From: Methylocystis silviterrae
GTDB taxonomy: Bacteria > Pseudomonadota > Alphaproteobacteria > Rhizobiales > Beijerinckiaceae
DNA: 64,000 nt
Assembly: GCF_013350005.1 (NCBI RefSeq)
Contig: NZ_JABVWW010000002.1
Coordinates: 124,001-188,000, forward strand
Direction: 5' to 3'
Shown: in pieces, positions 1 through 64,000 of the stretch
Position numbering within the stretch: the stretch's first letter is position 1
How the letters are laid out: the number at the start of each line of letters is the position of its first letter
Program-made: the position numbers and the translations under genes
Notes under the pieces: model-generated
Database searches by the model: none
What the model was told of the DNA's origin: nothing
Seen by the model: only the letters and a program-made list of their open reading frames with translations

Positions 1-304
1 GACTAACGCAGACCGCCTCGCTGTGATCATACACTCGGCGAATGCGTCAGGCCGGTTGGTTTCCGGAGTTCGTCTAGATTCCCCCGGCGGGCAACTTTAC
101 GAGGGGGTGAAGCTAGCGGATACTATACGCACCGCAAAAATCGCGACTGTTGTCCAGAACGGCGCAAGCTGTGCGTCAGCCTGCTTCGTGGCGTTCGCCG
201 CTGGCGCTGAGAAATATGTCAGCTATCAGGCTTCGGTGGGCGTGCATGGCGCATCAGACCGCTCTTTCCCTTTGGCGATAACCCGATCTGGTTCAAGCTC
301 CTGA
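1..304 (+). pseudogene. Truncated ClpP/crotonase-fold periplasmic protease-like fragment
   Basis: The frame is open from the first base of the window, so the N-terminus lies outside it. The visible part carries LDSPGG and NGASCASACFVAFAAG, the oxyanion-turn and nucleophile-type Ser segments typical of ClpP/crotonase-fold periplasmic proteins of the COG3904 type, and then VGVHGASD. After that motif the residues lose family character and the frame stops about 13 codons later, where a full-length member would continue. I read it as a decayed or frameshifted remnant. The family assignment is from motifs only. A real but short C-terminus is the alternative. Confidence 0.5.
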
Positions 305-447
305 TCGTCTCCATCCGCCTTTATTTCCTCGGTCACTCCATGCGCAGCGAACGCTTTTACAAGATCGGAAGTTTCGTGCGCTCGTTGGGGATCATCGCAT
401 TACTTCTATCGGGGTTCGCCTTTCTTTTTTCGCTTACCTCCTTTTGA
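259..447 (+). pseudogene. C-terminal fragment of a membrane protein
   Basis: In the +1 frame relative to the preceding fragment there is an open stretch reading PFGDNPIWFKLLIVSIRLYF and, further on, a hydrophobic helix (IIALLLSGFAFLFSL) before a TGA at 445-447. It has no credible start codon of its own and overlaps the tail of the ClpP-like fragment. It may therefore be the end of a separate deleted gene fused by a deletion near 255-265, or the frameshifted C-terminus of the same gene. No family was recognised. Confidence 0.25.
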
Positions 448-646
448 CGCCGAGTGGCATGAACAATCCGGCCAACAACCCGATCAAGGCTCCTGTCGGC
501 CCTGTGACGAAGGCAGATGTCATCGCGATCTCAAGATCCTTATCGTGCAGGTTGCCAGAGAAAAGCGAGACGAGGGCTGCTCCAAGGGCTGCTCCAGCGG
601 CATACCCGGCCAGCAGGCCCAACATGGCGAAGATGACTCTACGCAT
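434..646 (-). CDS. Small two-helix membrane protein, glycine-rich
   Basis: This 70-aa protein has two hydrophobic segments (about residues 5-30 and 45-65), rich in small residues (GLLAGYAAGAALGAALV; GALIGLLAGLF), around a short polar loop (HDKDLE) and ending in KRR. The GxxxG-like spacing suggests helix packing in the inner membrane. The start is the ATG at 646, preceded by an AG-rich stretch (AGAAAGCAAG). It reads against the debris upstream and has no partner gene. The function is unknown. The amino-acid pattern makes a real small protein more likely than a shadow frame. Confidence 0.6.
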   Translation of the reverse strand: MRRVIFAMLGLLAGYAAGAALGAALVSLFSGNLHDKDLEIAMTSAFVTGPTGALIGLLAGLFMPLGVKRR

Positions 647-911
647 TCTTGCTTTCTCCTCTGGCCTGCGTTCGATGGACGTCTCCAGCTATTAGATGAG
701 CGCCGGCACGCGAGGGCGGCCGCAAAATCAGAATTGGGTTGCTGGTCATCATTCCGCCCGCCGACATGATCGTGTATCGCGCCGCGCGATCTGGGTTCGA
801 TCGCGAGCGTCGATTTACCCTGAGTTTCCGCTTTTAGCTTACCGAGCGCTTACCAGAAGGCGTGGCTTGTCAACTTGCTGGATTTTTCTGACTATAAGTT
901 ATTGATTGCAT

Positions 912-988
912 TGGCGGTCCCGAAGGGATTCGAACCCCTGACCTTCGGTTTAGGAAACCGCTGCTCTATCCTGCTGAGCTACGGGACC
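912..988 (-). tRNA. tRNA-Arg (anticodon CCT)
   Basis: Read on the minus strand, the sequence folds as a cloverleaf: acceptor GGTCCCG/CGGGACC, D-arm with GTAGCTCAGC, anticodon loop TTCCTAA giving CCT, T-arm with GGTTCGAATCC, discriminator G and an encoded CCA. The length is 77 nt including CCA. CCT decodes the rare Arg codon AGG. It stands alone, with no adjacent tRNA and no duplicated 3' end nearby. Confidence 0.95.
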
Positions 989-1056
989 GTGCGAGCTTCT
1001 TTAGCACGGCGCGCGCTTTAAAAAAATTCCGTGCGTGCGCCGGCCGGCATTACTCC

Positions 1057-1524
1057 TCAGGAAATATTCCGCGCCACTTCCTCGAGCTGCGTAATGCATG
1101 CGCTCCAGCCATCGTAGAAGCCCAATTCTTCATGGCGTCGGCGTTCGGCGGCGTCCTTGTGCATGACGCGCGCAACGTAGCGCGTGCCGGAGCCCTCGTC
1201 GGCCATGGTCAGAATTGCCGTAAATGCGAGCCAGGGCGAGGCGGGACGCCAGCCGCCGACCAGCATCGAGGTGAAGACGATGCGCTCCTGTGGCGTGACG
1301 TCAAGGAAGCAGCCGGGATTGTCGCTTTCTCCGCCATCCGGCCCGCTCATGAACGTGTGGAAGCCGCCGCCGGGACGAAAGTCGAAGGCGCGAACCTCGG
1401 TTTTCCAGGGCCGCGGGCACCACCATTCCTTGAGGAGGGCCGGGTCGGTCCAAGCCTTCCAGACGCGCGCGCGAGGGGCGGCCACGAAGCGGGAAATTTC
1501 AAGATCCAGTTTTTGATCGCCCAT
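1057..1524 (-). CDS. SRPBCC (AHSA1-like) domain protein
   Basis: This is a 155-aa START/Bet v1-fold protein of the AHSA1-like group, recognised from ISRFVAAPRARVWKAWTDPA at the N-terminus, WWCPRPWKTEVRAFDFRPGG, and the terminal helix (WSACITQLEEVA). Such proteins bind hydrophobic ligands in a helix-grip cavity. I place the start at the ATG at 1524 (MGDQKLDLE), which follows the stop of the upstream regulator gene by 2 bp. A longer frame would run back into that gene. The two are evidently co-transcribed. ArsR-SRPBCC pairs are common, and the regulator usually controls the pair. The ligand is unknown. Confidence 0.85.
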   Translation of the reverse strand: MGDQKLDLEISRFVAAPRARVWKAWTDPALLKEWWCPRPWKTEVRAFDFRPGGGFHTFMSGPDGGESDNPGCFLDVTPQERIVFTSMLVGGWRPASPWLAFTAILTMADEGSGTRYVARVMHKDAAERRRHEELGFYDGWSACITQLEEVARNIS

Positions 1525-1526
1525 CC

Positions 1527-1871
1527 TTAATCCTCGCTTTTCTCCAGGAACGCGTCCAAACGATCGAAGCGCGCCTCCCAATGCGCGCGTTGCCGCGCGA
1601 GCCACGCCTGCGCGGCGTCGAATCTTTTTGGCTGGATGCGGCAGGTGCGCACGCGCCCCGTCTTTCGGCTCGTCACAAGCCCGCTCCGCTCCAGAGTCTG
1701 CAGATGCTGCATCACCGCTGGAAGCGACATGTTGAGCGGCCCGGCCAATTCGCTGACATTCGCCGGCCCGCGCGCAAGGCGCTCGACCATGGCGCGTCGC
1801 GTCGGATCGGCGAGCGCCGAGAACATGCGATCGAGGCTCTCAGAACGCTTAGGCATGTGCTTAAGTATCAT
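1527..1871 (-). CDS. ArsR-family winged-helix transcriptional regulator
   Basis: A 114-aa winged-helix repressor. ALADPTRRAMVERLARG is the classic first helix of the family, followed by NVSELAGPLNMSLPAVMQHL (helix-turn-helix) and ERSGLVTSRKTGRVRTC (wing). No cysteine metal-site motif (ELCVCDL type) is present, so it is probably not an arsenic/zinc sensor. It belongs to the subgroup that sits beside SRPBCC genes. The start may be ATG 1871 or the internal ATG at 1856 (MPKRSESLDRMF). It is first in a two-gene unit with the SRPBCC protein, 2 bp downstream, and probably autoregulates it. Confidence 0.9.
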   Translation of the reverse strand: MILKHMPKRSESLDRMFSALADPTRRAMVERLARGPANVSELAGPLNMSLPAVMQHLQTLERSGLVTSRKTGRVRTCRIQPKRFDAAQAWLARQRAHWEARFDRLDAFLEKSED

Positions 1872-1942
1872 CGCGCAGCGTAAGCGGCGACAGAAACTTC
1901 ACAAACCGCTTAAGTGTTGGACGGACGCATTCCTGCGCTGTA

Positions 1943-2932
1943 TCAGCCGCCGCGCGCCATGAGGCGCTTTTCCCACTCCAGAGCTTGGCGAACGATCTCG
2001 TCGAGATTGTCATGCTGCGGCGTCCAACCGAGCGTCCGGCGGATTCTTTCGTTCGCCGCGACGATCGCGGCAGGGTCGCCTGGCCGGCGCGGGGCGATTT
2101 CGACGTCGAAATCGACGCCCGAAACCCGCTTCACCGATTCGATCACCTCGAGCACGGAAAAGCCGCGCTCATAGCCGCAATTGGCGGTGAGATTGGCGCC
2201 GCCGTCGCGCAGATAGCGCAAGGCGTCGAGATGGGCGCGCGAGAGATCGGTGACCTGGATATAGTCGCGCACGCATGTGCCGTCCGGCGTCGGGTAATCG
2301 TCGCCGAAGACCTGCAGCTTCGGGCGCAGGCCGAGCGCCGCCTGCACGGCGACCTTGATGAGATGCGTGGCCTCGGGCGTCGATTCCCCCGAACGCCCCT
2401 TCGGATCCGCGCCGGCGACGTTGAAATAGCGTAGAGCGACATAGGCAAGGCCGTGCGCGCGCGCCGTATCCTCCAACATCCACTCGACCATGAGCTTCGA
2501 TCGCCCATAGGGCGAAACCGGCTTCAACGGCTCGTCCTCGCTGACCGGATTTTGCAGCGGGTCGCCGTAGACCGCGGCGGTCGAAGAAAAAATGAAGCGC
2601 TTGACGCGACGCGCCACCGACGTCGCGAGCAGGGTGCGCGCTTTCGCCGTATTGTTGAGATAATAGCCGAGAGGATCGGCGACGGAGTCAGGAACGACAA
2701 GCTTTGCGGCGAAGTGAATGATCTCATCGACGCCATGGCGCTCGATCAGATCGGCGACGAGATCCGCGTCGCCAAAATCGCCGACCACGAGCGGCGTCCC
2801 CTCTGGAACCGACCAGCGGAAGCCGGTCGAGAGATCGTCGAGCACGACGGGCGGACCTTCGCCGGCGTCGAGCAGTTCGAGAACCGTATGACTGCCGATA
2901 TAGCCGGCGCCGCCCGTAACCAGAACCGTCAT
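1943..2932 (-). CDS. galE: UDP-glucose 4-epimerase
   Basis: Interconverts UDP-glucose and UDP-galactose with bound NAD, feeding surface polysaccharide synthesis. It is a short-chain dehydrogenase-type enzyme of 329 aa. The NAD-binding GGAGYIGSH lies at residues 7-15, the catalytic Tyr142-Lys146 pair is in YGRSKLM, and SSTAAVYGDP (about 117-126) holds the active-site Ser/Thr. ALRYFNVAGADP and the C-terminal RRPGDPAAIVA are family hallmarks. The start is the ATG at 2932 (MTVLVTGG). The frame extends 7 codons upstream without conservation. It is transcribed divergently from galU about 215 bp away, and together they supply UDP-sugars. Confidence 0.95.
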   Translation of the reverse strand: MTVLVTGGAGYIGSHTVLELLDAGEGPPVVLDDLSTGFRWSVPEGTPLVVGDFGDADLVADLIERHGVDEIIHFAAKLVVPDSVADPLGYYLNNTAKARTLLATSVARRVKRFIFSSTAAVYGDPLQNPVSEDEPLKPVSPYGRSKLMVEWMLEDTARAHGLAYVALRYFNVAGADPKGRSGESTPEATHLIKVAVQAALGLRPKLQVFGDDYPTPDGTCVRDYIQVTDLSRAHLDALRYLRDGGANLTANCGYERGFSVLEVIESVKRVSGVDFDVEIAPRRPGDPAAIVAANERIRRTLGWTPQHDNLDEIVRQALEWEKRLMARGG

Positions 2933-3149
2933 GCCACAACCTTCCTCTCGCATCTTCGACTGATGTTAACGCCGCAGTCCTGACGCCTCATGTCTTTTGC
3001 GCCGTTCGCGTCTCGAACTCTACGATCCAGCCAAATCGTGCTAAACGGCCCGGTTTCAAGAAGCCTTCCCTCGTTCACGCGGCGAGTCGCTTCCGGAACA
3101 ATTCGCCGCTATCACCGCTTCGCCGTCTCACCTCTCAATGGGCCCATCC

Positions 3150-4034
3150 ATGAGCAAACGCATTCGCAAGGCTGTTTTCCCCGTCGCCGGTCTCGGCACG
3201 CGCTTTCTGCCCGCCACCAAGGCCGTGCCGAAGGAGATGCTGACCGTCGTCGACCGCCCGGTCGTGCAGCATGTCGTGGACGAAGCGCGAGAAGCCGGAA
3301 TAGAGCATTTCATTTTCGTCACCGGGCGCGGCAAGGGGGCCATCGAAGATCACTTCGACATGGCCTATGAGCTTGAGGACACGCTGCGCCGCCGCAACAA
3401 GACCAAGGAATATGAAGCGCTGATGTCGGACCTGCCGGCCGCGGGCGCGACGAGCTTCACCCGCCAGCAGGCGCCGCTTGGCCTCGGCCACGCCGTATGG
3501 TGCGCGCGCGACATCGTCGGCGACGAGCCCTTCGCGGTGCTCCTGCCCGACATGATCACGCTTCCCGCGCGAGGCAAAAGCGCGCGCTGTCTCGCAGAAG
3601 CGGTCGCGGCTTACGAAACACATGGCGGCAATATCATCGCGGTCGAGGAAGTGAAGCCGGAAGAGACGCATCAATACGGCATTGTGGCGCGCGGCAAGGA
3701 TTACGGGGCGACGTTCGAAATCACCGGCATGGTCGAGAAGCCGCCGCAGGGGACGGCGCCGAGCAATTTCATCATTTCCGGTCGCTATATTCTGGAGCCG
3801 GAAATTTTCGGGCTGCTCGAAAAGCATGAACAAGGCGCTGGCGGCGAAATCCAGCTCACCGACGCCATGATCCATCTTGCGAAGACGCGGCCCTTCCACG
3901 CCGTACGCTTCGACGGACGCACCCATGACACGGGCTCGAAGCTTGGCTTTCTCGTGGCCAATGTGGCTTTTGGCCTGGCGCGGCCGGACGTCGCGGAGGG
4001 CCTGCGCGCCGAGCTGAAGAAGATGCTCGATTAG
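3150..4034 (+). CDS. galU: UTP-glucose-1-phosphate uridylyltransferase
   Basis: Makes UDP-glucose from UTP and glucose-1-phosphate. The 294-aa protein starts at MSKRIRKAVFPVAGLGTRFL. The nucleotide-binding GLGTRFLPATKAVPKEML signature is at the N-terminus. Also visible are VTGRGKGAIEDHFD, GLGHAVWCA, FAVLLPDM (metal/substrate), MVEKPP and GGEIQLTDA. An ATG four codons earlier (3138) is an alternative start. Neither has a strong ribosome-binding site. It faces away from galE, and the two share the intergenic promoter region. The length is normal for bacterial GalU. Confidence 0.95.
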   Translation: MSKRIRKAVFPVAGLGTRFLPATKAVPKEMLTVVDRPVVQHVVDEAREAGIEHFIFVTGRGKGAIEDHFDMAYELEDTLRRRNKTKEYEALMSDLPAAGATSFTRQQAPLGLGHAVWCARDIVGDEPFAVLLPDMITLPARGKSARCLAEAVAAYETHGGNIIAVEEVKPEETHQYGIVARGKDYGATFEITGMVEKPPQGTAPSNFIISGRYILEPEIFGLLEKHEQGAGGEIQLTDAMIHLAKTRPFHAVRFDGRTHDTGSKLGFLVANVAFGLARPDVAEGLRAELKKMLD

Positions 4035-4207
4035 AGTGTATATCCAAAAAAAGACAGTGGTTTGTGGGCGTCTTGAGCGAACGGCGGCTTTTGTCTGCGT
4101 GCGGTCCCTCGTTTGACGCCGGCGCGCCAGTCATTAAACCTTCAAACGATTCTTAAGATCGGCGCGTGGCCGCGCGTGGTTGAAAGCAAGCAAGGGATTG
4201 AACACTG

Positions 4208-5428
4208 ATGCCGCAACAAGGCGCCGCGCGCAGAATCGTCATTACCGGAATGGGCGCGGTGTCGGCCGCCGGCGTTGGCGCGACGCCGCTGTGGCGCGCG
4301 GCGCGTGACGGCGCGTCTTGCGTGCGCCCGCTGAGATCGGAGCGCCCCTATGTGGGGCGAATTAAGATCGCTGCGCAGGTCCCGGATTTCAATCCGGCGG
4401 CGCATATCGAAGCCGAACTGCTTCCCTACTGCGATCCCTTCACCCAATTTTCCATCGTCGCGGCCGACGAGGCGCTGGCGCAGGCGGGGTTTGAGCGCAA
4501 GGCGGTCGGCGGGCCGCGCACCGCGGTCATCATTGGCACCGGCATCGGCGGCGCCACGACCATCGATAACAACGCCTATCTTGAATATAAGCTCGACGGC
4601 CGTCCGGATACGCTGACCGTGCCGCGCCTGATACCGAGCGCCGCGCCGACGACTCTCGGCATGCGCTACGGCGCCAAGGGACCGACCTTCGCGCTCGCCT
4701 CCGCCTGTTCCTCGGCGGCGCAGGCCATCGGCGAAGCCTTTGAAATGCTGCGCGCCGGCCGCGCCGACCGGGCCATCGCCGGCGGGGCGGAAGCCTGCGT
4801 GATCAACGGTTCGATTCGTTCGTGGGAGGCGCTGCGCGTTCTCACGCCGGATCTCTGCCGCCCGTTCTCGCAAAAGCGCAACGGCATGACGCTTGGCGAA
4901 GGCGCCGCCGTCGTCATCCTGGAAACGCTGGAAGGCGCGCTGGCGCGCGGCGCGACACCGCTCTGCGAACTCGCCGGCTATGGCACGACGAGCGACGCTT
5001 TCGATCCGCTGCGCGCCGATGTCGAAGGCCCGTCGCGCTGCATGCGGCTTGCGCTCGAAAGCGCCGGACTGAATCCAGAAGACGTCGATTATCTCAACGC
5101 CCATGGCACCGCGACCTACGCCAATGACATCACCGAGTCGCAGGCGATGCGCGCCGTCTTCGGCGACACGCCGCCGCCGGTTTCGTCAACGAAACCCGTG
5201 CACGGCCATGCGCTCGGCGCGAGCGGCGGGCTGGAGCTCGTCGTGACGATTTCCGCGCTGCGCGATCAGATCGCGCCGCCGACGATCAATTTTCTTGAGC
5301 CAGACCCCAAATGCGCGGTCGACGCCATCCCCAATGTCGCGCGCGAAATGCCGATTCGCGTCGCGCTCTCGAATTCTTTCGCCTTTGGCGGCATCAACGC
5401 CACGCTCGCCGTGCGGGCGATGACTTGA
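4208..5428 (+). CDS. Beta-ketoacyl-ACP synthase (KAS I/II type)
   Basis: A 406-aa thiolase-fold condensing enzyme. The catalytic triad is visible: Cys167 in SACSSAAQAIGEA, His299 in NAHGTATYAND and His334 in the GHALGASG motif. It starts with RRIVITGMGAVSAAG, as FabF/FabB proteins do. No acyl-carrier protein, ketoreductase or dehydratase gene is adjacent, so its pathway (housekeeping fatty acid, or a special lipid) cannot be told from context. FabF-like and NodE-like paralogues look alike at this level. The start ATG follows the AAGCAAGCAAGGG stretch about 5 bp upstream. Confidence 0.9.
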   Translation: MPQQGAARRIVITGMGAVSAAGVGATPLWRAARDGASCVRPLRSERPYVGRIKIAAQVPDFNPAAHIEAELLPYCDPFTQFSIVAADEALAQAGFERKAVGGPRTAVIIGTGIGGATTIDNNAYLEYKLDGRPDTLTVPRLIPSAAPTTLGMRYGAKGPTFALASACSSAAQAIGEAFEMLRAGRADRAIAGGAEACVINGSIRSWEALRVLTPDLCRPFSQKRNGMTLGEGAAVVILETLEGALARGATPLCELAGYGTTSDAFDPLRADVEGPSRCMRLALESAGLNPEDVDYLNAHGTATYANDITESQAMRAVFGDTPPPVSSTKPVHGHALGASGGLELVVTISALRDQIAPPTINFLEPDPKCAVDAIPNVAREMPIRVALSNSFAFGGINATLAVRAMT

Positions 5429-5481
5429 TCGGATAGGGCCCTAGAATTGCAGTAGTTTCGCAAGAAGGGCGGTCGACCGCG

Positions 5482-5688
5482 ATGACAGGGAACGACGAGG
5501 AGGGCAGGGGCGGCGCCCCAAAAGGGGCGGATTTTAGCCCGAAGTCTAACGGCGAGCCGAAGAAGAAGGCGGCGCTTGCCGCCGCCTTGCGCGCCAATCT
5601 TGCCCGTCGCAAGGCGCGCGAACGCGCGCTGCGGAACCAGGCGCCAGCGAAAAACGGCGGGAACTCGAAAACCCACAGCGAGGGGTGA
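5482..5688 (+). CDS. Small basic hydrophilic protein coupled to murA
   Basis: A 68-aa, Lys/Arg/Ala-rich protein with no membrane segment or signal peptide. Its middle ([25 protein letters not shown], about 27-52) would form a strongly basic helix. The flanks are Gly/Asp/Pro-rich and probably disordered. Its TGA overlaps the ATG of murA by one base, so the two are translationally coupled, which is the main reason to accept it as real. The function is unknown. A nucleic-acid or ribosome contact would fit the charge but is a guess. Confidence 0.55.
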
Positions 5689-6983
5689 TGGATAAGATCA
5701 AGATCGTCGGCGGGACCAGGCTGAATGGCGTGATTCCGATCTCCGGCGCGAAGAACGCCGCCTTGCCGCTGATGATCGCATCGCTCCTGACGCGCGAAAC
5801 CGTGACGCTCGCCAATATGCCGCTCCTCGCGGACGTGATGCTTCTCGAGCGCATCCTTGGCAATCATGGCGTGGATTACGCCATTGCCGGCAAGCGCACC
5901 GGCGAGTCCGTCGACGCCGGCCGCACCGTTCATCTCACCGCGCGCGAAATCGTCGACACCACCGCGCCCTATGATCTCGTCTCGCGCATGCGCGCCAGCT
6001 TCTGGGTGCTCGCGCCGCTCGTCGCGCGTTGCGGAGAGGCGCGCGTGTCGCTGCCGGGCGGCTGCGCCATCGGCACGCGGCCCGTCGATCTGCTGCTCAT
6101 GGCGCTGGAGAAGCTCGGCGCCAAACTCGACATCGAAAATGGTTACGTCGTCGCCTCGGCGAAGAACGGTCTGGTCGGCGCCGAGATCGACTTTCCCAAA
6201 GTCACGGTCGGCGGCACGCATACGGCGCTGATGGCGGCGTCGCTCGCGCGCGGAACCACCGTGCTGCGCAACGCCGCGCGCGAACCCGAAGTCGTCGATC
6301 TTGCCGACTGCCTCATAAAAATGGGCGCGCGCATCAAGGGCGCCGGCCAGTCGACGATCGAGATCGAGGGCGTGGGTTCGCTTTTCGGAGCCAGACATGC
6401 GGTCATGCCTGATCGCATTGAGGCTGGCACCTACGCCATGGCGGTGGCGATGACGGGGGGCGACGTTCTGCTCGCCGGCGCGCGCGCCGATCTTCTGCAG
6501 GCGGGGCTCGACGCCCTCGTGCAGGCCGGCGCCAGCATCACCGAGACGAATGAAGGACTGCGGGTGACGCGTAACGGCGCGGGCATTTCGCCGGTCAATG
6601 TCGCGACGGCGCCGTTCCCGGCTTTCCCGACCGATCTGCAGGCGCAGTTCATGGCGCTGATGACGCGCGCCAAGGGCGTTTCGCGCATCACCGAGACGAT
6701 TTTCGAGAACCGCTTCATGCATGTGCAGGAGCTCGCGCGGCTTGGCGCCCGTATCAAGCTCGAAGGCGATACTGCGATCGTGACGGGAGCGGATCACCTC
6801 GATGGCGCGCCGGTGATGGCGACAGATCTGCGCGCTTCCGTCTCGCTCGTTATTGCGGCGCTCGCCGCGCGCGGCGAGACGACGATCAACCGCGTCTATC
6901 ATCTCGATCGCGGTTTCGAGCGTCTGGAGAAGAAACTGCGCGGCTGCGGCGCCGAAATCGAGCGCATCAGCGCGACGGGTTGA
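5688..6983 (+). CDS. murA: UDP-N-acetylglucosamine 1-carboxyvinyltransferase
   Basis: Catalyses the first committed step of peptidoglycan synthesis: transfer of enolpyruvate from PEP to UDP-GlcNAc in the cytoplasm. The 431-aa protein has SGAKNAALP (residues 19-27, with the catalytic Lys), [15 protein letters not shown] and the PEP-reactive Cys126 in [13 protein letters not shown], so it should be sensitive to fosfomycin-type inactivation. [10 protein letters not shown] and [10 protein letters not shown] are conserved distal motifs. The start ATG 5688 overlaps the stop of the preceding small gene. A GTG one codon earlier is also in frame. The length is typical. Confidence 0.97.
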
Positions 6984-7045
6984 GCGAGGCGTAGCAATTC
7001 GTTCGGGGCCTTCGAACTCAATCGATTCTCTTGAATCGAGGTTGC

Positions 7046-8083
7046 TCAGTCCGGCAGCGACCGTGTACGCGATGTTCCGGAGAACATCGTGGCGATCCAC
7101 TGAGTTGACGGAAACTGCGCGCAGAGGGTGAGAAAAGCGATCGCCAGCGGGACCCCGATGAAGGCTCCTGGAAGGCCCCACAGAAAAGTCCACAGAACGA
7201 CCGCAAATGTCACGACGGATGGTGAAATCGCCAACGCTGAACCCGAAAGCAGCGGCTCGAGATAGCTGCCAATGACAAATTGCATCACAGCGAGAGTCAC
7301 GAACACGAACATCGCGGTTTGCCAGGATTCGAATTGAACAAGAGCAAACAACGCCGGTAAAACGGTAACGATTAACGCCCCGATATACGGTAGATAGTTA
7401 AGCGCGAAGGCCAGGATTCCCCAGGCGGCCGCAAGCTCAAGTCCCAGGAGCAGAGCAAAACCGCCGACCGCGACGCCCGTAACGACGCTCGCAATTGTGC
7501 GCACAATCATATATTTGCGGAATTTCCGCGCGATCGACTGGCTGGCCATCAACAAACGACGACTTGTTTCTTGGTCTTTCAACGTCGCGATATGATTTTG
7601 AAAATCTTCTGTTTCGACAAGGCCCATGACCAAGAAGATGAAGACCAGAAGAGAGAAGCCAACAAGAACGTTGATCCTTGTCGCGACTGCTCGCAGAAAG
7701 CCTATCAACCAAGCAGCATCGAAATTTTCCGTCACATGCGACATCACGAATATGTCGTGATCCTCCAGCCACTTCGTGGAGTTGCGGAATGTCGTTCCAA
7801 TCTTCACGAGATTGTGACGTATCCAGTCCGCGATTTCGCCGGCGCCCCAGACGATCATCGACGTCAGCGCGACAACGACGCCAAGCGTCACGACAATGGT
7901 GATCAGGAGCGCCAAAGCTTTTGGCATTCTGGACGCGAGGGCTTTCTGCAGCGGCCATATCAGCGCGAAGATGAATATCGCAAAGATCACCGGCTCGAAC
8001 ACAACCTGAGCCATGGAAGACGCTGCAAGCACAACGAACGCTATGACGAGCCCGGCCATAATGCTCACGACTTTGTTGTCCAT
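7046..8083 (-). CDS. AI-2E family transporter (TqsA/PerM-like)
   Basis: A 345-aa polytopic inner-membrane protein with about 7-8 hydrophobic helices. Two lie at the N-terminus (MAGLVIAFVVLAASS; PVIFAIFIFALIWPL), there is a central soluble stretch (about 85-150), and a C-terminal block contains the family signature LPYIGALIVTVLPALFALV followed by VIGSYLEPLLSGSALAISP. The family exports small molecules or acts in osmoadaptation, and the substrate here is unknown. The start is taken as the ATG at 8083 (MDNKVVSIM). An ATG 7 codons upstream also exists. It faces murA convergently and is separated from pbpC by about 135 bp. Confidence 0.9.
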   Translation of the reverse strand: MDNKVVSIMAGLVIAFVVLAASSMAQVVFEPVIFAIFIFALIWPLQKALASRMPKALALLITIVVTLGVVVALTSMIVWGAGEIADWIRHNLVKIGTTFRNSTKWLEDHDIFVMSHVTENFDAAWLIGFLRAVATRINVLVGFSLLVFIFLVMGLVETEDFQNHIATLKDQETSRRLLMASQSIARKFRKYMIVRTIASVVTGVAVGGFALLLGLELAAAWGILAFALNYLPYIGALIVTVLPALFALVQFESWQTAMFVFVTLAVMQFVIGSYLEPLLSGSALAISPSVVTFAVVLWTFLWGLPGAFIGVPLAIAFLTLCAQFPSTQWIATMFSGTSRTRSLPD

Positions 8084-8218
8084 GGCGCACCGGTCAATGT
8101 TCAATCGCTAATTGGCGATCAATCTAGCGCTGCAACTGAGAACCATCTACTTCGATTCACGCATTTGGCGATTTTGCGCCTGCATGGGTTGAAACGACGG
8201 TTTCCCGGATATGTCCGT

Positions 8219-10528
8219 TCACTCGATCACAACCTTCACCGTGCGCGACGCGACCGGGGCGAGCGCCAGCCGCGCCTGAATGCGATGTCGGCCGGGCGTC
8301 ATCGGCCAGAACACCGTCTCGTTCGCCTGCGCCGTGGCGAAAGGCTCGCCGTCGATCGTCCAGACGATCTGCGCATCTGCGCCTGTTGGCGCGAGCTTCA
8401 ATGCGAGTCGGTTGAAGCGCTCCGGCTGCTCCGGGTTTCGCCAGATATGCGTGTTGTGCTCCGGCGTCGCGATCACGAGCGGCGTGGCGACTGTCGCCTG
8501 AGAGTCCGGCGCGGACGCCATGCTCTCGCCTTGAGCAGGACTCCTCTCATAGGTCTCGGCCTCTCGCCGTTCCGCCGGCTTCACCCATTCGCGCAACGTC
8601 TGCGCGCAGTCGGCGCCGCCGTCGGCGCGACAGAGATCGATGGCGATGCGTCCCGGCGGCGGCGCAAAAACTTCCGGCGCGATGTCTCCGGGCTTGGCGT
8701 CATGCAGCTTCGCCAGCACGGCGTGGGCGATCCGCGCCGCCGATGAAACGCCCGTCATCGAACGCATTGGGCCAGCATCGCCGCGCCCGAGCCACACGCC
8801 GACGATGAATTTATGCGAAAAGGCGATCGTCCAGGCGTCGCGATAGGCTTGCGACGTGCCGGTCTTCACGGCGACCGCGAACGGATATTCGAGCGCCCCG
8901 TAGCGTGGAAAAGAGGGAAGCCGCGCCTGCGGGTCGGAGAGCATCGAGGCGATCAGCCGCGCGCTGTCGACTGACAATACGCGCCGCGCCGGACGTCGCG
9001 CGTCGTCGCGGGTGAACGCAAGTTCGCGCATGATCCCGTCGTCGGCGAGCGCGGCATAGGCGCGCATCACGTCTTCAAGCCGCGCCGGCAAGGCGCCGAT
9101 CGCCATCGAAATTCCGAAACTCTCCGCCGGCGTTTCGAGATCGTGCAGGCCGAGGTCGCGAAGGAAGTTGAAATTCGCCTCAAGCCCGACGCGCCGCAGC
9201 AGATTTGTCGCCGGCACGTTGCGCGAATTGGCGAGCGCCTGACGCGGCGTCAGCGGTCCAAGATAGAGCCCGTCGGCGTTCGATACGCCCGAGGCGCCTT
9301 CGGGAATGTCGTTTAAGAGGTCTGTGGTCTTGAGAACGCCGCGCTCGAACGCCAGCGCATAGATAAAGGGTTTTAGCGTCGAGCCGGGCGAACGCCGCAC
9401 GCGAGTGAAATCGAATGCGCCTGCCTGCGGATCATTATAATCCGATGAGCCGACGTCGGCGATGACGGCGTTGGTTCCTCGCTCAATGACCATCACCGCG
9501 ACCTGCCGTGCGCCGCGGCGGCGGAAGTTCGAAAGATAGCGGCGGGCGAGCCGCAGCACGTCCTGTTCGACCGCCAAATCGATCGTCGCATTGATGCGTC
9601 GGTCGCCCTCCGCGGCGGGCCGCGCCAAGCCCTCGCGCGCGAGCGTTTCATAGCGCAGCGCCAGATGCAGCGTCTCGGGACGACGCTTGGCGTCGAGCGG
9701 CCGCATATGATCGAGCTCGGCGCGCGCCAGCGCCGCCTGCGCGGCGTCGAGCGCGCCTTCCTTTTCGAGCCGGGCGATCGCATGCCGCGCGCGCGCCGTC
9801 GCCAGTGTCAGACCGCTCTCGCGAGAGATGTTCATCCGGCCCGGCGATTGCGGAATGGCGGCGAGCAGCGCCGCCTGCGCCCAGGAGAGGTCTTCGACAG
9901 GCTTGTCGAAATAAAAGCGCGCGGCATGGGCGACGCCATGGCCGTTCAATCCGTAAGGGGCGAGGCGCAGATAATGCGCCAGCGTCGCCTCATGTCCATT
10001 GCGCGCGACGATGGCGAGCGCCGTCGCCGCCTGCATCAGCTTTTCGGCGAATGAGCGCGGCCGCTCGCCTTGCATGCGCGCGACCTGCATCGCGATCGTC
10101 GAGGCGCCTTCGCGTCTGCCGCGCGTCGTCAGATTGCGCCATGCGGCGCGCAGCAGCGCGCGGACGTCAACGCCGGGATGATCATAAAAGCGGCGGTCTT
10201 CGAGAGCGAGCGTCGCGCGCGCCATGCGCTGCGGAATTGAGGCGAGCGGCCAATAGCCGTAATCGACGCGCGGGGTTTTGGTCGCAGGATCGCGCGTCTT
10301 CTCGCCGATCTGCGTGAGAAAGGCGCCGTTGCGATCGTAGACGATGGCGCTGGCGCGCGGAGAAATAAGCGCGGCGCGCGACAGCGCCTCATGCGAGAGC
10401 CAGGCGGCTCCTGCGATGAACGCTGCAGTGAGAGCGAGAAAAATTCCGCGCGCGAACCCTCTCCCGCACGCGGGAGAGGGTGGCCCCGCGAAGCGGGGTC
10501 GGGTGAGGGTGAACCAAGCGACCCTCAT
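8219..10528 (-). CDS. pbpC: Penicillin-binding protein 1C
   Basis: A bifunctional class A-type peptidoglycan synthase of 769 aa. After a membrane anchor (about 28-48) comes a GT51 transglycosylase domain with EDRRFYDHPGVD (about 107-118) and GASTIAMQVAR. The transpeptidase domain has SPGSTLKPF (SxxK, Ser about 381), NSRN (about 431) and KTGTS (about 553). The C-terminal BiPBP_C beta domain (from about 690) identifies the PBP1C class. Immediately upstream is the alpha-2-macroglobulin gene, the classic partner of PBP1C. The only usable start, ATG 10528, lies inside a palindromic repeat, so the first roughly 24 residues are repeat-derived. Confidence 0.95.
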   Translation of the reverse strand: MRVAWFTLTRPRFAGPPSPACGRGFARGIFLALTAAFIAGAAWLSHEALSRAALISPRASAIVYDRNGAFLTQIGEKTRDPATKTPRVDYGYWPLASIPQRMARATLALEDRRFYDHPGVDVRALLRAAWRNLTTRGRREGASTIAMQVARMQGERPRSFAEKLMQAATALAIVARNGHEATLAHYLRLAPYGLNGHGVAHAARFYFDKPVEDLSWAQAALLAAIPQSPGRMNISRESGLTLATARARHAIARLEKEGALDAAQAALARAELDHMRPLDAKRRPETLHLALRYETLAREGLARPAAEGDRRINATIDLAVEQDVLRLARRYLSNFRRRGARQVAVMVIERGTNAVIADVGSSDYNDPQAGAFDFTRVRRSPGSTLKPFIYALAFERGVLKTTDLLNDIPEGASGVSNADGLYLGPLTPRQALANSRNVPATNLLRRVGLEANFNFLRDLGLHDLETPAESFGISMAIGALPARLEDVMRAYAALADDGIMRELAFTRDDARRPARRVLSVDSARLIASMLSDPQARLPSFPRYGALEYPFAVAVKTGTSQAYRDAWTIAFSHKFIVGVWLGRGDAGPMRSMTGVSSAARIAHAVLAKLHDAKPGDIAPEVFAPPPGRIAIDLCRADGGADCAQTLREWVKPAERREAETYERSPAQGESMASAPDSQATVATPLVIATPEHNTHIWRNPEQPERFNRLALKLAPTGADAQIVWTIDGEPFATAQANETVFWPMTPGRHRIQARLALAPVASRTVKVVIE

Positions 10529-10572
10529 CCGTCATGCTCCGCATGACACCTTCTCCCGCGAGCGGGAGAAGG
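10456..10572. repeat. Palindromic intergenic repeat, copy A (full length)
   Basis: About 117 bp built of four hairpins in a row: CCCTCTCCCGC/GCGGGAGAGGG, CCCCGC-GAA-GCGGGG, GTCATGC-TCC-GCATGAC and CCTTCTCCCGC/GCGGGAGAAGG, joined by GGTGAGGGT and CCCTCATCC linkers. The same design recurs at 47291-47415 and in part at 41102-41142. It lies between the A2M stop and the body of pbpC and overlaps the first codons of pbpC. Confidence 0.9.
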
Positions 10573-10602
10573 GGCGCGTCGGCGCAGCGTCACCAACAGT
10601 CA

Positions 10603-13600
10603 TTACTTCCCAATCTCCACCCGCGCGCCGGCGCTCGTCGCCCGAAGACCTTTCTTGTACATCGCTTCGACAAGCGCCGGCGGCTGCGTATAGGCGCCCG
10701 CCGTTTGCGCGCGCAGGCGAAAGGCGAAGCGATAGGTTCCCTTCGGCAGCGAATCGTAGGCGTAGAACACCCGGTCGTCGCCATAAGAGACCCAGCTCGG
10801 CGGCAGCGTCGGCGCCATTGAGGGCTGCGCTTCGGCAGGCGCCGTGGCGAGATTGGGATTGAGCGGCTCGAAGCCCGCGGCGAGCGGAATCGAAATGGCG
10901 ACATGGGTGCGATCCTCGGGATTGACCACTTCCGCCGTCTCTTCGACGAGGTCGCCCTGCTTCACCTGCAAAACGCCGTCGCGAACGTCGATCTTTTCCG
11001 GCGCCTTGCCGCTTTCGATGCGCCAGCCCTGCCGCGTGATCGTAAAGCCGTCGCTCGTCGGTTGCGCCTTTGCGCCAGGCTCGACCGGCATGTAGCTGGT
11101 CTCGATCATCGCGACGAGCGGCGCGTTGGAGCCGTTGACGATCTTCAGCGGCGCGTCGCTGCTGGAAACATGGCGGACGACCGGCGTATTGGCGTCGAGC
11201 GTCAGCGCGCGATCCTGTCCGCCATCATTGAAGGTCACGCCGATCGATGCGGTGGGCCGCCGCCACCCCTCGGCCAGCGCTTCGATGGCGGCGGCGTCGG
11301 CGTTGGTCGTTCCCCAGCCGTCGCCTTCGCCAAGCCGCAGCAGCGCATCGCGTAGCGCATTGGCGCGCGGATCGCCCGAGGCGGAAAGCGCCGCGGCGCG
11401 CACCATTTCGGCGACGCTGCGCGTTTCGGAAGGCAGAATGATCGGCGAGGCGCTCTCCGCCGCCTGTCCGGCATAGACCTGCACGCCATTGCGGCTGGCG
11501 AATTTCACGCGGCTCCACATCGTATCGATCAGCGCGGCGAGCGCGCGCTGATCGACATTGGGCAGAAGCGCGGCGGCGGAGGCCATCTGCGCGACGCTGA
11601 TATTGGGCAGGAAGTCGGCGCGGCGCGAAAATTCCGCGACATAGGAATCGTCGAGCTTGCCGCCTTCCGCCAGCGCCGAAAGCGCCTCGACTCGTTCGCG
11701 CAATTCGTCGCCCGACAGCAGTCGCGGATAATCGGAGCGCAATGACAATTTGAGGATATTGGCGAGACGATCCAAAAGGGTCTTGTCGATCGGCTCTCCG
11801 GCGCGCTCCGCCCGCGCGAGGAAATCGTAAGACCAGGCGGTCAGCGAGACCGTGCCGCGCGAACGCGGCCAGAAGGCGACGAGCCCGTCGGCGTCGATCG
11901 ATTGGTCGATGATCTGCTCCGTTGATTTGACGTTGGCGGAGACGCGATCCTCGAGCCCCGCCGCCGCGAGAATTGGCCCGAAGCTCTTCAGCGCCAGCCC
12001 GCCGCGCGCGAGCGACAGCCGTTGCTCGGTGCAGCCATAGGGATATTCGACGAGCGCATTCAATCCGGCGACGAGCCTTACGAGCGAGGGGTCGGCGGCG
12101 ACGATCGCTTCGCGCGAGAAACTTCCCGGTCGCGCCTGCTCGCCAGCAGGAGCAAGCGTCTTCGTTTCGCCGGGCGCGATCTCAACCAATTCGAAGCGGC
12201 GCGTCGCCTCGCGATCCTCTTTCACCGGCAGAGCGATTTCGACCGCGTCTTTCGTGCGGTCGGCGTCGCGCTCGATGCGGAAGCCGAGCGTCGCTTCGCC
12301 GGCGAGTTGGGCCGGCGCTGCCGCGCGCAGATCGATGCGCACAGGCTTGTTCTGCGTCCATTCGATTTTGCGGCTCGTCTCGCCCGAGAGCGTCAGCGCC
12401 GGCGCCGTGATCGACGCCTTGCCGGCGCCGCCGGGTCCTTCGACGATCCGCGCGACAAGGCCGATGTCGAAGGAATCGCCTGGCCGAATGAAGCGTGGCA
12501 GCGCCGGCTGCGCGACGAGCGCCTGACGGATCAGCAATTCGCCGCCGGCCGCGCCGAAGCGATCCGGCCCGCTGACCGCCTTGGCGCGCAGCTTGAACAC
12601 GGTCAGCGTATCGGGAAGCTGCACCTTGATTTTGGCGACGCCGTCGGGGCCGATCTTCACGCTCGGCAGATAGATCGGCACGGGCGTGAAATTCTTGCGC
12701 ACGGAAATATTGTTCTCAGCGCCCCATTCCTGCAGTTCGTCGCCGTCGCCGCCGGCGATCTCTTCGAGCGGAATGACGCCAAACGCCATGTTGCGCGTGT
12801 CCCGCGCCGCCATTTTGGTTTCGCGCTCGACGATGAAGTCGGGCAACGGATCGAGCGGGCGTTCCTTTGCAAGCGACAGCACCGCCTGATCGACCATCCA
12901 GAAGGTCGCTTCGCCGGCGAGTGGCTTGCCGGCGTCGTCGGAAAGGCGTAGCGCGACCTCGATCGCGTCGCCGGGGCGCGCCTTGGCCGGATGTTCGATC
13001 TTCACATTGACGATGTTCTTGACCGGCGTCACCTCGATCCATTTCGTCGCTGCGATGGTGACAGGCTTGCCTTGGTCGAAACTCGCCGTCGGCTGCGGCG
13101 GCGCATCCTTCAGCCGTCCCCGCATGATCAGAAAATGCACGGCGAGCTTTGGCGTCTGCTCTTTTCTGACCGGCAGAGCATAGCGGCCGAAGCCATTGGC
13201 GATGTCGACGAACTCATAATCATAGACGCCGCTCGGCTGTTCGACGATGGCGAGCGCGCGCGCATTCTGGAATGGCGACTGGATAATCAGCGTCGCCGTT
13301 TCGCCCGGCGCATATTTGTCCTTGTCGGTCGTGATTGTCGCGGATTCGGCTGGCGGCCGCGCGAAAGTGACGGGCGTATCGCCGCCGACGAAGAAGTCGA
13401 CGCTCACCTGCTGACGGCGCTTGAGCCTGTCATAGGCCTCAAGCTGCACGACATAGACGCCGGCGTCGCGCGTCGCCAATTCGAGTTTCTGCGCCTCCTT
13501 GGCGCTCGTCACCTTGCGTTCGATCAGAACGTCGTCCTGCGTCTGCGTGACATATTTCGCCGCGCCCTGCGCGAAGTCGGAGGCCTGCAGCGTCGAAATC

Positions 13601-16464
13601 CAGTTGCGTTTGATGAGCCGCAGCGTCATCTCGAGACCGACAACCGCGTCGCCCTTGCCGTCAATGGCGATGAACTCCGGCGTCACGGCGCCGGGACGCT
13701 CCACATAGCGCGGCGTCTTCACGCCGAGCACGAAAGGCGGCAGCGCGATGACGTTCTGCACATTGCGCACTTCTATGCCGTCGTCGCCGGTCACCGTCGC
13801 TTCGATGGAGTAGCGGCGCGGCTGCGCCGTCGGCTCGATCGCGGTGTCGAAGGTCATGCGGGCGGCGCCGCCGGCGTCGGTACGCTGATCGCGCTCCAGC
13901 ACAGCCGTCGATTTGAACTTGCCGTCGCCGGAGAAGCGCGCGTCGGTCGAAAAGAGGAAGCCTTCGCGCCCCGGCGGCGTGAAGACATGCGGAAATTGCG
14001 CGGCCCGCCATTTGATGGGGCGCTCCGCCGCAAGTCCGCCAGCGAAATAACGGGCAAGGAGGTCGACGTCGAAGGTCCCGTCGAGCGCAACGGTCTGCGG
14101 CGCATTGAGCACGACCTCAAACGTCGGCAGTCGATAGGCTTCTTTCTTGAACGTGAACTGGCCGCAGGAAATGTCCTGAGTGGGCTCGGCCGCTTCGCTC
14201 TCTCCCTCGGCGGCTTCTTCCGTTTCGGTCTTCTGCGCTTCCGGCTTCTTCGCCTTTTTCGGCGTATCCGGCTCGAACCGCGCCGAATAGTCGCCGGTCG
14301 CCTGAGTTTGCGCGTCGAATTTGTGATAGAAGCCGCCGCTCGCGTCGAGCTTCACCGGAATGCGCCACTCCTGATTGGCGGGCCCTGTCACGACAAGCGT
14401 TCCGCCGGTCTTCGTCAGGCTCAGCGCCCCGCCGCGATAGCTGCGCACGAAGCCCTTGATGTGCGCGAATTCTTCCGGCCGATAGATCGGCCGCTCGGAG
14501 AAGAGATGGCAGAGCGTGCGCGGCTTTTCGGCGCGCGGCTGGTCAGCCTCGCTTGTCCAGGCGAGCCATTCCGACTCCGGCTTCGACCAGATTTCCCGCG
14601 AATATTCCGAGGGCGCGCTGTTGGGGTCGATGACGAGCGTATCGAGCCCCTTGTTCACGACGACGCGGCGCGCTTCGCCGGCGCCGCGCTTGTCGGGCGT
14701 CCACGAAAAGAAGCCCGAAGCGTCGGTGGTTCCGCTCGCGAGCGTGACGAATTTTTCGTCCTTGATCCCTTCGACGCGGATTTGAGCGCCGCTCAGGGGC
14801 TGCGTCGTCGACAGCGAAGTGACGGTGAAGCGCACCCGCGTCGGCTCTTCGATGGCGGACAGCGAGAGATCGGTGATCTGCACGCGCAGCCAGCGGCGCT
14901 TGTCGTCATCGACCGCGCGCAGGCCGACGAGATAGGTCCCCGGTTGGTCGCGGCCGCTGACTTTGGCGAAATCTTCTTTGAGGTCGACGCCGAATTTCGC
15001 GTCGGGGCCATTGCGGCGGATCGGCAGATCGACGAGTCGCGACACCGCGGGAGATCCGAGCGATTTGATGCGCTGCTTGATCGCCTCAGCCTCGATGTTT
15101 GCGGTCTCGCTCCACGACTTTGGCTCGTTGCCGGGCAGGGGCGGCGCGTCGGAATCGCTCGTTTCGACGCCATGCGCCGGGAAGGGAAAGAAGTCGCGCG
15201 ACAGCGGATCGATGGCGTGGATGCGGATGTCGGCGCGGTCATAGCCGCGGCCGCGCAGCGGCAGAAGCTGCGGACCGAGCCGTTCGGCGACGCCATAGCC
15301 CGCGTCCCATTGCAGCGCCGGCGCGTCGCGGGTGAAGGCGAAGCGCTGCGAGAAGGCGCTCGCCAGCGCGCGTCCTTGCGAGTCTTTCAGCGCGCCTTGC
15401 GCGATGGAGAGTTCGTAAATCTGGTCCGACAGGAATTTCGCGACCATGCGCACTCGCCTGCCGTCGGTTTCGACGGCAAGATCGTCGACGGGCGGCGTGA
15501 TGCGCAGCGCCTCGCGCGCACGCAGAATGTCGATCGTCTCGGGCGTCGCGTTGAAAGAGAGCGTAAGCTGGCGCTTGCTCGCCGGCGCATAGGGGATGGC
15601 GGCGGCTTCGCCTTCCTCGTCGCCGCTCTCCGGGGACATGAGATAGGACGCGCAACGCAACACGTTTTCGCCGCGGTCGTCGCTCCAGCCACGGCCGCAG
15701 CTCGCCTCAGTCGCCGCGAAGGGCGGCGCGGTGCGCAGCCGCAATTCATAGGTCTGGTCGTCGAGTCCGGCTTCGTCGGAAAGGCGAAGCCGCAGGATCG
15801 CGACGCGGCCGTCGGCGATCCGTTCACGGAAACGGATGACGTAGGTCTGTTCCTCGGCGCGCTCGCCCCGCTCCAGCGCGCGGATCTCATAGGCCGAAGC
15901 GCTGAGCATTTGTCCGCCCTGCGGCGAGACGCCGGGAGAGGGACGAATTTCGATCGACAGCAGCCGCGCCAGCGCGGCGACGTCGACCGGCTCGGCGAAG
16001 GTGAGGGCGATCTGCGTCAGTTCGAGCTGCGGATCGGCGCCTTCGGCGGGATTGGTGGAACGCGGCGTCGGCAGCAGCGCGACGAGTCTGGTCTCCGCCG
16101 CGCCGAGTTTCACGCTCACGCGCGACAGCGGCTTCCAGGCGTCGGCGGGACGAAATTGCAGCGCGCGCGGACCGAGCCAGCGCCATTCGCCGGCAGGCTG
16201 CGGGGTCATCGTCACATATTTTTGCGGCGTGTCTTCCGCTCCGCCGGCCTTCGGCCCCGTGTCGCTAGAGAAGAAGACCGTCACCGGATCATAAGCGCGC
16301 AAAAACCTATCCGGCGCGACGCGCGCGCCGTCGGCGCGTTGCGCGCGATCGAACACGGGCGGGGCCTCGGCGCGCAGCGGCGCCGCTGCGCCAAGAAACG
16401 CGCCAAGAAATGCGCAAAGAGAGAGAAGCAGAAGTTTTTTCATCGCCGCGCCTTTCGCAATCAT
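10603..16464 (-). CDS. Bacterial alpha-2-macroglobulin family protein (thioester type)
   Basis: A 1,953-aa secreted protein with a cleavable-type signal peptide (KKLLLLSLCAFLGAFLGAAA then LRAEA). It has the serial macroglobulin beta-domains of bacterial A2Ms and keeps the reactive CxEQ motif (YPYGCTEQRLSLA, about residue 1470), expected to form an internal thioester that traps proteases. An acidic Lys/Glu-rich insertion lies near residues 730-765. The ATG at 16464 overlaps the stop of the upstream giant gene as ATGA. ATG 16443 is an alternative start. pbpC follows 74 bp downstream, the usual periplasmic A2M/PBP1C defence pairing. No lipobox Cys follows the signal peptide, so it should be soluble or otherwise held. 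Confidence 0.93.
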   Translation of the reverse strand: MIAKGAAMKKLLLLSLCAFLGAFLGAAAPLRAEAPPVFDRAQRADGARVAPDRFLRAYDPVTVFFSSDTGPKAGGAEDTPQKYVTMTPQPAGEWRWLGPRALQFRPADAWKPLSRVSVKLGAAETRLVALLPTPRSTNPAEGADPQLELTQIALTFAEPVDVAALARLLSIEIRPSPGVSPQGGQMLSASAYEIRALERGERAEEQTYVIRFRERIADGRVAILRLRLSDEAGLDDQTYELRLRTAPPFAATEASCGRGWSDDRGENVLRCASYLMSPESGDEEGEAAAIPYAPASKRQLTLSFNATPETIDILRAREALRITPPVDDLAVETDGRRVRMVAKFLSDQIYELSIAQGALKDSQGRALASAFSQRFAFTRDAPALQWDAGYGVAERLGPQLLPLRGRGYDRADIRIHAIDPLSRDFFPFPAHGVETSDSDAPPLPGNEPKSWSETANIEAEAIKQRIKSLGSPAVSRLVDLPIRRNGPDAKFGVDLKEDFAKVSGRDQPGTYLVGLRAVDDDKRRWLRVQITDLSLSAIEEPTRVRFTVTSLSTTQPLSGAQIRVEGIKDEKFVTLASGTTDASGFFSWTPDKRGAGEARRVVVNKGLDTLVIDPNSAPSEYSREIWSKPESEWLAWTSEADQPRAEKPRTLCHLFSERPIYRPEEFAHIKGFVRSYRGGALSLTKTGGTLVVTGPANQEWRIPVKLDASGGFYHKFDAQTQATGDYSARFEPDTPKKAKKPEAQKTETEEAAEGESEAAEPTQDISCGQFTFKKEAYRLPTFEVVLNAPQTVALDGTFDVDLLARYFAGGLAAERPIKWRAAQFPHVFTPPGREGFLFSTDARFSGDGKFKSTAVLERDQRTDAGGAARMTFDTAIEPTAQPRRYSIEATVTGDDGIEVRNVQNVIALPPFVLGVKTPRYVERPGAVTPEFIAIDGKGDAVVGLEMTLRLIKRNWISTLQASDFAQGAAKYVTQTQDDVLIERKVTSAKEAQKLELATRDAGVYVVQLEAYDRLKRRQQVSVDFFVGGDTPVTFARPPAESATITTDKDKYAPGETATLIIQSPFQNARALAIVEQPSGVYDYEFVDIANGFGRYALPVRKEQTPKLAVHFLIMRGRLKDAPPQPTASFDQGKPVTIAATKWIEVTPVKNIVNVKIEHPAKARPGDAIEVALRLSDDAGKPLAGEATFWMVDQAVLSLAKERPLDPLPDFIVERETKMAARDTRNMAFGVIPLEEIAGGDGDELQEWGAENNISVRKNFTPVPIYLPSVKIGPDGVAKIKVQLPDTLTVFKLRAKAVSGPDRFGAAGGELLIRQALVAQPALPRFIRPGDSFDIGLVARIVEGPGGAGKASITAPALTLSGETSRKIEWTQNKPVRIDLRAAAPAQLAGEATLGFRIERDADRTKDAVEIALPVKEDREATRRFELVEIAPGETKTLAPAGEQARPGSFSREAIVAADPSLVRLVAGLNALVEYPYGCTEQRLSLARGGLALKSFGPILAAAGLEDRVSANVKSTEQIIDQSIDADGLVAFWPRSRGTVSLTAWSYDFLARAERAGEPIDKTLLDRLANILKLSLRSDYPRLLSGDELRERVEALSALAEGGKLDDSYVAEFSRRADFLPNISVAQMASAAALLPNVDQRALAALIDTMWSRVKFASRNGVQVYAGQAAESASPIILPSETRSVAEMVRAAALSASGDPRANALRDALLRLGEGDGWGTTNADAAAIEALAEGWRRPTASIGVTFNDGGQDRALTLDANTPVVRHVSSSDAPLKIVNGSNAPLVAMIETSYMPVEPGAKAQPTSDGFTITRQGWRIESGKAPEKIDVRDGVLQVKQGDLVEETAEVVNPEDRTHVAISIPLAAGFEPLNPNLATAPAEAQPSMAPTLPPSWVSYGDDRVFYAYDSLPKGTYRFAFRLRAQTAGAYTQPPALVEAMYKKGLRATSAGARVEIGK

Positions 16465-19400
16465 TGCGCCTTGCTTTTCTTCATGCCGGCCTTGTCGAGC
16501 AGCTCGGCGACGATCTCCGCCGGCGGCGCGTTCACAGGCGGCGACAGCCCGACGATCGCGACGCGGACCGTCGTCGCCGGCGCGTCGGCGGGCGTTCGCG
16601 CCTCGATAAAATAGCGGCCGGGCGAAAGCGTCATCGTCTGCGCGACGCCTTCACCGAGCGTCTTGCCTTGCGCATCCATCAGCCGCGCACTGATGCGGTC
16701 GGGTTCCGCGCGCAGGCCGAGGCCGATGTTGCGCGCGTCCTTCACCTCGAAGCTGAAGAGCGCGCTTGCGCCGGGCGAAACCGCCACCGCGTCATTCACG
16801 CCTTCATGCGCCTCAGTAACGGGCTGCGTCGAAATATCGAGCATGCCGGACAGCGCGCCGTCATAAGGCGCGTAAATGTCGAGCGTCGCTTCGCCCGGCG
16901 TCATGTAGCGATGAAGATCGACGCCATTGGCGAAAGCGAGCGTCTCCCGCCTGCCATTTTGCGTGAAACCGACGATCGCCGGCGCGCCGCCCGTCGCTCT
17001 CAACAGCGCGGGCTTATCGCTCTTGATCGAAAAGCGCATCGCCGCGCCCTCCAGCGCGGCGCGCTGCGGTAGATTGAGCGCGCGCGCCGTGGCCGCAGGC
17101 CAGGGCGAAACGCCGGCGCGCTCGATCCATAAGGCGACAAGCCCGGGTCCATGTTTGATGATCGCTTCGCCCGCGCCGTCCAGCGCAATGTTCTCGCCGC
17201 GCGTGATCCGGCCGCTGTTCGCAATGACGGTCGCCTGCGCGCCGCTGACGATCAGCCTGTCATTCTTCTGCGCGTCGAGCGGCTGCGAAATCTGTCCGGC
17301 CGCGGGGAAGAACCGCGTGAATGCGCGCGTTGCGTCGAGCCGTCTGTTCTCGCCAGTCTCGCGCGCGATGCGCGCCGGCAGCGGCGCTTGCGTCAGATTG
17401 ACGAGAAGCACGCGCGATTTGACGCCGTGCAGAATGCGCGACGTGGCGGCGCCATCGCTAAAGACGACGCGCGGCTGCGCAAAAGCGGCGAGCCCTCCGG
17501 CGAGGTCGAGCGCGAGCGGCCCTGCGGCGTCATCCATGTCGACAGGCTGCGCGCTCATCGGCGCGATGATCCCCGAAAACAGCGCGCCGCCTTTCACCGC
17601 CGGCAGTGTCTCGACGTCGATCGCGCTCAGCGCGACGCGCATCGCCGCGCTTCCTTCACCGTTCCAGAGCGCAAGCGGCGTATCGCCAGCGAGCGCCAGC
17701 GCCGCGCCCTTTGCCACGCCGACGCCGTGTCCGCCGTCGAGCGCCGGCTGCGCGAAGGCGGACCGGGCGAGCCACAGCCGCAACTTGCCGGCGGCTGGCG
17801 CGAGCGGAACGAGATGAGCGCGCTCGCCTTCGCCGATGTCGAGCGAAATCTCGGCGCCCTTCCAGTCGAAAGCGGCGACCCCGGCCCGGGAGGCGCAGTC
17901 GCCGCGCCCCATCAGCCACAGTTCCTGCGCTTGCGGCGCGAGCGGTCCGGAGCGCGCCGCGCGCAATAATGTCCCCGCCATCGAGCCGGCGGCGATATTC
18001 TCTTGCGTCGCCAGCGTCACGAGGGCCGCGTCGGGTGTTGCAACCTTGGCGACGCAGACTCCTGCGACGCCGTCGACCGGATCAAGGGCGACTTCGCCAA
18101 GCCTGCGCGCGCGCCGTTCGACCGCGCGGGCGGCGAGCGTGATCGGCGTGTCTTCACCGCCGATCGCCCAGACCACCGCGCGCAGTTCGCCGTCGTTGGC
18201 CGCTGGCCATGCCGCGACGGGCGAGCGTCCGCGCTCGACGCCGATCGCGCGCCATTGGCCGTTGGGCTCGCGCCGCTCGATTGAGATGGCGACGTCGCCT
18301 TCGGAGCGCGCCGCGATCAGCGCGAGACTCCCGGCGGGCGCCGGCGCGAGGGAAAGAACATGCGCGCCGGCGCCGTTCAGCGTCTTCTCGCCCGAGAACG
18401 TCAGCGCGCCGTCATTCTTCTCAACGGGCAGCGCCAGGCGAAGCTCGACGCCGCTGAGAGGCGCGTCCTCGCTTTCCGCGGCTTCTCCTTCATTGGAAAC
18501 GTCTTCGGTTTCCTCGCTGGGCGCTTCTTCAACCTCCGCAGGGGCGCGCGGCTCAGCGCCAAGCTTTTCGAGTTCCAGCCGGTAATTTCCCGCTGGCAGG
18601 CGTCGCGACAACGCGACGTTCCAATCATCGGCGCGCGGCTGCAGGCGCTCGATCACATCGCCCCCGCCGTCTTTCAGCACGCCGATCGTTTCGATGTCCC
18701 CGAAGCTCGAAAGGTCGACGACGCTGTCCTTCGCCAGCGAAAAATCGACGCGAGTCGGAGGTTCGACGACGCGCCGCGCATCGGGCTGCAACTCTTTCGA
18801 GTCGAGCGAAACTTCGTAGTCGAGACGGTCGTCATGGGCGAGGCTTCGCGCCTCGATCCGATATTCGCCGGCGGTCAGTTTCGACTTGAACGGCCTGCCC
18901 GCAGCGACTTTGCCGACGCTGTCCTTCTCGCCTTTGAAGATTTCGCCAATCATGCCTTCGCCGATCGAAAGATCGATCTTTGCGTCGCCATAGAGCGCGA
19001 AGCGCCAGACATCGGGCGTGCGCGGCGCATCGCGCGCCTGCGGTTCGCGCCATTGCAGCCTCTGCGCTTTGCCGAAGGGCAGGGGATGCGGACCATGCCC
19101 TTCCAGCGCCTTCGCGGCGACGACTGGCGTCAGTCGGGCCGCCATGCGCGCTTCGACGTCTCTCGGCAGGACGACCAGCCGATAGACGCCTTTCTCGAAC
19201 CGCCGCGTGACTCGCTGCATTTCGCCCGGCGCCGCGAGCGGCCAGCCGTCGGCGTCCTCCAATCTCGCGCGCCATTTCTGCTTCAGGCCGAGAAGTTCGA
19301 TACGATATTCGCCGTAGCGGGTGATCTCGATCGGCACGATCGCGCCCTTGCCGGAATCGAGCGTCGCCCGCGCGATTCCCGCATCGACAAGTTTCGCCGT

Positions 19401-21563
19401 CGGCGCGAGAGTCGCAGGCGAAACGGCAAGGCCCAAATGGCCGGAAGAGTCCTTCGCGGTGACGGCCGCGCGATAGCCGCCGGCGCGCAGAAATGCCGTC
19501 ACCAGCGCATTGTCGCCGGGTCCATTCGCGTCGCCTTCGCCAAGCCGCGGCGAAACAGTCGCGCCGACGCGCAGCGCCGTCTTCATGCGCCCGAGCGTTT
19601 CGACCCGGTAGAGCCCGCCTTGCGGCACGTCGAAGCGCATGCGTTTCGTTTCGTCGCGGCCAAGATCAAAAAAAGCCGGACGCGCGAGCGTGGCGGAAAG
19701 CGCCGTTGGCGCGGGCTTGCCTGCTTCATCCACCTTTGCCGGCGTCGGTTCGGGAACGAAGATGAGTCCCAGCGCGCGCGGTTTTTCCGACGCCGCGATC
19801 TTTATTGTCGCGAGACGCTGCGCGTTCTCTTCCTTTTGATCGGCGAGGGTCAGCGCGACATCGGCGTTATGCCAGTCGCGTGCAATCGCCTTGCCGGTCT
19901 TGGGAAGCCGCACCGGCAACGTGACGTCCTTGCCTGCATCCTGCCAGAGCGCCAATGGCGCCTTGTCGAGTTCAATGGGCAGCGCGACGACGCGCGGCCC
20001 GGTTAGGAGTTGCGGCGCGACATTCGTCAGGATGAGATAGGAGCCGTCCCGTTCGAGAGTCTGCGTCCCGAAGGCAATTGTGGGGCGCGAAGGCGCCGCC
20101 GCAGGCGCTGATACAGAGAGTCCGGGCGGGCCGAGCGTCACGTCGATCACGCCGCCGGAATCGCCCTTCGGCTCGAGCTTGAGAAAATAATAGCCTGCCT
20201 GGAGATCGTAGCGCGCCGGGTTCTTTCCGTCCGCGCGGGGCGCCAGCGCGCCAAGCGCCGGTTCGATCGAAGCGTCGACCTTGACGCCTTTAGCATCGAT
20301 CGCGACGAGTCCGTCGCGCGTCGCCTCGAAGAGAATCGACGTCGGCCCGAACAGGTTGAATTTTCCGCGCCACGCTTTTCCGGCGCCGATGCGCGGCGCG
20401 TCCGAGGCGATCACCCGCGCCTTGCCATCCTTCTCTATGCGCGCGAAGAGCGCCGTGGCAGGGGCTTCGTCGCCGCCGTCGCCAGCAAGATCGACGCCGA
20501 CAAGATGCGGTCCAGACGCTTCGAATGTTTCGCGGTCCGACTGACGCAGACCGCGCAGCGTGAACGCCTGACCCTCGTAGCCGGAGACTTCAAGATGCGC
20601 GTTCGTCTTGCCGTCGGACGCGAGCCGAAGGTTCGCGGAGGGCGTGCGGCTGTTCTTCGAGATCGTCGCGATCTCTTTCGATGCGTTGCGCCGCGCTTCA
20701 AGCCGCGCCGGCGTCGTCTCCGCGAGGTCAAGACGGAAAGCGTCATAGCTTGCCGGCGCGTCAAAGCGCGCGGCGCCAAAGGGGCCGATCACGCCCTCGG
20801 CGACGCCCGCCGCGAGCAGCGCCGGCTGTTCGAGCCGCAGCAAGAAGGGCTGCGCCGCATCGCCTTGCGCCCAGACCAGCTTCTCGCCGCCATAGGCGGT
20901 GACGACATAGCGCCCGGGCTCCAGCGCGCCTTCAACACGCAGCCGATTCATCGCGCGGCCCGGCTTTGTTTCGACCGTCTCCTGCTCGAAGGCGAGATCG
21001 ACGAGTTCGCCGTCGCTACGCCAGACGCGCAGGTCGCTGAGCGCCCGGCCGATCGCTTCAAGGCTCACGCGACCCTCGGCGCCGACGTCGAAGGAATAGG
21101 AGCGTTGCTGCAGATCGCCGAGTTCGCCGCTTTGGATGCGCCCTGGCGCGAGCGTCGGCTTTGACGGGCTGGCTTCGACGAACGCCTGCGCGGAGAGCGC
21201 GGTCTTGCCGCTCGCGCCTTTCACGCCGAAAACCCGTATCTTGTAGACGCCCTTATCGAGCAACGCGTCGATGCGTCCGTCGCGCAGGCCGGGCGCGCCG
21301 CTTGAGTCAAGCGGGCCGGCGATCATGTCGACGAGTTCGATGCGCGCGCCGGAGGGACTTTTTGCACGAATCGCATAGCGGCCTGGCGCCGGCACGGCGA
21401 TGAGGCTCGCGCCGTCGCGATCCGCGGCCAACTCGCCTGGCGTAATGCTGATCGAGCTTGGTTTGGCTCTTGTTTCGGCGATTGCGTTCTGTGTGGCGCG
21501 CCACAACGGCTGCGCAAAATACGCCGCAAAGGCGGCGACAAGAGAAAACGCGATCCGCCGCAT
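16461..21563 (-). CDS. Giant secreted or anchored beta-rich repeat protein
   Basis: About 1,700 aa from ATG 21563 (MRRIAFSLVAAFAAYFAQPL, a signal peptide or anchor). The frame is open 42 codons further upstream but that part is low-complexity. I recognise no named family across most of it. A motif [L/F/P]-x-x-G-x-Y-x-[hydrophobic] recurs at least ten times (APGRYAIRA, DKGVYKIRV, EPGRYVVTA, QAGYYFLKL, RYGEYRIEL, EKGVYRLVV, TAGEYRIEA, PAGNYRLEL, SPGRYFIEA), suggesting serial PPC-like beta-sandwiches. An acidic Glu/Ser linker lies around residue 1050. It overlaps the A2M gene by 4 bp (ATGA) and so belongs to the same operon as A2M and pbpC. The function is unknown. A periplasmic partner of A2M/PBP1C is inference. 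Confidence 0.85.
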   Translation of the reverse strand: MRRIAFSLVAAFAAYFAQPLWRATQNAIAETRAKPSSISITPGELAADRDGASLIAVPAPGRYAIRAKSPSGARIELVDMIAGPLDSSGAPGLRDGRIDALLDKGVYKIRVFGVKGASGKTALSAQAFVEASPSKPTLAPGRIQSGELGDLQQRSYSFDVGAEGRVSLEAIGRALSDLRVWRSDGELVDLAFEQETVETKPGRAMNRLRVEGALEPGRYVVTAYGGEKLVWAQGDAAQPFLLRLEQPALLAAGVAEGVIGPFGAARFDAPASYDAFRLDLAETTPARLEARRNASKEIATISKNSRTPSANLRLASDGKTNAHLEVSGYEGQAFTLRGLRQSDRETFEASGPHLVGVDLAGDGGDEAPATALFARIEKDGKARVIASDAPRIGAGKAWRGKFNLFGPTSILFEATRDGLVAIDAKGVKVDASIEPALGALAPRADGKNPARYDLQAGYYFLKLEPKGDSGGVIDVTLGPPGLSVSAPAAAPSRPTIAFGTQTLERDGSYLILTNVAPQLLTGPRVVALPIELDKAPLALWQDAGKDVTLPVRLPKTGKAIARDWHNADVALTLADQKEENAQRLATIKIAASEKPRALGLIFVPEPTPAKVDEAGKPAPTALSATLARPAFFDLGRDETKRMRFDVPQGGLYRVETLGRMKTALRVGATVSPRLGEGDANGPGDNALVTAFLRAGGYRAAVTAKDSSGHLGLAVSPATLAPTAKLVDAGIARATLDSGKGAIVPIEITRYGEYRIELLGLKQKWRARLEDADGWPLAAPGEMQRVTRRFEKGVYRLVVLPRDVEARMAARLTPVVAAKALEGHGPHPLPFGKAQRLQWREPQARDAPRTPDVWRFALYGDAKIDLSIGEGMIGEIFKGEKDSVGKVAAGRPFKSKLTAGEYRIEARSLAHDDRLDYEVSLDSKELQPDARRVVEPPTRVDFSLAKDSVVDLSSFGDIETIGVLKDGGGDVIERLQPRADDWNVALSRRLPAGNYRLELEKLGAEPRAPAEVEEAPSEETEDVSNEGEAAESEDAPLSGVELRLALPVEKNDGALTFSGEKTLNGAGAHVLSLAPAPAGSLALIAARSEGDVAISIERREPNGQWRAIGVERGRSPVAAWPAANDGELRAVVWAIGGEDTPITLAARAVERRARRLGEVALDPVDGVAGVCVAKVATPDAALVTLATQENIAAGSMAGTLLRAARSGPLAPQAQELWLMGRGDCASRAGVAAFDWKGAEISLDIGEGERAHLVPLAPAAGKLRLWLARSAFAQPALDGGHGVGVAKGAALALAGDTPLALWNGEGSAAMRVALSAIDVETLPAVKGGALFSGIIAPMSAQPVDMDDAAGPLALDLAGGLAAFAQPRVVFSDGAATSRILHGVKSRVLLVNLTQAPLPARIARETGENRRLDATRAFTRFFPAAGQISQPLDAQKNDRLIVSGAQATVIANSGRITRGENIALDGAGEAIIKHGPGLVALWIERAGVSPWPAATARALNLPQRAALEGAAMRFSIKSDKPALLRATGGAPAIVGFTQNGRRETLAFANGVDLHRYMTPGEATLDIYAPYDGALSGMLDISTQPVTEAHEGVNDAVAVSPGASALFSFEVKDARNIGLGLRAEPDRISARLMDAQGKTLGEGVAQTMTLSPGRYFIEARTPADAPATTVRVAIVGLSPPVNAPPAEIVAELLDKAGMKKSKAQ

Positions 21564-21806
21564 GAGCGCACCGTAAGCCGGCGGCGGACTTGCCGGAAAG
21601 GCCGCGCCGCCGCTGGAGGCAAGCATAGGCCGCGCGCCGCGCCTGAGTCGAGAGCCACGCGCCTCTCGTTGCGCCGACGATTCGTCCATGCCGCTGTCCC
21701 ATGCGCTTGTTTGGCCGACGCCATTTGGAGCCGGCGGGAATATCTTTTAGGCTAGGTTCTGCGTCTGGGGATTGCGCGAGCGCACATCAAAACCAGGGAA
21801 GTCGGC

Positions 21807-22199
21807 ATGCGTCGGTCGCTATTTGCCTTTGTTCTTTTCGGCGCGCTCTCCTGCGGTCAGCAGGCGGCGGCGATAAAGCTGACGCTCGCCTACCCGGCGG
21901 TGCTGCGCGCCGGTCCAGAGGAGAATTACGCGGCGATCACGACCGCGCCGGCGGGAACAGAAGTCAAAATCTTGCGCGACGATCCAAGCTGGACGCGCAT
22001 CGCCATCGACAAGAGGCGTTTTTTCGTCGCGACCCTAGAGCTTGTGTTCATGTCGTCTAGGGTCACCCAGACGTCCGGCTGCGATTTCGGCTATCCCTAT
22101 TCGGGCAGCAGCCAATATTTCGCCTCGCCGTTAGCGGAGTTGCGCCACAGCTGGCCGCTTGGCGACCTGCTCGGCTATCATAACCGCTTTCCTTGCTAG
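21807..22199 (+). CDS. Secreted SH3-like (bacterial SH3) domain protein
   Basis: A 130-aa protein with a signal peptide (RRSLFAFVLFGALSCGQQAAA). The SH3b-like stretch is about residues 24-75: YPAVLRAGPEENYAAITTAPAGTEVKILRDDPSWTRIAI follows the usual pattern of LNVRxGPsxxY, then P.G..V and W..V. The C-terminus (DFGYPYSGSSQYFASP) is aromatic and contains two Cys that could pair. Such domains often bind cell-wall peptides. It lies between the divergent giant gene and the convergent lytic transglycosylase, only 1 bp from the latter's stop. The start ATG has GGAAG 8 bp upstream. Confidence 0.75.
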   Translation: MRRSLFAFVLFGALSCGQQAAAIKLTLAYPAVLRAGPEENYAAITTAPAGTEVKILRDDPSWTRIAIDKRRFFVATLELVFMSSRVTQTSGCDFGYPYSGSSQYFASPLAELRHSWPLGDLLGYHNRFPC

Positions 22200-22200
22200 A

Positions 22201-24453
22201 TCACAGGCTATCGCCGGCGCGGGCCAGTTCGACTTGTGGCGACCGCGTTCCCGTATCCTCGAACTTCGCCCGATAGACGACGAAATTCTCCATCACCCGC
22301 TGCACGTAATTGCGCGTTTCGGTGATCGGAATCCGCTCGACCCAGTCGATCGGATCGACATTGGGCTTGCGTGGATCGCCATAGGCGTCGATCCATTGCT
22401 TCACCCGACCGCCGCCAGCGTTGTAGGCGGCGAAGGTGAGGAGATAGGCGCCCCGATATTCGCCCAGCAGAATGCCGAGGTGCGCCGCGCCGAGCTGGGC
22501 GTTGAAGGGCGGGTCGCTCAGCATCCGCGACATGTCGAAGCTGATGCCGCGCATATAGGCGGTGTGCCGCGCCGTCGAGGCGATCATCTGCATCAGGCCC
22601 ATGGCGCCGGCGGAGGAGACGGCCTTGGGATCGAAGGCGCTTTCCTGGCGTGCGACGGCGAAGACCATCGAACGGGACGCGGAGCCTGGAAGCGCGTTGA
22701 AATCCGGAACGCCATAGGCGGGGAAGGCGACGTCATCGAGCGCGATTCCCCTATAGGAGGCGGCCTTGCCGTAAATGAGCGAGAGTTTCGCGTCGCCCTG
22801 GCGCGCAATGACTTCTCCGAGCGCTGCGACCTGCGCCTCGTCCTGCAAGTATTTTGCGCTGTCGAGCGCAAGCGGCGCCGCGACCTGCTTCTCGCCCACG
22901 GCGAACAGAAGCTCCGCAACGCGAACCGCTTCGGCTCGGCTGTCGTCGGAGGCGGCTGTCGGTGGCCGGCGAAGCGGGCGCTCGTCGGCGCCGAGGCGGG
23001 AATTGGCGAGCTGCCCGTAGAACGTCGTCGAATGCGTGGCCGCCTGGAGATAGAAATTGCGCGCTTTGGAGTCATCCTCGGCGTGCGCGGATTCCGCCGC
23101 GCGTCCCAGCCAATAATACGCGCGAGACTTTTGCAGCGGAGTCTCGGCGACCTGTGCGAGCCGCGTGAAATGGCGCTCGGCCTTGATCGGGTCGTTCAAG
23201 AACCGCAGAGCAATCCAGCCGGCGTTGAATTCGGCGTCGACCTTGTTGCTGGTCTTGGCGGCGGCATGATCCGCGCAAAGCTTGTATGCGGTCTGCGGAT
23301 CTCCCTGGTCGAGAAGCTTGCGGGCGACGATGCGCCGCTCCTCCCACCAGGCGTCGCCGTCAACGACCTGCTCGATGTCGCGCGGCGCATTGCGCAGCAG
23401 CGCGCCCGCTTCAGCGAATTTCTTGTCGTTGCGCAGCTTGTGCACGCGTCCGTAAAGCAGTCCGGGATCGTTCTGCACAGACGCCGGCAAAGCGGCCGCC
23501 AGCTTTTCGACGCCGGAAATGCGCGCGCGGGCGAGCAGCGCGACGTCCTTGCCGGCGAGCTCGGCGCTGCGCAAAGCGAGCGTATTCTTTCCGGCATAGA
23601 GCAGACGAGCGGCGCGGAACTTGTGATCGGCCGGCGTCAGAAACTCGCCGAGCTCCTTGTTGAAGATCGTATCGAACCCCTGTCCGATATCGTCGCTGCG
23701 CCAAGCGTCGCGCGCCAGCGCCGCCGCCGATTCGAAATCGCCTTCGCGTGCGATCGCCCGCGCCAGGGCATATTTGCCAAAGCCGGTGAGCGGCTTGTTG
23801 TCCGCGAACCAGGCCAGCACGCTCTTGTCGGCGTGGCGCTCGGCGACGAGCGCCTGCTCGGCGCGACGGCGCAACCAGTCGCCGGCGGGCCAGTCCGGGT
23901 GATCCGCAAGGAATTCGGCGATCCGCCTGAACCCGGCTTCGCGGGGATGCAGCCGAAGGCCAGTCCATCGCGCGGCGTCGGCAAGCGGCGTACGGAGCCG
24001 CGACGCGGCCTCGTCGCCTTGAGCGAAATCTCCGGACCTGTATGCAGCGATCGCCTGAGTGAAAACCTCCGCGTCGTCTCCTAGCAGGGCGGCGGCGGGA
24101 TCAGCGGCCACCTCGCCGTTGAGCCAGTCCTGCGCAGGGGCATAGGCGACGATCGGCGAGAGCACGCCTTCATCGGCGGCAAAGAGCGAATTTTCGAGAG
24201 GATGCGCCGCCTCGTCGTCAGCGTGTTTGCGGTCGACGAACTCGTGCACAGTCTCCTGCAACGTGCCGACCCGCGAGCGCCAAGCGCCGAGACTGAAAGG
24301 AATAGAAGGCGTCCAGCGCCAGGAGGCCTTGCGCTTCGCCTCTCCGTCGCCAAGACGGTCAAGGCCGGTGAAAGCTGGCGCGGCGATCACGAGGGCGGCG
24401 ATGCCGACCGTCAGTTTGAACCGCGTCGCGACACGTCGAGGCAACATCATCAC
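22201..24453 (-). CDS. Soluble lytic murein transglycosylase
   Basis: A 750-aa periplasmic enzyme that cleaves glycan strands to 1,6-anhydromuropeptides. It starts with a signal peptide/anchor (TRFKLTVGIAALVIAAPAF) and continues with a long helical TPR-like superhelix (about 100-560). It ends in an SLT domain with the catalytic Glu about residue 599 in ARQESAFDPKAVSSAGAMGL, followed by NAQLGAAHLGILL and AYNAGGGRVKQW. This architecture matches Slt70. Three consecutive start codons (GTG-ATG-ATG) occur at 24453-24445. It converges on the SH3 protein gene and diverges from dapA. No amidase or recycling genes are adjacent. Confidence 0.93.
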   Translation of the reverse strand: MMMLPRRVATRFKLTVGIAALVIAAPAFTGLDRLGDGEAKRKASWRWTPSIPFSLGAWRSRVGTLQETVHEFVDRKHADDEAAHPLENSLFAADEGVLSPIVAYAPAQDWLNGEVAADPAAALLGDDAEVFTQAIAAYRSGDFAQGDEAASRLRTPLADAARWTGLRLHPREAGFRRIAEFLADHPDWPAGDWLRRRAEQALVAERHADKSVLAWFADNKPLTGFGKYALARAIAREGDFESAAALARDAWRSDDIGQGFDTIFNKELGEFLTPADHKFRAARLLYAGKNTLALRSAELAGKDVALLARARISGVEKLAAALPASVQNDPGLLYGRVHKLRNDKKFAEAGALLRNAPRDIEQVVDGDAWWEERRIVARKLLDQGDPQTAYKLCADHAAAKTSNKVDAEFNAGWIALRFLNDPIKAERHFTRLAQVAETPLQKSRAYYWLGRAAESAHAEDDSKARNFYLQAATHSTTFYGQLANSRLGADERPLRRPPTAASDDSRAEAVRVAELLFAVGEKQVAAPLALDSAKYLQDEAQVAALGEVIARQGDAKLSLIYGKAASYRGIALDDVAFPAYGVPDFNALPGSASRSMVFAVARQESAFDPKAVSSAGAMGLMQMIASTARHTAYMRGISFDMSRMLSDPPFNAQLGAAHLGILLGEYRGAYLLTFAAYNAGGGRVKQWIDAYGDPRKPNVDPIDWVERIPITETRNYVQRVMENFVVYRAKFEDTGTRSPQVELARAGDSL

Positions 24454-24551
24454 CGCGTTCCCCTACTGGTGTGAGAAAGCTGCGCTCATTTGGTTTACGA
24501 AGGATCAACTTCGCGCGCCGGCTGTCTTCGAGCTCTGGCGTCTCCCATTAT

Positions 24552-24584
24552 AGCGTGGGGCTTTATAGCACAGCGTGGGGCTTT
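24552..24584. repeat. Short direct repeat between divergent slt and dapA
   Basis: AGCGTGGGGCTTT occurs twice with a 20-bp period (24552-24564 and 24572-24584), about two helical turns apart, in the 219-bp region separating two divergently transcribed genes. The spacing would suit a dimeric regulator bound on one DNA face, but a chance tandem duplication is possible. Confidence 0.5.
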
Positions 24585-24672
24585 CCTCGACGCAGCCCAA
24601 AGGCTATGAAGGGCGATCAATCTTAGCGACGCGATTACGGCGGCTCTGAGGCGTAGGGAAAGCATTGATTCT

Positions 24673-25566
24673 ATGAGCGTAAAGCCGATTTTTCATGGGT
24701 CGATGACGGCCCTGGTCACGCCGTTTTCCCATGGAGAGGTCGATTATGACGCACTACGCGCGCTGATTGATTGGCAGATTGAAAATGGAACGCACGGCCT
24801 CGTTCCTGTTGGCACGACGGGCGAGAGCCCGACGCTGACCCACGAGGAGCATGGGCGGGTCATCACCGAGACGATCCGCGCCGCGCGGGGGCGGGCGCCG
24901 GTCGTCGCGGGCGCAGGCTCGAACAATACCCGCGAGGCGATCGCCATCGCCGGCCACGCGGAACGCGCCGGCGCCGACGGGCTCCTCATCGTCACGCCCT
25001 ACTACAATAAGCCTAACCAGGAAGGGCTTTATCTGCACTTCAAGGCGATCAACGACGCCGTCTCTATTCCCATCATCATCTACAATATCCCGCCGCGCTC
25101 GGTCATCGACATGAGCGTCGAGACCATGAAGCGCTGCGCCGAGTTGAGGAATGTCGTCGGCGTGAAAGACGCGACCGGCAACATCGGGCGCATTTCGCTC
25201 CAACGTGAGGCGATGGGGCCGGAGTTCATCCAGCTTTCGGGCGACGATCTCACGGCGCTCGCTTGCATGGCGGCGGGCGCGCATGGATGCATCTCGGTCG
25301 TCGCCAACATCGCGCCGCGGCTTTGCGCCGATTTGCAGAACGCCTGTCTCGCTGGCGACTACGCCAAAGCGCTGGAGATCCAGGACAGGCTGACGCCGCT
25401 GCATGTCGCGACTTTTCTTGAGGCCGGCGTCACGGGCGCGAAATACGGGTTGTCGCTTCTCGGCAAGGCTGAGGAAGAGGTGCGTCTTCCTCTGGTGCCG
25501 TGCACGCAACCGACTAAGGATCGCATACGCGCGGCGATGATCCACGCCGGCGTGCTCCCCGCCTAA
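24673..25566 (+). CDS. dapA: 4-hydroxy-tetrahydrodipicolinate synthase
   Basis: Condenses pyruvate with aspartate semialdehyde in the diaminopimelate/lysine pathway. It is a 297-aa TIM barrel with [12 protein letters not shown] (residues 45-56, substrate motif), the catalytic Tyr137 in IIYNIPPRS and the Schiff-base Lys165 in [27 protein letters not shown] at the C-terminus is typical. The start is the ATG at 24673. The order dapA-smpB is common in alphaproteobacteria, and smpB follows after about 50 bp that contain a hairpin. The neighbouring lytic transglycosylase is also a cell-wall gene but reads the other way. Confidence 0.97.
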
Positions 25567-25578
25567 GGCGCCAGTTTC

Positions 25579-25604
25579 GCGTCTCTCCTTTGTCGAGACG
25601 CTTT
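25579..25604 (+). terminator. Possible terminator/attenuator between dapA and smpB
   Basis: GCGTCTC and GAGACGC form a perfect 7-bp stem around a 9-nt loop, followed by TTT. The T-run is short, so it may only reduce read-through into smpB, which starts 12 bp further on. Confidence 0.4.
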
Positions 25605-25615
25605 GAGGAAAATCA

Positions 25616-26092
25616 GTGGCCGCAAAGCCGGATCCGAATTTCAAGGTCGTCGCCGATAATCGCAAGGCGCGCTACAATTACGAAATCGGCGAAATTTTCG
25701 AAGCAGGGCTGGCGCTGACGGGCACGGAGGTGAAGTCGCTGCGCACGGGCAAGGCGACGATCGCCGAAAGCTACGCCCATGTCGATCGGCAAGGCGAGGC
25801 ATGGCTCGTCAACGCCAACATTCCCGAATATCTCGCCGGCAACCGCTTCAACCATCCGCCGAAGCGGCCGCGCAAACTGCTGCTCAAGTCGCGGGAGATC
25901 GCCAAGCTGTCGCAGGCTATTGAGCGCGAGGGTATGACGATCGTGCCGCTGAAGCTCTATTTCAACGCCAAGGGCAGGGCCAAGCTGCAAATCGCCCTAG
26001 GAAAGGGCAAGAAGCTGCACGACAAACGTGAAGTCGAAAAGAAGCGCGACTGGAGCCGCGAAAAAGGCCGCCTGTTGCGCGCGCGCGGCTGA
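25616..26092 (+). CDS. smpB: tmRNA-binding protein SmpB
   Basis: Binds tmRNA and delivers it to stalled ribosomes for trans-translation. The 158-aa OB-fold protein has the family pattern: [81 protein letters not shown] and a basic C-terminal tail ([17 protein letters not shown]) that folds in the ribosomal mRNA channel. It starts at GTG 25616, preceded by GAGGAAAA. The tmRNA gene itself is not in the window. Confidence 0.97.
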
Positions 26093-26164
26093 CCCCGACC
26101 TCCCTAAGGTTCGGCGCCCTGAAGTCGAGGCGCCGACCATCTGCTTTCCGTCAGGGCCGCGCCG

Positions 26165-26776
26165 TTACTCGCCGTCTTCTTCTTCGGCGTGAGCCGCTTG
26201 TGGCGTGGGACGAGGACGCTCCTGATACCGCTGCATGCGCTCTGCGCGTTCGCCCGGATCACGGCCGATCTTACCCACAAGATGAATAAGGTCGATGAAT
26301 TCGTCGGCCTGGCGACGCAATTCGTCAGCGATCATCGGCGGCTGGGTGGTGATCGTCGAAATGACCGAAACCCGAACGCCGCGCCGCTGCACGGACTCGA
26401 CCAGCGACCGGAAGTCGCCGTCGCCCGAGAACAGGACCATGTGGTCGATATGCCCGGCCATTTCCATGGCGTCGACCGCCAGCTCGATGTCCATATTGCC
26501 TTTAACTTTGCGACGGCCGAGCGAATCGACGAACTCCTTCGTCGGCTTGGTCACGACCGCATAGCCGTTGTAGTCCAGCCAATCGATCAGAGGACGGATT
26601 GACGAATACTCTTGATCCTCGATCAACGCAGTGTAATAGAACGCGCGGATCAGACGGCCTTTGCCCTGAAATTCGCGGAGCAAGCGCTTATAATCAATAT
26701 CGAATCCAAGTGATTTCGCGGTCGCGTATAAGTTCGCGCCGTCAATAAACAACGCAGTTCGTTCGATATCTGCCAT
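26165..26776 (-). CDS. NYN domain (LabA/DUF88) protein
   Basis: A 203-aa PIN-like putative RNase. The acidic metal-site residues are in FIDGANLYATAK (Asp near residue 12), in KGNMDIELAVDAME and in LFSGDGDFRSLVESVQRRG, which is the canonical SGDGDF motif of the family. The tail (EERMQRYQERPRPTPQ region) is polar and likely disordered. This LabA-like group is near-universal in alphaproteobacteria and is thought to act in RNA processing. The target is unknown. It converges on smpB and diverges from rpoZ, with 388 bp of non-coding DNA upstream. Confidence 0.9.
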   Translation of the reverse strand: MADIERTALFIDGANLYATAKSLGFDIDYKRLLREFQGKGRLIRAFYYTALIEDQEYSSIRPLIDWLDYNGYAVVTKPTKEFVDSLGRRKVKGNMDIELAVDAMEMAGHIDHMVLFSGDGDFRSLVESVQRRGVRVSVISTITTQPPMIADELRRQADEFIDLIHLVGKIGRDPGERAERMQRYQERPRPTPQAAHAEEEDGE

Positions 26777-27164
26777 CTTAGTCTCACGGTCGGGTTAAGG
26801 TGTTAAACGCGGGCGTCGCCGGCTAACGCCGTCAACCCGCAGTTCGGCGTTTCGCTCAATCGTCCAATGTCCGGCGCCCAAATTAACAAATAGCGATTGC
26901 GCCGTTCTCGCTGCATTCGCCGGCTATTCACGCCATCTCTAAAAAGCGCCGCACACATCTCAAGCAAATACATCGCCTCTCCATGTCACAGCGTCAAGAG
27001 GAACTGCGTTTTTTTACGGGGCGATGATTGGGCATTTTCTAGAAAAAATCCCCAAGGCAGCGTCAAAAAAAATCGCCCGCGCGTCTAGAACCAAGAGATT
27101 ATTGCCTAATTTTTCTAATTGGCGTATCAGCGCTACTCCCGAACCGAATGGAGCTTGACAGCAG
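26777..27164. other. Intergenic region, divergent promoters of NYN gene and rpoZ
   Basis: 388 bp without a credible gene, more AT-rich than its surroundings toward rpoZ, with several A/T tracts (TTTTTTT near 27010, AAAAAA near 27044, AAAAAAAA near 27065). It must hold the promoters of two divergent genes. I see no repeat, RNA gene or strong palindrome. Confidence 0.5.
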
Positions 27165-27551
27165 ATGGCGCGCGTTACTGTCGAAGATTGCGTCGACAAG
27201 ATCGAAAATCGCTTCGACCTCGTCCTTCTCGCGGCGCATCGGGCGCGGAACATCTCGTCGGGTCAGCCGATCCTTGTGGATCGCGACCGCGACAAAAATC
27301 CGGTGGTCGCCCTGCGCGAGATCGCTGAATCGGCGCTCGCCCCGGAAGACCTTTCCGAGGATTTCATCCACTCGTTGCAGCATCACGTCGAGGTCGACGA
27401 GCCGGAGGCCGAAGCGGCGCCTGCCCTGACCCCTGCGGTCGCCGGCGAACTCGAAGTCGAAGGCCCATTCGACCGGATGACGGAAGAAGACCTGCTGCGC
27501 GGTCTCGAAGGGCTGGTTCCGCCCGCCGAGGTCGAGGACGAAGCGGAGTAG
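27165..27551 (+). CDS. rpoZ: DNA-directed RNA polymerase omega subunit
   Basis: The small subunit that helps RNA polymerase assembly and forms part of the (p)ppGpp-binding site. In the 128-aa protein, [32 protein letters not shown], and [13 protein letters not shown] are the conserved N-terminal core (about 1-60). The rest is an acidic Glu/Ala/Pro-rich tail ([14 protein letters not shown]). It lies just upstream of the (p)ppGpp synthetase gene, the conserved proteobacterial arrangement that couples the alarmone enzyme with its polymerase-binding subunit. Confidence 0.95.
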
Positions 27552-27615
27552 GTTCGACCCGATCCCCGCGCTGGCGGGGCGTCCGCGATACGCCTCCGCC
27601 AGAGCCGCGCCTTTG

Positions 27616-27647
27616 CATCGCCGCCGTTGGTCATCGCCGCCGTTGGT
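27616..27647. repeat. Perfect 16-bp tandem duplication
   Basis: CATCGCCGCCGTTGGT is present twice head to tail, in the 227-bp gap between rpoZ and the alarmone synthetase. A CCCCGC-GCTG-GCGGGG hairpin without a T-run lies just upstream at 27564-27579. Probably a replication-slippage product. Confidence 0.8.
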
Positions 27648-27778
27648 CATGGCGGCCGGCCTGCGCTATTCTCGCTCGACACACTCGCTGCTCCGGTGCC
27701 GCTCGCTTGCCCGTTGCGTGGAACTTACGCATGGGCGGCGGCCGGGTCGGCGCATAACCGGTCCTTGGCGCCACGCGC

Positions 27779-29986
27779 ATGATGCGTCAGTACGAGCTTG
27801 TCGAACGCGTGCGGAAGTATAACCCGCGCGTCGACGAGGATTTGTTAAACCGGGCTTATGTGTACGCGATGAAGGCGCATGGGGCGCAAACCCGCGCCTC
27901 CGGCGACCCTTATTTTTCCCACCCGCTCGAAGTCGCGGCGATCCTCACCGATCTGAAGCTCGACGACGCGACGATCGTGGCGGCCGTTCTGCACGATACG
28001 CTCGAAGACACCGACGCCACGCGCGAAGAGATCGATCGGCTGTTTGGCGAACAGATCGGCAAACTCGTCGAGGGTCTGACCAAGATCGAGAAGCTCGATC
28101 TGGTCACCAAACAGGCGCGGCAGGGCGAGAATTTCCGCAAATTGCTGCTCGCTGTCGCCGAAGACGTGCGCGTGCTGCTCGTCAAGCTCGCCGACCGCCT
28201 GCACAATATGCGCACGCTGCATTTCGTCCCACAGGAAAAGCGCGCGCGCATCGCTCAGGAGACGCTCGACATCTATGCGCCGCTCGCCGGCCGCATGGGC
28301 ATGCAGCGTCTGCGCGAGGAGCTGGAGGGCCTCGCCTTTCGGCATTTAATGCCGGAAGCGCATCAGACCATCGAGCAGCGACTGCACGATCTGCGCGCGA
28401 AGAACGGACGCATCATCAAGCGCATCGAGGACGAACTCACCAAGGAGTTTGAGGCGCGCGGCATCACCGCGGCGGTCACCGGACGCCAGAAGACGACCTT
28501 TTCGGTGTGGCGCAAGATGGAGCGCAAGTCGATCTCCTTCGAGCAGCTGTCCGACATCTTCGGCTTTCGGATCATCGTCGGGGCGGTGGAGGATTGCTAT
28601 CGCGCGCTCGGCGTCGTGCATACCAAGTGGCCCAACGTTCCCGGCCGCTTCAAGGATTACATCTCGACGCCGAAACAGAACGACTATCGCTCGATCCACA
28701 CGACGGTGATCGGTCCCGGCCACCAGCGCGTCGAACTTCAGATTCGCACCGCCGAAATGCACGAGATCGCGCGCTTCGGCATCGCCGCGCACGCGCTCTA
28801 CAAGGATGCGGTCGGCGCGCATGGCCGCGAGCAGCTCGCCAAGGAAAGCCGCGCCTTCCGCTGGCTGCAGGAAACGCTCGATCTCCTCGCGCATGGCGAC
28901 AATCCCGAGGAGTTTCTCGAGCATACGCGCCTCGAACTCTTTCAAGATCAGGTGTTCTGCTTCACGCCGAAAGGCGGATTGATCGCGCTGCCGCGCGGCG
29001 CGACGCCGATCGATTTCGCCTACGCGGTGCACACGAAGCTCGGCGATTCAGCCGTTGGCGCGAAGATCAACGGGCGCGTCGGCCCGGTGTTGTCGCAGCT
29101 GAAAAACGGCGACGAGGTCGAGATCATCCGCGCCGAAGGGCATGTGCCCCCGGCCGCCTGGGAGGGCGCGGTCGCGACCGGCAAGGCGCGCGCCGCGATC
29201 CGACGCGCGACGCGCGACGCGGTGCGCCAGCAATATGCCGGGCTCGGCCGCCAGATCGTCGAACGCGCCTTCGAGCGCGCCGGCCGCGTCTGGAGCGAAG
29301 AGAAACTGAAGGCGGCGCTGACCAGGCTCGCGCGGCCATCGGTCGAGGACGCGCTCGCCGCCGTCGGCCGCGGCGAAATCTATTCGGGCGACGTCGTCAA
29401 AGCGGTCTATCCGGATTTCAGCGAAGAGCGCAAAGCCGCGCCCACCGCCATCGGTCCTGGGGAGCCGGGCTGGTTCGGCGTCAAGGCGAACGCCAATGTG
29501 GTCTTCAAAGCGCCCGGCGCGAAAGAGGGCAGCGGCGCCATTCCGATTCGTGGGCTGCGCGGCGACGCGCCGGTGCGATTCGCGCCCGACGGCGGCGCCG
29601 TGCCGGGCGACCGCATCGTCGGCATTTTCACGCCGGGCGAAGGCATCACCATCTATCCGATCCAGTCGCCGTCGCTCACCGCCTTCGACGACCAGCCCGA
29701 ACGCTGGCTCGACGTGCGCTGGGATATCGAAGCCGGCTCTTCGGCGCTGTTTCCCGTCCGCATCGTCGTGACGGCGATCAACGAGCCGGGCACGCTCGGC
29801 GCGTTGGCGACGCTGATCGGCGAGACCGGCGCCAATATCGACAACATCAGCTTCAAGGCGCATTCGCCGGATTTCCGCGAAATGACCTTCGATCTCGAAG
29901 TCGCCGATCTGAAACATTTGAACGGCGTCGTTACACGGCTGCGCGCGAGCGCTTTGGTGAGCAAGGTCGAGCGGATGATTGGGTAG
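27779..29986 (+). CDS. Bifunctional (p)ppGpp synthetase/hydrolase (RSH)
   Basis: A long RelA/SpoT homologue of 735 aa that makes and degrades the stringent-response alarmone. The hydrolase HD domain has SHPLEVA (His48) and AAVLHDTLEDT (His72-Asp73), both intact. The synthetase domain (about 230-350) has RKMERKSISFEQLSDIFGFR and YRSIHTTVIGP. A TGS domain (CFTPKGGLIALPRGATPIDF, about 395-455) and a C-terminal ACT domain (from about 655) complete the layout. Alphaproteobacteria usually carry this single Rsh/SpoT. It follows rpoZ in the same direction and originally preceded pdxJ. The start is MMRQYELVERV. Confidence 0.96.
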   Translation: MMRQYELVERVRKYNPRVDEDLLNRAYVYAMKAHGAQTRASGDPYFSHPLEVAAILTDLKLDDATIVAAVLHDTLEDTDATREEIDRLFGEQIGKLVEGLTKIEKLDLVTKQARQGENFRKLLLAVAEDVRVLLVKLADRLHNMRTLHFVPQEKRARIAQETLDIYAPLAGRMGMQRLREELEGLAFRHLMPEAHQTIEQRLHDLRAKNGRIIKRIEDELTKEFEARGITAAVTGRQKTTFSVWRKMERKSISFEQLSDIFGFRIIVGAVEDCYRALGVVHTKWPNVPGRFKDYISTPKQNDYRSIHTTVIGPGHQRVELQIRTAEMHEIARFGIAAHALYKDAVGAHGREQLAKESRAFRWLQETLDLLAHGDNPEEFLEHTRLELFQDQVFCFTPKGGLIALPRGATPIDFAYAVHTKLGDSAVGAKINGRVGPVLSQLKNGDEVEIIRAEGHVPPAAWEGAVATGKARAAIRRATRDAVRQQYAGLGRQIVERAFERAGRVWSEEKLKAALTRLARPSVEDALAAVGRGEIYSGDVVKAVYPDFSEERKAAPTAIGPGEPGWFGVKANANVVFKAPGAKEGSGAIPIRGLRGDAPVRFAPDGGAVPGDRIVGIFTPGEGITIYPIQSPSLTAFDDQPERWLDVRWDIEAGSSALFPVRIVVTAINEPGTLGALATLIGETGANIDNISFKAHSPDFREMTFDLEVADLKHLNGVVTRLRASALVSKVERMIG

Positions 29987-30029
29987 GGGGCCAGCGAACG
30001 TGCATGGAAACAGGTTCCACGATGGGAGG

Positions 30030-30239
30030 TTATGCGATGAAATCGCGCTCAGTCCATTCCTCATCCCGCTCCAGGCGATCCGCGTCTATCTCAATCCCCG
30101 TCTCGTGGAGAATAGCGCCACGCATGATGGCGGCTCCTTTTTCAGTTACCATCCGACGTGAGATTCGGCTCTCATCATTCGTCACACCATAGAGTTTCAC
30201 ATTGTAAACTATGATTTTTTTCATTTTGGCCTCAGTCAC
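30030..30239 (-). CDS. Small protein coupled to the SeqA-N/RAMA gene
   Basis: A 69-aa protein starting at GTG 30239, whose GTGA overlaps the stop of the upstream gene by 4 bp, so the two are co-translated. It begins with a short beta-like stretch (KKIIVYNVKLYGV) and continues with a charged, mostly helical part (ESRISRRMVTEKGAAIMRGA; DADRLERDEEWTERDF). No Cys or His metal site and no membrane segment is visible. I recognise no family. Local base composition is less GC-rich than the core genes on both sides, pointing to acquired DNA. Confidence 0.5.
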   Translation of the reverse strand: MTEAKMKKIIVYNVKLYGVTNDESRISRRMVTEKGAAIMRGAILHETGIEIDADRLERDEEWTERDFIA

Positions 30240-30658
30240 TTCCGCAGTTTTTCAATTGGAATCCAGCGGTCACTATCCGGTTTCTTGATTTCCCAATAAC
30301 CCCAACCGTCCAAAGATACGGGAGTCCCCTTTTTTGATCGGGCGACGCCGCCAGCAGCCGCTGAGGGCGTACGATAGATTGCGCCGCCGACATGCCACGC
30401 GCCTTGCACAATTTCGCCGCTATGGGTTTGGCCGTTGTAACTCATCCGCAGTTTTGTTCCGTTCGGCAGCGTGACACCCTTCCATGACCAGCCGCCATGA
30501 TCGCTGCCATTGCCGGTGCTGTTCTGCGGCGCTGACGCCGTAGATTTGAGACCCGCGACCGCACGGAGAATATCGTTGTGGCTCTGGGTGAAGGATGTGC
30601 GGCGGCTCTCAAGAAACCGATACACGTCCACGTCAATTTCAATAGGCCGCAGCTGCAT
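30236..30658 (-). CDS. SeqA-N-like ribbon-helix-helix + RAMA/DUF4357-like protein
   Basis: A 140-aa two-domain protein. Residues 1-38 (PIEIDVDVYRFLESRR, then SHNDILRAVAGL) match the pattern of the SeqA N-terminal dimerisation/RHH segment (I-x-V-D-x-x-x-Y-x-x-L … S-x-x-D-I-L-R). Residues about 60-138 (LPNGTKLRMSYNGQTHSGEI, YRTPSAAAGGV, LDGWGYWEIKKP) match the RAMA/DUF4357 pattern seen in restriction, methylase and defence proteins. A DNA-binding, possibly modification-sensing, regulator is a reasonable inference; the target is unknown. It forms a 2-gene unit with the 69-aa protein, between rsh and pdxJ, in a locally AT-richer patch. Confidence 0.65.
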   Translation of the reverse strand: MQLRPIEIDVDVYRFLESRRTSFTQSHNDILRAVAGLKSTASAPQNSTGNGSDHGGWSWKGVTLPNGTKLRMSYNGQTHSGEIVQGAWHVGGAIYRTPSAAAGGVARSKKGTPVSLDGWGYWEIKKPDSDRWIPIEKLRK

Positions 30659-30910
30659 GAGACACTCCCTTAAAAACCATATTTTCCATATTTAAAATAT
30701 TAATGCCAGTTTTACAAGGCTTTATATGGCGGCGGCCAATCGCCGCACAGAAAGGAGGACTGTGCAAAAAAATCAAGACCTTGCGCAAACGACTGATGCT
30801 TGATTTTTAACGGTTTTTCTTATGCAGAAGATACGTGCGAAAAGTGGTCGCCGGCCGGTCCCTGCCTCATTGACAAACGTCTCGTCTCTGCCTGTGCGCT
30901 AATTGAAACG
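30659..30910. other. AT-rich intergenic patch upstream of the SeqA-N/RAMA gene
   Basis: About 250 bp with TTTCCATATTTAAAATATTAA and similar AT-rich stretches, unlike the GC-rich chromosome around it. It presumably holds the promoter of the minus-strand two-gene unit. No gene is seen. It leads directly into the pdxJ-like remnant at 30911. Confidence 0.5.
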
Positions 30911-30980
30911 CATGACCACCAATCCCCTGAGTGTTGGCGTCAACGTCGAACCTCGCGACTGTCCACAATACGCGGGTCAG
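30911..30980 (+). pseudogene. Decayed duplicate of the pdxJ 5' end
   Basis: ATGACCACCAATCCCCTGAG followed by a frame reading SVGVNVE matches the true pdxJ start at 31928 ([13 protein letters not shown]). Weaker nucleotide similarity runs on for another 20-30 bp (CTGTCCACAATACGCG against CCGTCCGCAACGCGCG) and about 10 bp upstream (TGCGCTA against GCGCTA). It has the same orientation as pdxJ and sits on the opposite side of the toxin-antitoxin module, so the module plus one pdxJ 5' end looks like an inserted or duplicated unit of about 1 kb. Confidence 0.65.
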
Positions 30981-31012
30981 GCGGAGCGCGTTTTCTTGGG
31001 TGGCCGGCAGCC

Positions 31013-31531
31013 TTACATCTTTGACAGCTTTTGCAGCTTGAGCAGGTCGAGGGCGAGAGTCGGGGCCTCCCCTGGCAGGCGGGTGAATCCGTGATGCAGG
31101 TAAAAGGCTTCGGCGGCGGGCGAGATCGCATGGACGATCACCAGCCGCGCCGAGACCTCCGCCCCCGCCCGCAGCGAGCGCCGCACCGCATCGGCAAGCA
31201 GCGCGCGTCCCAATCCCTTCCCCTGCCATGCGCGATCGATCGCCAGACGCCCGAGCGTCACCGCGGGAATCTGTCTCGGCATGTTCCGGCGCATGGAGCC
31301 TTTGACGTCCTGCGAGAGGATTTGCCCCATGCTCAAGGCGAAATAGCCGACAATCCGGCCCGACCCGGCGGGGCAAATCACATAGGTGCGGCTGGCCGCG
31401 AATTGCATATTGTCCCATGCGCGATTGCGGAGCCAGTCATCGAGCACGGGTTCGCCACAGTCGAACGATGCCGCATCATGCGCTTGCGTCAATAAAACGG
31501 GCGGACCGAATAAAGGCGCTGCGTCAGTCAC
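31013..31531 (-). CDS. GNAT-family acetyltransferase toxin (TacT-like)
   Basis: A 172-aa GNAT protein. The opening (LLTQAHDAASFDCGEPVLDDWL followed by NRAWDN) is typical of the aminoacyl-tRNA-acetylating toxin group, as is the acetyl-CoA loop region LAIDRAWQGKGLGRALLADA (Q/R-x-x-G-x-G/A pattern), with SPAAEAFYLHHGF near the C-terminus holding the conserved Tyr. Known relatives acetylate charged tRNAs and stop translation. Its start overlaps the end of the DUF1778 antitoxin gene by 8 bp, the standard order for this toxin-antitoxin class. It is regulated from the operator in front of the antitoxin. Confidence 0.9.
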   Translation of the reverse strand: MTDAAPLFGPPVLLTQAHDAASFDCGEPVLDDWLRNRAWDNMQFAASRTYVICPAGSGRIVGYFALSMGQILSQDVKGSMRRNMPRQIPAVTLGRLAIDRAWQGKGLGRALLADAVRRSLRAGAEVSARLVIVHAISPAAEAFYLHHGFTRLPGEAPTLALDLLKLQKLSKM

Positions 31532-31817
31532 TCTGCCACGGGGCTTTGGATTGAAGGATGCGCTTCATACCTGCCGCCTCGTCTTGCGTCGCTTCGGCAT
31601 CCATCCAGTCCATGATTTTTTGGAAAGTTTTCGCATCTGCGTAGATGGTCGACTGGTCGAGCAGAATGTTTTTGGCCTCTTTGAGCGCCGAGGCCATCAT
31701 GAATTGCGAACGGTTCGACCCCACCAGTTCCGCAGCCTGGTCGATCAGCTTCTTGTCCCGAGCGCGGGCGCGCAGGTGAATGTTGACTTCGGCGGATGGG
31801 CGGGGGCGACTGCTCAT
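31524..31817 (-). CDS. DUF1778 (TacA-like) ribbon-helix-helix antitoxin
   Basis: A 97-aa antitoxin from ATG 31817 (MSSRPRPSAEVNIHLRARAR). The ribbon-helix-helix part is about residues 9-50 (INIHLRARARDKKLIDQAAE pattern with SNRSQFMMASAL), and the C-terminal helices (DAKTFQKIMDWMDAE) would wrap the toxin. The frame is open 30 codons upstream but the start codon overlaps the inverted-repeat operator, the usual layout. It is co-transcribed with the GNAT toxin, which overlaps its 3' end. The complex with toxin should repress this promoter. Confidence 0.88.
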   Translation of the reverse strand: MSSRPRPSAEVNIHLRARARDKKLIDQAAELVGSNRSQFMMASALKEAKNILLDQSTIYADAKTFQKIMDWMDAEATQDEAAGMKRILQSKAPWQSD

Positions 31818-31846
31818 TGTCACAACATATCGAGATGTGTTGACAA
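31817..31846. promoter_or_regulatory. Toxin-antitoxin operator (inverted repeat)
   Basis: Arms TTGTCACAACAT and ATGTGTTGACAA (near-perfect complements) flank a 6-bp centre and begin at the antitoxin start codon. A second weaker dyad, ACAAC…GTTGT, follows at 31849-31866. Ribbon-helix-helix antitoxins bind such sites cooperatively, so this is the likely autoregulatory operator. The same region precedes pdxJ on the other strand and could affect it. Confidence 0.75.
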
Positions 31847-31927
31847 CTACAACACAGTGTCGTTGTGGATTTTTGCAGCCGGCCTGCGGCGTTGGCGAGC
31901 GCGCCATCCGCGCGCTATGAGAGCGGT

Positions 31928-32683
31928 ATGACCACGAAACCCCTCCGCCTCGGCGTCAACGTCGATCATGTCGCCACCGTCCGCAACGCGCGCGGCGGTC
32001 CGCGGCCCGACCCCGTTCGCGCCGCGCTGCTCGCCATCGAGGCCGGCGCCGACGGCGTCACCGCGCATTTGCGTGAGGATCGCCGCCACATCCACGACGA
32101 CGACATGGCGCGGCTGAAGGCGGCGATTTCGAAGCCGCTCAATTTCGAAATGGCGGCGACCGAGCAGATGCTCGACATCGCCGTCGCGACAGCGCCGCAC
32201 GCCGTCTGTCTCGTGCCGGAAAAGCGCACCGAGCGCACGACTGAGGGCGGCCTCGACGTCGTCGGCCAGCACGACTACCTGCTGCCTTACGTCGATCAGT
32301 TGACGCGGGAAGGCGTGCGCGTCTCGCTGTTCATCGAGCCGTCGGCAGAGGCGATTGACGCGGCCGTCTCCATCAAGGCGCCGGTCGTGGAGCTCCATAC
32401 GGGCGCCTGGTGCCACGCCGTCGAGGTTGGCGATATGGGCCGAGCCGAGGCGGAATTCACGCGGGTCGCCGAAGCCGCCGCCTATGGCGCCGCCCTCGGC
32501 CTCGAAATTCACGCCGGGCACGGCCTCGATTATGAGACGGCGCGCCGCGTCAGCGCCTTGCCGCAGATCGTCGAACTCAACATCGGCCATTTTCTCATCG
32601 GCGAGGCGATATTCGTCGGGCTCCCGGAGGCGATCCGGCGGATGCGTGAGGCGATGGAGCAGGGCCGGGCGCTAGCCTTCTAG
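31928..32683 (+). CDS. pdxJ: Pyridoxine 5'-phosphate synthase
   Basis: Closes the vitamin B6 ring from 1-deoxyxylulose 5-phosphate and 3-amino-2-oxopropyl phosphate. It is a 251-aa TIM barrel with [16 protein letters not shown] (about 8-23), the [11 protein letters not shown] stretch (His/Arg active-site residues), [17 protein letters not shown] and [11 protein letters not shown]. The start is the ATG at 31928. The frame runs 21 codons further back over the toxin-antitoxin promoter. A decayed copy of its first codons lies 1 kb upstream. In relatives pdxJ follows the rsh gene in this cluster, so the intervening accessory DNA is an insertion. Confidence 0.95.
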
Positions 32684-32906
32684 GGCCAGGGCGCGGCGCG
32701 GCGGATCGCAAGCGCGGGCGTTAGCGTTAATCCCGATCGGACGGAGACGCGCTCGCCGAGCGCGCTAAGGTGGCGGGCGGTCATCCATTTGAAGCCGGCC
32801 CGGGACTATCTTTGGCTCGGGCGAAGGTTCTCATGGAAGCTGTAGCGTGTTAAGCCGGGCGGCCGGGCGGGCCGACGCCGCCCCAATGCATGAGGAGTGA
32901 GTCGGC

Positions 32907-33695
32907 TTGAGCAGGAACGTTCCGGTGGCTGAAAAACGCGAAGAGGGCGGGGTTCTCGAAACCATCAAGGTCATCCTTCAGGCGCTGGCGATCGCGCTTG
33001 TCATCCGCACGCTGCTCTTTCAGCCGTTCAATATTCCTTCGGGCTCGATGATCCCGACGCTGCTGATCGGAGATTATGTTTTCGTGTCGAAATACGCCTA
33101 CGGCTATTCGAATTACTCGATGCCGTTCGGCCCCGACATTTTCTCCGGCCGCATTCTGGCTTCGCCCCCCAACCGCGGCGACGTCATCGTCTTCAAACTG
33201 CCGCGGGACAATGAGACCGACTATATCAAGCGCGTCATTGGCCTTCCCGGCGACCGCATCCAGGTCATCGACGGCCGGCTCTATATCAATGGCGTCATCG
33301 TGCCCCGCACCCCGCTCGAAAAGGAAGTGACGGAGAATCGCGAAGGCCGCGAAGTCCCCGTGACGACCTATGAGGAAACCCTCCCCGGCAACGGCGATCA
33401 TCCCGCGGTCGAACATACGATCATCGAAATCGAGGGCGATCACGGCATCAACGACAACACCGAGCTGTTCGTGGTGCCGCCCGACCACTATTTCATGATG
33501 GGTGATAATCGCGACAACTCCACCGATTCGCGCATCGCGCCAGAGCTTGGCGGCGTCGGCTTCGTGCCCTTCGTCAATCTCGTGGGCCGCGCCGAGATCA
33601 TCTTCTTCTCGGTCAGGAAGGACGAATCGGCGCTCGCCTTCTGGCGCTGGCCGTGGTCCGTGCGGTGGGACCGGCTGTTCCGGCCCGTTCATTGA
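32907..33695 (+). CDS. lepB: Signal peptidase I
   Basis: Cleaves signal peptides on the periplasmic side of the inner membrane. The 262-aa protein has an N-terminal anchor (ILQALAIALVIRTLLFQPF, about 23-41), the nucleophile Ser47 in IPSGSMIPTLL and the general-base Lys108 in DYIKRVIGLPGD. MMGDNRDNSTDSR is the conserved box E. The start is a TTG at 32907 preceded by GAGGAG. GTG 32922 is a possible alternative. It precedes rnc and era in the conserved lepB-rnc-era order. No acpS gene is present between pdxJ and lepB, where several relatives carry it. Confidence 0.95.
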   Translation: MSRNVPVAEKREEGGVLETIKVILQALAIALVIRTLLFQPFNIPSGSMIPTLLIGDYVFVSKYAYGYSNYSMPFGPDIFSGRILASPPNRGDVIVFKLPRDNETDYIKRVIGLPGDRIQVIDGRLYINGVIVPRTPLEKEVTENREGREVPVTTYEETLPGNGDHPAVEHTIIEIEGDHGINDNTELFVVPPDHYFMMGDNRDNSTDSRIAPELGGVGFVPFVNLVGRAEIIFFSVRKDESALAFWRWPWSVRWDRLFRPVH

Positions 33696-33714
33696 TCGGA
33701 CGCACAGGCGTGAC

Positions 33715-34422
33715 ATGACGCGCGGCCGCGAGAAGGGGCTCGCTGATCTCGAGGCGCGTATCGGACATGACTTCGCCGATCCGGCGCTGCTCGGCCGGGC
33801 GCTGACGCATGTCAGCGCGTCGCCAGCCCGGCGCGATTCATACGAACGGCTGGAGTTTTTGGGCGACCGCGTGCTCGGCCTCGCCGTGGCGCACATGCTC
33901 TATGACGCCTTTCCAAACGAGAGCGAAGGCGAACTGTCGCGCCGCCTCGCGGCGCTGGTGCGCAAGGAGACCTGCGCCGAGGTGGCCGAAGTCTGGGGCG
34001 TTGGCGCGGCGATGCGGCTCGGCGAGGGCGAGGCCCAGACCGGCGGACGCGGCAAACGCGCCTTGCTCGGCGACATTTGCGAAGCGATCATCGGCGCAGC
34101 CTTTCTCGACGGGGGCGCCGCTGCGGCCGAACATATCGTTCGCAAGGCGTTCAGCGACCGTATGGCGGCGAGCGGCCAGGATTTGCGCGACGCGAAGACC
34201 GCCTTGCAGGAATGGGCTCAGGCGCGCGGCCTCGCCACGCCGCGCTACCAGCTCGTCGCCCGCAGCGGACCGGATCACGCGCCCTTCTTCGAGGTCGTCG
34301 TGGAGGTGCAAGGATTTGCGGCGGCGCCCGGATCGGGCGCCTCGAAACGGGTCGCGGAACAGGCTGCTGCGGCGGCATTTCTGGCCCGCGAAGACGCGGC
34401 CAAAGGAAAGGGCGACACATGA
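33715..34422 (+). CDS. rnc: Ribonuclease III
   Basis: A double-strand-specific RNase for rRNA and mRNA processing, 235 aa. The nuclease domain (about 1-150) contains YERLEFLGDRVLGLAVA, the RNase III signature with the metal-binding Glu/Asp, and LGDICEAIIGAAFLDGG, the second acidic pair. The dsRNA-binding domain follows (DAKTALQEWAQARGL to the C-terminal KRVAEQAAAAAFL). The start is the ATG at 33715; the frame extends upstream inside lepB as a shadow. Its TGA overlaps the era ATG (ATGA), so the pair is translationally coupled. Confidence 0.96.
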   Translation: MTRGREKGLADLEARIGHDFADPALLGRALTHVSASPARRDSYERLEFLGDRVLGLAVAHMLYDAFPNESEGELSRRLAALVRKETCAEVAEVWGVGAAMRLGEGEAQTGGRGKRALLGDICEAIIGAAFLDGGAAAAEHIVRKAFSDRMAASGQDLRDAKTALQEWAQARGLATPRYQLVARSGPDHAPFFEVVVEVQGFAAAPGSGASKRVAEQAAAAAFLAREDAAKGKGDT

Positions 34423-35345
34423 GCGGCGACGACGAATTGGCGCCGGAAGGCACGCGCTGCGGCTTCGCGGCGCTGGTCGGCGCGCCCAACGCCGGCAAGT
34501 CGACGCTGCTGAATCAACTCGTCGGCGCCAAGGTCTCGATCGTGTCGCGCAAGGCGCAGACGACGCGGGCGCTGGTTCGCGGCATCGCCATCGAGGGCGC
34601 GGCGCAGATCATCCTTGTCGACACGCCGGGCATCTTCAAGCCCAAGCGGCGGCTCGATCGCGCCATGGTCGCGAGCGCGCTCTCGGGCGCCGCCGACGCC
34701 GACGTGATCGCGCTGCTGATCGACTCCCGCAAGGGGATCGACGAAGAAGTGGACGCGATACTGGGGCAGCTTCAGCACGCCAAGGCGCCCAAGCTCCTTG
34801 TCCTGAACAAGATCGATCTCATTCCCCGCGAAAGGCTGCTGGCGCTGGCGCAAACGCTGAACGCGCGCGAGAAATTCGACGAAACGTTCATGATCTCGGC
34901 GCTGAAAGGCGACGGCGTCGACGATCTGCGCCAGGCGCTGGCGCAGCGCATGAGGCCCTCGCCCTGGCTCTATCCCGAGGATCAGCTCTCGGACGCGCCG
35001 CTGCGGCTGCTCGCCGCGGAAATCACCCGCGAGCAGATCTACGAGCGGCTGCACGACGAATTGCCCTATCAGTCGACGGTCGAGACGGACTCCTGGACCA
35101 ATCAGAAGGACGGCTCGGCGCGCATCGAGCAGACGATCTTTGTCGCGCGCGACAGCCAGAAGAAGATCGTCATCGGCGAAGGCGGCCGCACCATCAAGGC
35201 CATCGGTCAGGCGGCGCGCCGCGAGATCGCCGAGGCCGCCGAACAGCCGGTGCATCTCTTCCTGTTCGTGAAGGTCCGGGAAAATTGGGCCGATGACCCA
35301 GAGCGCTATCGCGAGATGCGCCTGGATTTCCCCAAGGGCAAATAA
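34419..35345 (+). CDS. era: GTPase Era
   Basis: A 16S rRNA-binding GTPase needed for 30S assembly. In the 308-aa protein the G motifs are GAPNAGKST (G1, about 20-28), DTPG (G3), NKID (G4) and a SALKG-type G5. The C-terminal KH domain contains KKIVIGEGGRTIKAIGQ. The start ATG overlaps the rnc stop by 4 bp. recO follows after one small gene. This is the standard rnc-era-recO order. The N-terminal extension before G1 (MSGDDELAPEGTRCG) is slightly longer than in E. coli. Confidence 0.97.
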   Translation: MSGDDELAPEGTRCGFAALVGAPNAGKSTLLNQLVGAKVSIVSRKAQTTRALVRGIAIEGAAQIILVDTPGIFKPKRRLDRAMVASALSGAADADVIALLIDSRKGIDEEVDAILGQLQHAKAPKLLVLNKIDLIPRERLLALAQTLNAREKFDETFMISALKGDGVDDLRQALAQRMRPSPWLYPEDQLSDAPLRLLAAEITREQIYERLHDELPYQSTVETDSWTNQKDGSARIEQTIFVARDSQKKIVIGEGGRTIKAIGQAARREIAEAAEQPVHLFLFVKVRENWADDPERYREMRLDFPKGK

Positions 35346-35388
35346 TATCGGCCAAGGTCGGGTGATTCGCGCGGCGCTGGAGAATCGA

Positions 35389-35616
35389 ATGTCGGACGTA
35401 CGCAAGGCGATGACCGCCTATCGTTTTCTCACCGGGCCGGACGACGCGGCGTTTTGCCATCGCGTCACAGAAGCGTTGAGCCTCGGCTGGCGACTCCACG
35501 GATCGCCGTCGCTCACCTTCGACCCGACGCAAAACCGGGTGATTTGCGGCCAGGCTTTGATCAAGGATGTCGAAGGCTTAGAGTACAGGCCGGATATGAA
35601 GCTTTCCGAAGTGTGA
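35389..35616 (+). CDS. DUF1737 domain protein
   Basis: A 75-aa soluble protein, almost entirely one DUF1737 domain: YRFLTGPDDAAFCHRVTEAL, GWRLHGSPSLTFD and a CGQALIK end. The pattern of Y-x-x-x-T-G at the start and G-W-x-x-x-G in the middle defines the family, whose function is unknown. The start is ATG 35389, or ATG 35410 (MTAYRF). It sits 43 bp after era and 7 bp before recO in the same direction, so it is probably part of that operon. Confidence 0.8.
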   Translation: MSDVRKAMTAYRFLTGPDDAAFCHRVTEALSLGWRLHGSPSLTFDPTQNRVICGQALIKDVEGLEYRPDMKLSEV

Positions 35617-35623
35617 GCCTGAC

Positions 35624-36355
35624 ATGGAATGGCGCGACGACGCTCTCATCCTCGGCGCGCGTCGGCATGGCGAAACTTCCGTCATCCTCGAGGTGATGAC
35701 GCGCGGACACGGCCGCCATCTTGGTCTCGTGCGCGGCGGTCGCTCGCGCCGGCTCCGTCCGATTCTGCAGCCCGGCAATCTCGTCGCGGCGCAGTGGCGC
35801 GCGCGTCTTGAGGACCATCTCGGCGCCTTGACGGTCGAGCCGCTCGCCGCCCGCGCCGCCTATTTCCTCGACCGCGCCGCGGCGCTCCATGGCGTCGTCT
35901 CGCTCTGCGCGCTGCTGCGCCTGCTGCCGGAGCGCGACCCCCATGAGGAATTGTTTGAAATGGCCGACGCCATTGCGGCGCTGTTCGGCGACATTCGCGC
36001 CGGCGAAGGCGCCGCGACGATGTTGGCGCGATTCGAGCTTGCGCTGCTCGGCGCGCTCGGCTTCGGCCTCGATCTCAACGCCTGCGCGCTGACCGGCGCG
36101 AGAGACGATCTCGCCTATGTGTCGCCGAAATCCGGCCGCGCGGTGAGTCGCGCCGCCGGCGCGCCGTGGCGCGACAAACTCCTGCCCTATCCCGACTTTC
36201 TTCAGCATGAGAGCATTGTGGCGGAACAGGCCGATCTCATCGCCGCGTTCCGTTTGACCGGATATTTCCTGACGCGCGACGTGCTCAAGCCGCGCGGCGT
36301 CGCGCTGCCGGCGGCGCGCGAACTTTACGTCGGCGCTCTTTTGCGCGTGGCGTGA
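35624..36355 (+). CDS. recO: DNA repair protein RecO
   Basis: A mediator of RecFOR recombination that loads RecA on SSB-coated single strands. The 243-aa protein begins with the OB-fold (WRDDALILGARRHGETSVIL, GLVRGGRSRR, LQPGNLVAAQWRARL), continues into a helical domain (FELALLGALGFGLDLNACAL) and ends with LTGYFLTRDVL and LPAARELYV. Length and motif order match alphaproteobacterial RecO. It follows the DUF1737 gene by 7 bp. Its 3' end is followed by the 114-bp repeat starting at 36389. Confidence 0.94.
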   Translation: MEWRDDALILGARRHGETSVILEVMTRGHGRHLGLVRGGRSRRLRPILQPGNLVAAQWRARLEDHLGALTVEPLAARAAYFLDRAAALHGVVSLCALLRLLPERDPHEELFEMADAIAALFGDIRAGEGAATMLARFELALLGALGFGLDLNACALTGARDDLAYVSPKSGRAVSRAAGAPWRDKLLPYPDFLQHESIVAEQADLIAAFRLTGYFLTRDVLKPRGVALPAARELYVGALLRVA

Positions 36356-36388
36356 GGAAAAAACAGGGGACGCGTCGGCGAATCGCTT

Positions 36389-36502
36389 AGAGCGCTTCCC
36401 GGGCACATGGAATCATGTGATCGGAAAGAAATCGCTCAAAATCAAAATGTTGGAGCAGGTTCTCATCGAAAAAGCCTGTCAACTTTTTTGGAACCTGGTC
36501 TA
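36389..36502. repeat. 114-bp dispersed repeat, copy 1
   Basis: Runs from AGAGCGCTTCCC through CACATGGAATCATGTG (a perfect palindromic core) to GGAACCTGGTCTA. A copy of the same length at 50867-50980 is about 85-90% identical by eye. The ends are short inverted repeats (GAGC…GCTC, degenerate here to GGTC) and this copy is flanked by TA on both sides, as in IS630/Tc1-type miniature elements. Its last three bases are the stop codon of the minus-strand gene that follows. Confidence 0.88.
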
Positions 36503-36751
36503 GCGGCCCTTGTCGCCGCAAATATAGCGCGATTCATGGCTGCTGACGCCGTAGCCCTGATCGATGTCGACGAGCACCTCGCGGCAGAGCGCCTGCATCT
36601 CTTCGTCAGCGTCGCGCGCCTGAGGCGCGCGGTCCTGCGCGGCGACCGTCGAGCCGGCGACCGTCATTTGCGATCTATCCAAGGCGAACGAGGCGGATGT
36701 TACGAGCAGCGCGGCGATGAGCGACGAAAGCAGTTTCTTCATGGACGCCAT
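36500..36751 (-). CDS. Small secreted protein of unknown function
   Basis: An 83-aa protein from ATG 36751 (MASMKKLLSSLIAALLVTSA), with a clear signal peptide ending near SFA-LD. The mature part is about 60 aa, polar, with two Cys (ALCREVL and YICGDKGR) that could form one disulphide in the periplasm. The frame extends 18 codons upstream, but the signal peptide argues for the internal start; ATG 36742 (MKKLL) is also possible. Its TAG stop is formed by the terminal bases of the 114-bp repeat. No family was recognised. It is transcribed away from parC. Confidence 0.65.
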   Translation of the reverse strand: MASMKKLLSSLIAALLVTSASFALDRSQMTVAGSTVAAQDRAPQARDADEEMQALCREVLVDIDQGYGVSSHESRYICGDKGR

Positions 36752-36995
36752 GTTTTGAAAGCCGCGGAAAACCGGCGAAAATTCGACCGCGCCGATCCGC
36801 GCCATCGCTTCGCAAGCCTTCTAAAGGACGAAACGCGGCGTCTGCAATACCTTATTTGCTACGATTCCGCACAAAACGCAGCCGATGCGTCGACGACGCC
36901 CTTTCAGAGTTAAAGAGCCGCCTCGAAATCCTTCGCTTGCGCCGACGCCCCCGCGGCCATAGTACCGATCACAAAGGCAGAATCGGGTTTTTGAA

Positions 36996-39263
36996 ATGGC
37001 GCAAAAAGGCGGCGGGGGAAGCGGAAAAGCCAAGGGCGCAAGCGACGTTAGCGTGATTGCGCCGGTCGATCTGCGTGAGGCGCTCGAAGAGCGCTATCTG
37101 CGTTACGCGCTTTCGACGATCACCGGCCGCGCGCTGCCCGACGCCCGCGACGGGCTTAAACCCGTGCATCGACGCATACTTTACGGCATGCATATTCTTC
37201 GCCTCGACCCCGGCGCGCCGTTCAAGAAATGCGCAAAGATCGTCGGCGACGTGATGGGCTCGTTCCACCCGCATGGCGATCAGGCGATCTATGATGCGCT
37301 GGTGCGCCTGGCGCAGGATTTCTCCTCGCGCTATCCGCTCGTCGACGGGCAGGGCAATTTCGGCAATGTCGACGGCGATTCGGCGGCCGCCTATCGCTAC
37401 ACCGAGGCGCGCATGACGGCGGTCGCGCGCTCTCTTCTTGAAGGCATCGACGAAGACGCGATCGACTTCATCCCCAACTATTCCGGCGAGGAGAAGGAGC
37501 CGGTGGTGCTGCCGTCGGCGCTGCCCAATCTGCTCGCCAATGGCGCGCAGGGGATCGCCGTCGGCATGGCGACGTCGATCCCGCCGCATAATCTCGCCGA
37601 GCTGTGTGATGCGGCGCTCTATCTCATCTCTCACCGCAAGGCGACCGCCGAACAGCTGCTGACCTTTATGCAGGGGCCGGATTTTCCGACCGGCGGAATC
37701 GTCGTCGATAAGCGCGACGAGATCATCGAGACCTATCGCACCGGGCGCGGCTCCTTTCGTGTGCGCGCGCGCTGGATGAAAGAGGAGCTGCCGCGCGGCG
37801 GATGGGTCGTCGTCGTCACGGAAATCCCCTACGGCGTACAGAAGTCGCGCCTCATCGAACGGCTCGCCGAACTCATCTCTGAGCGCAAACTGCCGCTCGT
37901 CGCCGATGTGCGCGATGAATCGGCGGAAGACGTGCGCATCGTTTTTGAGCCGCGCGCGCGCACGGTCGATCCGGCGCTGATGATGGAGACGCTGTTCAAG
38001 CTCTCCGAACTCGAAACGCGCTTCACGATGAACATGAATGTGCTCGTCGACGGCGTGACGCCCCGCGTCGTTTCACTCGACGAGGCCTTGAGGCAATGGC
38101 TCGACCATCGCCGGACCGTGCTGCAGCGCCGCTCGCGCCATCGCCTCGCCGCGATCGTTCGGCGCATCGAGCAGTTGGAAGGCATGGTCATCGTCTTCCT
38201 CAATCTCGATGAGGTGATCCGCATCATCCGCGAAGAGGACGACGCCAAGGGGGAATTGAAAAAGGCGTTCAAGCTGACCGACCTGCAGGTCGAATACATC
38301 CTCGACACGCGGCTGCGCGCTCTGCGCCGGCTCGAAGAAATGGAGCTGAAGAAGGAGCTCAGCGAGCTCTCGGCCGAGCGCAAGGAGATCGAGTTGCTGC
38401 TCGCCGATGAGGACAAGCAGTGGAAGACCATCGCCTGGCAGGTGCGCGAACTCAAAAAAACCTATGGTCCGCAGACGCCGAAGGGCAAGCGGCGCACGAC
38501 ATTTGAGGACGCGCCCGAGGCGATCGATCTCGACCTCGCCGAAGCGATGATCGAACGCGAGCCGGTGACCATCGTCGTCTCGAAGAAGGGCTGGATTCGC
38601 GCGCTCAAGGGTCATGTGCAGGATCTCTCGACGCTGCAATTCAAGGGCGACGATGAACTCGGCGCCTCCTTCTTCGCGCAGACGACGTCGAAAATCTTGG
38701 CGCTCGCGTCGAACGGCAAGGCCTATACGCTCGATGCTTCAAAACTTCCGGGCGGGCGCGGACATGGCGAGCCGATCCGGCTCTTCGCCGAGATCGAGGA
38801 AGGCGCCGATGTCGTCGCCGTTCTGCCGCATGTCGCGGGCGCCGCGCTGCTGCTCGTCACGAATGACGGGCGCGGCTTCGTCGTGAGCGAAGACGATCTC
38901 TTATCGTCGACGCGCAAGGGGCGCGCGGCGCTCAATGTCGAGCCGCCCTCTATATTGAAGATCGTGACGCACGCGGAGGGCGATCATATCGCCATCATCG
39001 GCGAGAACCGGAAGCTGCTGGTGTTTCCCTTGAGCGAAGCGCCGCGCATGGCGCGCGGCAAGGGCGTGCGCATGCAGCGCTACAAGGACGGCGGCGTCGC
39101 GGACGCGAAGGTCTTTGCGCTGAAGGACGGCCTGACATGGACCGACGCCTCGAACCGCGTCTTCACGATCGACAAGGCGGAACTCAAGGACTGGATCGGC
39201 CACCGCGCCGAAGCGGGACGACTGCCGCCGAGAGGATTTCCGCGGAATAATCGGTTTGGGTGA
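36996..39263 (+). CDS. parC: DNA topoisomerase IV subunit A
   Basis: The cleavage subunit of the chromosome-decatenating topoisomerase. The 755-aa protein has the active-site Tyr135 in [10 protein letters not shown], with [19 protein letters not shown] and [19 protein letters not shown] before it. The C-terminal beta-pinwheel is shorter than in GyrA and lacks the GQRGGKG GyrA-box, which supports ParC. The C-terminal half reads [23 protein letters not shown] and ends [15 protein letters not shown]. The start is ATG 36996 in a Gly/Lys-rich leader. parE is not in the window. Confidence 0.95.
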
Positions 39264-39332
39264 GGGCAATTTGTGTTGGCCCACTCCTCTGACGATGATG
39301 TGAGTGGATAATGGACCGCCCCAGTCAGCGCC

Positions 39333-40817
39333 TCATTTCGTGGCGGCCGCCAGTCCGGCTGCGGCTATGTCATGCGAGATTGCAGAGACATCCATCTGGT
39401 AAGCGCCGGAGCGCAGCAGCCCGATCAATTCGATCGTAGATTCTCGCCATGTAAGAGTCGCAACGCGAGGCGGCCGTTTCTCGTCTGAGAGCGCTTGCAT
39501 GAGGGCGTCTGCGAGGCTCGCCGAATCGAGGAGATCGAAATAGCGCACATCCGAGCCGCCAAGTTCACGAAATTGGGGGATGTCGCTGGCGATGATGGGG
39601 GCGCCGCATTGTGCGGCCTCCACCAAGGGCAAACCAAAGCCTTCGGCGAAGGTCGTGAACACGGCCGCGCACGTCTCGCGGTAAAGGTGGCGCAAATCCG
39701 CATCACTCGCGTCGTCTAGCCAGAACAGACGCCGTCCCTTTTCCTCATGCTGCCGCAAGCGCTGTTCAAACGCCCGGGCGTTCCACCCGGGTCTGCCAAC
39801 AATGACAAGGTTGACGTCTATGTTGTCGGCCCAAAGACGTTCGAAAGCCTCGATCGCGACCGGATAGCCTTTGCGCGTCTCGACTGTGCCGACGCAGAGA
39901 AAAAATGGGCCTTGCGTCGCGATTTCGATTGCGGCCGCGGCTGGTTCTCTGGAGGGTTCAGCCGATAGATTGGCGCCCAGCCGCCACCAGCCGATTTTTT
40001 GGCTCCTGCACCATTTGTATCGCATCATCGCATACTCGGCATAGCACTTCGCGGAACTCCGAGAAATTGCAACGACCGCATCACTCCGGGAGACGACTTC
40101 GCTGAGCCAGGTCTCAAAGGCGATCACGAGTTCGGGTCCGTATAACGTCGGATAGAGGACTGGAAAAAGATCATAAACGCCAGCTACGACAGCGCCGCCT
40201 TGTTCTCTGAAGGAGCTGATGGCGTGCGCATAATTGTCCACATTGTTCCAGCCAGCGTCTAGCAACAGGAGTATATCGCCAGGGCGCGCTTCGATCCTGC
40301 CCATCACTCCGTCTATTTCGGCTAGGATAAGTCCCCCGCGAATCTGGACCGGTTGGCCGTTTCCCAGTTCCGTGACGTAATGAGCGGTCTCGCTGACAAC
40401 GCGTTGAATGCCCGTCACTTTGTCAAAAAATTTAGTGTCTGTGACATCAACGTATATGCATGGCTGGTCCCCGGGCGCGATCGTAATGAGCGGGAACTGT
40501 TGCTGCGGGGCCGGCCGTGGGGCTTCCTCTTCACGTTGGGCCGCGGGCGCCGCGCGGCGTTGCGGAGCAAGCACTCGTGACAATGTCCAGTACAGCTCCA
40601 GCATCCTACGATAGGCGCCGCGCGTAAACGGATCGACATCATACGTCGTGTCTGCTTTTTGAGCCTCGAGCTTATAGAGCCTTTCCGCTTCAATCTGACT
40701 GCGCAAATAGCCAACAACTTTGCGGTGATCACGTTGCGCAACTGTCACGCTGGCCTCAAACATCCGGGTTAAACCTGACAAAGCGAACGAGAAACTATTG
40801 ATCGTTTCTGCGTTCAT
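39333..40817 (-). CDS. GT-B glycosyltransferase (family 4-like)
   Basis: A 494-aa protein whose C-terminal half (about 290-480) is a glycosyltransferase group 1 domain: FLCVGTVETRKGYPVAIEAF, LVIVGRPGW, LFWLDDASDADLRHLY and the donor-site E-x7-E motif in EGFGLPLVEAAQCGAPIIASD. The N-terminal about 130 residues are polar and Gln/Arg-rich without a clear fold. It has no signal peptide or membrane segment, so it acts in the cytoplasm, probably in surface polysaccharide synthesis. No other sugar genes are adjacent, so substrates are unknown. It ends about 70 bp from the parC stop, convergently. Confidence 0.85.
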   Translation of the reverse strand: MNAETINSFSFALSGLTRMFEASVTVAQRDHRKVVGYLRSQIEAERLYKLEAQKADTTYDVDPFTRGAYRRMLELYWTLSRVLAPQRRAAPAAQREEEAPRPAPQQQFPLITIAPGDQPCIYVDVTDTKFFDKVTGIQRVVSETAHYVTELGNGQPVQIRGGLILAEIDGVMGRIEARPGDILLLLDAGWNNVDNYAHAISSFREQGGAVVAGVYDLFPVLYPTLYGPELVIAFETWLSEVVSRSDAVVAISRSSAKCYAEYAMMRYKWCRSQKIGWWRLGANLSAEPSREPAAAAIEIATQGPFFLCVGTVETRKGYPVAIEAFERLWADNIDVNLVIVGRPGWNARAFEQRLRQHEEKGRRLFWLDDASDADLRHLYRETCAAVFTTFAEGFGLPLVEAAQCGAPIIASDIPQFRELGGSDVRYFDLLDSASLADALMQALSDEKRPPRVATLTWRESTIELIGLLRSGAYQMDVSAISHDIAAAGLAAATK

Positions 40818-41171
40818 CTGACTTCTGAAGCGACAGTCTTGATGCCAACTTAAGCGACGTCTAATCGTTCCGGAGTCGAGACCGGAACGATTTGGCCAGC
40901 GCCGTGTAGGTTTTCTAAAGTAGTGACCTTAGTTGTCCTTTAGGGGCAACTCCTGCGGATACAATGCCGCTCTCTATAGATCCGCTATCGGTAAATCAAT
41001 CCATGACTGGCGAAAATGATGATTCTTGGCGCGGTTGGGAAAAAGTCCCGACGCGCGGCTTAGTCGAAGATCCACGCATCTTCATGACGCGCGCAATTTG
41101 CTCCCTCTCCTGCGCGAAGCGCGGGGGAGGGTTGGGGGAGGGGGCTTTTCCTGAAAGCTTCCGCAGGAAGT
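40818..41171. other. Intergenic region with partial palindromic repeat
   Basis: 354 bp between the glycosyltransferase gene and the periplasmic-protein gene. It contains the glycosyltransferase promoter side and, at 41102-41142, a truncated member of the CTCTCCC-type repeat. Apart from that I see no gene. Confidence 0.5.
41102..41142. repeat. Palindromic intergenic repeat, partial copy C
   Basis: CCCTCTCC and GGGGGAGGG arms around TGCGC-GAA-GCGC, followed by TTGGGGGAGGGGG, correspond to the first hairpin and linker of the full elements at 10456 and 47291. The rest of the element is missing. Confidence 0.6.
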
Positions 41172-41774
41172 TCAATCCGTCTTCGAAAAATCCGGAATCT
41201 TGAATCCGAGCTTGCCCTGGCGCCACAGCGTGAAGGCGACGCCGCCGGCCACGACGACGAAAACGGCGAAGGCGATATAGAGATAGAATTCCTCGTCGGT
41301 GACGAGGCCGACCGAGAACGGGTGCCGGCCTTCAAAGCGCTTGGCGCCGTCGTCGCTCGTCAGGCGCGCATAGAGCACGTATTCGCCGGGCTCCTTAAAA
41401 TTCTGGTCGAAATTCACCATGCCGTTGCGAAATTTCTGCACCGGCAGGCGGCCGACGATGTCGGCTTCGGGGTCGGCGTCGCCGTTCGGCCCGTTGCCGC
41501 GCAGGATGCGGATGTCCCAATTCATGTCGCGCAATTCAGTGTCGGCGGCGTCGAGCACGATGACGCTCGGGCCGACGTCCGGCAGCGTGATGCATTCCCG
41601 ATCGACGTTCTTCTTGGGCTGCATGGCGACGAATTTCATCGATTTGCCGCCAAGATCGATCGGACATTCCGGATCGTAATAATGCCAACCGGCGGCTGTC
41701 GCGGCGCATGGAGACAGCAACGACGCCGCGATAACGACGAGCGCAAAGCCCAGTAGAATTCTGCTCAAGGTCAA
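41172..41774 (-). CDS. Membrane-anchored periplasmic protein, uncharacterised
   Basis: A 200-aa protein with an N-terminal signal peptide (SRILLGFALVVIAASLLSPC), a periplasmic part (about 28-160) and a C-terminal membrane helix (YLYIAFAVFVVVAGGVAFTLW) with a short basic cytoplasmic tail. The ectodomain looks like a beta-sandwich and ends in EPGEYVLYARLTSDDG followed by RHPFSVG, reminiscent of FixG/Ig-like accessory domains. It contains two Cys (PECPIDL, RECITLP) that could be disulphide-linked. I recognise no family. The gene starts 9 bp after cysE and so is probably co-transcribed with it, although no functional link is evident. Confidence 0.8.
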   Translation of the reverse strand: MTLSRILLGFALVVIAASLLSPCAATAAGWHYYDPECPIDLGGKSMKFVAMQPKKNVDRECITLPDVGPSVIVLDAADTELRDMNWDIRILRGNGPNGDADPEADIVGRLPVQKFRNGMVNFDQNFKEPGEYVLYARLTSDDGAKRFEGRHPFSVGLVTDEEFYLYIAFAVFVVVAGGVAFTLWRQGKLGFKIPDFSKTD

Positions 41775-41783
41775 CCTCGCCCC

Positions 41784-42623
41784 TCACATGCCGGCGTCGA
41801 GATAGGCCAGCATCTGATCCATGGCAAGCGCCGGCTCGGCGCAGCGCGCGTCGCCGACGATTCTGGCCGGCACGCCGGCGACGGTCTTGTTGGCGGGCAC
41901 CGGGTCGAGCACCACGGAGCCGGCGGCGATCATGGCGCAGCGGCCGATTTCGATATTGCCGAGGATTTTCGCGCCGGCGCCGATCAGCACGCCGCGCCTG
42001 ACCTTGGGATGACGGTCGCCGCGCGCCTTGCCGGTGCCCCCTAACGTCACGCCATGCAGCATCGACACTTCGTCTTCGACGACGCTGGTCGCGCCGATGA
42101 CGACGCCGGTCGCGTGATCGATGAAAACGCTCTTGCCGATCACGGCGGCGGGGTGGATGTCGACCTGGAAGGTCTGCGACGAGAGGCTCTGCAGGATCAG
42201 GGCGAAGTCGCTGCGGCCGTTCTTCCACGCCCAATGCGCCAGCCGGTAGGTCTGCAGCGCATGGAAGCCTTTGAAATAAAGCGCCGGCTCGATCAGCCTT
42301 GTGCAGGCGGGGTCGCGCTCGAGCACGGCGAGCAGGTCGGCGCGGAAGGCCTCGACCAGTCCAGGCTCGCGCGCGGCGCATTCTTCGAACGCCTGGCGGA
42401 TGGCGATATAGGGGGCCTCCGGCCGGTCGAGGCGCTGCGCCACGCGATGCGCGACGACGCCCAGGACGCCGTTCTGCGAAAGGATCGCCGGATGCAGGAA
42501 GCCGCCGAGCTCCGGCTCGCGGCGCAGCACGTCCTCCGCCTCCGCGCGCAGCCGCGCGAACAACGGATCGTTCTGGGCGAAGTCGATGATTTTCGCGCCA
42601 TATTCGCGCGTTTCGGCGCCCAT
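41784..42623 (-). CDS. cysE: Serine O-acetyltransferase
   Basis: Acetylates serine for cysteine synthesis. The 279-aa protein has an N-terminal helical domain (about 1-150, with RQAFEECAAREPGLVEAFRA and YFKGFHALQTYRLAHWAW) and a left-handed beta-helix of hexapeptide repeats (DIHPAAVIGKSVFIDHATGV, GATSVVEDEVSMLHGVTLGG). The catalytic His/Asp pair is in FIDHATGVVIG, with GDRHPKVRRGVLIGAGAKILG following. The length is typical of the long CysE form. The downstream periplasmic-protein gene begins 9 bp after the stop. Confidence 0.95.
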   Translation of the reverse strand: MGAETREYGAKIIDFAQNDPLFARLRAEAEDVLRREPELGGFLHPAILSQNGVLGVVAHRVAQRLDRPEAPYIAIRQAFEECAAREPGLVEAFRADLLAVLERDPACTRLIEPALYFKGFHALQTYRLAHWAWKNGRSDFALILQSLSSQTFQVDIHPAAVIGKSVFIDHATGVVIGATSVVEDEVSMLHGVTLGGTGKARGDRHPKVRRGVLIGAGAKILGNIEIGRCAMIAAGSVVLDPVPANKTVAGVPARIVGDARCAEPALAMDQMLAYLDAGM

Positions 42624-42694
42624 CCGCCCCTCCTTGGTCAGGCAATAATATAGCGGAGCGCTCGGACAATAGCACGGGCGCCCGCCCGCGAGCG

Positions 42695-43462
42695 TTAAGG
42701 CCGCGTGTCCAGGAACTCCAGCACCGCCTGCTTGTAGATCCTGTCGCCGACAGCCCGGTTGTGGTCGCGGCCGGGAATATCGACCACGCGGGCGTTGGGG
42801 AAGAACTCGGCGAGCGGGAGCGGGTCGCCGGCGACGTCATCGCGCGTGCCGACGCAGATCAGCACCGGCGCGGTGATGCGCGCGAGCAACTCAGGCTCGA
42901 CGGACTTGCGGGCGCCGCGGACGCAGGCGGCGAGGGCGGCGAGGTCGCTGCGGGTGGATTCGGCGAAGCCGCGGAATATCTTGAGCGTCGAATCGTCGAT
43001 GTCCTCGATGCGCTCAATCTCCATGGCTTCGGCAAGGCCGCGCGGTAGGCCGGAGTTCTCGATGAGATTTTCGCCGATGCCGCCGAGGATCAAGGAGCGC
43101 ACGCGCTCGGGCGCGGCCAGCGCCAGCACCGTGCCGATGCGTCCGCCGAGCGAATAGCCCATGACGTCGGCGCGCGGGATCGACAAATGGTCGAGCAGAT
43201 GCACGATGTCGGCGGCCATGAGGTCGAGACTATATTGCGCCGGATCGTACAGCTTGGCGGAGCGACCATGGCCGCGGTTGTCGAAGACAATGACGCGGCG
43301 GCCGTCTTCGGTCAGCGTCTTGACCCATTGCGTGAACAGCCAGTTCACGGCATGGGTCGAGGCGAAGCCATGCACGAGGACGATCGGTTCGCCGCGATCT
43401 TCCGTTAAAGGCTCGAAATCCACATAGGCTATCTCGACGCCATCCGACAGGAACGTTTCCAT
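42695..43462 (-). CDS. Alpha/beta-fold hydrolase
   Basis: A 255-aa single-domain hydrolase. The nucleophile Ser104 is in MGYSLGGRIG, the oxyanion motif is LVHGFAST (about 29-36), the acid is probably Asp in CVGTRDDVAGDP and the catalytic His is in PGRDHNRAVGD near the C-terminus. DNRGHGRSAK is also typical. No signal peptide is present, so it should be cytoplasmic. The start is ATG 43462 (METFLSDG) or ATG 43474. The substrate cannot be inferred. It stands between cysE and tRNA-Arg(ACG) and is transcribed as a single gene. Confidence 0.85.
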   Translation of the reverse strand: METFLSDGVEIAYVDFEPLTEDRGEPIVLVHGFASTHAVNWLFTQWVKTLTEDGRRVIVFDNRGHGRSAKLYDPAQYSLDLMAADIVHLLDHLSIPRADVMGYSLGGRIGTVLALAAPERVRSLILGGIGENLIENSGLPRGLAEAMEIERIEDIDDSTLKIFRGFAESTRSDLAALAACVRGARKSVEPELLARITAPVLICVGTRDDVAGDPLPLAEFFPNARVVDIPGRDHNRAVGDRIYKQAVLEFLDTRP

Positions 43463-43623
43463 TAGAAATCCCATTTAGAGCCTTTTATCTAAATACTTGC
43501 GCCGTCGACGCAAGGCTGCGCGCGGCGAAAGTAAATGCGCTATTGCCATTCGCGTCGCTTGCCGGTAAACGAGCCGACACGTCGCCATAGCCCGTTTAAC
43601 GCACGGGGACTATGGCGAAGCAG

Positions 43624-43700
43624 GCGCCCGTAGCTCAGCTGGATAGAGCACCAGACTACGAATCTGGGGGTCAGAGGTTCGAATCCTTTCGGGCGCGCCA
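43624..43700 (+). tRNA. tRNA-Arg (anticodon ACG)
   Basis: Cloverleaf with acceptor GCGCCCG/CGGGCGC, D-arm GTAGCTCAGC, anticodon stem CAGAC/CTGGG around loop TACGAAT (anticodon ACG, read as ICG after deamination), T-arm GAGGTTCGAATCCTTTC and an encoded CCA. Length is 77 nt with CCA. Its last 28 bases are repeated almost perfectly at 45144-45171, so it is a likely integration target. Confidence 0.96.
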
Positions 43701-44155
43701 TCCTATCAAAGCTCACAAGTCAAAAAGGCTGACGAGCTACTAGCCCTTCCCCCGCGCGGGTCGCCCAAAAGTTGATGGCGAAAGACGTGCTGAGCGCTCG
43801 CGATGGCGCAAATCACCACCGAACGTCCATTTGCGCGCCGCAGCCTGCGCGGGACGATTTTGAGGGTGGAAGGAATACAAAAACGAGCGGTCATAGCGAA
43901 ACGCGGGAGGCCCCAAACCGGGGTAACCGAGACGCTCCGCTTCCATGTCGCCATCCTTCCAAGCCTGCATTGAGGGCAAAGGAGGCGCCGGTCTGAGCCA
44001 ATTTCAACGATTGCTCCCGCGCGTCTGGCCGCCGGCCACATCGATTCGACAACGGCTCACCGCCATCGCTGGCCTTGTCTGAACGGTAGATAGGTCCATA
44101 TTTTCCGCAGGGTCGGCCGCCATTTGGGCAAAGTCGGCTTGGTGGAGACGCCACA
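43701..44155. other. Gene-poor region after tRNA-Arg(ACG)
   Basis: 455 bp with no convincing gene. The open frames here have no family-like composition and overlap one another on both strands. Base composition is lower in GC than the core genes. It forms the left part of the putative tRNA-linked island remnant. Confidence 0.5.
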
Positions 44156-44407
44156 ATGATCGAAACATTGATAGGACTCATCTTTCTCGTCATCATCATC
44201 GGGGTTTTTTGGTGGGCCGCGACGACCTTGCTCCGTGTCATTCCTCTCGCGGAGCCATTTCGAACGGTTGTTCACGTGCTCGTCGTTTTGGTCGGGGTGT
44301 TCATCGTTCTTTATGTGGCGCAGATGTTCCTGGAGGCAGCCGGCATTAAAGTGCCATGGCCCAAGTTTGGCGAAGTGAAATCAATACACTTGGTCATGCC
44401 GGCCTGA
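44156..44407 (+). CDS. Small two-helix membrane protein
   Basis: An 83-aa protein with two long hydrophobic helices: residues 3-27 (ETLIGLIFLVIIIGVFWWAA) and 38-62 (VVHVLVVLVGVFIVLYVAQM), joined by a short loop and followed by a polar tail. ATG 44156 follows GGTGGAGACG, a plausible ribosome-binding site. No family was recognised; such proteins are common as hypothetical genes in rhizobial accessory regions. It lies inside the interval bounded by tRNA-Arg and its duplicated 3' end. Confidence 0.65.
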   Translation: MIETLIGLIFLVIIIGVFWWAATTLLRVIPLAEPFRTVVHVLVVLVGVFIVLYVAQMFLEAAGIKVPWPKFGEVKSIHLVMPA

Positions 44408-44854
44408 GTGATCCGTTCACACTGACGTGGACCCGCGCAGCTGCACCGCTCAGGTGCTGCTGACGAGTCTTCAAACGCATGCGGACACCGCTTGCCGAAA
44501 AGTTTTCGTGCAGCGATCTTTCGTTGTCCGCAGGCTCGACCTCAGCAATCTTAGCCCCTCAAGCAGGCGCTTTGCGGCTCTTCGAGTCTGAGCAGATTGT
44601 CGTCGGGAATACTCAGGTCGTCGACGACCTCTCGCAAAGCGATGCGTTTTCGTCGCGCTTGGCATGCTGAAGGTTTTGCTTTCGTTGCTGGTCAAGAATT
44701 CAGCGACATATTGTTGTCAGGGATTCGCCCACTTCTTTTTTGTCTGTCTATATCTCCCATATGATGTGCGCGATCTCGGCGAGGTCATCCGGACCGACGC
44801 AGTTATGTGGACAAGCCAAAGCCGGCGCCATCGCACGGAAAAGGAATGCACATC
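44408..44854. other. Gene-poor region inside the tRNA-linked interval
   Basis: 447 bp without a credible gene. It is AT-richer toward its right end (TTTTTTGTCTGTCTATATCTC near 44736) and includes the upstream region of the 27-aa membrane peptide gene. No repeat or RNA was recognised. Confidence 0.45.
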
Positions 44855-44938
44855 ATGGATACCCAGACGCTCCTCCTCATTATTATTGTTGTTCTCCTGC
44901 TTGGCGGCGGTTGGTATGGCCGTGGACGTTGGTTTTAG
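44855..44938 (+). CDS. Tiny hydrophobic membrane peptide (27 aa)
   Basis: ATG 44855 to TAG 44938 encodes MDTQTLLLIIIVVLLLGGGW followed by YGRGRWF: one membrane helix, a Gly-rich turn and an aromatic/basic end. AAAAGGA lies 9 bp upstream as a ribosome-binding site. Very short proteins of this design (LLLIIxVVLLLGGG-W-Y-GRGRW) recur in Rhizobiales and resemble the DUF3309 group. The pattern is much too regular for a chance frame. Function unknown. Confidence 0.7.
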   Translation: MDTQTLLLIIIVVLLLGGGWYGRGRWF

Positions 44939-45304
44939 GCGGCAGGCAGGCGCTCCGCCGCCGCGGTTCATGGTTAAATAAAACAACGGCTCCTGGCGCC
45001 CGATCATGCGGCGGGCGCTAACGCTTGGCCTTGAGGGCCCCGTCACCGGTCACGCAGATTTCTTCGAAACCTTCTCGCGCCAGGTCATCCGGAAGGGTGA
45101 GCTGAACCTTGACTTGCTACCGGCAAGCATCCGGTCTCTCGGGAGAGGTTCGAATCCTTTCGGAGGCGCCACGTCTTTTCCGTTAAAGCCCTGCCGACTT
45201 CGGGACGATTGCGCCTGCGCGCAGCCGGCGCTATGAAGTCGCCGTCCATCCAAAGCGACTTACGTCGACTCGTATCGGCGACTGAGCGCGACAGGAGCGC
45301 AAAC
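44939..45304. other. Region between the island remnant and thrS
   Basis: 366 bp holding the tRNA-3'-like sequence (45144-45171) and the leader of thrS. An open frame at 45006-45236 runs straight through the tRNA-like segment and is not credible as a gene. No T-box or attenuator is evident before thrS. Confidence 0.45.
45144..45171 (+). repeat. Duplicated 3' end of tRNA-Arg(ACG), att-like
   Basis: 28 bp beginning AGAGGTTCGAATCCTTTCGG and ending CGCCA match the tRNA-Arg(ACG) 3' end at 43673-43700 at 26 of 28 positions, in the same orientation and 1,471 bp downstream. Upstream of it I cannot fold a complete tRNA, as the matching 5' acceptor strand is missing. This is what site-specific integration into a tRNA 3' end leaves behind. 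Confidence 0.75.
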
Positions 45305-47257
45305 ATGGTAGCGGTTACATTCCCCGACGGGGCGTCCCGTCAGTTCGAGCCCGGCGTTTCGGGCGTCGACATCGCCAAGAGCATCTCTCCCTCTCTCGCC
45401 AAGCGCAGCGTCGCCATGACGCTCGACGGCGCGCTTGTCGACCTCGCAAGCCCGATCGCGCGCGATGCAAAAATCGAATTCGTCACGCGCGAAGATCCGC
45501 GCGCGCTGGAGCTCATCCGTCACGACGCCGCGCATGTGCTGGCGGAGGCGGTGCAAGAACTCTATCCCGGCACGCAGGTGACGATCGGCCCCGTCATCGA
45601 GAACGGCTTCTATTACGATTTCTTCCGCGCCGAGCCGTTCACGCTCGAAGACCTGCCGGCGATCGAAAAGAAGATGCGCGAGATCGTCGCGCGCGACGCC
45701 AAGATCACGCGCGAAGTCTGGAGCCGCGACGACGCCAAGCAATGGTTTCTGACCAAAGGCGAGATTTTCAAGGGCGAACTCATCGACGCGATCAAGTCCG
45801 ATGAGCCGCTCTCGATCTATAAGCAGGGCCAATGGCTCGACCTTTGTCGCGGTCCGCACCTGCCCTCCGTCGGCAAGGTCGGCACGGCCTTCAAGCTGAT
45901 GAAGGTCGCAGGCGCTTATTGGCGCGGCGATTCGACGAAGCCGATGCTGTCGCGCATCTACGGCACGGCCTGGACGACGCAGGAGGAGCTCGACGCCTAT
46001 CTGCACCGGCTGGAGGAAGCCGAGCGGCGCGATCACCGCCGCTTGGGCCGCGAGATGGACCTGTTCCATTTTCAGGAGGAAGGCCCCGGCGCGATCTTCT
46101 GGCACCCGAAGGGCTGGGCGCTGTTCCAGAACGTCATCTCCTACATGCGCCGGCGCCTGAAGGCCGACTACCAGGAAGTCAACGCGCCGCTGCTTCTCGA
46201 CAAATCGCTGTGGGAGACCTCCGGCCATTGGGAGTGGTTTCGCGAGAACATGTTCGTCTCAGCGCCCGCGCGCGAACAGACGGACGAAGATCGGCTGTAC
46301 GCCATCAAGCCGATGAATTGTCCCGGCCATATCCAGATCTTCAAACATGGCCTGAAGTCCTACCGCGATCTGCCGCTGCGCATGGCCGAGTTCGGCGTCG
46401 TGCATCGCTATGAGCCGTCCGGCGCGCTGCATGGCCTGTTGCGCGTGCGCGCCTTCACGCAGGATGACGCGCATGTCTTCTGCACCGAAGCGCAGATGGC
46501 CGAAGAGTGCCTCAAGATCAACGATCTCATTTTGTCGACCTATTCGGATTTCGGCTTCGAAGAGGTTGTCGTGAAGCTTTCGACGCGCCCCGAAAAGCGC
46601 GTCGGCTCCGATGAGGCCTGGGACGAAGCCGAGGCGATCATGACGCGGGTCTTGAGTGACATCGAAGCGCGCTCGGGCAATCGGATCAAGACCGGCATCA
46701 ATCCGGGCGAGGGCGCGTTCTACGGCCCCAAGTTCGAATATACGCTGCGCGACGCGATCGGCCGCGAGTGGCAATGCGGCACGACGCAGGTCGACTTCAA
46801 CCTGCCGTCGCGCTTTGGCGCGTATTACATCGGCCCCGACAGCGAGAAGAAGACGCCGGTGATGATCCATCGCGCGATCTTCGGCTCGCTCGAACGCTTC
46901 ACCGGCATTCTGATCGAGCATTTCGCCGGACATCTGCCGCTGTGGCTGTCGCCGCTGCAGATCGTCATCTGCACGATCACGCAGGAGGCCGACGACTACG
47001 CCTATGAGGTCGCCGCCGCGGCGCGGAAGCTCGGGCTTGCGGTCGAGGTCGACGCGCGCAACGAGAAGATCACCTACAAGGTGCGCGAACATTCGCTGGC
47101 GAAGGTTCCCGTGCTGCTCGTCGCCGGCAAGAAAGAGGCGGCCGAGCGCACGATCTCGATGCGCCGGCTGGGCTCGCAGGCGCAGACGCAGCTTTCGCTC
47201 GAGGAGGCGTTAAAGCGGCTTGCGGAGGAAGCGACGCCGCCGGATCTGCGGGGGTAG
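45305..47257 (+). CDS. thrS: Threonyl-tRNA synthetase
   Basis: A class II synthetase of 650 aa from ATG 45305 ([20 protein letters not shown]). Domain order: TGS (1-63), editing domain with [20 protein letters not shown] (HxxxH site), catalytic core with [20 protein letters not shown] (zinc Cys), [14 protein letters not shown] (motif 2), [13 protein letters not shown] and the motif 3 region [14 protein letters not shown], then the anticodon-binding domain ([18 protein letters not shown]). The frame extends 32 codons upstream without conservation. It follows the putative island boundary. Confidence 0.97.
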
Positions 47258-47290
47258 TTTTATCGCAAGGGCTGACGCCGGAGCGCAATC

Positions 47291-47415
47291 CTTTTCCCAT
47301 TGGGAGAGGGGGTCCGGCGGAGCCGGGTCGGGTGAGGGGCCGTTCCCCTTACACGTCAGGCGCTTTCCCCTCATCCGTCGCGCTTCGCGCGCCACCTTCT
47401 CCCCATGGGAGAAGG
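47291..47415. repeat. Palindromic intergenic repeat, copy B (full length)
   Basis: CCTTTTCCCATTGGGAGAGGG, then TCCGGC-GGA-GCCGG, GGTCGGGTGAGGGG, CCCCTCATCC, CGCGC-TTC-GCGCG and CCTTCTCCCCATGGGAGAAGG in the same order as the element at 10456-10572, with compensating changes in the stems. It lies between the convergent thrS and rpmB genes. Confidence 0.88.
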
Positions 47416-47452
47416 GATGCCCGCCTTTTTCAGTGACGAGCTCGGGGCGCCG

Positions 47453-47486
47453 CAAAACAAAAGCCCCGCCGCAAGGCGACGGGGCC
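47453..47486 (-). terminator. Rho-independent terminator of rpmB
   Basis: On the minus strand GCCCCGTCGCC-TTGC-GGCGGGGC forms a strong stem followed by TTTTGTTTT, about 25 bp after the rpmB stop. The stem is near-perfect with a 4-nt loop and the T-run is clear. Confidence 0.88.
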
Positions 47487-47511
47487 AAGTGTCAAAACAG
47501 AAGGCGAAGCT

Positions 47512-47805
47512 TTAAGCGCTCGCGGCCGCCTGCTTCTTCTCGATTTCGCGCTTGAGCGTTCGGGCGTTCTGCGACAGCTCTTCAGTCTTCGCCTTCACCA
47601 GGAAGGCGTCAAGCCCGCCGCGATGTTCGACCGACCGCAGCGCGGCCGCGGAGATGCGCAGCCGCACCGAACGCGCCAGCGCCTCTGAGGCGAGCGTCAC
47701 ATTGACGAGATTGGGCAGAAAGCGGGTCTTCGTCTTCCGATTGGAATGGCTGACGAGATTGCCGGACTGCACGCCCTTTCCGGTCAGCTCGCAACGGCGG
47801 GACAT
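47512..47805 (-). CDS. rpmB: 50S ribosomal protein L28
   Basis: A 97-aa basic protein of the large ribosomal subunit. [20 protein letters not shown], the [19 protein letters not shown] segment and [21 protein letters not shown] are the L28 signature in its alphaproteobacterial (long) form. Only one Cys is present in the N-terminal region, so it is the non-zinc type. ATG 47805 follows GGAACCG. A strong terminator follows the gene, and it is monocistronic. Confidence 0.97.
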
Positions 47806-48189
47806 AACGGTTCCTTTCGTTCTATTCTTCCACGCGTCGACCGCGGCGTCAGTCGCCCGCGGTCGCCAGCAGAGGGTGAAAAAGACAGCGAGGCGCGACG
47901 CCGATGCGCCGAGCCTCGTTTGCGGGCTTATAGAGGCAAAGCGCGGCCGGCGTCAACCAACAGGCGCCGCCATGCGACCGCTCGCTGCGGCGCACACGCC
48001 TCTAGACATCGGCTTCGTTCTGGGTTCTAAGCCTCCCATCGCTCCGGGCGAGGCCGAGGCGCGCGCCCGCGCGCCGTTCCTTTTGCCGGGAATCTTTGAG
48101 AGATCGAGGGGCTGGAGACTGTCTCCAGCCGCGCGTCGCCTATTGGCCGCGTAAGACGCGAAAATCGAGGGAAAGGTTGGGGAGATTCA
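47806..48189. other. Divergent promoter region of rpmB and mtdB
   Basis: 384 bp without a gene, holding promoters for rpmB (minus) and mtdB (plus) and the perfect palindrome at 48110-48130. GGTTGGGGAGA just before ATG 48190 is the mtdB ribosome-binding site. Confidence 0.55.
48110..48130. promoter_or_regulatory. Perfect 21-bp palindrome upstream of mtdB
   Basis: Arms GGCTGGAGAC and GTCTCCAGCC (10 bp each, fully complementary) surround a single central T, 59 bp before the mtdB start codon. The position and symmetry suit an operator for a dimeric regulator. An mRNA-leader hairpin is the alternative; the near-zero loop makes a DNA site more likely. Confidence 0.55.
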
Positions 48190-49080
48190 ATGGCCAAAGC
48201 GATTCTGCACATGCTCAGCACGTTGAAGCATATGAGCCCCTTCGATGTGAACATGGCCCTCGACGCCGGCTATGACGCGGCGATTCCCTACACCAATGTC
48301 ACGCTGGACGAAGTCACCGCGCTCGTGCAGGACGCGATGTTTTCGCGCGCGCCTTCGGCGGCGCTGCGCACCGGCATCTTCTTCGCCGGCCGCGACGCCG
48401 TGCTCGCGCTCGACATGATGGACACGGCAAAGAAAGCGCTGCTCAAGCCCTTCGAAGTGTCGCTCTTCGCCGATCCCTACGGCTCCTTCACCACCGCCGG
48501 CGCCATGGTCGCCTGCGTCGAAAAGATTCTGCGGGAGAAGAAGCAGCGCGAGCTCAAGGGCTCGAAAGTCGTCATCTATGGGGCGACGGGCGTTGTTGGC
48601 TATTCCGCCGCCGTCATCTCGGCGCTTGAAGGCGCAGAGGTCACCGTCGTCGGCTATAGCGGCCTCGAGCGTGTCGCCAAGCTCGCCGACGAAATGTGCA
48701 AGCGTTTTAACATCAAGGTCGCGCCTGCCGACGGCTCCACGCCCGAACAGGTGCGTGCGCTTCTTTGCCAGCATGAAATCGCGCTGTGCGCGGCGCGCGC
48801 CGGCGTCCAGGTGCTGTCGAAGGACGATCTCGCCGCCGCCAAGGATCTCTTGATCGCCGCCGACGTCAACGCCGTGCCGCCTCTCGGCGTCGAAGGGTGC
48901 GGCCTGCATGACAATGGCGTCGTGGTCTCGCCTCACGGCGCCCTGGGCATCGGCGCGCTGGCGATCGGCAACGTCAAATACGGCACGGAGTCTGGTCTCT
49001 TCAAGAAGATGGCGACGTCCGACGAGCCGCTCTGCCTCGACTTCCGTCACGCTTTCGCGTTGGCCCGCGAACTCGTGTGA
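48190..49080 (+). CDS. mtdB: NAD(P)-dependent methylene-H4MPT dehydrogenase
   Basis: Oxidises methylene-H4MPT to methenyl-H4MPT, the step after formaldehyde capture. The 296-aa protein opens with ILHMLSTLKHMSPFDVNMAL and carries LFADPYGSFTTAGAMVA, a Rossmann motif in VVIYGATGVVGYSAAVISAL, DVNAVPPLGVEG and GIGALAIGNVKYGT, which follow MtdB rather than MtdA. It is cytoplasmic. fae follows 152 bp downstream in the same direction, with a hairpin in the gap. A perfect palindrome sits in its promoter region. Confidence 0.95.
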   Translation: MAKAILHMLSTLKHMSPFDVNMALDAGYDAAIPYTNVTLDEVTALVQDAMFSRAPSAALRTGIFFAGRDAVLALDMMDTAKKALLKPFEVSLFADPYGSFTTAGAMVACVEKILREKKQRELKGSKVVIYGATGVVGYSAAVISALEGAEVTVVGYSGLERVAKLADEMCKRFNIKVAPADGSTPEQVRALLCQHEIALCAARAGVQVLSKDDLAAAKDLLIAADVNAVPPLGVEGCGLHDNGVVVSPHGALGIGALAIGNVKYGTESGLFKKMATSDEPLCLDFRHAFALARELV

Positions 49081-49091
49081 CGTCTCGCGCG

Positions 49092-49117
49092 CTTGCCAGG
49101 CCCCGCGCCTTGGCAAG
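49092..49117 (+). terminator. Hairpin between mtdB and fae
   Basis: CTTGCCAGGC and GCCTTGGCAAG pair with one bulged base around a CCCGC-type loop, 11 bp after the mtdB stop. There is no clear T-run, so it may be an mRNA-stabilising or processing hairpin rather than a terminator. Confidence 0.4.
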
Positions 49118-49232
49118 GCTGCGCAAAAATGGTTGAGTCCGCGCCGCGTGCGTGGGCTCTCATCGCCGCGCCCCCGCGTGCGGCTCGTGTAGGGCGCTCG
49201 TGAATCCGGCGCCAGAATTCTGGGAGAAAAAC

Positions 49233-49742
49233 ATGGCTTTGATCAACAAAATGCTGGTCGGCGAGTCGCTGGTCGGCGACGGCAATGAAGTTGCGCATAT
49301 CGATCTGATCATGGGTCCGCGCGGCTCGGCGGCCGAGCTCGCCTTCGCCAACGCGCTCGTCAACAATAAGGACGGCTTCACGACGCTGCTCGCCGTCGTC
49401 GCGCCGAACCTTCTGTGCAAGCCCAACACGATCCTCTTCAACAAGGTGACGATCAAGGGCGCCAAGCAGGCCGTTCAGATGTTCGGCCCGGCGCAGCATG
49501 GCGTCGCCAAGGCCGTTGCGGATTCGGTCGCCGAGGGCGTGATCCCGGTCGACGAAGCCGACGACATCTTCATTGCGGTCGGCGTGTTCATTCACTGGGA
49601 CGCTTCGGACGACAAGAAGATCCAGGACTATAATTATACCGCGACGAAGGAAGCGATCGCGCGCGCCGTCAAGGGCGAGCCGAAGGCTTCGGAAGTCGTC
49701 GCCAAGCGCAACGAAGCCAAGCACCCCTTCGCGCCGAACTGA
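49233..49742 (+). CDS. fae: Formaldehyde-activating enzyme (H4MPT hydro-lyase)
   Basis: Condenses formaldehyde with tetrahydromethanopterin to methylene-H4MPT, the entry point of the methylotrophic oxidation and detoxification pathway. In the 169-aa protein GEVAHIDL-type His22 ([19 protein letters not shown]) is the conserved catalytic-region His. [38 protein letters not shown] and [10 protein letters not shown] are near-invariant in Fae. The start is ATG 49233 with GGGAGAAAA in front; the frame extends 27 codons upstream without similarity. A strong terminator follows, consistent with separate high expression. Confidence 0.97.
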
Positions 49743-49765
49743 ACCGCGCAGCATCTTCGAAATTG

Positions 49766-49797
49766 AAGGGGGGCCGCGCGGCTCCCCTTTTTCTTTT
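49766..49797 (+). terminator. Rho-independent terminator of fae
   Basis: AAGGGGGGCCGC and GCGGCTCCCCTT form a GC-rich stem with minimal loop followed by TTTTCTTTT, 23 bp after the fae stop. The next gene starts 12 bp downstream, so it should be transcribed mainly by read-through or from its own promoter. Confidence 0.8.
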
Positions 49798-49808
49798 GGG
49801 AGAGGCGG

Positions 49809-50843
49809 ATGGCGGCGGTCATCGGCTGGGATATCGGCGGCGCCCACGTCAAGGCGGCGCGCGCGGATGACGGGCGCCTCACGGCGGTCGTTCAGATCGC
49901 CTGCGCCCCGCATGAAAGCGTCGCCAGCCTGGAGCAGGCGCTAGGCGCCGCGCGCGCGGCGCTCGGCGAGGCCGAGCGTCATCGCCTGACAATGACGGCG
50001 GAGCTCTCCGACGCGTTCGAAAGTCGCTCGCGCGGCGTCGTTATGGTGGCCGCCATCGCAGCGCGCGAGATCGGCGTTCCTGACATTCTCTTTTACGCCG
50101 GCGAACGTGGTTTCCTCACTCGCGACGAGATCGGCGCCCATGTCGACGCCGTCGCTTCGGCCAATTGGCGCGCCTCGGCTGAATTCGTCGCGCGCCATTG
50201 CGCCGAGGCGCTGTTCATCGACATTGGATCGACGACGACGGACCTTGCGCCGATTTGCGCCGGATGTGTCGCGGCGCGCGGGGCGAGCGACGCCGAGCGC
50301 CTCGCTTATGGCGAACTCGCCTATGCCGGATTTTCACGCGGCGCGCCTCAGGCCTATGCGGCGCGCGCGCCGATCGCCGGACGGTGGACGCCGCTCGTCA
50401 ACGAGGCCTTTGCGTCGATGGCCGACGTGCGGCGCGTGCTCGGCGATCTCCCCGAAGGCGAAACCGACGCCGACCTGTCGCCGACGGCGGACGGTCGTCC
50501 GAAGACGGTTGCGGCGTCGCGCGCGCGGCTGGCGCGTATAGCCGGGCGCGACGCCGCCGAATTGAGCGATGCGCAATGGCGCGCCTTCGCGCAGTATCTT
50601 GCGCGCGCGCAATTGCGCGCCATCGAAGATCAGATTGCGCTGCTCGAATCGCGTGAGGCGATTGCGTGTGACGCGCCGATCGTCGGCGCCGGCGTCGGCC
50701 GCACACTCGCTGCGCGTCTGGCTCATGCGCAAGGCCGAACATTCATTGATTTCGCCGATCTGATCGCGGCGCCGCCGGCTTTGGCTGCAAGTGCCGCGAA
50801 TTGCGCGCCGGCTTCGGCGCTGGCGTTGCTCGATCTGTCGTAG
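49809..50843 (+). CDS. MfnF-like H4MPT/methanofuran pathway protein
   Basis: A 344-aa hydantoinase/oxoprolinase-fold (ASKHA) protein of the group found only with H4MPT-linked C1 genes. IGWDIGGAHVKAARADD is the N-terminal phosphate-binding loop, MTAELSDAFESRSRGV follows, FIDIGSTTTDLAPI is the second phosphate loop, and the C-terminus has GAGVGRTLAARLA. The archaeal homologue MfnF joins the furan and tyramine-glutamate parts of methanofuran, so a methanofuran-type role is likely here. GGAGAGG precedes ATG 49809. It lies just behind the fae terminator. Confidence 0.88.
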   Translation: MAAVIGWDIGGAHVKAARADDGRLTAVVQIACAPHESVASLEQALGAARAALGEAERHRLTMTAELSDAFESRSRGVVMVAAIAAREIGVPDILFYAGERGFLTRDEIGAHVDAVASANWRASAEFVARHCAEALFIDIGSTTTDLAPICAGCVAARGASDAERLAYGELAYAGFSRGAPQAYAARAPIAGRWTPLVNEAFASMADVRRVLGDLPEGETDADLSPTADGRPKTVAASRARLARIAGRDAAELSDAQWRAFAQYLARAQLRAIEDQIALLESREAIACDAPIVGAGVGRTLAARLAHAQGRTFIDFADLIAAPPALAASAANCAPASALALLDLS

Positions 50844-50866
50844 CGTCCCTTAAGGCAAGGTCGCCC

Positions 50867-50980
50867 AGAGCGCCTATCGATCACATGGAATCATGTGATC
50901 GATAAGGAATCGCTCAAAATCAGAATGGTGGAGCAGGTTCTCGTCGAAAAAGTCCGTCAACTTTTTCGGAACCTGCTCTA
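50867..50980. repeat. 114-bp dispersed repeat, copy 2
   Basis: Runs from AGAGCGCCTATCG through the palindromic CACATGGAATCATGTG core to CGGAACCTGCTCTA. It matches the copy at 36389-36502 over its full length in the same orientation. Terminal inverted bases GAGC/GCTC are intact here. As in copy 1, the terminal CTA is the complement of the TAG stop of the minus-strand gene next to it. Confidence 0.9.
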
Positions 50981-51556
50981 CTGCGCTGCGCCTGCTTTGG
51001 CGTGCTGATGCGCGTCGATCTTCGCCTTCACCATGTTCCAGGCTTCGCGCTCGGCCTCGCCGGCGGTTTTGTCGATGGCGATCTGCAGATAGGCGAGTTC
51101 GCTCTCGATTTTTTCACGCGGAAGCATGTCGAGCCGAGTCGCGAGAATCGCCGCTTCCAGCACGGCGGCGCGCGCCCGGTTCATGCCGAGAAAGGCGCGA
51201 TGCGACTCAATTCGCCTCACTCTGCAGAAGAAGCGCGGCCGCGACTCGTGCTCCTCGACGCGCGCGACGATGAGTTCGGCATGCGCCAGCGCGGCGGAGA
51301 GGCGCGGCGCCGGCCAGTCTTCAATGTCGGTGAGCGGCCAGTTGCGTTGGCCGGCGACGAGTCCGGCAAAAATGCGCGCGTCGTCAGTGAAACTCGCCGT
51401 CAGTTTCGGATTATGCGTGAGATTGAACAAAGTCGACGATGGACGAAACGGCGCCGCGATCCAGTAGCCGTGTTCCTCGATCAATCCGAGCGGCGCGATG
51501 TGCGGTCGACCTTCCGGCGACAGCGTCGTGACGACGCATTCATGTATCAGAGGCAT
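50978..51556 (-). CDS. DUF447 family protein
   Basis: A 192-aa FMN-binding split-barrel-like protein of the DUF447 family, found in methanogens and H4MPT-using bacteria. MPLIHECVVTTLSPEGRPHI, APLGLIEEHGYWIAAPFRPS and LFNLTHNPKLTASFTDDARI resemble flavin-reductase-type barrels. The C-terminal half is helical (KIESELAYLQIAIDKTAGEA). Its exact role in H4MPT metabolism is not settled. Its start overlaps the end of the DHPS-like gene by 17 bp, so it is last in the leftward cofactor operon, and its TAG is supplied by the 114-bp repeat. Confidence 0.85.
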   Translation of the reverse strand: MPLIHECVVTTLSPEGRPHIAPLGLIEEHGYWIAAPFRPSSTLFNLTHNPKLTASFTDDARIFAGLVAGQRNWPLTDIEDWPAPRLSAALAHAELIVARVEEHESRPRFFCRVRRIESHRAFLGMNRARAAVLEAAILATRLDMLPREKIESELAYLQIAIDKTAGEAEREAWNMVKAKIDAHQHAKAGAAQ

Positions 51557-52961
51557 CTTTCGCAGGTCCTTCGCCCGCTTTGCGCATCGTGTGACCCATT
51601 TCCTTGAAGCGGGTCGCGTCCTCTTCGTTGACGTCCGACGCGACTCCGAAGTCGAGCGGCTCGTCTTGACGATAGCGCTTGCCGAGCTTGTAGGCGATCT
51701 CGGCTTTCATCAATTCCGCGCCAAGGTAAAAAGCGTGGGCGCCGTCATGTTCGACGGCAAGATGCGGGAAGAGCGCCATCGCGTCTGCCGCGACATGGTG
51801 GAATCCTTTGGCGTAGATGTGCACGCCGTCCTGGGTCGTATCTATGCGGAAGTTAGCATCGCGCAGTTCGCGCGCAAGCGCGGCAATCTCTTCCGGCGTT
51901 GCAGCATAAGGTTTGCGGTCGTGGATCTGCAGCAGGGCGTCGCTATAGCCTTTCGGCAGCGCGCGGTCGGCGCGCGCCGCAAACATCAAGCGTCTCGCTG
52001 CATCGTGCTCCTGCAGCGTCCGCCGCGTATGTGGGGACACCTGCACCGTCAGCAGATGCCGGATATCGAGTTCGGAACATATGCCGAGCATCGCCGCGGT
52101 GACGCCGGCGGAGTCGGCGTCGGTAAGCTCCGTGAGATTGCCCGTTCCCATCATGATCTCGGCCTCAGGCTCTCGGGCCCGTAGTTCGACGTAGCGGGAG
52201 ATCGAGGCGGCAAGGCCGAAATGAATCGGATCGAGGATCGGATCGAGAATGGCGCTGATTCCGCGCGCGCGCGCGCGGCGCGCGGCGCGCTGCAGCGAGT
52301 CGAGATCGCCGTGCGGCCGCGGCGTCAGAATCGGAATAACGGGCGAATTGTCGGGAAGGATCGACAGCGTTGCTTCGTCCAAACTCAAGAGGTGGTCGAC
52401 GCCGGCCTTCGCCGCGCGTTCAAGCTCGGCGACATTGGCCGAGTCGACGCTCACCTTCAGGCCGTGGGCCTTGAGCGCCACGATCGTGTCCTCGAGATGA
52501 ATGAAAGGCGTATCCGGCAGACAGCCGAGATCGATGACGTCGGCGCCGCCCGCGGCGAGTTCGCGCGCCTTGAGCGAAATATCCGCGACGCTCATCTTTG
52601 ACGCGTCGACGATCTCGGCAAAAATCTGCATGTCGTAGCGTGAGAGATCCGGCGCCGCGCCGCCGCGCCCGAGATAGGCGGGAAGATCGGCGATCTCTTC
52701 CGGCCCGCGTTCAAAAGCGACGCCGAAATCCTCCGTCAGCACAGCGAGGTTGGCGCGACAGCGCCCGGGCAATATGACGCGGTCCGCTTGCACGGGTCGC
52801 GGCAGGCGACGATGAATGATCTCCTGGGTCATGAGCGCCGCGACCTTCACGCCAATGTCGTGGATACGCCACTCCTGCGCCGCTTCGCCGAAGCTCGCGA
52901 CCATGCGCTCCAACCGCGGCAGTGCAAGATGGCCGGTGAGGAACAGCAGGCGCTCGCTCAT
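51540..52961 (-). CDS. Dihydropteroate-synthase-like protein (DUF6513 + DHPS)
   Basis: A 473-aa protein of the DHPS-related family present in H4MPT-producing archaea and methylotrophs. An N-terminal extension (about 1-110: LLFLTGHLALPRLERMVASF, QADRVILPGRC) precedes a pterin-binding TIM barrel (about 115-370) with ELAAGGADVIDLGCLPDTPF, LKVSVDSANVAEL and RGISAILDPILDPIHFG. It is a candidate for the step that joins pterin and aminobenzoyl-ribitol moieties in H4MPT. Biochemical proof is limited, so this is inference from context. It lies 12 bp after the flavoprotein gene and overlaps the DUF447 gene. Confidence 0.85.
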   Translation of the reverse strand: MSERLLFLTGHLALPRLERMVASFGEAAQEWRIHDIGVKVAALMTQEIIHRRLPRPVQADRVILPGRCRANLAVLTEDFGVAFERGPEEIADLPAYLGRGGAAPDLSRYDMQIFAEIVDASKMSVADISLKARELAAGGADVIDLGCLPDTPFIHLEDTIVALKAHGLKVSVDSANVAELERAAKAGVDHLLSLDEATLSILPDNSPVIPILTPRPHGDLDSLQRAARRARARGISAILDPILDPIHFGLAASISRYVELRAREPEAEIMMGTGNLTELTDADSAGVTAAMLGICSELDIRHLLTVQVSPHTRRTLQEHDAARRLMFAARADRALPKGYSDALLQIHDRKPYAATPEEIAALARELRDANFRIDTTQDGVHIYAKGFHHVAADAMALFPHLAVEHDGAHAFYLGAELMKAEIAYKLGKRYRQDEPLDFGVASDVNEEDATRFKEMGHTMRKAGEGPAKDASDT

Positions 52962-52973
52962 GCGGAGCTTTCG

Positions 52974-53531
52974 TTAGGGTTGCGGCTCGACTTCGCGGCG
53001 GCGGCGCTCCACCGCCTCCTGCAGCGCCGCGAGGCTTTCGACGACTTGCGTCGCTTCGAAGGATTTGAGCGCGTCGGTGTTCTGCAAATCGATGCGGCGT
53101 GGATAGACCATCACCATGCCCTTGGGCGCGCGCGTCTCGAGTTCGGGCGCGGTGTCGCAGGCGAAGACGATCGTCGGCACGCGGCATTTGCCGGCCTGCG
53201 CGAAGACATTTGTCGCAAGGTTGTCGGAAATGCCGGCGACGCACTTCGCGACGGTGTTCGAGGTCGCGGGCGCGAGAACCAGCGTGTGATAAAAGTTGTA
53301 GTAGAAATTCCCGACCGGCGCGGCGCTCGCGGTGGTGTCCTTAAAGATGCGAACCGTCTCCGGCAGATCAAGATCGTGCTTATACATGCGCACGACTTCC
53401 GCCGCCGCCTTGCTGACGAAGAGATCGACGTGATCGAGCGAGCGGATCATCTCGAGACATTCGGTGAAGAAATGCCCAGATCCGGTGAGCGCCCAACCCC
53501 AGCGCGGCGTGACTACTTTCTTTTTGGTCAT
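52974..53531 (-). CDS. Flavoprotein of the dihydromethanopterin reductase (DmrX/AfpA) type
   Basis: A 185-aa flavodoxin-like flavoprotein of the HFCD/AfpA group. WGWALTGSGHFFTECLEMIR is the FMN-phosphate site, FYHTLVLAPATSNTVAKCVA is the family signature (P-A-T-x-N-T), and FACDTAPELETRAP follows. Archaeal DmrB and bacterial DmrX in this family reduce dihydromethanopterin to H4MPT, the last step of cofactor synthesis. That is the likely role in this operon. Its ATG shares one base with the stop of the kinase gene (TGATG). Confidence 0.82.
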   Translation of the reverse strand: MTKKKVVTPRWGWALTGSGHFFTECLEMIRSLDHVDLFVSKAAAEVVRMYKHDLDLPETVRIFKDTTASAAPVGNFYYNFYHTLVLAPATSNTVAKCVAGISDNLATNVFAQAGKCRVPTIVFACDTAPELETRAPKGMVMVYPRRIDLQNTDALKSFEATQVVESLAALQEAVERRRREVEPQP

Positions 53532-54169
53532 CAGGCGAACTTCCGCGTTGGAAAATTTGTGATGGCTGCGCCCGGCGGGACGCCGTTGGCAAGAAGCGCG
53601 GCGGCGCGTGGGAGAGACGAGGGGCCGGCGAGGAAGAGCGGCGTCTCATCGAGATAATCCGGAAGCGCCGAATCGACAACGCCCTTGCGCACAATCTCGC
53701 TCAGTAAGGCGCCTTCGCCGACATCGACGCTCTTGATAAGCGTCAGCGCGCAAGCGCCCATTTTTTTGGCAAGCCAGGCGGCGAGACTGTCGGAGGTGAC
53801 GTTCCAGGATGGCGCGATGTCATCGGCGGCGGCGACCATGGCGCTCGGCCGCCAAAGGGCGATTCGTCCTCGCGCCTGCGCCGCTGCGATTGCGTCACGA
53901 GAGCCCGCGACCTCCAGCGAGTCGTCACGGTTCGCGAGCGCCAACGCATATTGCTCCATCGCCAGAACCGCCATGGCGTGCGCGGTCTCATCGTCGTAGC
54001 CTAATGCCGGCTGCGCGGCGCGCACGGCGTCGGCGAAAGGTCCGCCGCCGGGAACGATCGTCAGCGGCCGCGGGTAGCGCTTCAGCGCCGCAAGCCAATC
54101 GGCGAGCTCCGGGGAAGCGTGCAGGCTCCCGCCGAGTTTAACGACGAGGGGCGCGCTACTTGACGGCAT
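53531..54169 (-). CDS. Amino acid kinase-fold protein (MfnE-like)
   Basis: A 212-aa protein with the amino-acid-kinase fold. LVVKLGGSLHASPELADWL is the N-terminal Gly-rich motif, LTIVPGGGPFADAVR the second, and CALTLIKSVDVGEGALLSE the nucleotide-site region. The archaeal relative MfnE phosphorylates aminomethylfuran-methyl phosphate to the diphosphate in methanofuran synthesis, which fits its place between the MfnB fusion and the flavoprotein. The start is ATG 54169 (MPSSSAPLVVK), overlapping the MfnB-FolB gene by 14 bp. The frame continues upstream inside that gene as a shadow. Confidence 0.82.
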   Translation of the reverse strand: MPSSSAPLVVKLGGSLHASPELADWLAALKRYPRPLTIVPGGGPFADAVRAAQPALGYDDETAHAMAVLAMEQYALALANRDDSLEVAGSRDAIAAAQARGRIALWRPSAMVAAADDIAPSWNVTSDSLAAWLAKKMGACALTLIKSVDVGEGALLSEIVRKGVVDSALPDYLDETPLFLAGPSSLPRAAALLANGVPPGAAITNFPTRKFA

Positions 54170-55301
54170 CGATGCGCATCGGCGCCGGCTGCAGGCGACG
54201 CGCCTCCTCATGGGCGCGCGCGCGGCGGATTTTCACGCCGACGGCGCCGGGCGCGACATCGAGCTTTTCGACCTGGACGGTTACGGCGCGCACGCGTTCA
54301 TGTAGCAGCACGCTTTCGGCGAGGCGCTCGGCGATCGTTTCGACCAGCTCGATATGGCCGCCGGCGAGGATCATTTTGATCGCGTCCATGATCACGTCAT
54401 AGGAGAAGATCGAGCGCATGTCGTCGGAGCCGTTGATGCGGGTCACGTCCGCTTCCACGTTGAACCGCACACGCTGCGTATGGCCGTGTTCGTGGGCGTA
54501 GGCGCCGATCTCGACGGGCGCGACATAATCTTTGAGAAACACGCAATCGGTGTCGTTCGCGCCGGCGGGCTCGATATAGCCGCGGCCGAGGAACGACCAG
54601 TGGGCGTGAAAATCGGCGTGCGCGCCTCGTGTCGAAGGGATCAGATCGCGGATCAGCGTCGTGGCGCGGGCGTCGATGGCGGCGCGCCGCTCGCCATGCG
54701 CGCAGAGCGCGCCGCGAAAGCCAAGAACATCCGCTCCGGTGACGAGCAGGCGCGGCACATCGGGAGGCTCCAATGCCCCAGCGAGTCCTGAGGCGAGCCC
54801 GAGCTCACGGCAGCGCGCGACGAATTCGGACAGCGCGCCGACGCTCATAAAGTCGACCAGTCGGCCTTTGCCTTTATGCGCGGTATCCAGCATCGCGCCA
54901 TGAAAGCCGGCGCCGGCCAGCGGCTCGAGAGTGTCGAATTCGGGGCCGAGATCGGCGAAGAGGACGGCGACGAGCCTTGTTTTTGCGGTCAGCGGCGCTA
55001 GCGCCTCGATGATCTCGACGGCGTCGGGCGTCGCCGGCAGGGCGAATTTGACATAATCGACGCCTGCCGCGACGACCTCTTCAAAGTCGCGGAGCGCATG
55101 CGCGACGTCGTGCGGCAGCTCGACGACGGCGCTGACCGGACGGCGGCCGTCGACGAAGGCGACGATCTCAGCGACGGTGTCCAGGGGTAGGGAGCCCAGC
55201 GCGCCGCGCGAGGGCGCCTTGCAGTCGATGATATCGGCGCCGCGCGAGAGGGCAATCTCCGCCTCTTCGCGGGAGAGAACGCTCGCCAACATCAGGGTCA
55301 T
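54156..55301 (-). CDS. MfnB-FolB fusion: furan-methyl-phosphate synthase + dihydroneopterin aldolase
   Basis: A 381-aa two-domain protein. Residues about 1-235 are the MfnB (DUF556) TIM barrel: MLASVLSREEAEIALSRGAD, IIDCKAPSRGALGSLPLDTV, YVKFALPATPD and GFHGAMLDTAHKGKGRL, with the active-site Lys residues. Residues about 250-370 are a dihydroneopterin aldolase: FLKDYVAPVEIGAYAHEHGH, FNVEADVT, IFSYDVIMDAIKMIL and HIELVETIAERLAE (catalytic Glu). It would thus serve methanofuran and pterin synthesis from one chain. The start is ATG 55301 (MTLMLASVL). It is the first gene of the leftward operon. Confidence 0.88.
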   Translation of the reverse strand: MTLMLASVLSREEAEIALSRGADIIDCKAPSRGALGSLPLDTVAEIVAFVDGRRPVSAVVELPHDVAHALRDFEEVVAAGVDYVKFALPATPDAVEIIEALAPLTAKTRLVAVLFADLGPEFDTLEPLAGAGFHGAMLDTAHKGKGRLVDFMSVGALSEFVARCRELGLASGLAGALEPPDVPRLLVTGADVLGFRGALCAHGERRAAIDARATTLIRDLIPSTRGAHADFHAHWSFLGRGYIEPAGANDTDCVFLKDYVAPVEIGAYAHEHGHTQRVRFNVEADVTRINGSDDMRSIFSYDVIMDAIKMILAGGHIELVETIAERLAESVLLHERVRAVTVQVEKLDVAPGAVGVKIRRARAHEEARRLQPAPMRIDAVK

Positions 55302-55480
55302 GAGTTCTTGGCTCCAGTCATTGCGCAACGCGCATCTGCGCGCTTGTGGAGCAAATTTTTACCGAATCCAAGTGGCCTCGCGCGCCTACCCTCCTGCTCG
55401 CGCTGGGCGCCGCCGGACCCTCGCGTCATTTTTTCGCAACCCCTGCCATGCGAACATGCTCCCCGAAACAGGAGAAGTCC

Positions 55481-56164
55481 GTGAAAATTCTCATCGTCCT
55501 CACCTCGCATGACAGGCTCGGCGACACAGGCCGAAAGACGGGCTTCTGGCTGGAAGAACTCGCTGCGCCCTATTACGTCTTTCTCGACGCCGGAGCCGAG
55601 ATCACGCTTGCCTCGCCCAAGGGCGGTCAGCCGCCGTTTGACCCAAAGAGCAATGAACCCGAATTTCAGACCGATCTCACCCGCCGGTTCCAAGCGGACG
55701 AGGCGGCCAAGGCGCGCCTCGCCGACACGGCGCGGCTCGATAGCGTCCGTCAGGACGATTTCGACTCGGTCTTCTATCCCGGCGGCCATGGGCCGATGTG
55801 GGACCTCGCCGAGGACCCGGATTCGATCAGGCTGATCGAATCCTTCATCCGCGCCGGCAAACCCATCGCGCTCGTGTGCCACGCGCCGGGCGTGCTGCGC
55901 CATGTCAAAGGTCCCGACGGCCGGGCGCTGGTCGCGGGCAAGACGGTGACAGGGTTCACCAATGGCGAGGAGGAGGCGGTTGGCCTCACCCACGTCGTTC
56001 CGTTCCTTGTCGAGGACGAGCTCCAGGCGAAGGGCGGGCGCTTCTCGAAGGCGGCGGACTGGGCCCCGTATGTCGTCCGCGACGGCCAGTTGATCACGGG
56101 CCAGAACCCGGCTTCCTCCGGTCCGGCGGCCCGCAAGCTTGTGGAGGAGCTTACAAAAGCGTGA
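55481..56164 (+). CDS. DJ-1/PfpI (Hsp31-like) family protein
   Basis: A 227-aa protein with the type-1 glutamine-amidotransferase fold. The nucleophilic-elbow Cys133 is in IALVCHAPGVLRHV, with His134 next to it, and FYPGGHGPMWDL and WLEELAAPYYVF (acidic partner) are conserved. Hsp31-type proteins act as glyoxalase III, deglycase or chaperone. It starts at GTG 55481, with AGGAGAAG 7 bp before it; the frame upstream is a shadow. It diverges from the H4MPT operon by about 180 bp, and an aldehyde-protection role in this setting is inference. Confidence 0.87.
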   Translation: MKILIVLTSHDRLGDTGRKTGFWLEELAAPYYVFLDAGAEITLASPKGGQPPFDPKSNEPEFQTDLTRRFQADEAAKARLADTARLDSVRQDDFDSVFYPGGHGPMWDLAEDPDSIRLIESFIRAGKPIALVCHAPGVLRHVKGPDGRALVAGKTVTGFTNGEEEAVGLTHVVPFLVEDELQAKGGRFSKAADWAPYVVRDGQLITGQNPASSGPAARKLVEELTKA

Positions 56165-56215
56165 GACCCGGCTCTCTCGGCGATGTCGCGGCGCGGGCGA
56201 AACGGGCGGCGCGGC

Positions 56216-57532
56216 TCATTCCACCACCGAGCCGTTGGCGGCGAGCACCGAGGCGGCAAGATAGAGCGAACCGGCGATGAGCACGCGCGGCGGCGCGTCG
56301 AAGCTGCGCGTCGAAAGGATCGCGAGCGCCTCCTCGACGCCACCTGCTGCGGCGCCGGGCATCCCCTCAGCCCTGGCGAGGTTCGCGACCTCCTCGGGCG
56401 GCCAGCTCTTATGCTCGCCCTCGACCGGCACCGCGACGACCTCGCGCGCCAGTCCGACGAAATGCTTGAGCAGCGCGCGAATGTCCTTGGTCGTCTGCGC
56501 GCCGCAGATCAGCGCCAGCGGGCGCGGCGCCTTGTCGTGGAACTCCGCCATCGCCTCGGCCAGAACGCGGCCGCCGTCCTCATTATGGCCGCCGTCGAGC
56601 CACACCTCGGCGCCGGGCGGCGCGAGATCGACGATGCGCCCGCGTATGAGCCTTTGCAGCCGCGCCGGCCATTCGGCGCGCGTCAGCCCCGCTTCAATCG
56701 CCGCGGCCGGAAGCTCCGGGGCGACGGCGCGCAGGGCGGCGATCGCGCCGGCGGCGTTTTCATGCTGGTGGCGTCCGGCGAGCCGCGGCAGCGGCAGATC
56801 GAGCAAACCGCGCTCGTCCTCATAAACGAGGCGCCCGTTCTCGTTGCAGATATGGAAGTCCCGCCCGGCGACGATCGTCGGCGCGCCGACGCGTCGCGCC
56901 TCTCGCTCCAGCGCCCTCGCCACGGGCTCCGACTGGAAGCCGATCACGGCCGGCGCGCCCTTCTTAAATATTCCGGCCTTCTCATGGGCGATCTTTTCGA
57001 CCGTATCGCCGAGAAATTCGAGATGGTCGAGGGAGATCGAGGTGATGATGGCGCATTTGGGCTGCGAGATGACATTGGTGGCGTCATAGCGCCCGCCAAG
57101 GCCCGTTTCGAGCAGCAGCCAGTCGGCCGGCGCTTCGGCGAAGAGCAAAAAGGCCGCCGCCGTCGTGATCTCGAAGAAGGTGATCGGCTGCCCCGCGTTC
57201 GCCTGTTCGCAGCGTGCGAGTGCCGCGTTCAGACGCTCGTCGTCGACAAGCGTTCCGCCGCCGTCGGCGCCGAGACGAATCCGCTCATTGAAGCGCAGGA
57301 GGTGAGGGGACGTATAGACATGCACGCGCTTGCCGGCGGCTTCGAGCATGGCGCGCAGAAAGGCGATCGTCGAGCCTTTGCCGTTGGTTCCGGCGACGTG
57401 AATGACGGGCGGCAGTCTGAGCTCCGGTCGTCCGAGCGCGGCGAGCAGCCGCTCCGTGCGCCCCAGCGACAGATCAATCTTCTTTGGATGAAGCGTGAGC
57501 AGTCGCGACAGGATCGCGTCATGCTGATCCAT
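56216..57532 (-). CDS. folC: Folylpolyglutamate synthase/dihydrofolate synthase
   Basis: Adds glutamate to dihydropteroate and folates. The 438-aa protein is a Mur-ligase fold with the ATP P-loop VAGTNGKGSTIAFLRAML, ETGLGGRYDATNVI, ITSISLDHLEFLGDTVE and the C-terminal WLDGGHNEDGG. The start is ATG 57532 (MDQHDAILSRL). The open frame upstream overlaps accD. It is the third gene of trpA-accD-folC, an order usual in alphaproteobacteria. It serves the folate branch, distinct from the H4MPT cluster next to it. Confidence 0.95.
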   Translation of the reverse strand: MDQHDAILSRLLTLHPKKIDLSLGRTERLLAALGRPELRLPPVIHVAGTNGKGSTIAFLRAMLEAAGKRVHVYTSPHLLRFNERIRLGADGGGTLVDDERLNAALARCEQANAGQPITFFEITTAAAFLLFAEAPADWLLLETGLGGRYDATNVISQPKCAIITSISLDHLEFLGDTVEKIAHEKAGIFKKGAPAVIGFQSEPVARALEREARRVGAPTIVAGRDFHICNENGRLVYEDERGLLDLPLPRLAGRHQHENAAGAIAALRAVAPELPAAAIEAGLTRAEWPARLQRLIRGRIVDLAPPGAEVWLDGGHNEDGGRVLAEAMAEFHDKAPRPLALICGAQTTKDIRALLKHFVGLAREVVAVPVEGEHKSWPPEEVANLARAEGMPGAAAGGVEEALAILSTRSFDAPPRVLIAGSLYLAASVLAANGSVVE

Positions 57533-57552
57533 TGCGGCTGCGCCTCGCGATA

Positions 57553-58419
57553 TCAGGCGGCGGCGCGGCGCGGCGGCGACTTGGTCAAGAGACCGCACAG
57601 GCGCGCCAGCGTCTCGCGCAGCTCCTGACGCGGCACCACCATATCGACCATGCCGTGATCGCGTAGATATTCGGCGCGCTGGAAGCCTTCGGGAAGCTTC
57701 TCGCGGATCGTCTGCTCAATGACGCGTGCGCCGGCGAAGCCGATGATCGCGCCGGGCTCGGCGATCTGCACGTCGCCGAGCATGGCGTAGGACGCGGTGA
57801 CGCCGCCCGTCGTCGGATTGGTCAGCACGACGATATAGGGCAGGCGCGCCTCGCGCAGGCGCTGCACGGCAATGGTCGTGCGCGGCATCTGCATGAGCGA
57901 GAACATGCCCTCCTGCATGCGCGCGCCGCCCGACGCCGTGAAGATCACAAAAGGCGTGCGCTTGGCGAGCGCATATTCGCAGCCGGCGATGATCGCCTCG
58001 CCGGCGGCCATGCCAAGCGAGCCGCCCAGGAATTCGAAATCCTGAACGGCCACGGTGACCGGCGAGCCTTCGAGATTGCCGAAGGCGATCGTCACGGCGT
58101 CCGCCATGCCGGTTTTGACTCGATATTCCTTCAGCTTGTCGACGTAACGCTTGATGTCGCGAAACTTGAGCGGATCCAAGGGCGCTTCCGGCGTCGGAAT
58201 CAGCTCGCATTCGGCGCCGTCGAAAAGACTGGCGAGCCGAGTCTCGACCGGACAGCGCATGTGGTAGCCCGAACCGGGCACGACATAAAGATTGGCCTCG
58301 ATGTCCTTGTGGAAGACGAGTTGGCCGCTCTCGGGACATTTCACCCAGAGATTTTCCGGCGCTTCACGCTTGATCAGCGCCTTGATCTTCGGCGGGACGA
58401 CGTTCGAATACCAATTCAT
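57553..58419 (-). CDS. accD: Acetyl-CoA carboxylase carboxyltransferase subunit beta
   Basis: Transfers carboxyl from biotin to acetyl-CoA with AccA for fatty acid synthesis. The 288-aa crotonase-fold protein has [20 protein letters not shown] and [20 protein letters not shown], followed by [18 protein letters not shown]. The N-terminal zinc ribbon is degenerate: Cys28 remains (VKCPESG), while positions equivalent to the other three Cys are Ser31, Val47 and Ser50. This loss is found in related alphaproteobacteria. ATG 58419 overlaps the trpA stop by 4 bp, and folC follows 20 bp downstream. Confidence 0.95.
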
Positions 58420-59282
58420 GACACGAGCCTCGCCAGCCAACTCATAAAGCCGCCCTTAGGGCGAGCGTCGCGCACGCCTTCGGCGATGGACGCGACGAGC
58501 CCGGTCACAGCGCCAACGCTCGAAGGTCCGGCGCGGCCTTCCGCGTCGAGCGAGGCCTTAAGCGCTTGGACCAGCGCCGTGCCGACCACGACGCCATCGG
58601 CGTTACGGGCGAGTTCGGCGGCGTTCTCCGCATTTTTGACGCCAAATCCGACGGCGATCGGCAGCGCCGTGTGCCGCTTGATGCGCGCAACCGCCTGACT
58701 GACGCCGGCGTAGTCGGCAAGCGCCGCGCCGGTGATGCCGGTAAGCGACACATAGTAGACGAAGCCGCTTGTATTTTCGAGCACCTTGGGAAGCCGCTTG
58801 TCATCGGTCGTCGGCGTGGCCAGGCGAATGAAGTTCAGCCCAGCGCTGCGGGCGGGAACGCAGAGTTCGGCGTCTTCTTCGGGCGGTAGGTCCACGACGA
58901 TCAGGCCATCGACGCCGGCGGCCCGGGCGTCCCGTAGAAAGGCGTCGACGCCATACACATAGATCGGATTGTAATAACCCATCAACACGATCGGCGTGGC
59001 GTTGTCTCCGGCGCGGAAGTCGGCGACGAGCTTCAAGGTCTTCTTGAGCGTGGTTCCCGCCTTGAGCGCTCGCAGGCCCGCCGCCTGGATCGCCGGCCCA
59101 TCCGCCATCGGATCGGTGAAAGGCATGCCGACCTCGATGACGTCCGCGCCGGCGCCGGGCAGGCCACGCAAAATGTCGAGCGACGTCGCGAGATCCGGGT
59201 CGCCGGCCATCACAAAGGTCACGAGGGCGGCGCGCCCTTCCTTCTTGAGGGCGGCGAAGCGATCATCGATGCGGGTGGGCAT
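58416..59282 (-). CDS. trpA: Tryptophan synthase alpha chain
   Basis: Splits indole-3-glycerol phosphate and passes indole to TrpB. The 288-aa TIM barrel has catalytic Glu50 and Asp61 in [20 protein letters not shown], with [37 protein letters not shown] and [14 protein letters not shown] following. The start is ATG 59282 ([20 protein letters not shown]); the upstream frame is not conserved. trpB is not seen upstream within the window, since kup lies there, so trpA is separated from the rest of its operon. It overlaps accD (ATGA). Confidence 0.96.
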
Positions 59283-59430
59283 AAGCGACAGACGTCCTTC
59301 GTAAGGCGGTGAAATCTTCAAAAAGCCCTTTCGACCGGGCGCCGCCGGACCCTTTCGGCTCTTACGCGAGCCCCGCAGGCCGCCGTTGCTTAGGGCCTGG
59401 GCCCCGTCCCGTCCACTGTTTTCGCGCGCT

Positions 59431-61362
59431 CTAAATCGTCACTTGCGCGCCCAATTCCACGACGCGGTCGGAGGGGATTGAGAAGAAGTCCGTCGCATTG
59501 GCGGCCTGGCGGGTCAGCGCGACATAGAGCTTGTCCTGCCAGACGGGCATTTCGGAGGAGGGGCTTTCCTTGATCGAGCGCCGGCCCAGGAAGAAGCTGG
59601 TGGTCATGATGTCGTATTTGAACCCGGCCTTGCGCATGGCGGCGAGCGCGGCCGGAACGCGTGGACTTTCCATGAAGCCATAGTGCAGCGTCGCGCGGTA
59701 GAAGTCGTCGCTGAGCTTATCGATTTCAAAGCGCTTGCCGGGCGCGACGCGCGGCCGGTCTTCGGTCTTCACGCAGATCACCAGCACGCGCTCGTGCAGA
59801 ACCTTGTTGTGCTTGAGATTGTGCATCAGCGCGGTCGGGGCGACAGCCGGATCGCTGGTCAGAAAGATCGCCGTGCCGGGCACGCGCGTCGGCTTCGACT
59901 TCTGCAGCATCGCGATGAGCTCCATCATCGGAATGGAGTCGCGATGGGTTTTCTCGGCGAGAAGACGCGTGCCGCGCGTCCAGGTCCACATGATGATCAT
60001 GACGCAGCCGCCGAGCGCGAGCGGCACCCAGCCGCCGTCTTTGACCTTCATCAGATTGGCGGCCAGAAAGGCGAATTCGACGACCAGAAAAGAGGCCGCG
60101 AAGAGGATCGATACGAATAGCGGCCAGCCCCATTTGCGCCAAGCGACGATGAACAGCAGCGACGTCGAAAGCACCATGGTGCCGGTGACCGCGATGCCAT
60201 AGGCGGACGCAAGCGCCGATGAGCTCTTAAAGGCGATGACGAGCAGCACCACGCCGATGAGCAGCAGCCGGTTGATGCGGCCAATATAGATCTGGCCCTC
60301 CTGCGACGCCGACGTATGCGTGACTTCGAGTCGCGGAATGAGGCCGAGCTGAATGGCTTGCCGCGCCAGCGAGAAGGCTCCAGTAATCACCGCTTGCGCG
60401 GCGATTGTCGTGGCCAGCGTCGAAAGGACGACAAGCGGCAAAAGCGCCCAGTCCGGCGCCAGCAGGAAGAACGGGTTGCCGACGGCTTCGGGGCGCGACA
60501 ACACGAGCGCGCCCTGACCAAGATAATTGAGCAGCAGCGCCGGCAACACGAATCCGAGCCAGGCCGTACGGATCGGCCCGCGGCCGAAATGACCCATGTC
60601 GGCGTAAAGCGCCTCGACGCCGGTGACCGCGAGGAAAACCGAGCCGAGGACGGCGAAGCCGAGCCAGCCGTGGGTTACGAGAAAAGCGATGCCTTGCCGC
60701 GGATCGAAACTGCGCAACACCTGGGGCGCTTCGGGAATATGCATCGCGCCCAACACGCCAATGGTCAGGAAAAAGGCGATCATAATGGGCCCGAAGAAGG
60801 CCGCCACCCGCGCCGTTCCGTGACTTTGCACCCAAAACAGCGTGACAAGGATGAAGATGGTGATCGGCAGGACGAATTCGCTGAAGCGGTGAGTGACGAG
60901 CTCCAGGCCCTCAATGGCGGACATCACCGAGATCGCCGGCGTAATGATCGCCTCGCCAGCGAAGAGCGCCGCGCCCGCGACGCCGAGCAGAAAGGCGACT
61001 TTCGTGCGCCGGCCCATGGCGGTCTGCGCCAGGGCCATCAGAGAAAGAATGCCGCCTTCGCCGCGGTTGTCCGCGCGCATGACGAAGATGATGTATTTGA
61101 TCGTCACCGTGAAAATCAGCGCAAATATGAGCAGCGAAATGGCGCCGACGACCGAATCTTCCGTCAGCGCGTCATGCTCCACCTGATGGGCGAGCGACTC
61201 GCGCAGCGCATACAGCGGGCTGGTGCCGATGTCGCCATAGACGACGCCGATCGATCCGATGATGAGGCCGACGAGCCCGCCCTTCGCACGCTCGTCTCCG
61301 TGTTGCGCAGCATGTGTCCCATCGCCGCCGGAGGCGGGGCCGGCGTCGGATCGCTGCATCAT
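59431..61362 (-). CDS. kup: KUP-family potassium uptake protein
   Basis: A 643-aa inner-membrane K+/H+ symporter. About 12 hydrophobic helices cover residues 30-460 ([20 protein letters not shown] is the first conserved loop, then [15 protein letters not shown] and [20 protein letters not shown]). The C-terminal domain (about 470-643) is soluble and ends with [11 protein letters not shown]. An N-terminal polar extension rich in Asp/Gly/His (about 1-25) precedes the first helix. It is encoded as a single gene, followed at 59283-59430 by about 150 bp before the trpA operon. No K+ regulator gene is adjacent. Confidence 0.95.
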
Positions 61363-61690
61363 GGGAGGTTTCCTTTGAGAGGAGCGCGCCGCGCCTCTTG
61401 TCGACGGTCTCGGAAGAGGGCGCTCGCCCGGGGCGAGAACGAGGGCGCCAAGACTTCCTCACTCCTTCGGCGTGGGTCCGCCGATACGGTGCGGCGATAT
61501 ACGCGGTTTCGCGCACAAAGAGAAGTCACGGTTGCGGCGCGATATTGGCGCGCCAGACTTTTGACGCCCTCGGGATGGCGTTCGCGACGGTCGGAATTGT
61601 AACGTAGACCCGGCGGCGTCGTGGTCGCCGGCTGGACACAGCCCGTCCTTTTCATAGCTAATCCCCGACGTCAGCTTTGTAGGAGGCCTC
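61363..61690. other. Divergent promoter region of kup and the dienelactone hydrolase
   Basis: 328 bp without a convincing gene. A short hairpin CTCGCC-CGG-GGCGAG lies near 61421. The GTAGGAGG ribosome-binding site of the plus-strand gene is at 61679-61686. No repeat or RNA was recognised. Confidence 0.5.
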
Positions 61691-62488
61691 GTGACCTTGC
61701 CGTCGAACGACCCCGCCCGGTTCGCCCAAGCGGCGGGCGCGCCCGCGCCCAGCGCCATCGCCACGGGCGTGGAGGGGCTTGAGGCCGGCATGACGACGCT
61801 GCCCGGCGGCGCGCCGGCCTATATCGCCCGCCCGCGGACCGGCGGCGATTTCCCGATTATTCTCGTGGCGCAGGAAATCTTTGGCCTGCACGAACATATC
61901 CGCGACATCGTGCGGCGGTTCGCGAAGCTCGGGTTTCTCGCCATCGCGCCCGACTTCCTCATTCGCTACGGGGACCCGCAGGAAGCGCCAGACATAGAGG
62001 CGATTCGCGCCATCGTCGCCAAGGTTCCCGACGCCGAGACGATGGAGATATTCGATCAGGCGCTCGCTTACGCTGCGAGGAGAGGCGGCGACGCCGGACG
62101 CGCGGCGATCACCGGATTTTGCTGGGGCGGGCGCATCGCTTGGCTCTATGCCGCGCATCATCCCCGGCTCCTCGCCTGCATTCCCTGGTACGGGCGGCTT
62201 GATGGGCCGCATACGCCGGCGCAGCCGCGCTGGCCGATCGACATCGCGGGGGAGCTGAAAACGCCGACGCTGGGGCTGTACGGCGGCGCCGATCCGAGCA
62301 TTCCCGCCGAACTCATCGAGACCATGCGCGAGCGCCTGCAGAAGGCGCGGGCGCCCGCCGAGATCATCGTCTATGCCGACGCGCCGCATGCGTTCTTCGC
62401 CGACTATCGCGACAGCTATCGGCCAGACGCCGCCAGCGACGCCTGGGAAAAGGCGTTGGCCTTCCTGCGCGCGAAGGGCGTCGGGTAA
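61691..62488 (+). CDS. Dienelactone hydrolase family protein
   Basis: A 265-aa alpha/beta hydrolase. Catalytic Cys144 is in ITGFCWGGRIAWLYA, with the acid near GLYGGADPSIP and the His in YADAPHAFFADYR. This is the Cys-nucleophile DLH type. FPIILVAQEIFGLHEHIRDI and GFLAIAPDFLIRYGDP are also typical. It starts at GTG 61691 behind a strong GGAGG. The N-terminal 30 residues are Ala/Pro-rich and are not a convincing signal peptide. The family includes carboxymethylenebutenolidases and general esterases; the substrate is not clear. It converges on the cyclase-family gene, 5 bp apart. Confidence 0.88.
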   Translation: MTLPSNDPARFAQAAGAPAPSAIATGVEGLEAGMTTLPGGAPAYIARPRTGGDFPIILVAQEIFGLHEHIRDIVRRFAKLGFLAIAPDFLIRYGDPQEAPDIEAIRAIVAKVPDAETMEIFDQALAYAARRGGDAGRAAITGFCWGGRIAWLYAAHHPRLLACIPWYGRLDGPHTPAQPRWPIDIAGELKTPTLGLYGGADPSIPAELIETMRERLQKARAPAEIIVYADAPHAFFADYRDSYRPDAASDAWEKALAFLRAKGVG

Positions 62489-62493
62489 CCGCG

Positions 62494-63303
62494 TTACCGC
62501 GGGACGAGCGCGATGATGCGGGCGGGGCCGCCCGAGCCTTTTTCGATCTTCATCGGCAAGGCGACGAGAATCGCGCCCGTTGGGGGCAGCTGGTCGAGGC
62601 TGGTGAGATTCTCGAGCCCGCCGATATTTGCGGCGCCAATGATCCGGTGCACCAAAAAATCCTGCGACGGCCCGTTGTCCACGCTCGCCGTGTCGACGCC
62701 GATGAGGTTCGGGCGGCGCTCTTTCGCGAGCCAGGCCGCCGCTTCAGGCCCGAAAGACGGGAAATGGAGATGTGTGGCGTCGCCCGGCGTGTCGTCGCCG
62801 AGATAGGCCTTCTTGTCGGGCCAGCGCGCGCTCCATCCGGTGCGCAGCAGCACGATCGCTTTGTCGGGTATGCGGCCATGCGCCGCCTCCCAGGCGGCGA
62901 TGTCTTCGATCGTCAGCACATAGTCCGGGTTCGCCGCGGCCTTCGCGGCGACGTCAATGACGATCGCCGGCCCGACGAAGCGCTCGACCGGGATCTCGGC
63001 GTTGGTCCATCGACCCTCGGCGAAGTGCATCGGCGCGTCGAGATGGGTGCCGCCATGCTCGGGCGAACAAAAGGCGTTGGCGAAATAGAAGAAGCCTGCC
63101 TTGGTCGGCCCCTTGTGCAGCACTCTGAGCTCGAAACCCGACGGCGAGGTCGGCCAATAGACGGTTTCGGCGTTGAAGGCGTGACTGAGGTCGACGACCT
63201 TGCTCGACGAGAGATCGAGGCTCTGAGCTTGCGCCAATTCGAGTCGGGCGGCGGAGAACGTCAGACAGAGAAACAGAGCGCCTAACGCTATTTGTTTTTT
63301 CAT
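62494..63303 (-). CDS. Secreted cyclase (kynurenine formamidase-like) family protein
   Basis: A 269-aa protein of the metal-dependent cyclase family, with a signal peptide from ATG 63303 (MKKQIALGALFLCLTFSAAR, cut near AQAQS). VDLSHAFNAETVYWP opens the domain and HGGTHLDAPMHFAEGRW is the zinc-binding HxGTHxDxPxHF signature. VLLRTGWSARWPDK and LIGVDTASVDNG follow. A periplasmic amidase or lactonase is likely, with the substrate unknown. The frame is open 38 codons upstream, but the signal peptide sets the start. It is followed convergently by the dienelactone hydrolase gene. Confidence 0.87.
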   Translation of the reverse strand: MKKQIALGALFLCLTFSAARLELAQAQSLDLSSSKVVDLSHAFNAETVYWPTSPSGFELRVLHKGPTKAGFFYFANAFCSPEHGGTHLDAPMHFAEGRWTNAEIPVERFVGPAIVIDVAAKAAANPDYVLTIEDIAAWEAAHGRIPDKAIVLLRTGWSARWPDKKAYLGDDTPGDATHLHFPSFGPEAAAWLAKERRPNLIGVDTASVDNGPSQDFLVHRIIGAANIGGLENLTSLDQLPPTGAILVALPMKIEKGSGGPARIIALVPR

Positions 63304-63343
63304 ATCGGGAACGTTCTCCAGAAACGCGCTCGCGCGCAGCTGA

Positions 63344-63550
63344 TCAAAAATCGCTAGCAATTCCTTTGACTTCCCAATCGCCGTAGCGCGCCGGGTCGGG
63401 TCCGCCGCGGCCGCCAAGTTCCTGCGGCGGGGCAGGCGCTTGCGCGGCCTCGCGGCGACGCGCCTGCGCTTCGGCCAATGCGCGCTGCGCGGCGGGCGGC
63501 GGCGGCGCGCGCCGCTCTGTCAAATTCGCTGTGTCTTCTGCCTTCGACAC
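63344..63550 (-). CDS. DUF1674 (SDHAF4-like) protein
   Basis: A 68-aa protein with an Ala/Pro/Arg-rich, probably disordered N-terminal part and the C-terminal signature GGPDPARYGDWEVKGIASDF, which defines DUF1674. The eukaryotic relative SDHAF4 assists assembly of succinate dehydrogenase flavoprotein, so a similar role is possible here but not shown. It sits upstream of the cyclase gene (about 40 bp) and diverges from rsmB; proximity of DUF1674 and rsmB-type genes is common in alphaproteobacteria. Confidence 0.85.
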   Translation of the reverse strand: MSKAEDTANLTERRAPPPPAAQRALAEAQARRREAAQAPAPPQELGGRGGPDPARYGDWEVKGIASDF

Positions 63551-63630
63551 GGTCCGTTCCTGTGTGCATTCATCGCCCGCCGCCGCGCTATTGTGCTATG
63601 ATTCGGTTCGGTCGCGGAGGGAGAAGCCGT

Positions 63631-64000
63631 TTGGCGAACAGCGACAGTAGATCAATTTCCGCCCGGACCAAATCGGCGCGTCAAGGGTCCCGGCAAGGCT
63701 TCGTGCCCGCCGAAGCGGTGCGGGAGGCCGAAGCCGCGAAGATTCCCGGGTTGCCGGCGCGCCTCGCCGCCGCCAACATCATCGGCGACATCGTGCAGGG
63801 CGGCCATCGTCTCGATGAGTGTTTCGCGGCGAACGCAGTTCCTTCGCGCCTCTCCGGGCTCGACGCCCGCGACGTGTCGCTCACGCGCTCGATCGTCACG
63901 GTCGCGGTGCGCCGGCTTGGCCTCATCCGCTACGTTCTCGCCGAACTCCTCGAAAAGGGGCTGCCGCGTCAGGCCGCTCGGCTTGAGTTCTCGCTGATCG
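63631..64000 (+). CDS. RsmB/NOP-family rRNA methyltransferase, N-terminal part
   Basis: An open frame from TTG 63631 (behind GGAGGGAGAAG) runs off the window edge after 123 codons. The visible part is the NusB-like N-terminal domain of RsmB-type 16S rRNA m5C methyltransferases: AAANIIGDIVQGGHRLDECF, SRLSGLDARDVSLTRSIVTV, AVRRLGLIRYVLAELLEKGL. The SAM-binding domain must lie beyond position 64000. No other start (ATG or GTG) precedes the conserved region except GTG 63703, which would cut into it. Confidence 0.8.
   Translation, partial: MANSDSRSISARTKSARQGSRQGFVPAEAVREAEAAKIPGLPARLAAANIIGDIVQGGHRLDECFAANAVPSRLSGLDARDVSLTRSIVTVAVRRLGLIRYVLAELLEKGLPRQAARLEFSLI

Follow-up and report, generated by a model that had tools for sequence, protein, structure and literature searches.

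The window analysed here is a stretch of 64,000 nucleotides from the methanotroph Methylocystis silviterrae. Three genes lie head to tail on its minus strand: a gene encoding a very large protein (here denoted the giant), a gene encoding a Type I alpha-2-macroglobulin (A2M) and, adjoining the latter, pbpC (Table 1). The first-pass annotation had placed A2M and pbpC beside the giant, and the domains confirm both genes; pbpC lies beyond the positions 10603-21563 given there. In the A2M, the Pfam families A2M_BRD, MG2, A2M and bMG10 score above their cut-offs and bMG3 0.7 bit below; the best NCBIfam match of the PBP1C is TIGR02073 (PBP_1c), at 459.3 bits, below the curated cut-off of 494.2. A CxEQ thioester motif was found in all 11 A2Ms of named relatives that were read, and also in L128 (GCTEQ) and L131 (LCTEQ). 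Opposite the A2M gene runs an ORF of 1207 aa (12991-16614, plus strand), in all likelihood a shadow frame produced by GC-rich coding DNA.

Table 1. Features of the locus, in window coordinates; residue numbers refer to the encoded protein.
Feature	Coordinates	Strand	Remarks
pbpC, PBP1C-type peptidoglycan synthase	8219..10528	-	Transgly, Transpeptidase, BiPBP_C
Type I alpha-2-macroglobulin gene	10603..16464	-	likelier start 16443
A2M thioester motif GCTEQ, residues 1477-1481	12022..12036	-	CxEQ type
Giant PPC-array protein gene	16461..21563	-	1700 codons + stop
Putative export signal, residues 1-29	21477..21563	-	by eye; AIA precedes the cleavage site
N-terminal array D1-D9, residues 36-1000	18564..21458	-	segment borders set by eye from the models
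Acidic low-complexity loop, residues 1004-1037	18453..18554	-	predicted disordered, pLDDT mostly <50; varies among relatives
D10-D15, residues 1046-1590	16794..18428	-	beta segments; no detected similarity to the repeats
D16, residues 1590-1676	16536..16796	-	last PPC-like repeat
C-terminal tail, residues 1676-1700	16464..16538	-	possible docking peptide, inferred
SLT lytic transglycosylase gene	22201-24453		outside the trio

The reading frame of the giant is open upstream to a first ATG at 21689 (16461-21689, minus strand; 1742 aa). Most relatives read share the start MRRIAFSL at 21563, which yields 1700 aa, so that the gene of about 1,700 codons proposed at first is borne out and its end coordinate is this conserved start. 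The N-terminus (MRRIAFSLVAAFAAYFAQPLW...NAIA-ET) looks by eye like the export signal that had been claimed, and clearer signals are present in other family members, e.g. L053 and L157; the giant is probably an exported protein. The giant and A2M frames do overlap by ATGA, as was noted initially and as the ORF coordinates bear out. In L042, though, a stop stands directly after the overlap (ATGACTTGA), and an ATG about 21 nt beyond it (window 16443, MKKLLLL) is conserved among close relatives. The ATGA is therefore probably not the working start of the A2M gene.

Both large proteins carry an acidic stretch, at about residues 1004-1037 of the giant and 731-765 of the A2M. Its presence in both had been correctly reported; the further idea that it forms a shared processing or interaction site was rejected, since the stretches vary in length, are missing from some relatives, and are uncoupled in L053, whose giant has one and whose A2M has none. 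By eye, the N-terminus of the window A2M shows no lipobox. Loss of a lipobox as the reason for a separate anchor was also discarded: a simple lipobox pattern occurs in only 2 of the 33 listed A2Ms from loci lacking the giant and does not discriminate between the groups.

At least ten repeats of a G-x-Y-x-hydrophobic motif had been claimed over residues 60 to 1650 of the giant. We counted 12 exact G.Y.[VILMAF] motifs between residues 61 and 1649, against a mean of 1.0 and a maximum of 5 in 2000 shuffled sequences. With F allowed at the third place the count rose to 14 (shuffled mean 2.9), a number reached in 0 of 2000 shuffles; the looser motif is weak in the A2M (7 versus 3.4, reached in 93 of 2000). 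The giant matches no Pfam family at E<=1, and a single NCBIfam model matches it, below the model's cut-off. PF04151 (PPC) gave no match at E<=1 in the six giant family members scanned with Pfam. The statement that the giant has no recognised domain thus holds for library scans; it fails once profiles are compared with profiles.

Residues 36-932 and 816-1700 were modelled separately with AlphaFold2, from 18 aligned relatives in each case. Both models are almost wholly beta, with mean pLDDT of 85.3 and 85.4, respectively; values below 50 are confined to the acidic loop, a short loop in the N-terminal half and short end stretches. We divided the models by eye into 16 segments (D1-D16). Profile comparison joins eight of these roughly 16 segments (D1, D2, D4, D6, D7, D8, D9 and D16), the best partner of each scoring at least 70%, whereas D3, D5 and D10-D15 reach at most 26% with anything in that comparison. 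Against a set of seven PPC sequences, D9 scored a probability of 98%, D16 90%, D7 84% and D8 70%; the figure for D9 is partly circular, the set having come from proteins found through the D9 region. Pfam assigns PPC above cut-off to four of the five members of this set that were scanned. A Foldseek search with either half of the giant retrieved 5iku, the tandem collagen-binding domains of ColG, which we take to be of PPC type, at a probability of 1.00. CUB and other jelly-roll chains are also among the matches; TM-scores are low since whole arrays were compared. Further beta-rich chains (haemagglutinin, Cry, phage tail) have low TM-scores and give no functional hint. PPC typically forms a small terminal domain in secreted enzymes. 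Judged by profiles and predicted models, the repeats of the giant are related to PPC (PF04151) domains, and the models match tandem PPC-type domains. In G840 the giant has an open frame of 1337 aa (L153 765-4775) and is without model positions 1006-1513, roughly D10-D14, which points to the PPC part as the possible core of the protein. A similar stretch is missing from L058, there together with a frame change. The C-terminal tail holds the sole helix of at least four residues in either model, and its pattern PP-x-E...L...G is conserved out to Candidatus Eisenbacteria, which makes the tail the best candidate for a docking peptide.

Since the giant resembles the A2M in size and is likewise all-beta, it could be a degenerate A2M paralogue, and C3, C5 and A2M chains do appear in the Foldseek lists, some of them at the top by E-value. 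These complement and A2M chains align at an rmsd of about 33-40 over chain-long alignments; Pfam finds no A2M domain in the giant, and the profile probability is 0.2% with the A2Ms of giant-bearing loci and 3.4% with all A2Ms. Paralogy is largely refuted by these results and we give it hardly any credence.

A contig-collection scan with two peptide patterns only, which makes the resulting distribution a lower bound, yielded 29 named loci. They span Methylocystis, Methylosinus, other Methylocystaceae MAGs, Inquilinus, Acidisphaera, an Acetobacteraceae MAG and a Candidatus Eisenbacteria MAG, whose giant (L060) is 31% identical to that of the window. The A2M gene stands behind the giant on the same strand in 27 of the 29, some of these having one or other gene divided between two frames; the remaining two contigs (L047, L059) stop within the giant. 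A pbpC follows in 22, and the contig ends before any pbpC in five (L038, L039, L047, L058 and L059). Two loci, L048 (Methylosinus sp. Sm6, with about 0.7 kb between the giant and the A2M match) and L056 (Acidisphaera), have no pbpC within 3.5-4.2 kb behind the A2M. Because these two keep giant and A2M together without a nearby pbpC, the A2M is the tighter partner: by gene order across the loci, the giant is tied more tightly to A2M than to pbpC. The giant is also the least conserved of the three proteins, identities to the window for giant, A2M and PBP1C being 39, 55 and 51% in the Inquilinus-type L053 and 31, 41 and 41% in the Eisenbacteria locus. The record of L053 is titled Mycobacterium sp. 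KBS0706; its trio groups with Inquilinus and the record is probably mislabelled.

The scan listed no Rhizobium. The trio of giant, A2M and PBP1C was later found on 7 of 72,556 plasmid records, all from Rhizobium, and its flanks differ in L157, L158 and L161; phage records gave no match. On one of these plasmids (Rhizobium sp. C104, L159 11470-25448) giant, A2M and PBP1C are broken into several frames, unlike on the other annotated Rhizobium plasmids. Two of the plasmids, L158 and L159, share flanks and have a gene for a SigJ-type sigma factor divergent from, and shortly upstream of, the trio (L158 9438-10307, L159 9501-10370). Six of the seven plasmid records give a plant or a nodule as their source. 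Together with the PPC/collagen-binding and CUB-like fold matches, these sources are what would be expected were the giant an adhesin or matrix protein, a rod outside the cell, and the operon a surface-colonisation cassette. Against this, the partner of the giant is a thioester A2M and not a secretion system, and the Pfam scan showed neither an outer-membrane anchor nor an autotransporter or sorting domain in it; we regard such a function as improbable.

We looked for the giant apart from A2M and pbpC and, over the 29 loci and the seven plasmid records, never found it without A2M where the contig continued. The gene order is kept across two phyla, on plasmids and within different flanks, and the giant is paired with one lineage of A2M, as set out below. 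A neighbour with no functional tie, held in place by slow operon decay, is largely refuted by this distribution and we consider it very unlikely. On the evidence of sequence, the giant is a conserved partner of the A2M rather than a chance neighbour. Such genomic linkage is evidence of joint inheritance, as distinct from contact.

Among 61 relatives searched, 29 have the giant, all of them within the 37 that belong to the genus of the window. In this genus a close A2M is present in 30 of 37 genomes and the giant in 29; the thirtieth A2M (G011, a genome 59% complete) is a fragment at a contig start. Three members that are 92-99% complete (G003, G007 and G033) have neither giant nor close A2M. 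Sampling more widely, we found the giant in 2 of 297 genomes of the order, both of the window's genus, in 4 of 385 of the class (G000, G376, G457, G494) and in 4 of 398 of the phylum (G000, G009, G748, G840); absence in the class sample rests on a six-frame search in which scoring was limited to the two best candidates in each genome. The six-frame search also revealed the giant of L131, which sits behind a longer shadow ORF. Nine short class-level matches and one phylum-level match within model positions 922-1073 were not counted as giants; four of five such matches scanned have a PPC domain above cut-off. In the order of G840 the giant occurs in 2 of 48 genomes, in that of G494 in 2 of 9, and this patchy distribution suggests a unit that is moved horizontally or often lost.

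A2M as such is far commoner: bMG10 at E<=0.001 marks it in 94 of the 385 class genomes, including the four with the giant. Compared with the other 93, the window A2M has three close relatives (43-49% identity; best piece 1078-1800 bits), and these lie in the same three genomes that have the giant. Of the remaining 90 genomes, 45 score 135 bits or less and 45 have no match at E<=0.001. G748 and G840, searched because they bear the giant, have a close A2M as well (39-42%; best pieces 882 and 917 bits). An A2M of the trio lineage without a giant was not seen in the genomes searched, except for the contig-end fragment of G011.

Trees of A2M (15 trio and 34 other rows) and of PBP1C (13 trio and 31 other rows) each part trio from non-trio by a single branch with an SH-aLRT of 100. 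Eisenbacteria falls on the trio side of both, and L118 and L127, from other genera of the window's family, on the other side. The trees were built quickly, under LG+G4 and without bootstrap, and cover a selection of loci: 39 regions were fetched from the 94 class A2M genomes, plus one of G840. From 37 non-trio loci, rows whose labelled ORF was missing or too short were dropped (A2M: L119, L143, L146; PBP1C: L117, L123, L138, L140, L146, L151); from 15 trio loci chosen, we dropped L021 for A2M and L021, L056 and L154 for PBP1C. On these trees, the neighbours of the giant fall into a single A2M clade and a single PBP1C clade, each separate from the sampled sequences that have no giant beside them. 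Most sampled A2M/PBP1C pairs occur without a giant. Candidates for a large partner of non-trio A2Ms were read by eye and rejected: the large ORF of L113 resembles an LRR-type protein, that of L133 a probable shadow ORF, and that of L145 a TPR-like gene that does not adjoin the A2M.

The flanks of the trio show little that is shared. The SLT gene is labelled beside it in 10 of the 29 named loci, each of these ten being of Methylocystis type, and is not labelled there in L041, L044, L050 or other genera; as it adjoins the trio only in Methylocystis-type loci, we place it outside the unit. Further neighbours scanned were ordinary ones (a DHDPS-family gene, an AI-2E-family transporter and an EPSP synthase gene). 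No shared stress promoter motif was found upstream of 26 loci: an EcfG pattern occurs in 1 of 26 (shuffled mean 0.8), a stricter EcfG pattern, sigma-E and sigma-32 in none, and a sigma-54 pattern in 1 of 26 upstream regions against 0.04 expected from shuffling. Consensus promoters and terminators in the window are in no clear excess (1 versus 1.8 and 20 versus 16.2, sd 3.9).

Some giants carry an N-terminal LprI domain (PF07007). It scores above the Pfam cut-off in the L055 giant and in seven scanned N-termini, from Rhizobium (four), G494, G376 and Acidisphaera, which had been preselected because LprI was visible by eye; when the Acidisphaera giant is scanned whole, LprI falls below the cut-off (19.4 versus 22). 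Pfam finds no LprI in the window giant. On a tree of 23 giants, several of whose rows are long or partial, eight are labelled as bearing LprI (L158 by eye only) and 15 lack it, a distribution that needs five changes, four of them forced by supported branches. Among non-trio A2Ms, that of L136 has an N-terminal match to LprI whose score equals the cut-off (22.0; 7825-8724, minus strand), and those of L121 and L135 have PAN-type matches instead. The domain, present in five lineages, ties the giant by sequence to the cell wall and its metabolism; the link with lysozyme is weak. The LprI protein ScwA has no role in lysozyme resistance and affects the lytic transglycosylase MltD (PMC7933661), which renders the name 'lysozyme inhibitor' doubtful.

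The LprI fusion in five lineages raises an alternative in which the giant is itself a sensor or inhibitor that binds wall hydrolases or lysozyme-like enzymes at several sites, and the co-secreted A2M protects it from proteolysis with no need for contact. The low conservation of the giant within the trio is as expected of a surface that meets variable targets. Yet LprI is missing from the 15 giants counted above, and LprI proteins need not inhibit lysozyme, to judge from ScwA (PMC7933661). We consider this alternative rather unlikely, if the most serious of those weighed.

The reading we prefer is that the giant is a third, obligate-looking member of a distinct A2M/PBP1C cassette, a periplasmic scaffold or adaptor rather than an enzyme, to which we assign a probability of roughly 50%. 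The first-pass annotation had also proposed a third component; its constant company with A2M wherever the contig continued and the separate A2M and PBP1C lineages sustain that proposal. What the structure search returned, generic jelly-roll repeats of PPC/CUB type, is compatible with a scaffold or binding rod and does not fix the role; the bait and the anchor suggested in the annotation are indistinguishable on these data. From sequence, models and analogy taken together, a scaffold or adaptor for wall protection is most likely, the precedent being MagA, MagB and MagF for the Type II A2M MagD.

In such a scaffold mechanism the giant would be secreted to the periplasm as a rod of PPC-like domains that binds polymer or protein ligands, either the wall or incoming wall-attacking enzymes, and that also binds A2M, perhaps via the conserved C-terminal tail. 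The A2M would trap proteases at the rod and, where LprI is present, the giant would bind muramidase-type attackers; PBP1C would repair the wall at the same place, the giant thus bringing trap and repair enzyme together. A wider and more tentative proposal, possible but held with less confidence than the scaffold role, is a three-part envelope immunity module in which the PPC giant would couple a dedicated lineage of thioester A2M, acting as a covalent protease trap, to LprI muramidase binding and PBP1C repair, and which would spread as a unit on plasmids and between phyla, guarding the wall against degradation by rivals, predators or hosts.

In the sources consulted, the function of thioester A2M/PBP1C pairs in bacteria is still a proposal that leans on gene neighbourhood. 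A third gene tied more tightly than pbpC to one A2M lineage, and in some lineages bearing the wall-related LprI domain, offers a direct handle on it. The cassette also gives context to a family whose RefSeq names are 'hypothetical protein' and, in one case, 'lysozyme inhibitor LprI family protein'. A description of the trio was not found in titles and abstract openings of the literature on bacterial A2M with PBP1C or pbpC, Methylocystis, PPC, LprI, Rhizobium and the RefSeq product names; PMC10734482 (Gallionellaceae) and the founding 2004 survey of bacterial A2Ms may mention it.

The nearest known systems are the Type I A2Ms, E. coli YfhM (ECAM) and Salmonella Sa-A2M, which combine a CxEQ thioester with PBP1C as operon partner (PMC5764988, PMC3328433, PMC4498604). 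The window A2M is like them in its CxEQ thioester and adjoining PBP1C gene, and the trio differs from the pair by the extra giant gene upstream; ECAM has a lipobox, whereas none is seen by eye in the window A2M. The trio clades stand apart from the 34 A2M and 31 PBP1C alphaproteobacterial rows without a giant, E. coli lying outside the trees. The Type II A2M MagD of P. aeruginosa is encoded in the six-gene mag operon; MagA, MagB and MagF from this operon bind MagD, whose stability in the periplasm depends on MagB (PMC5764988). The mag operon resembles the trio in supplying an A2M with operon-encoded partner proteins; MagD has no thioester and six genes are involved, whereas the trio A2M has a thioester and there are three genes. 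With the LprI proteins of M. tuberculosis (LprI) and Salmonella (ScwA), the giants of Rhizobium, Acidisphaera, L055, G494 and G376 share a domain, in their case fused to a giant PPC array; the window copy is without it. With PPC proteins (PF04151) such as ColG, the giant shares the repeat fold and the G-x-Y beta-hairpin, and it differs from them in having many copies, none of which reaches the Pfam cut-off, and no known enzyme domain. The trio is real, conserved and, as far as searched, undescribed, and it adds a new component to systems of the Type I A2M/PBP1C kind.
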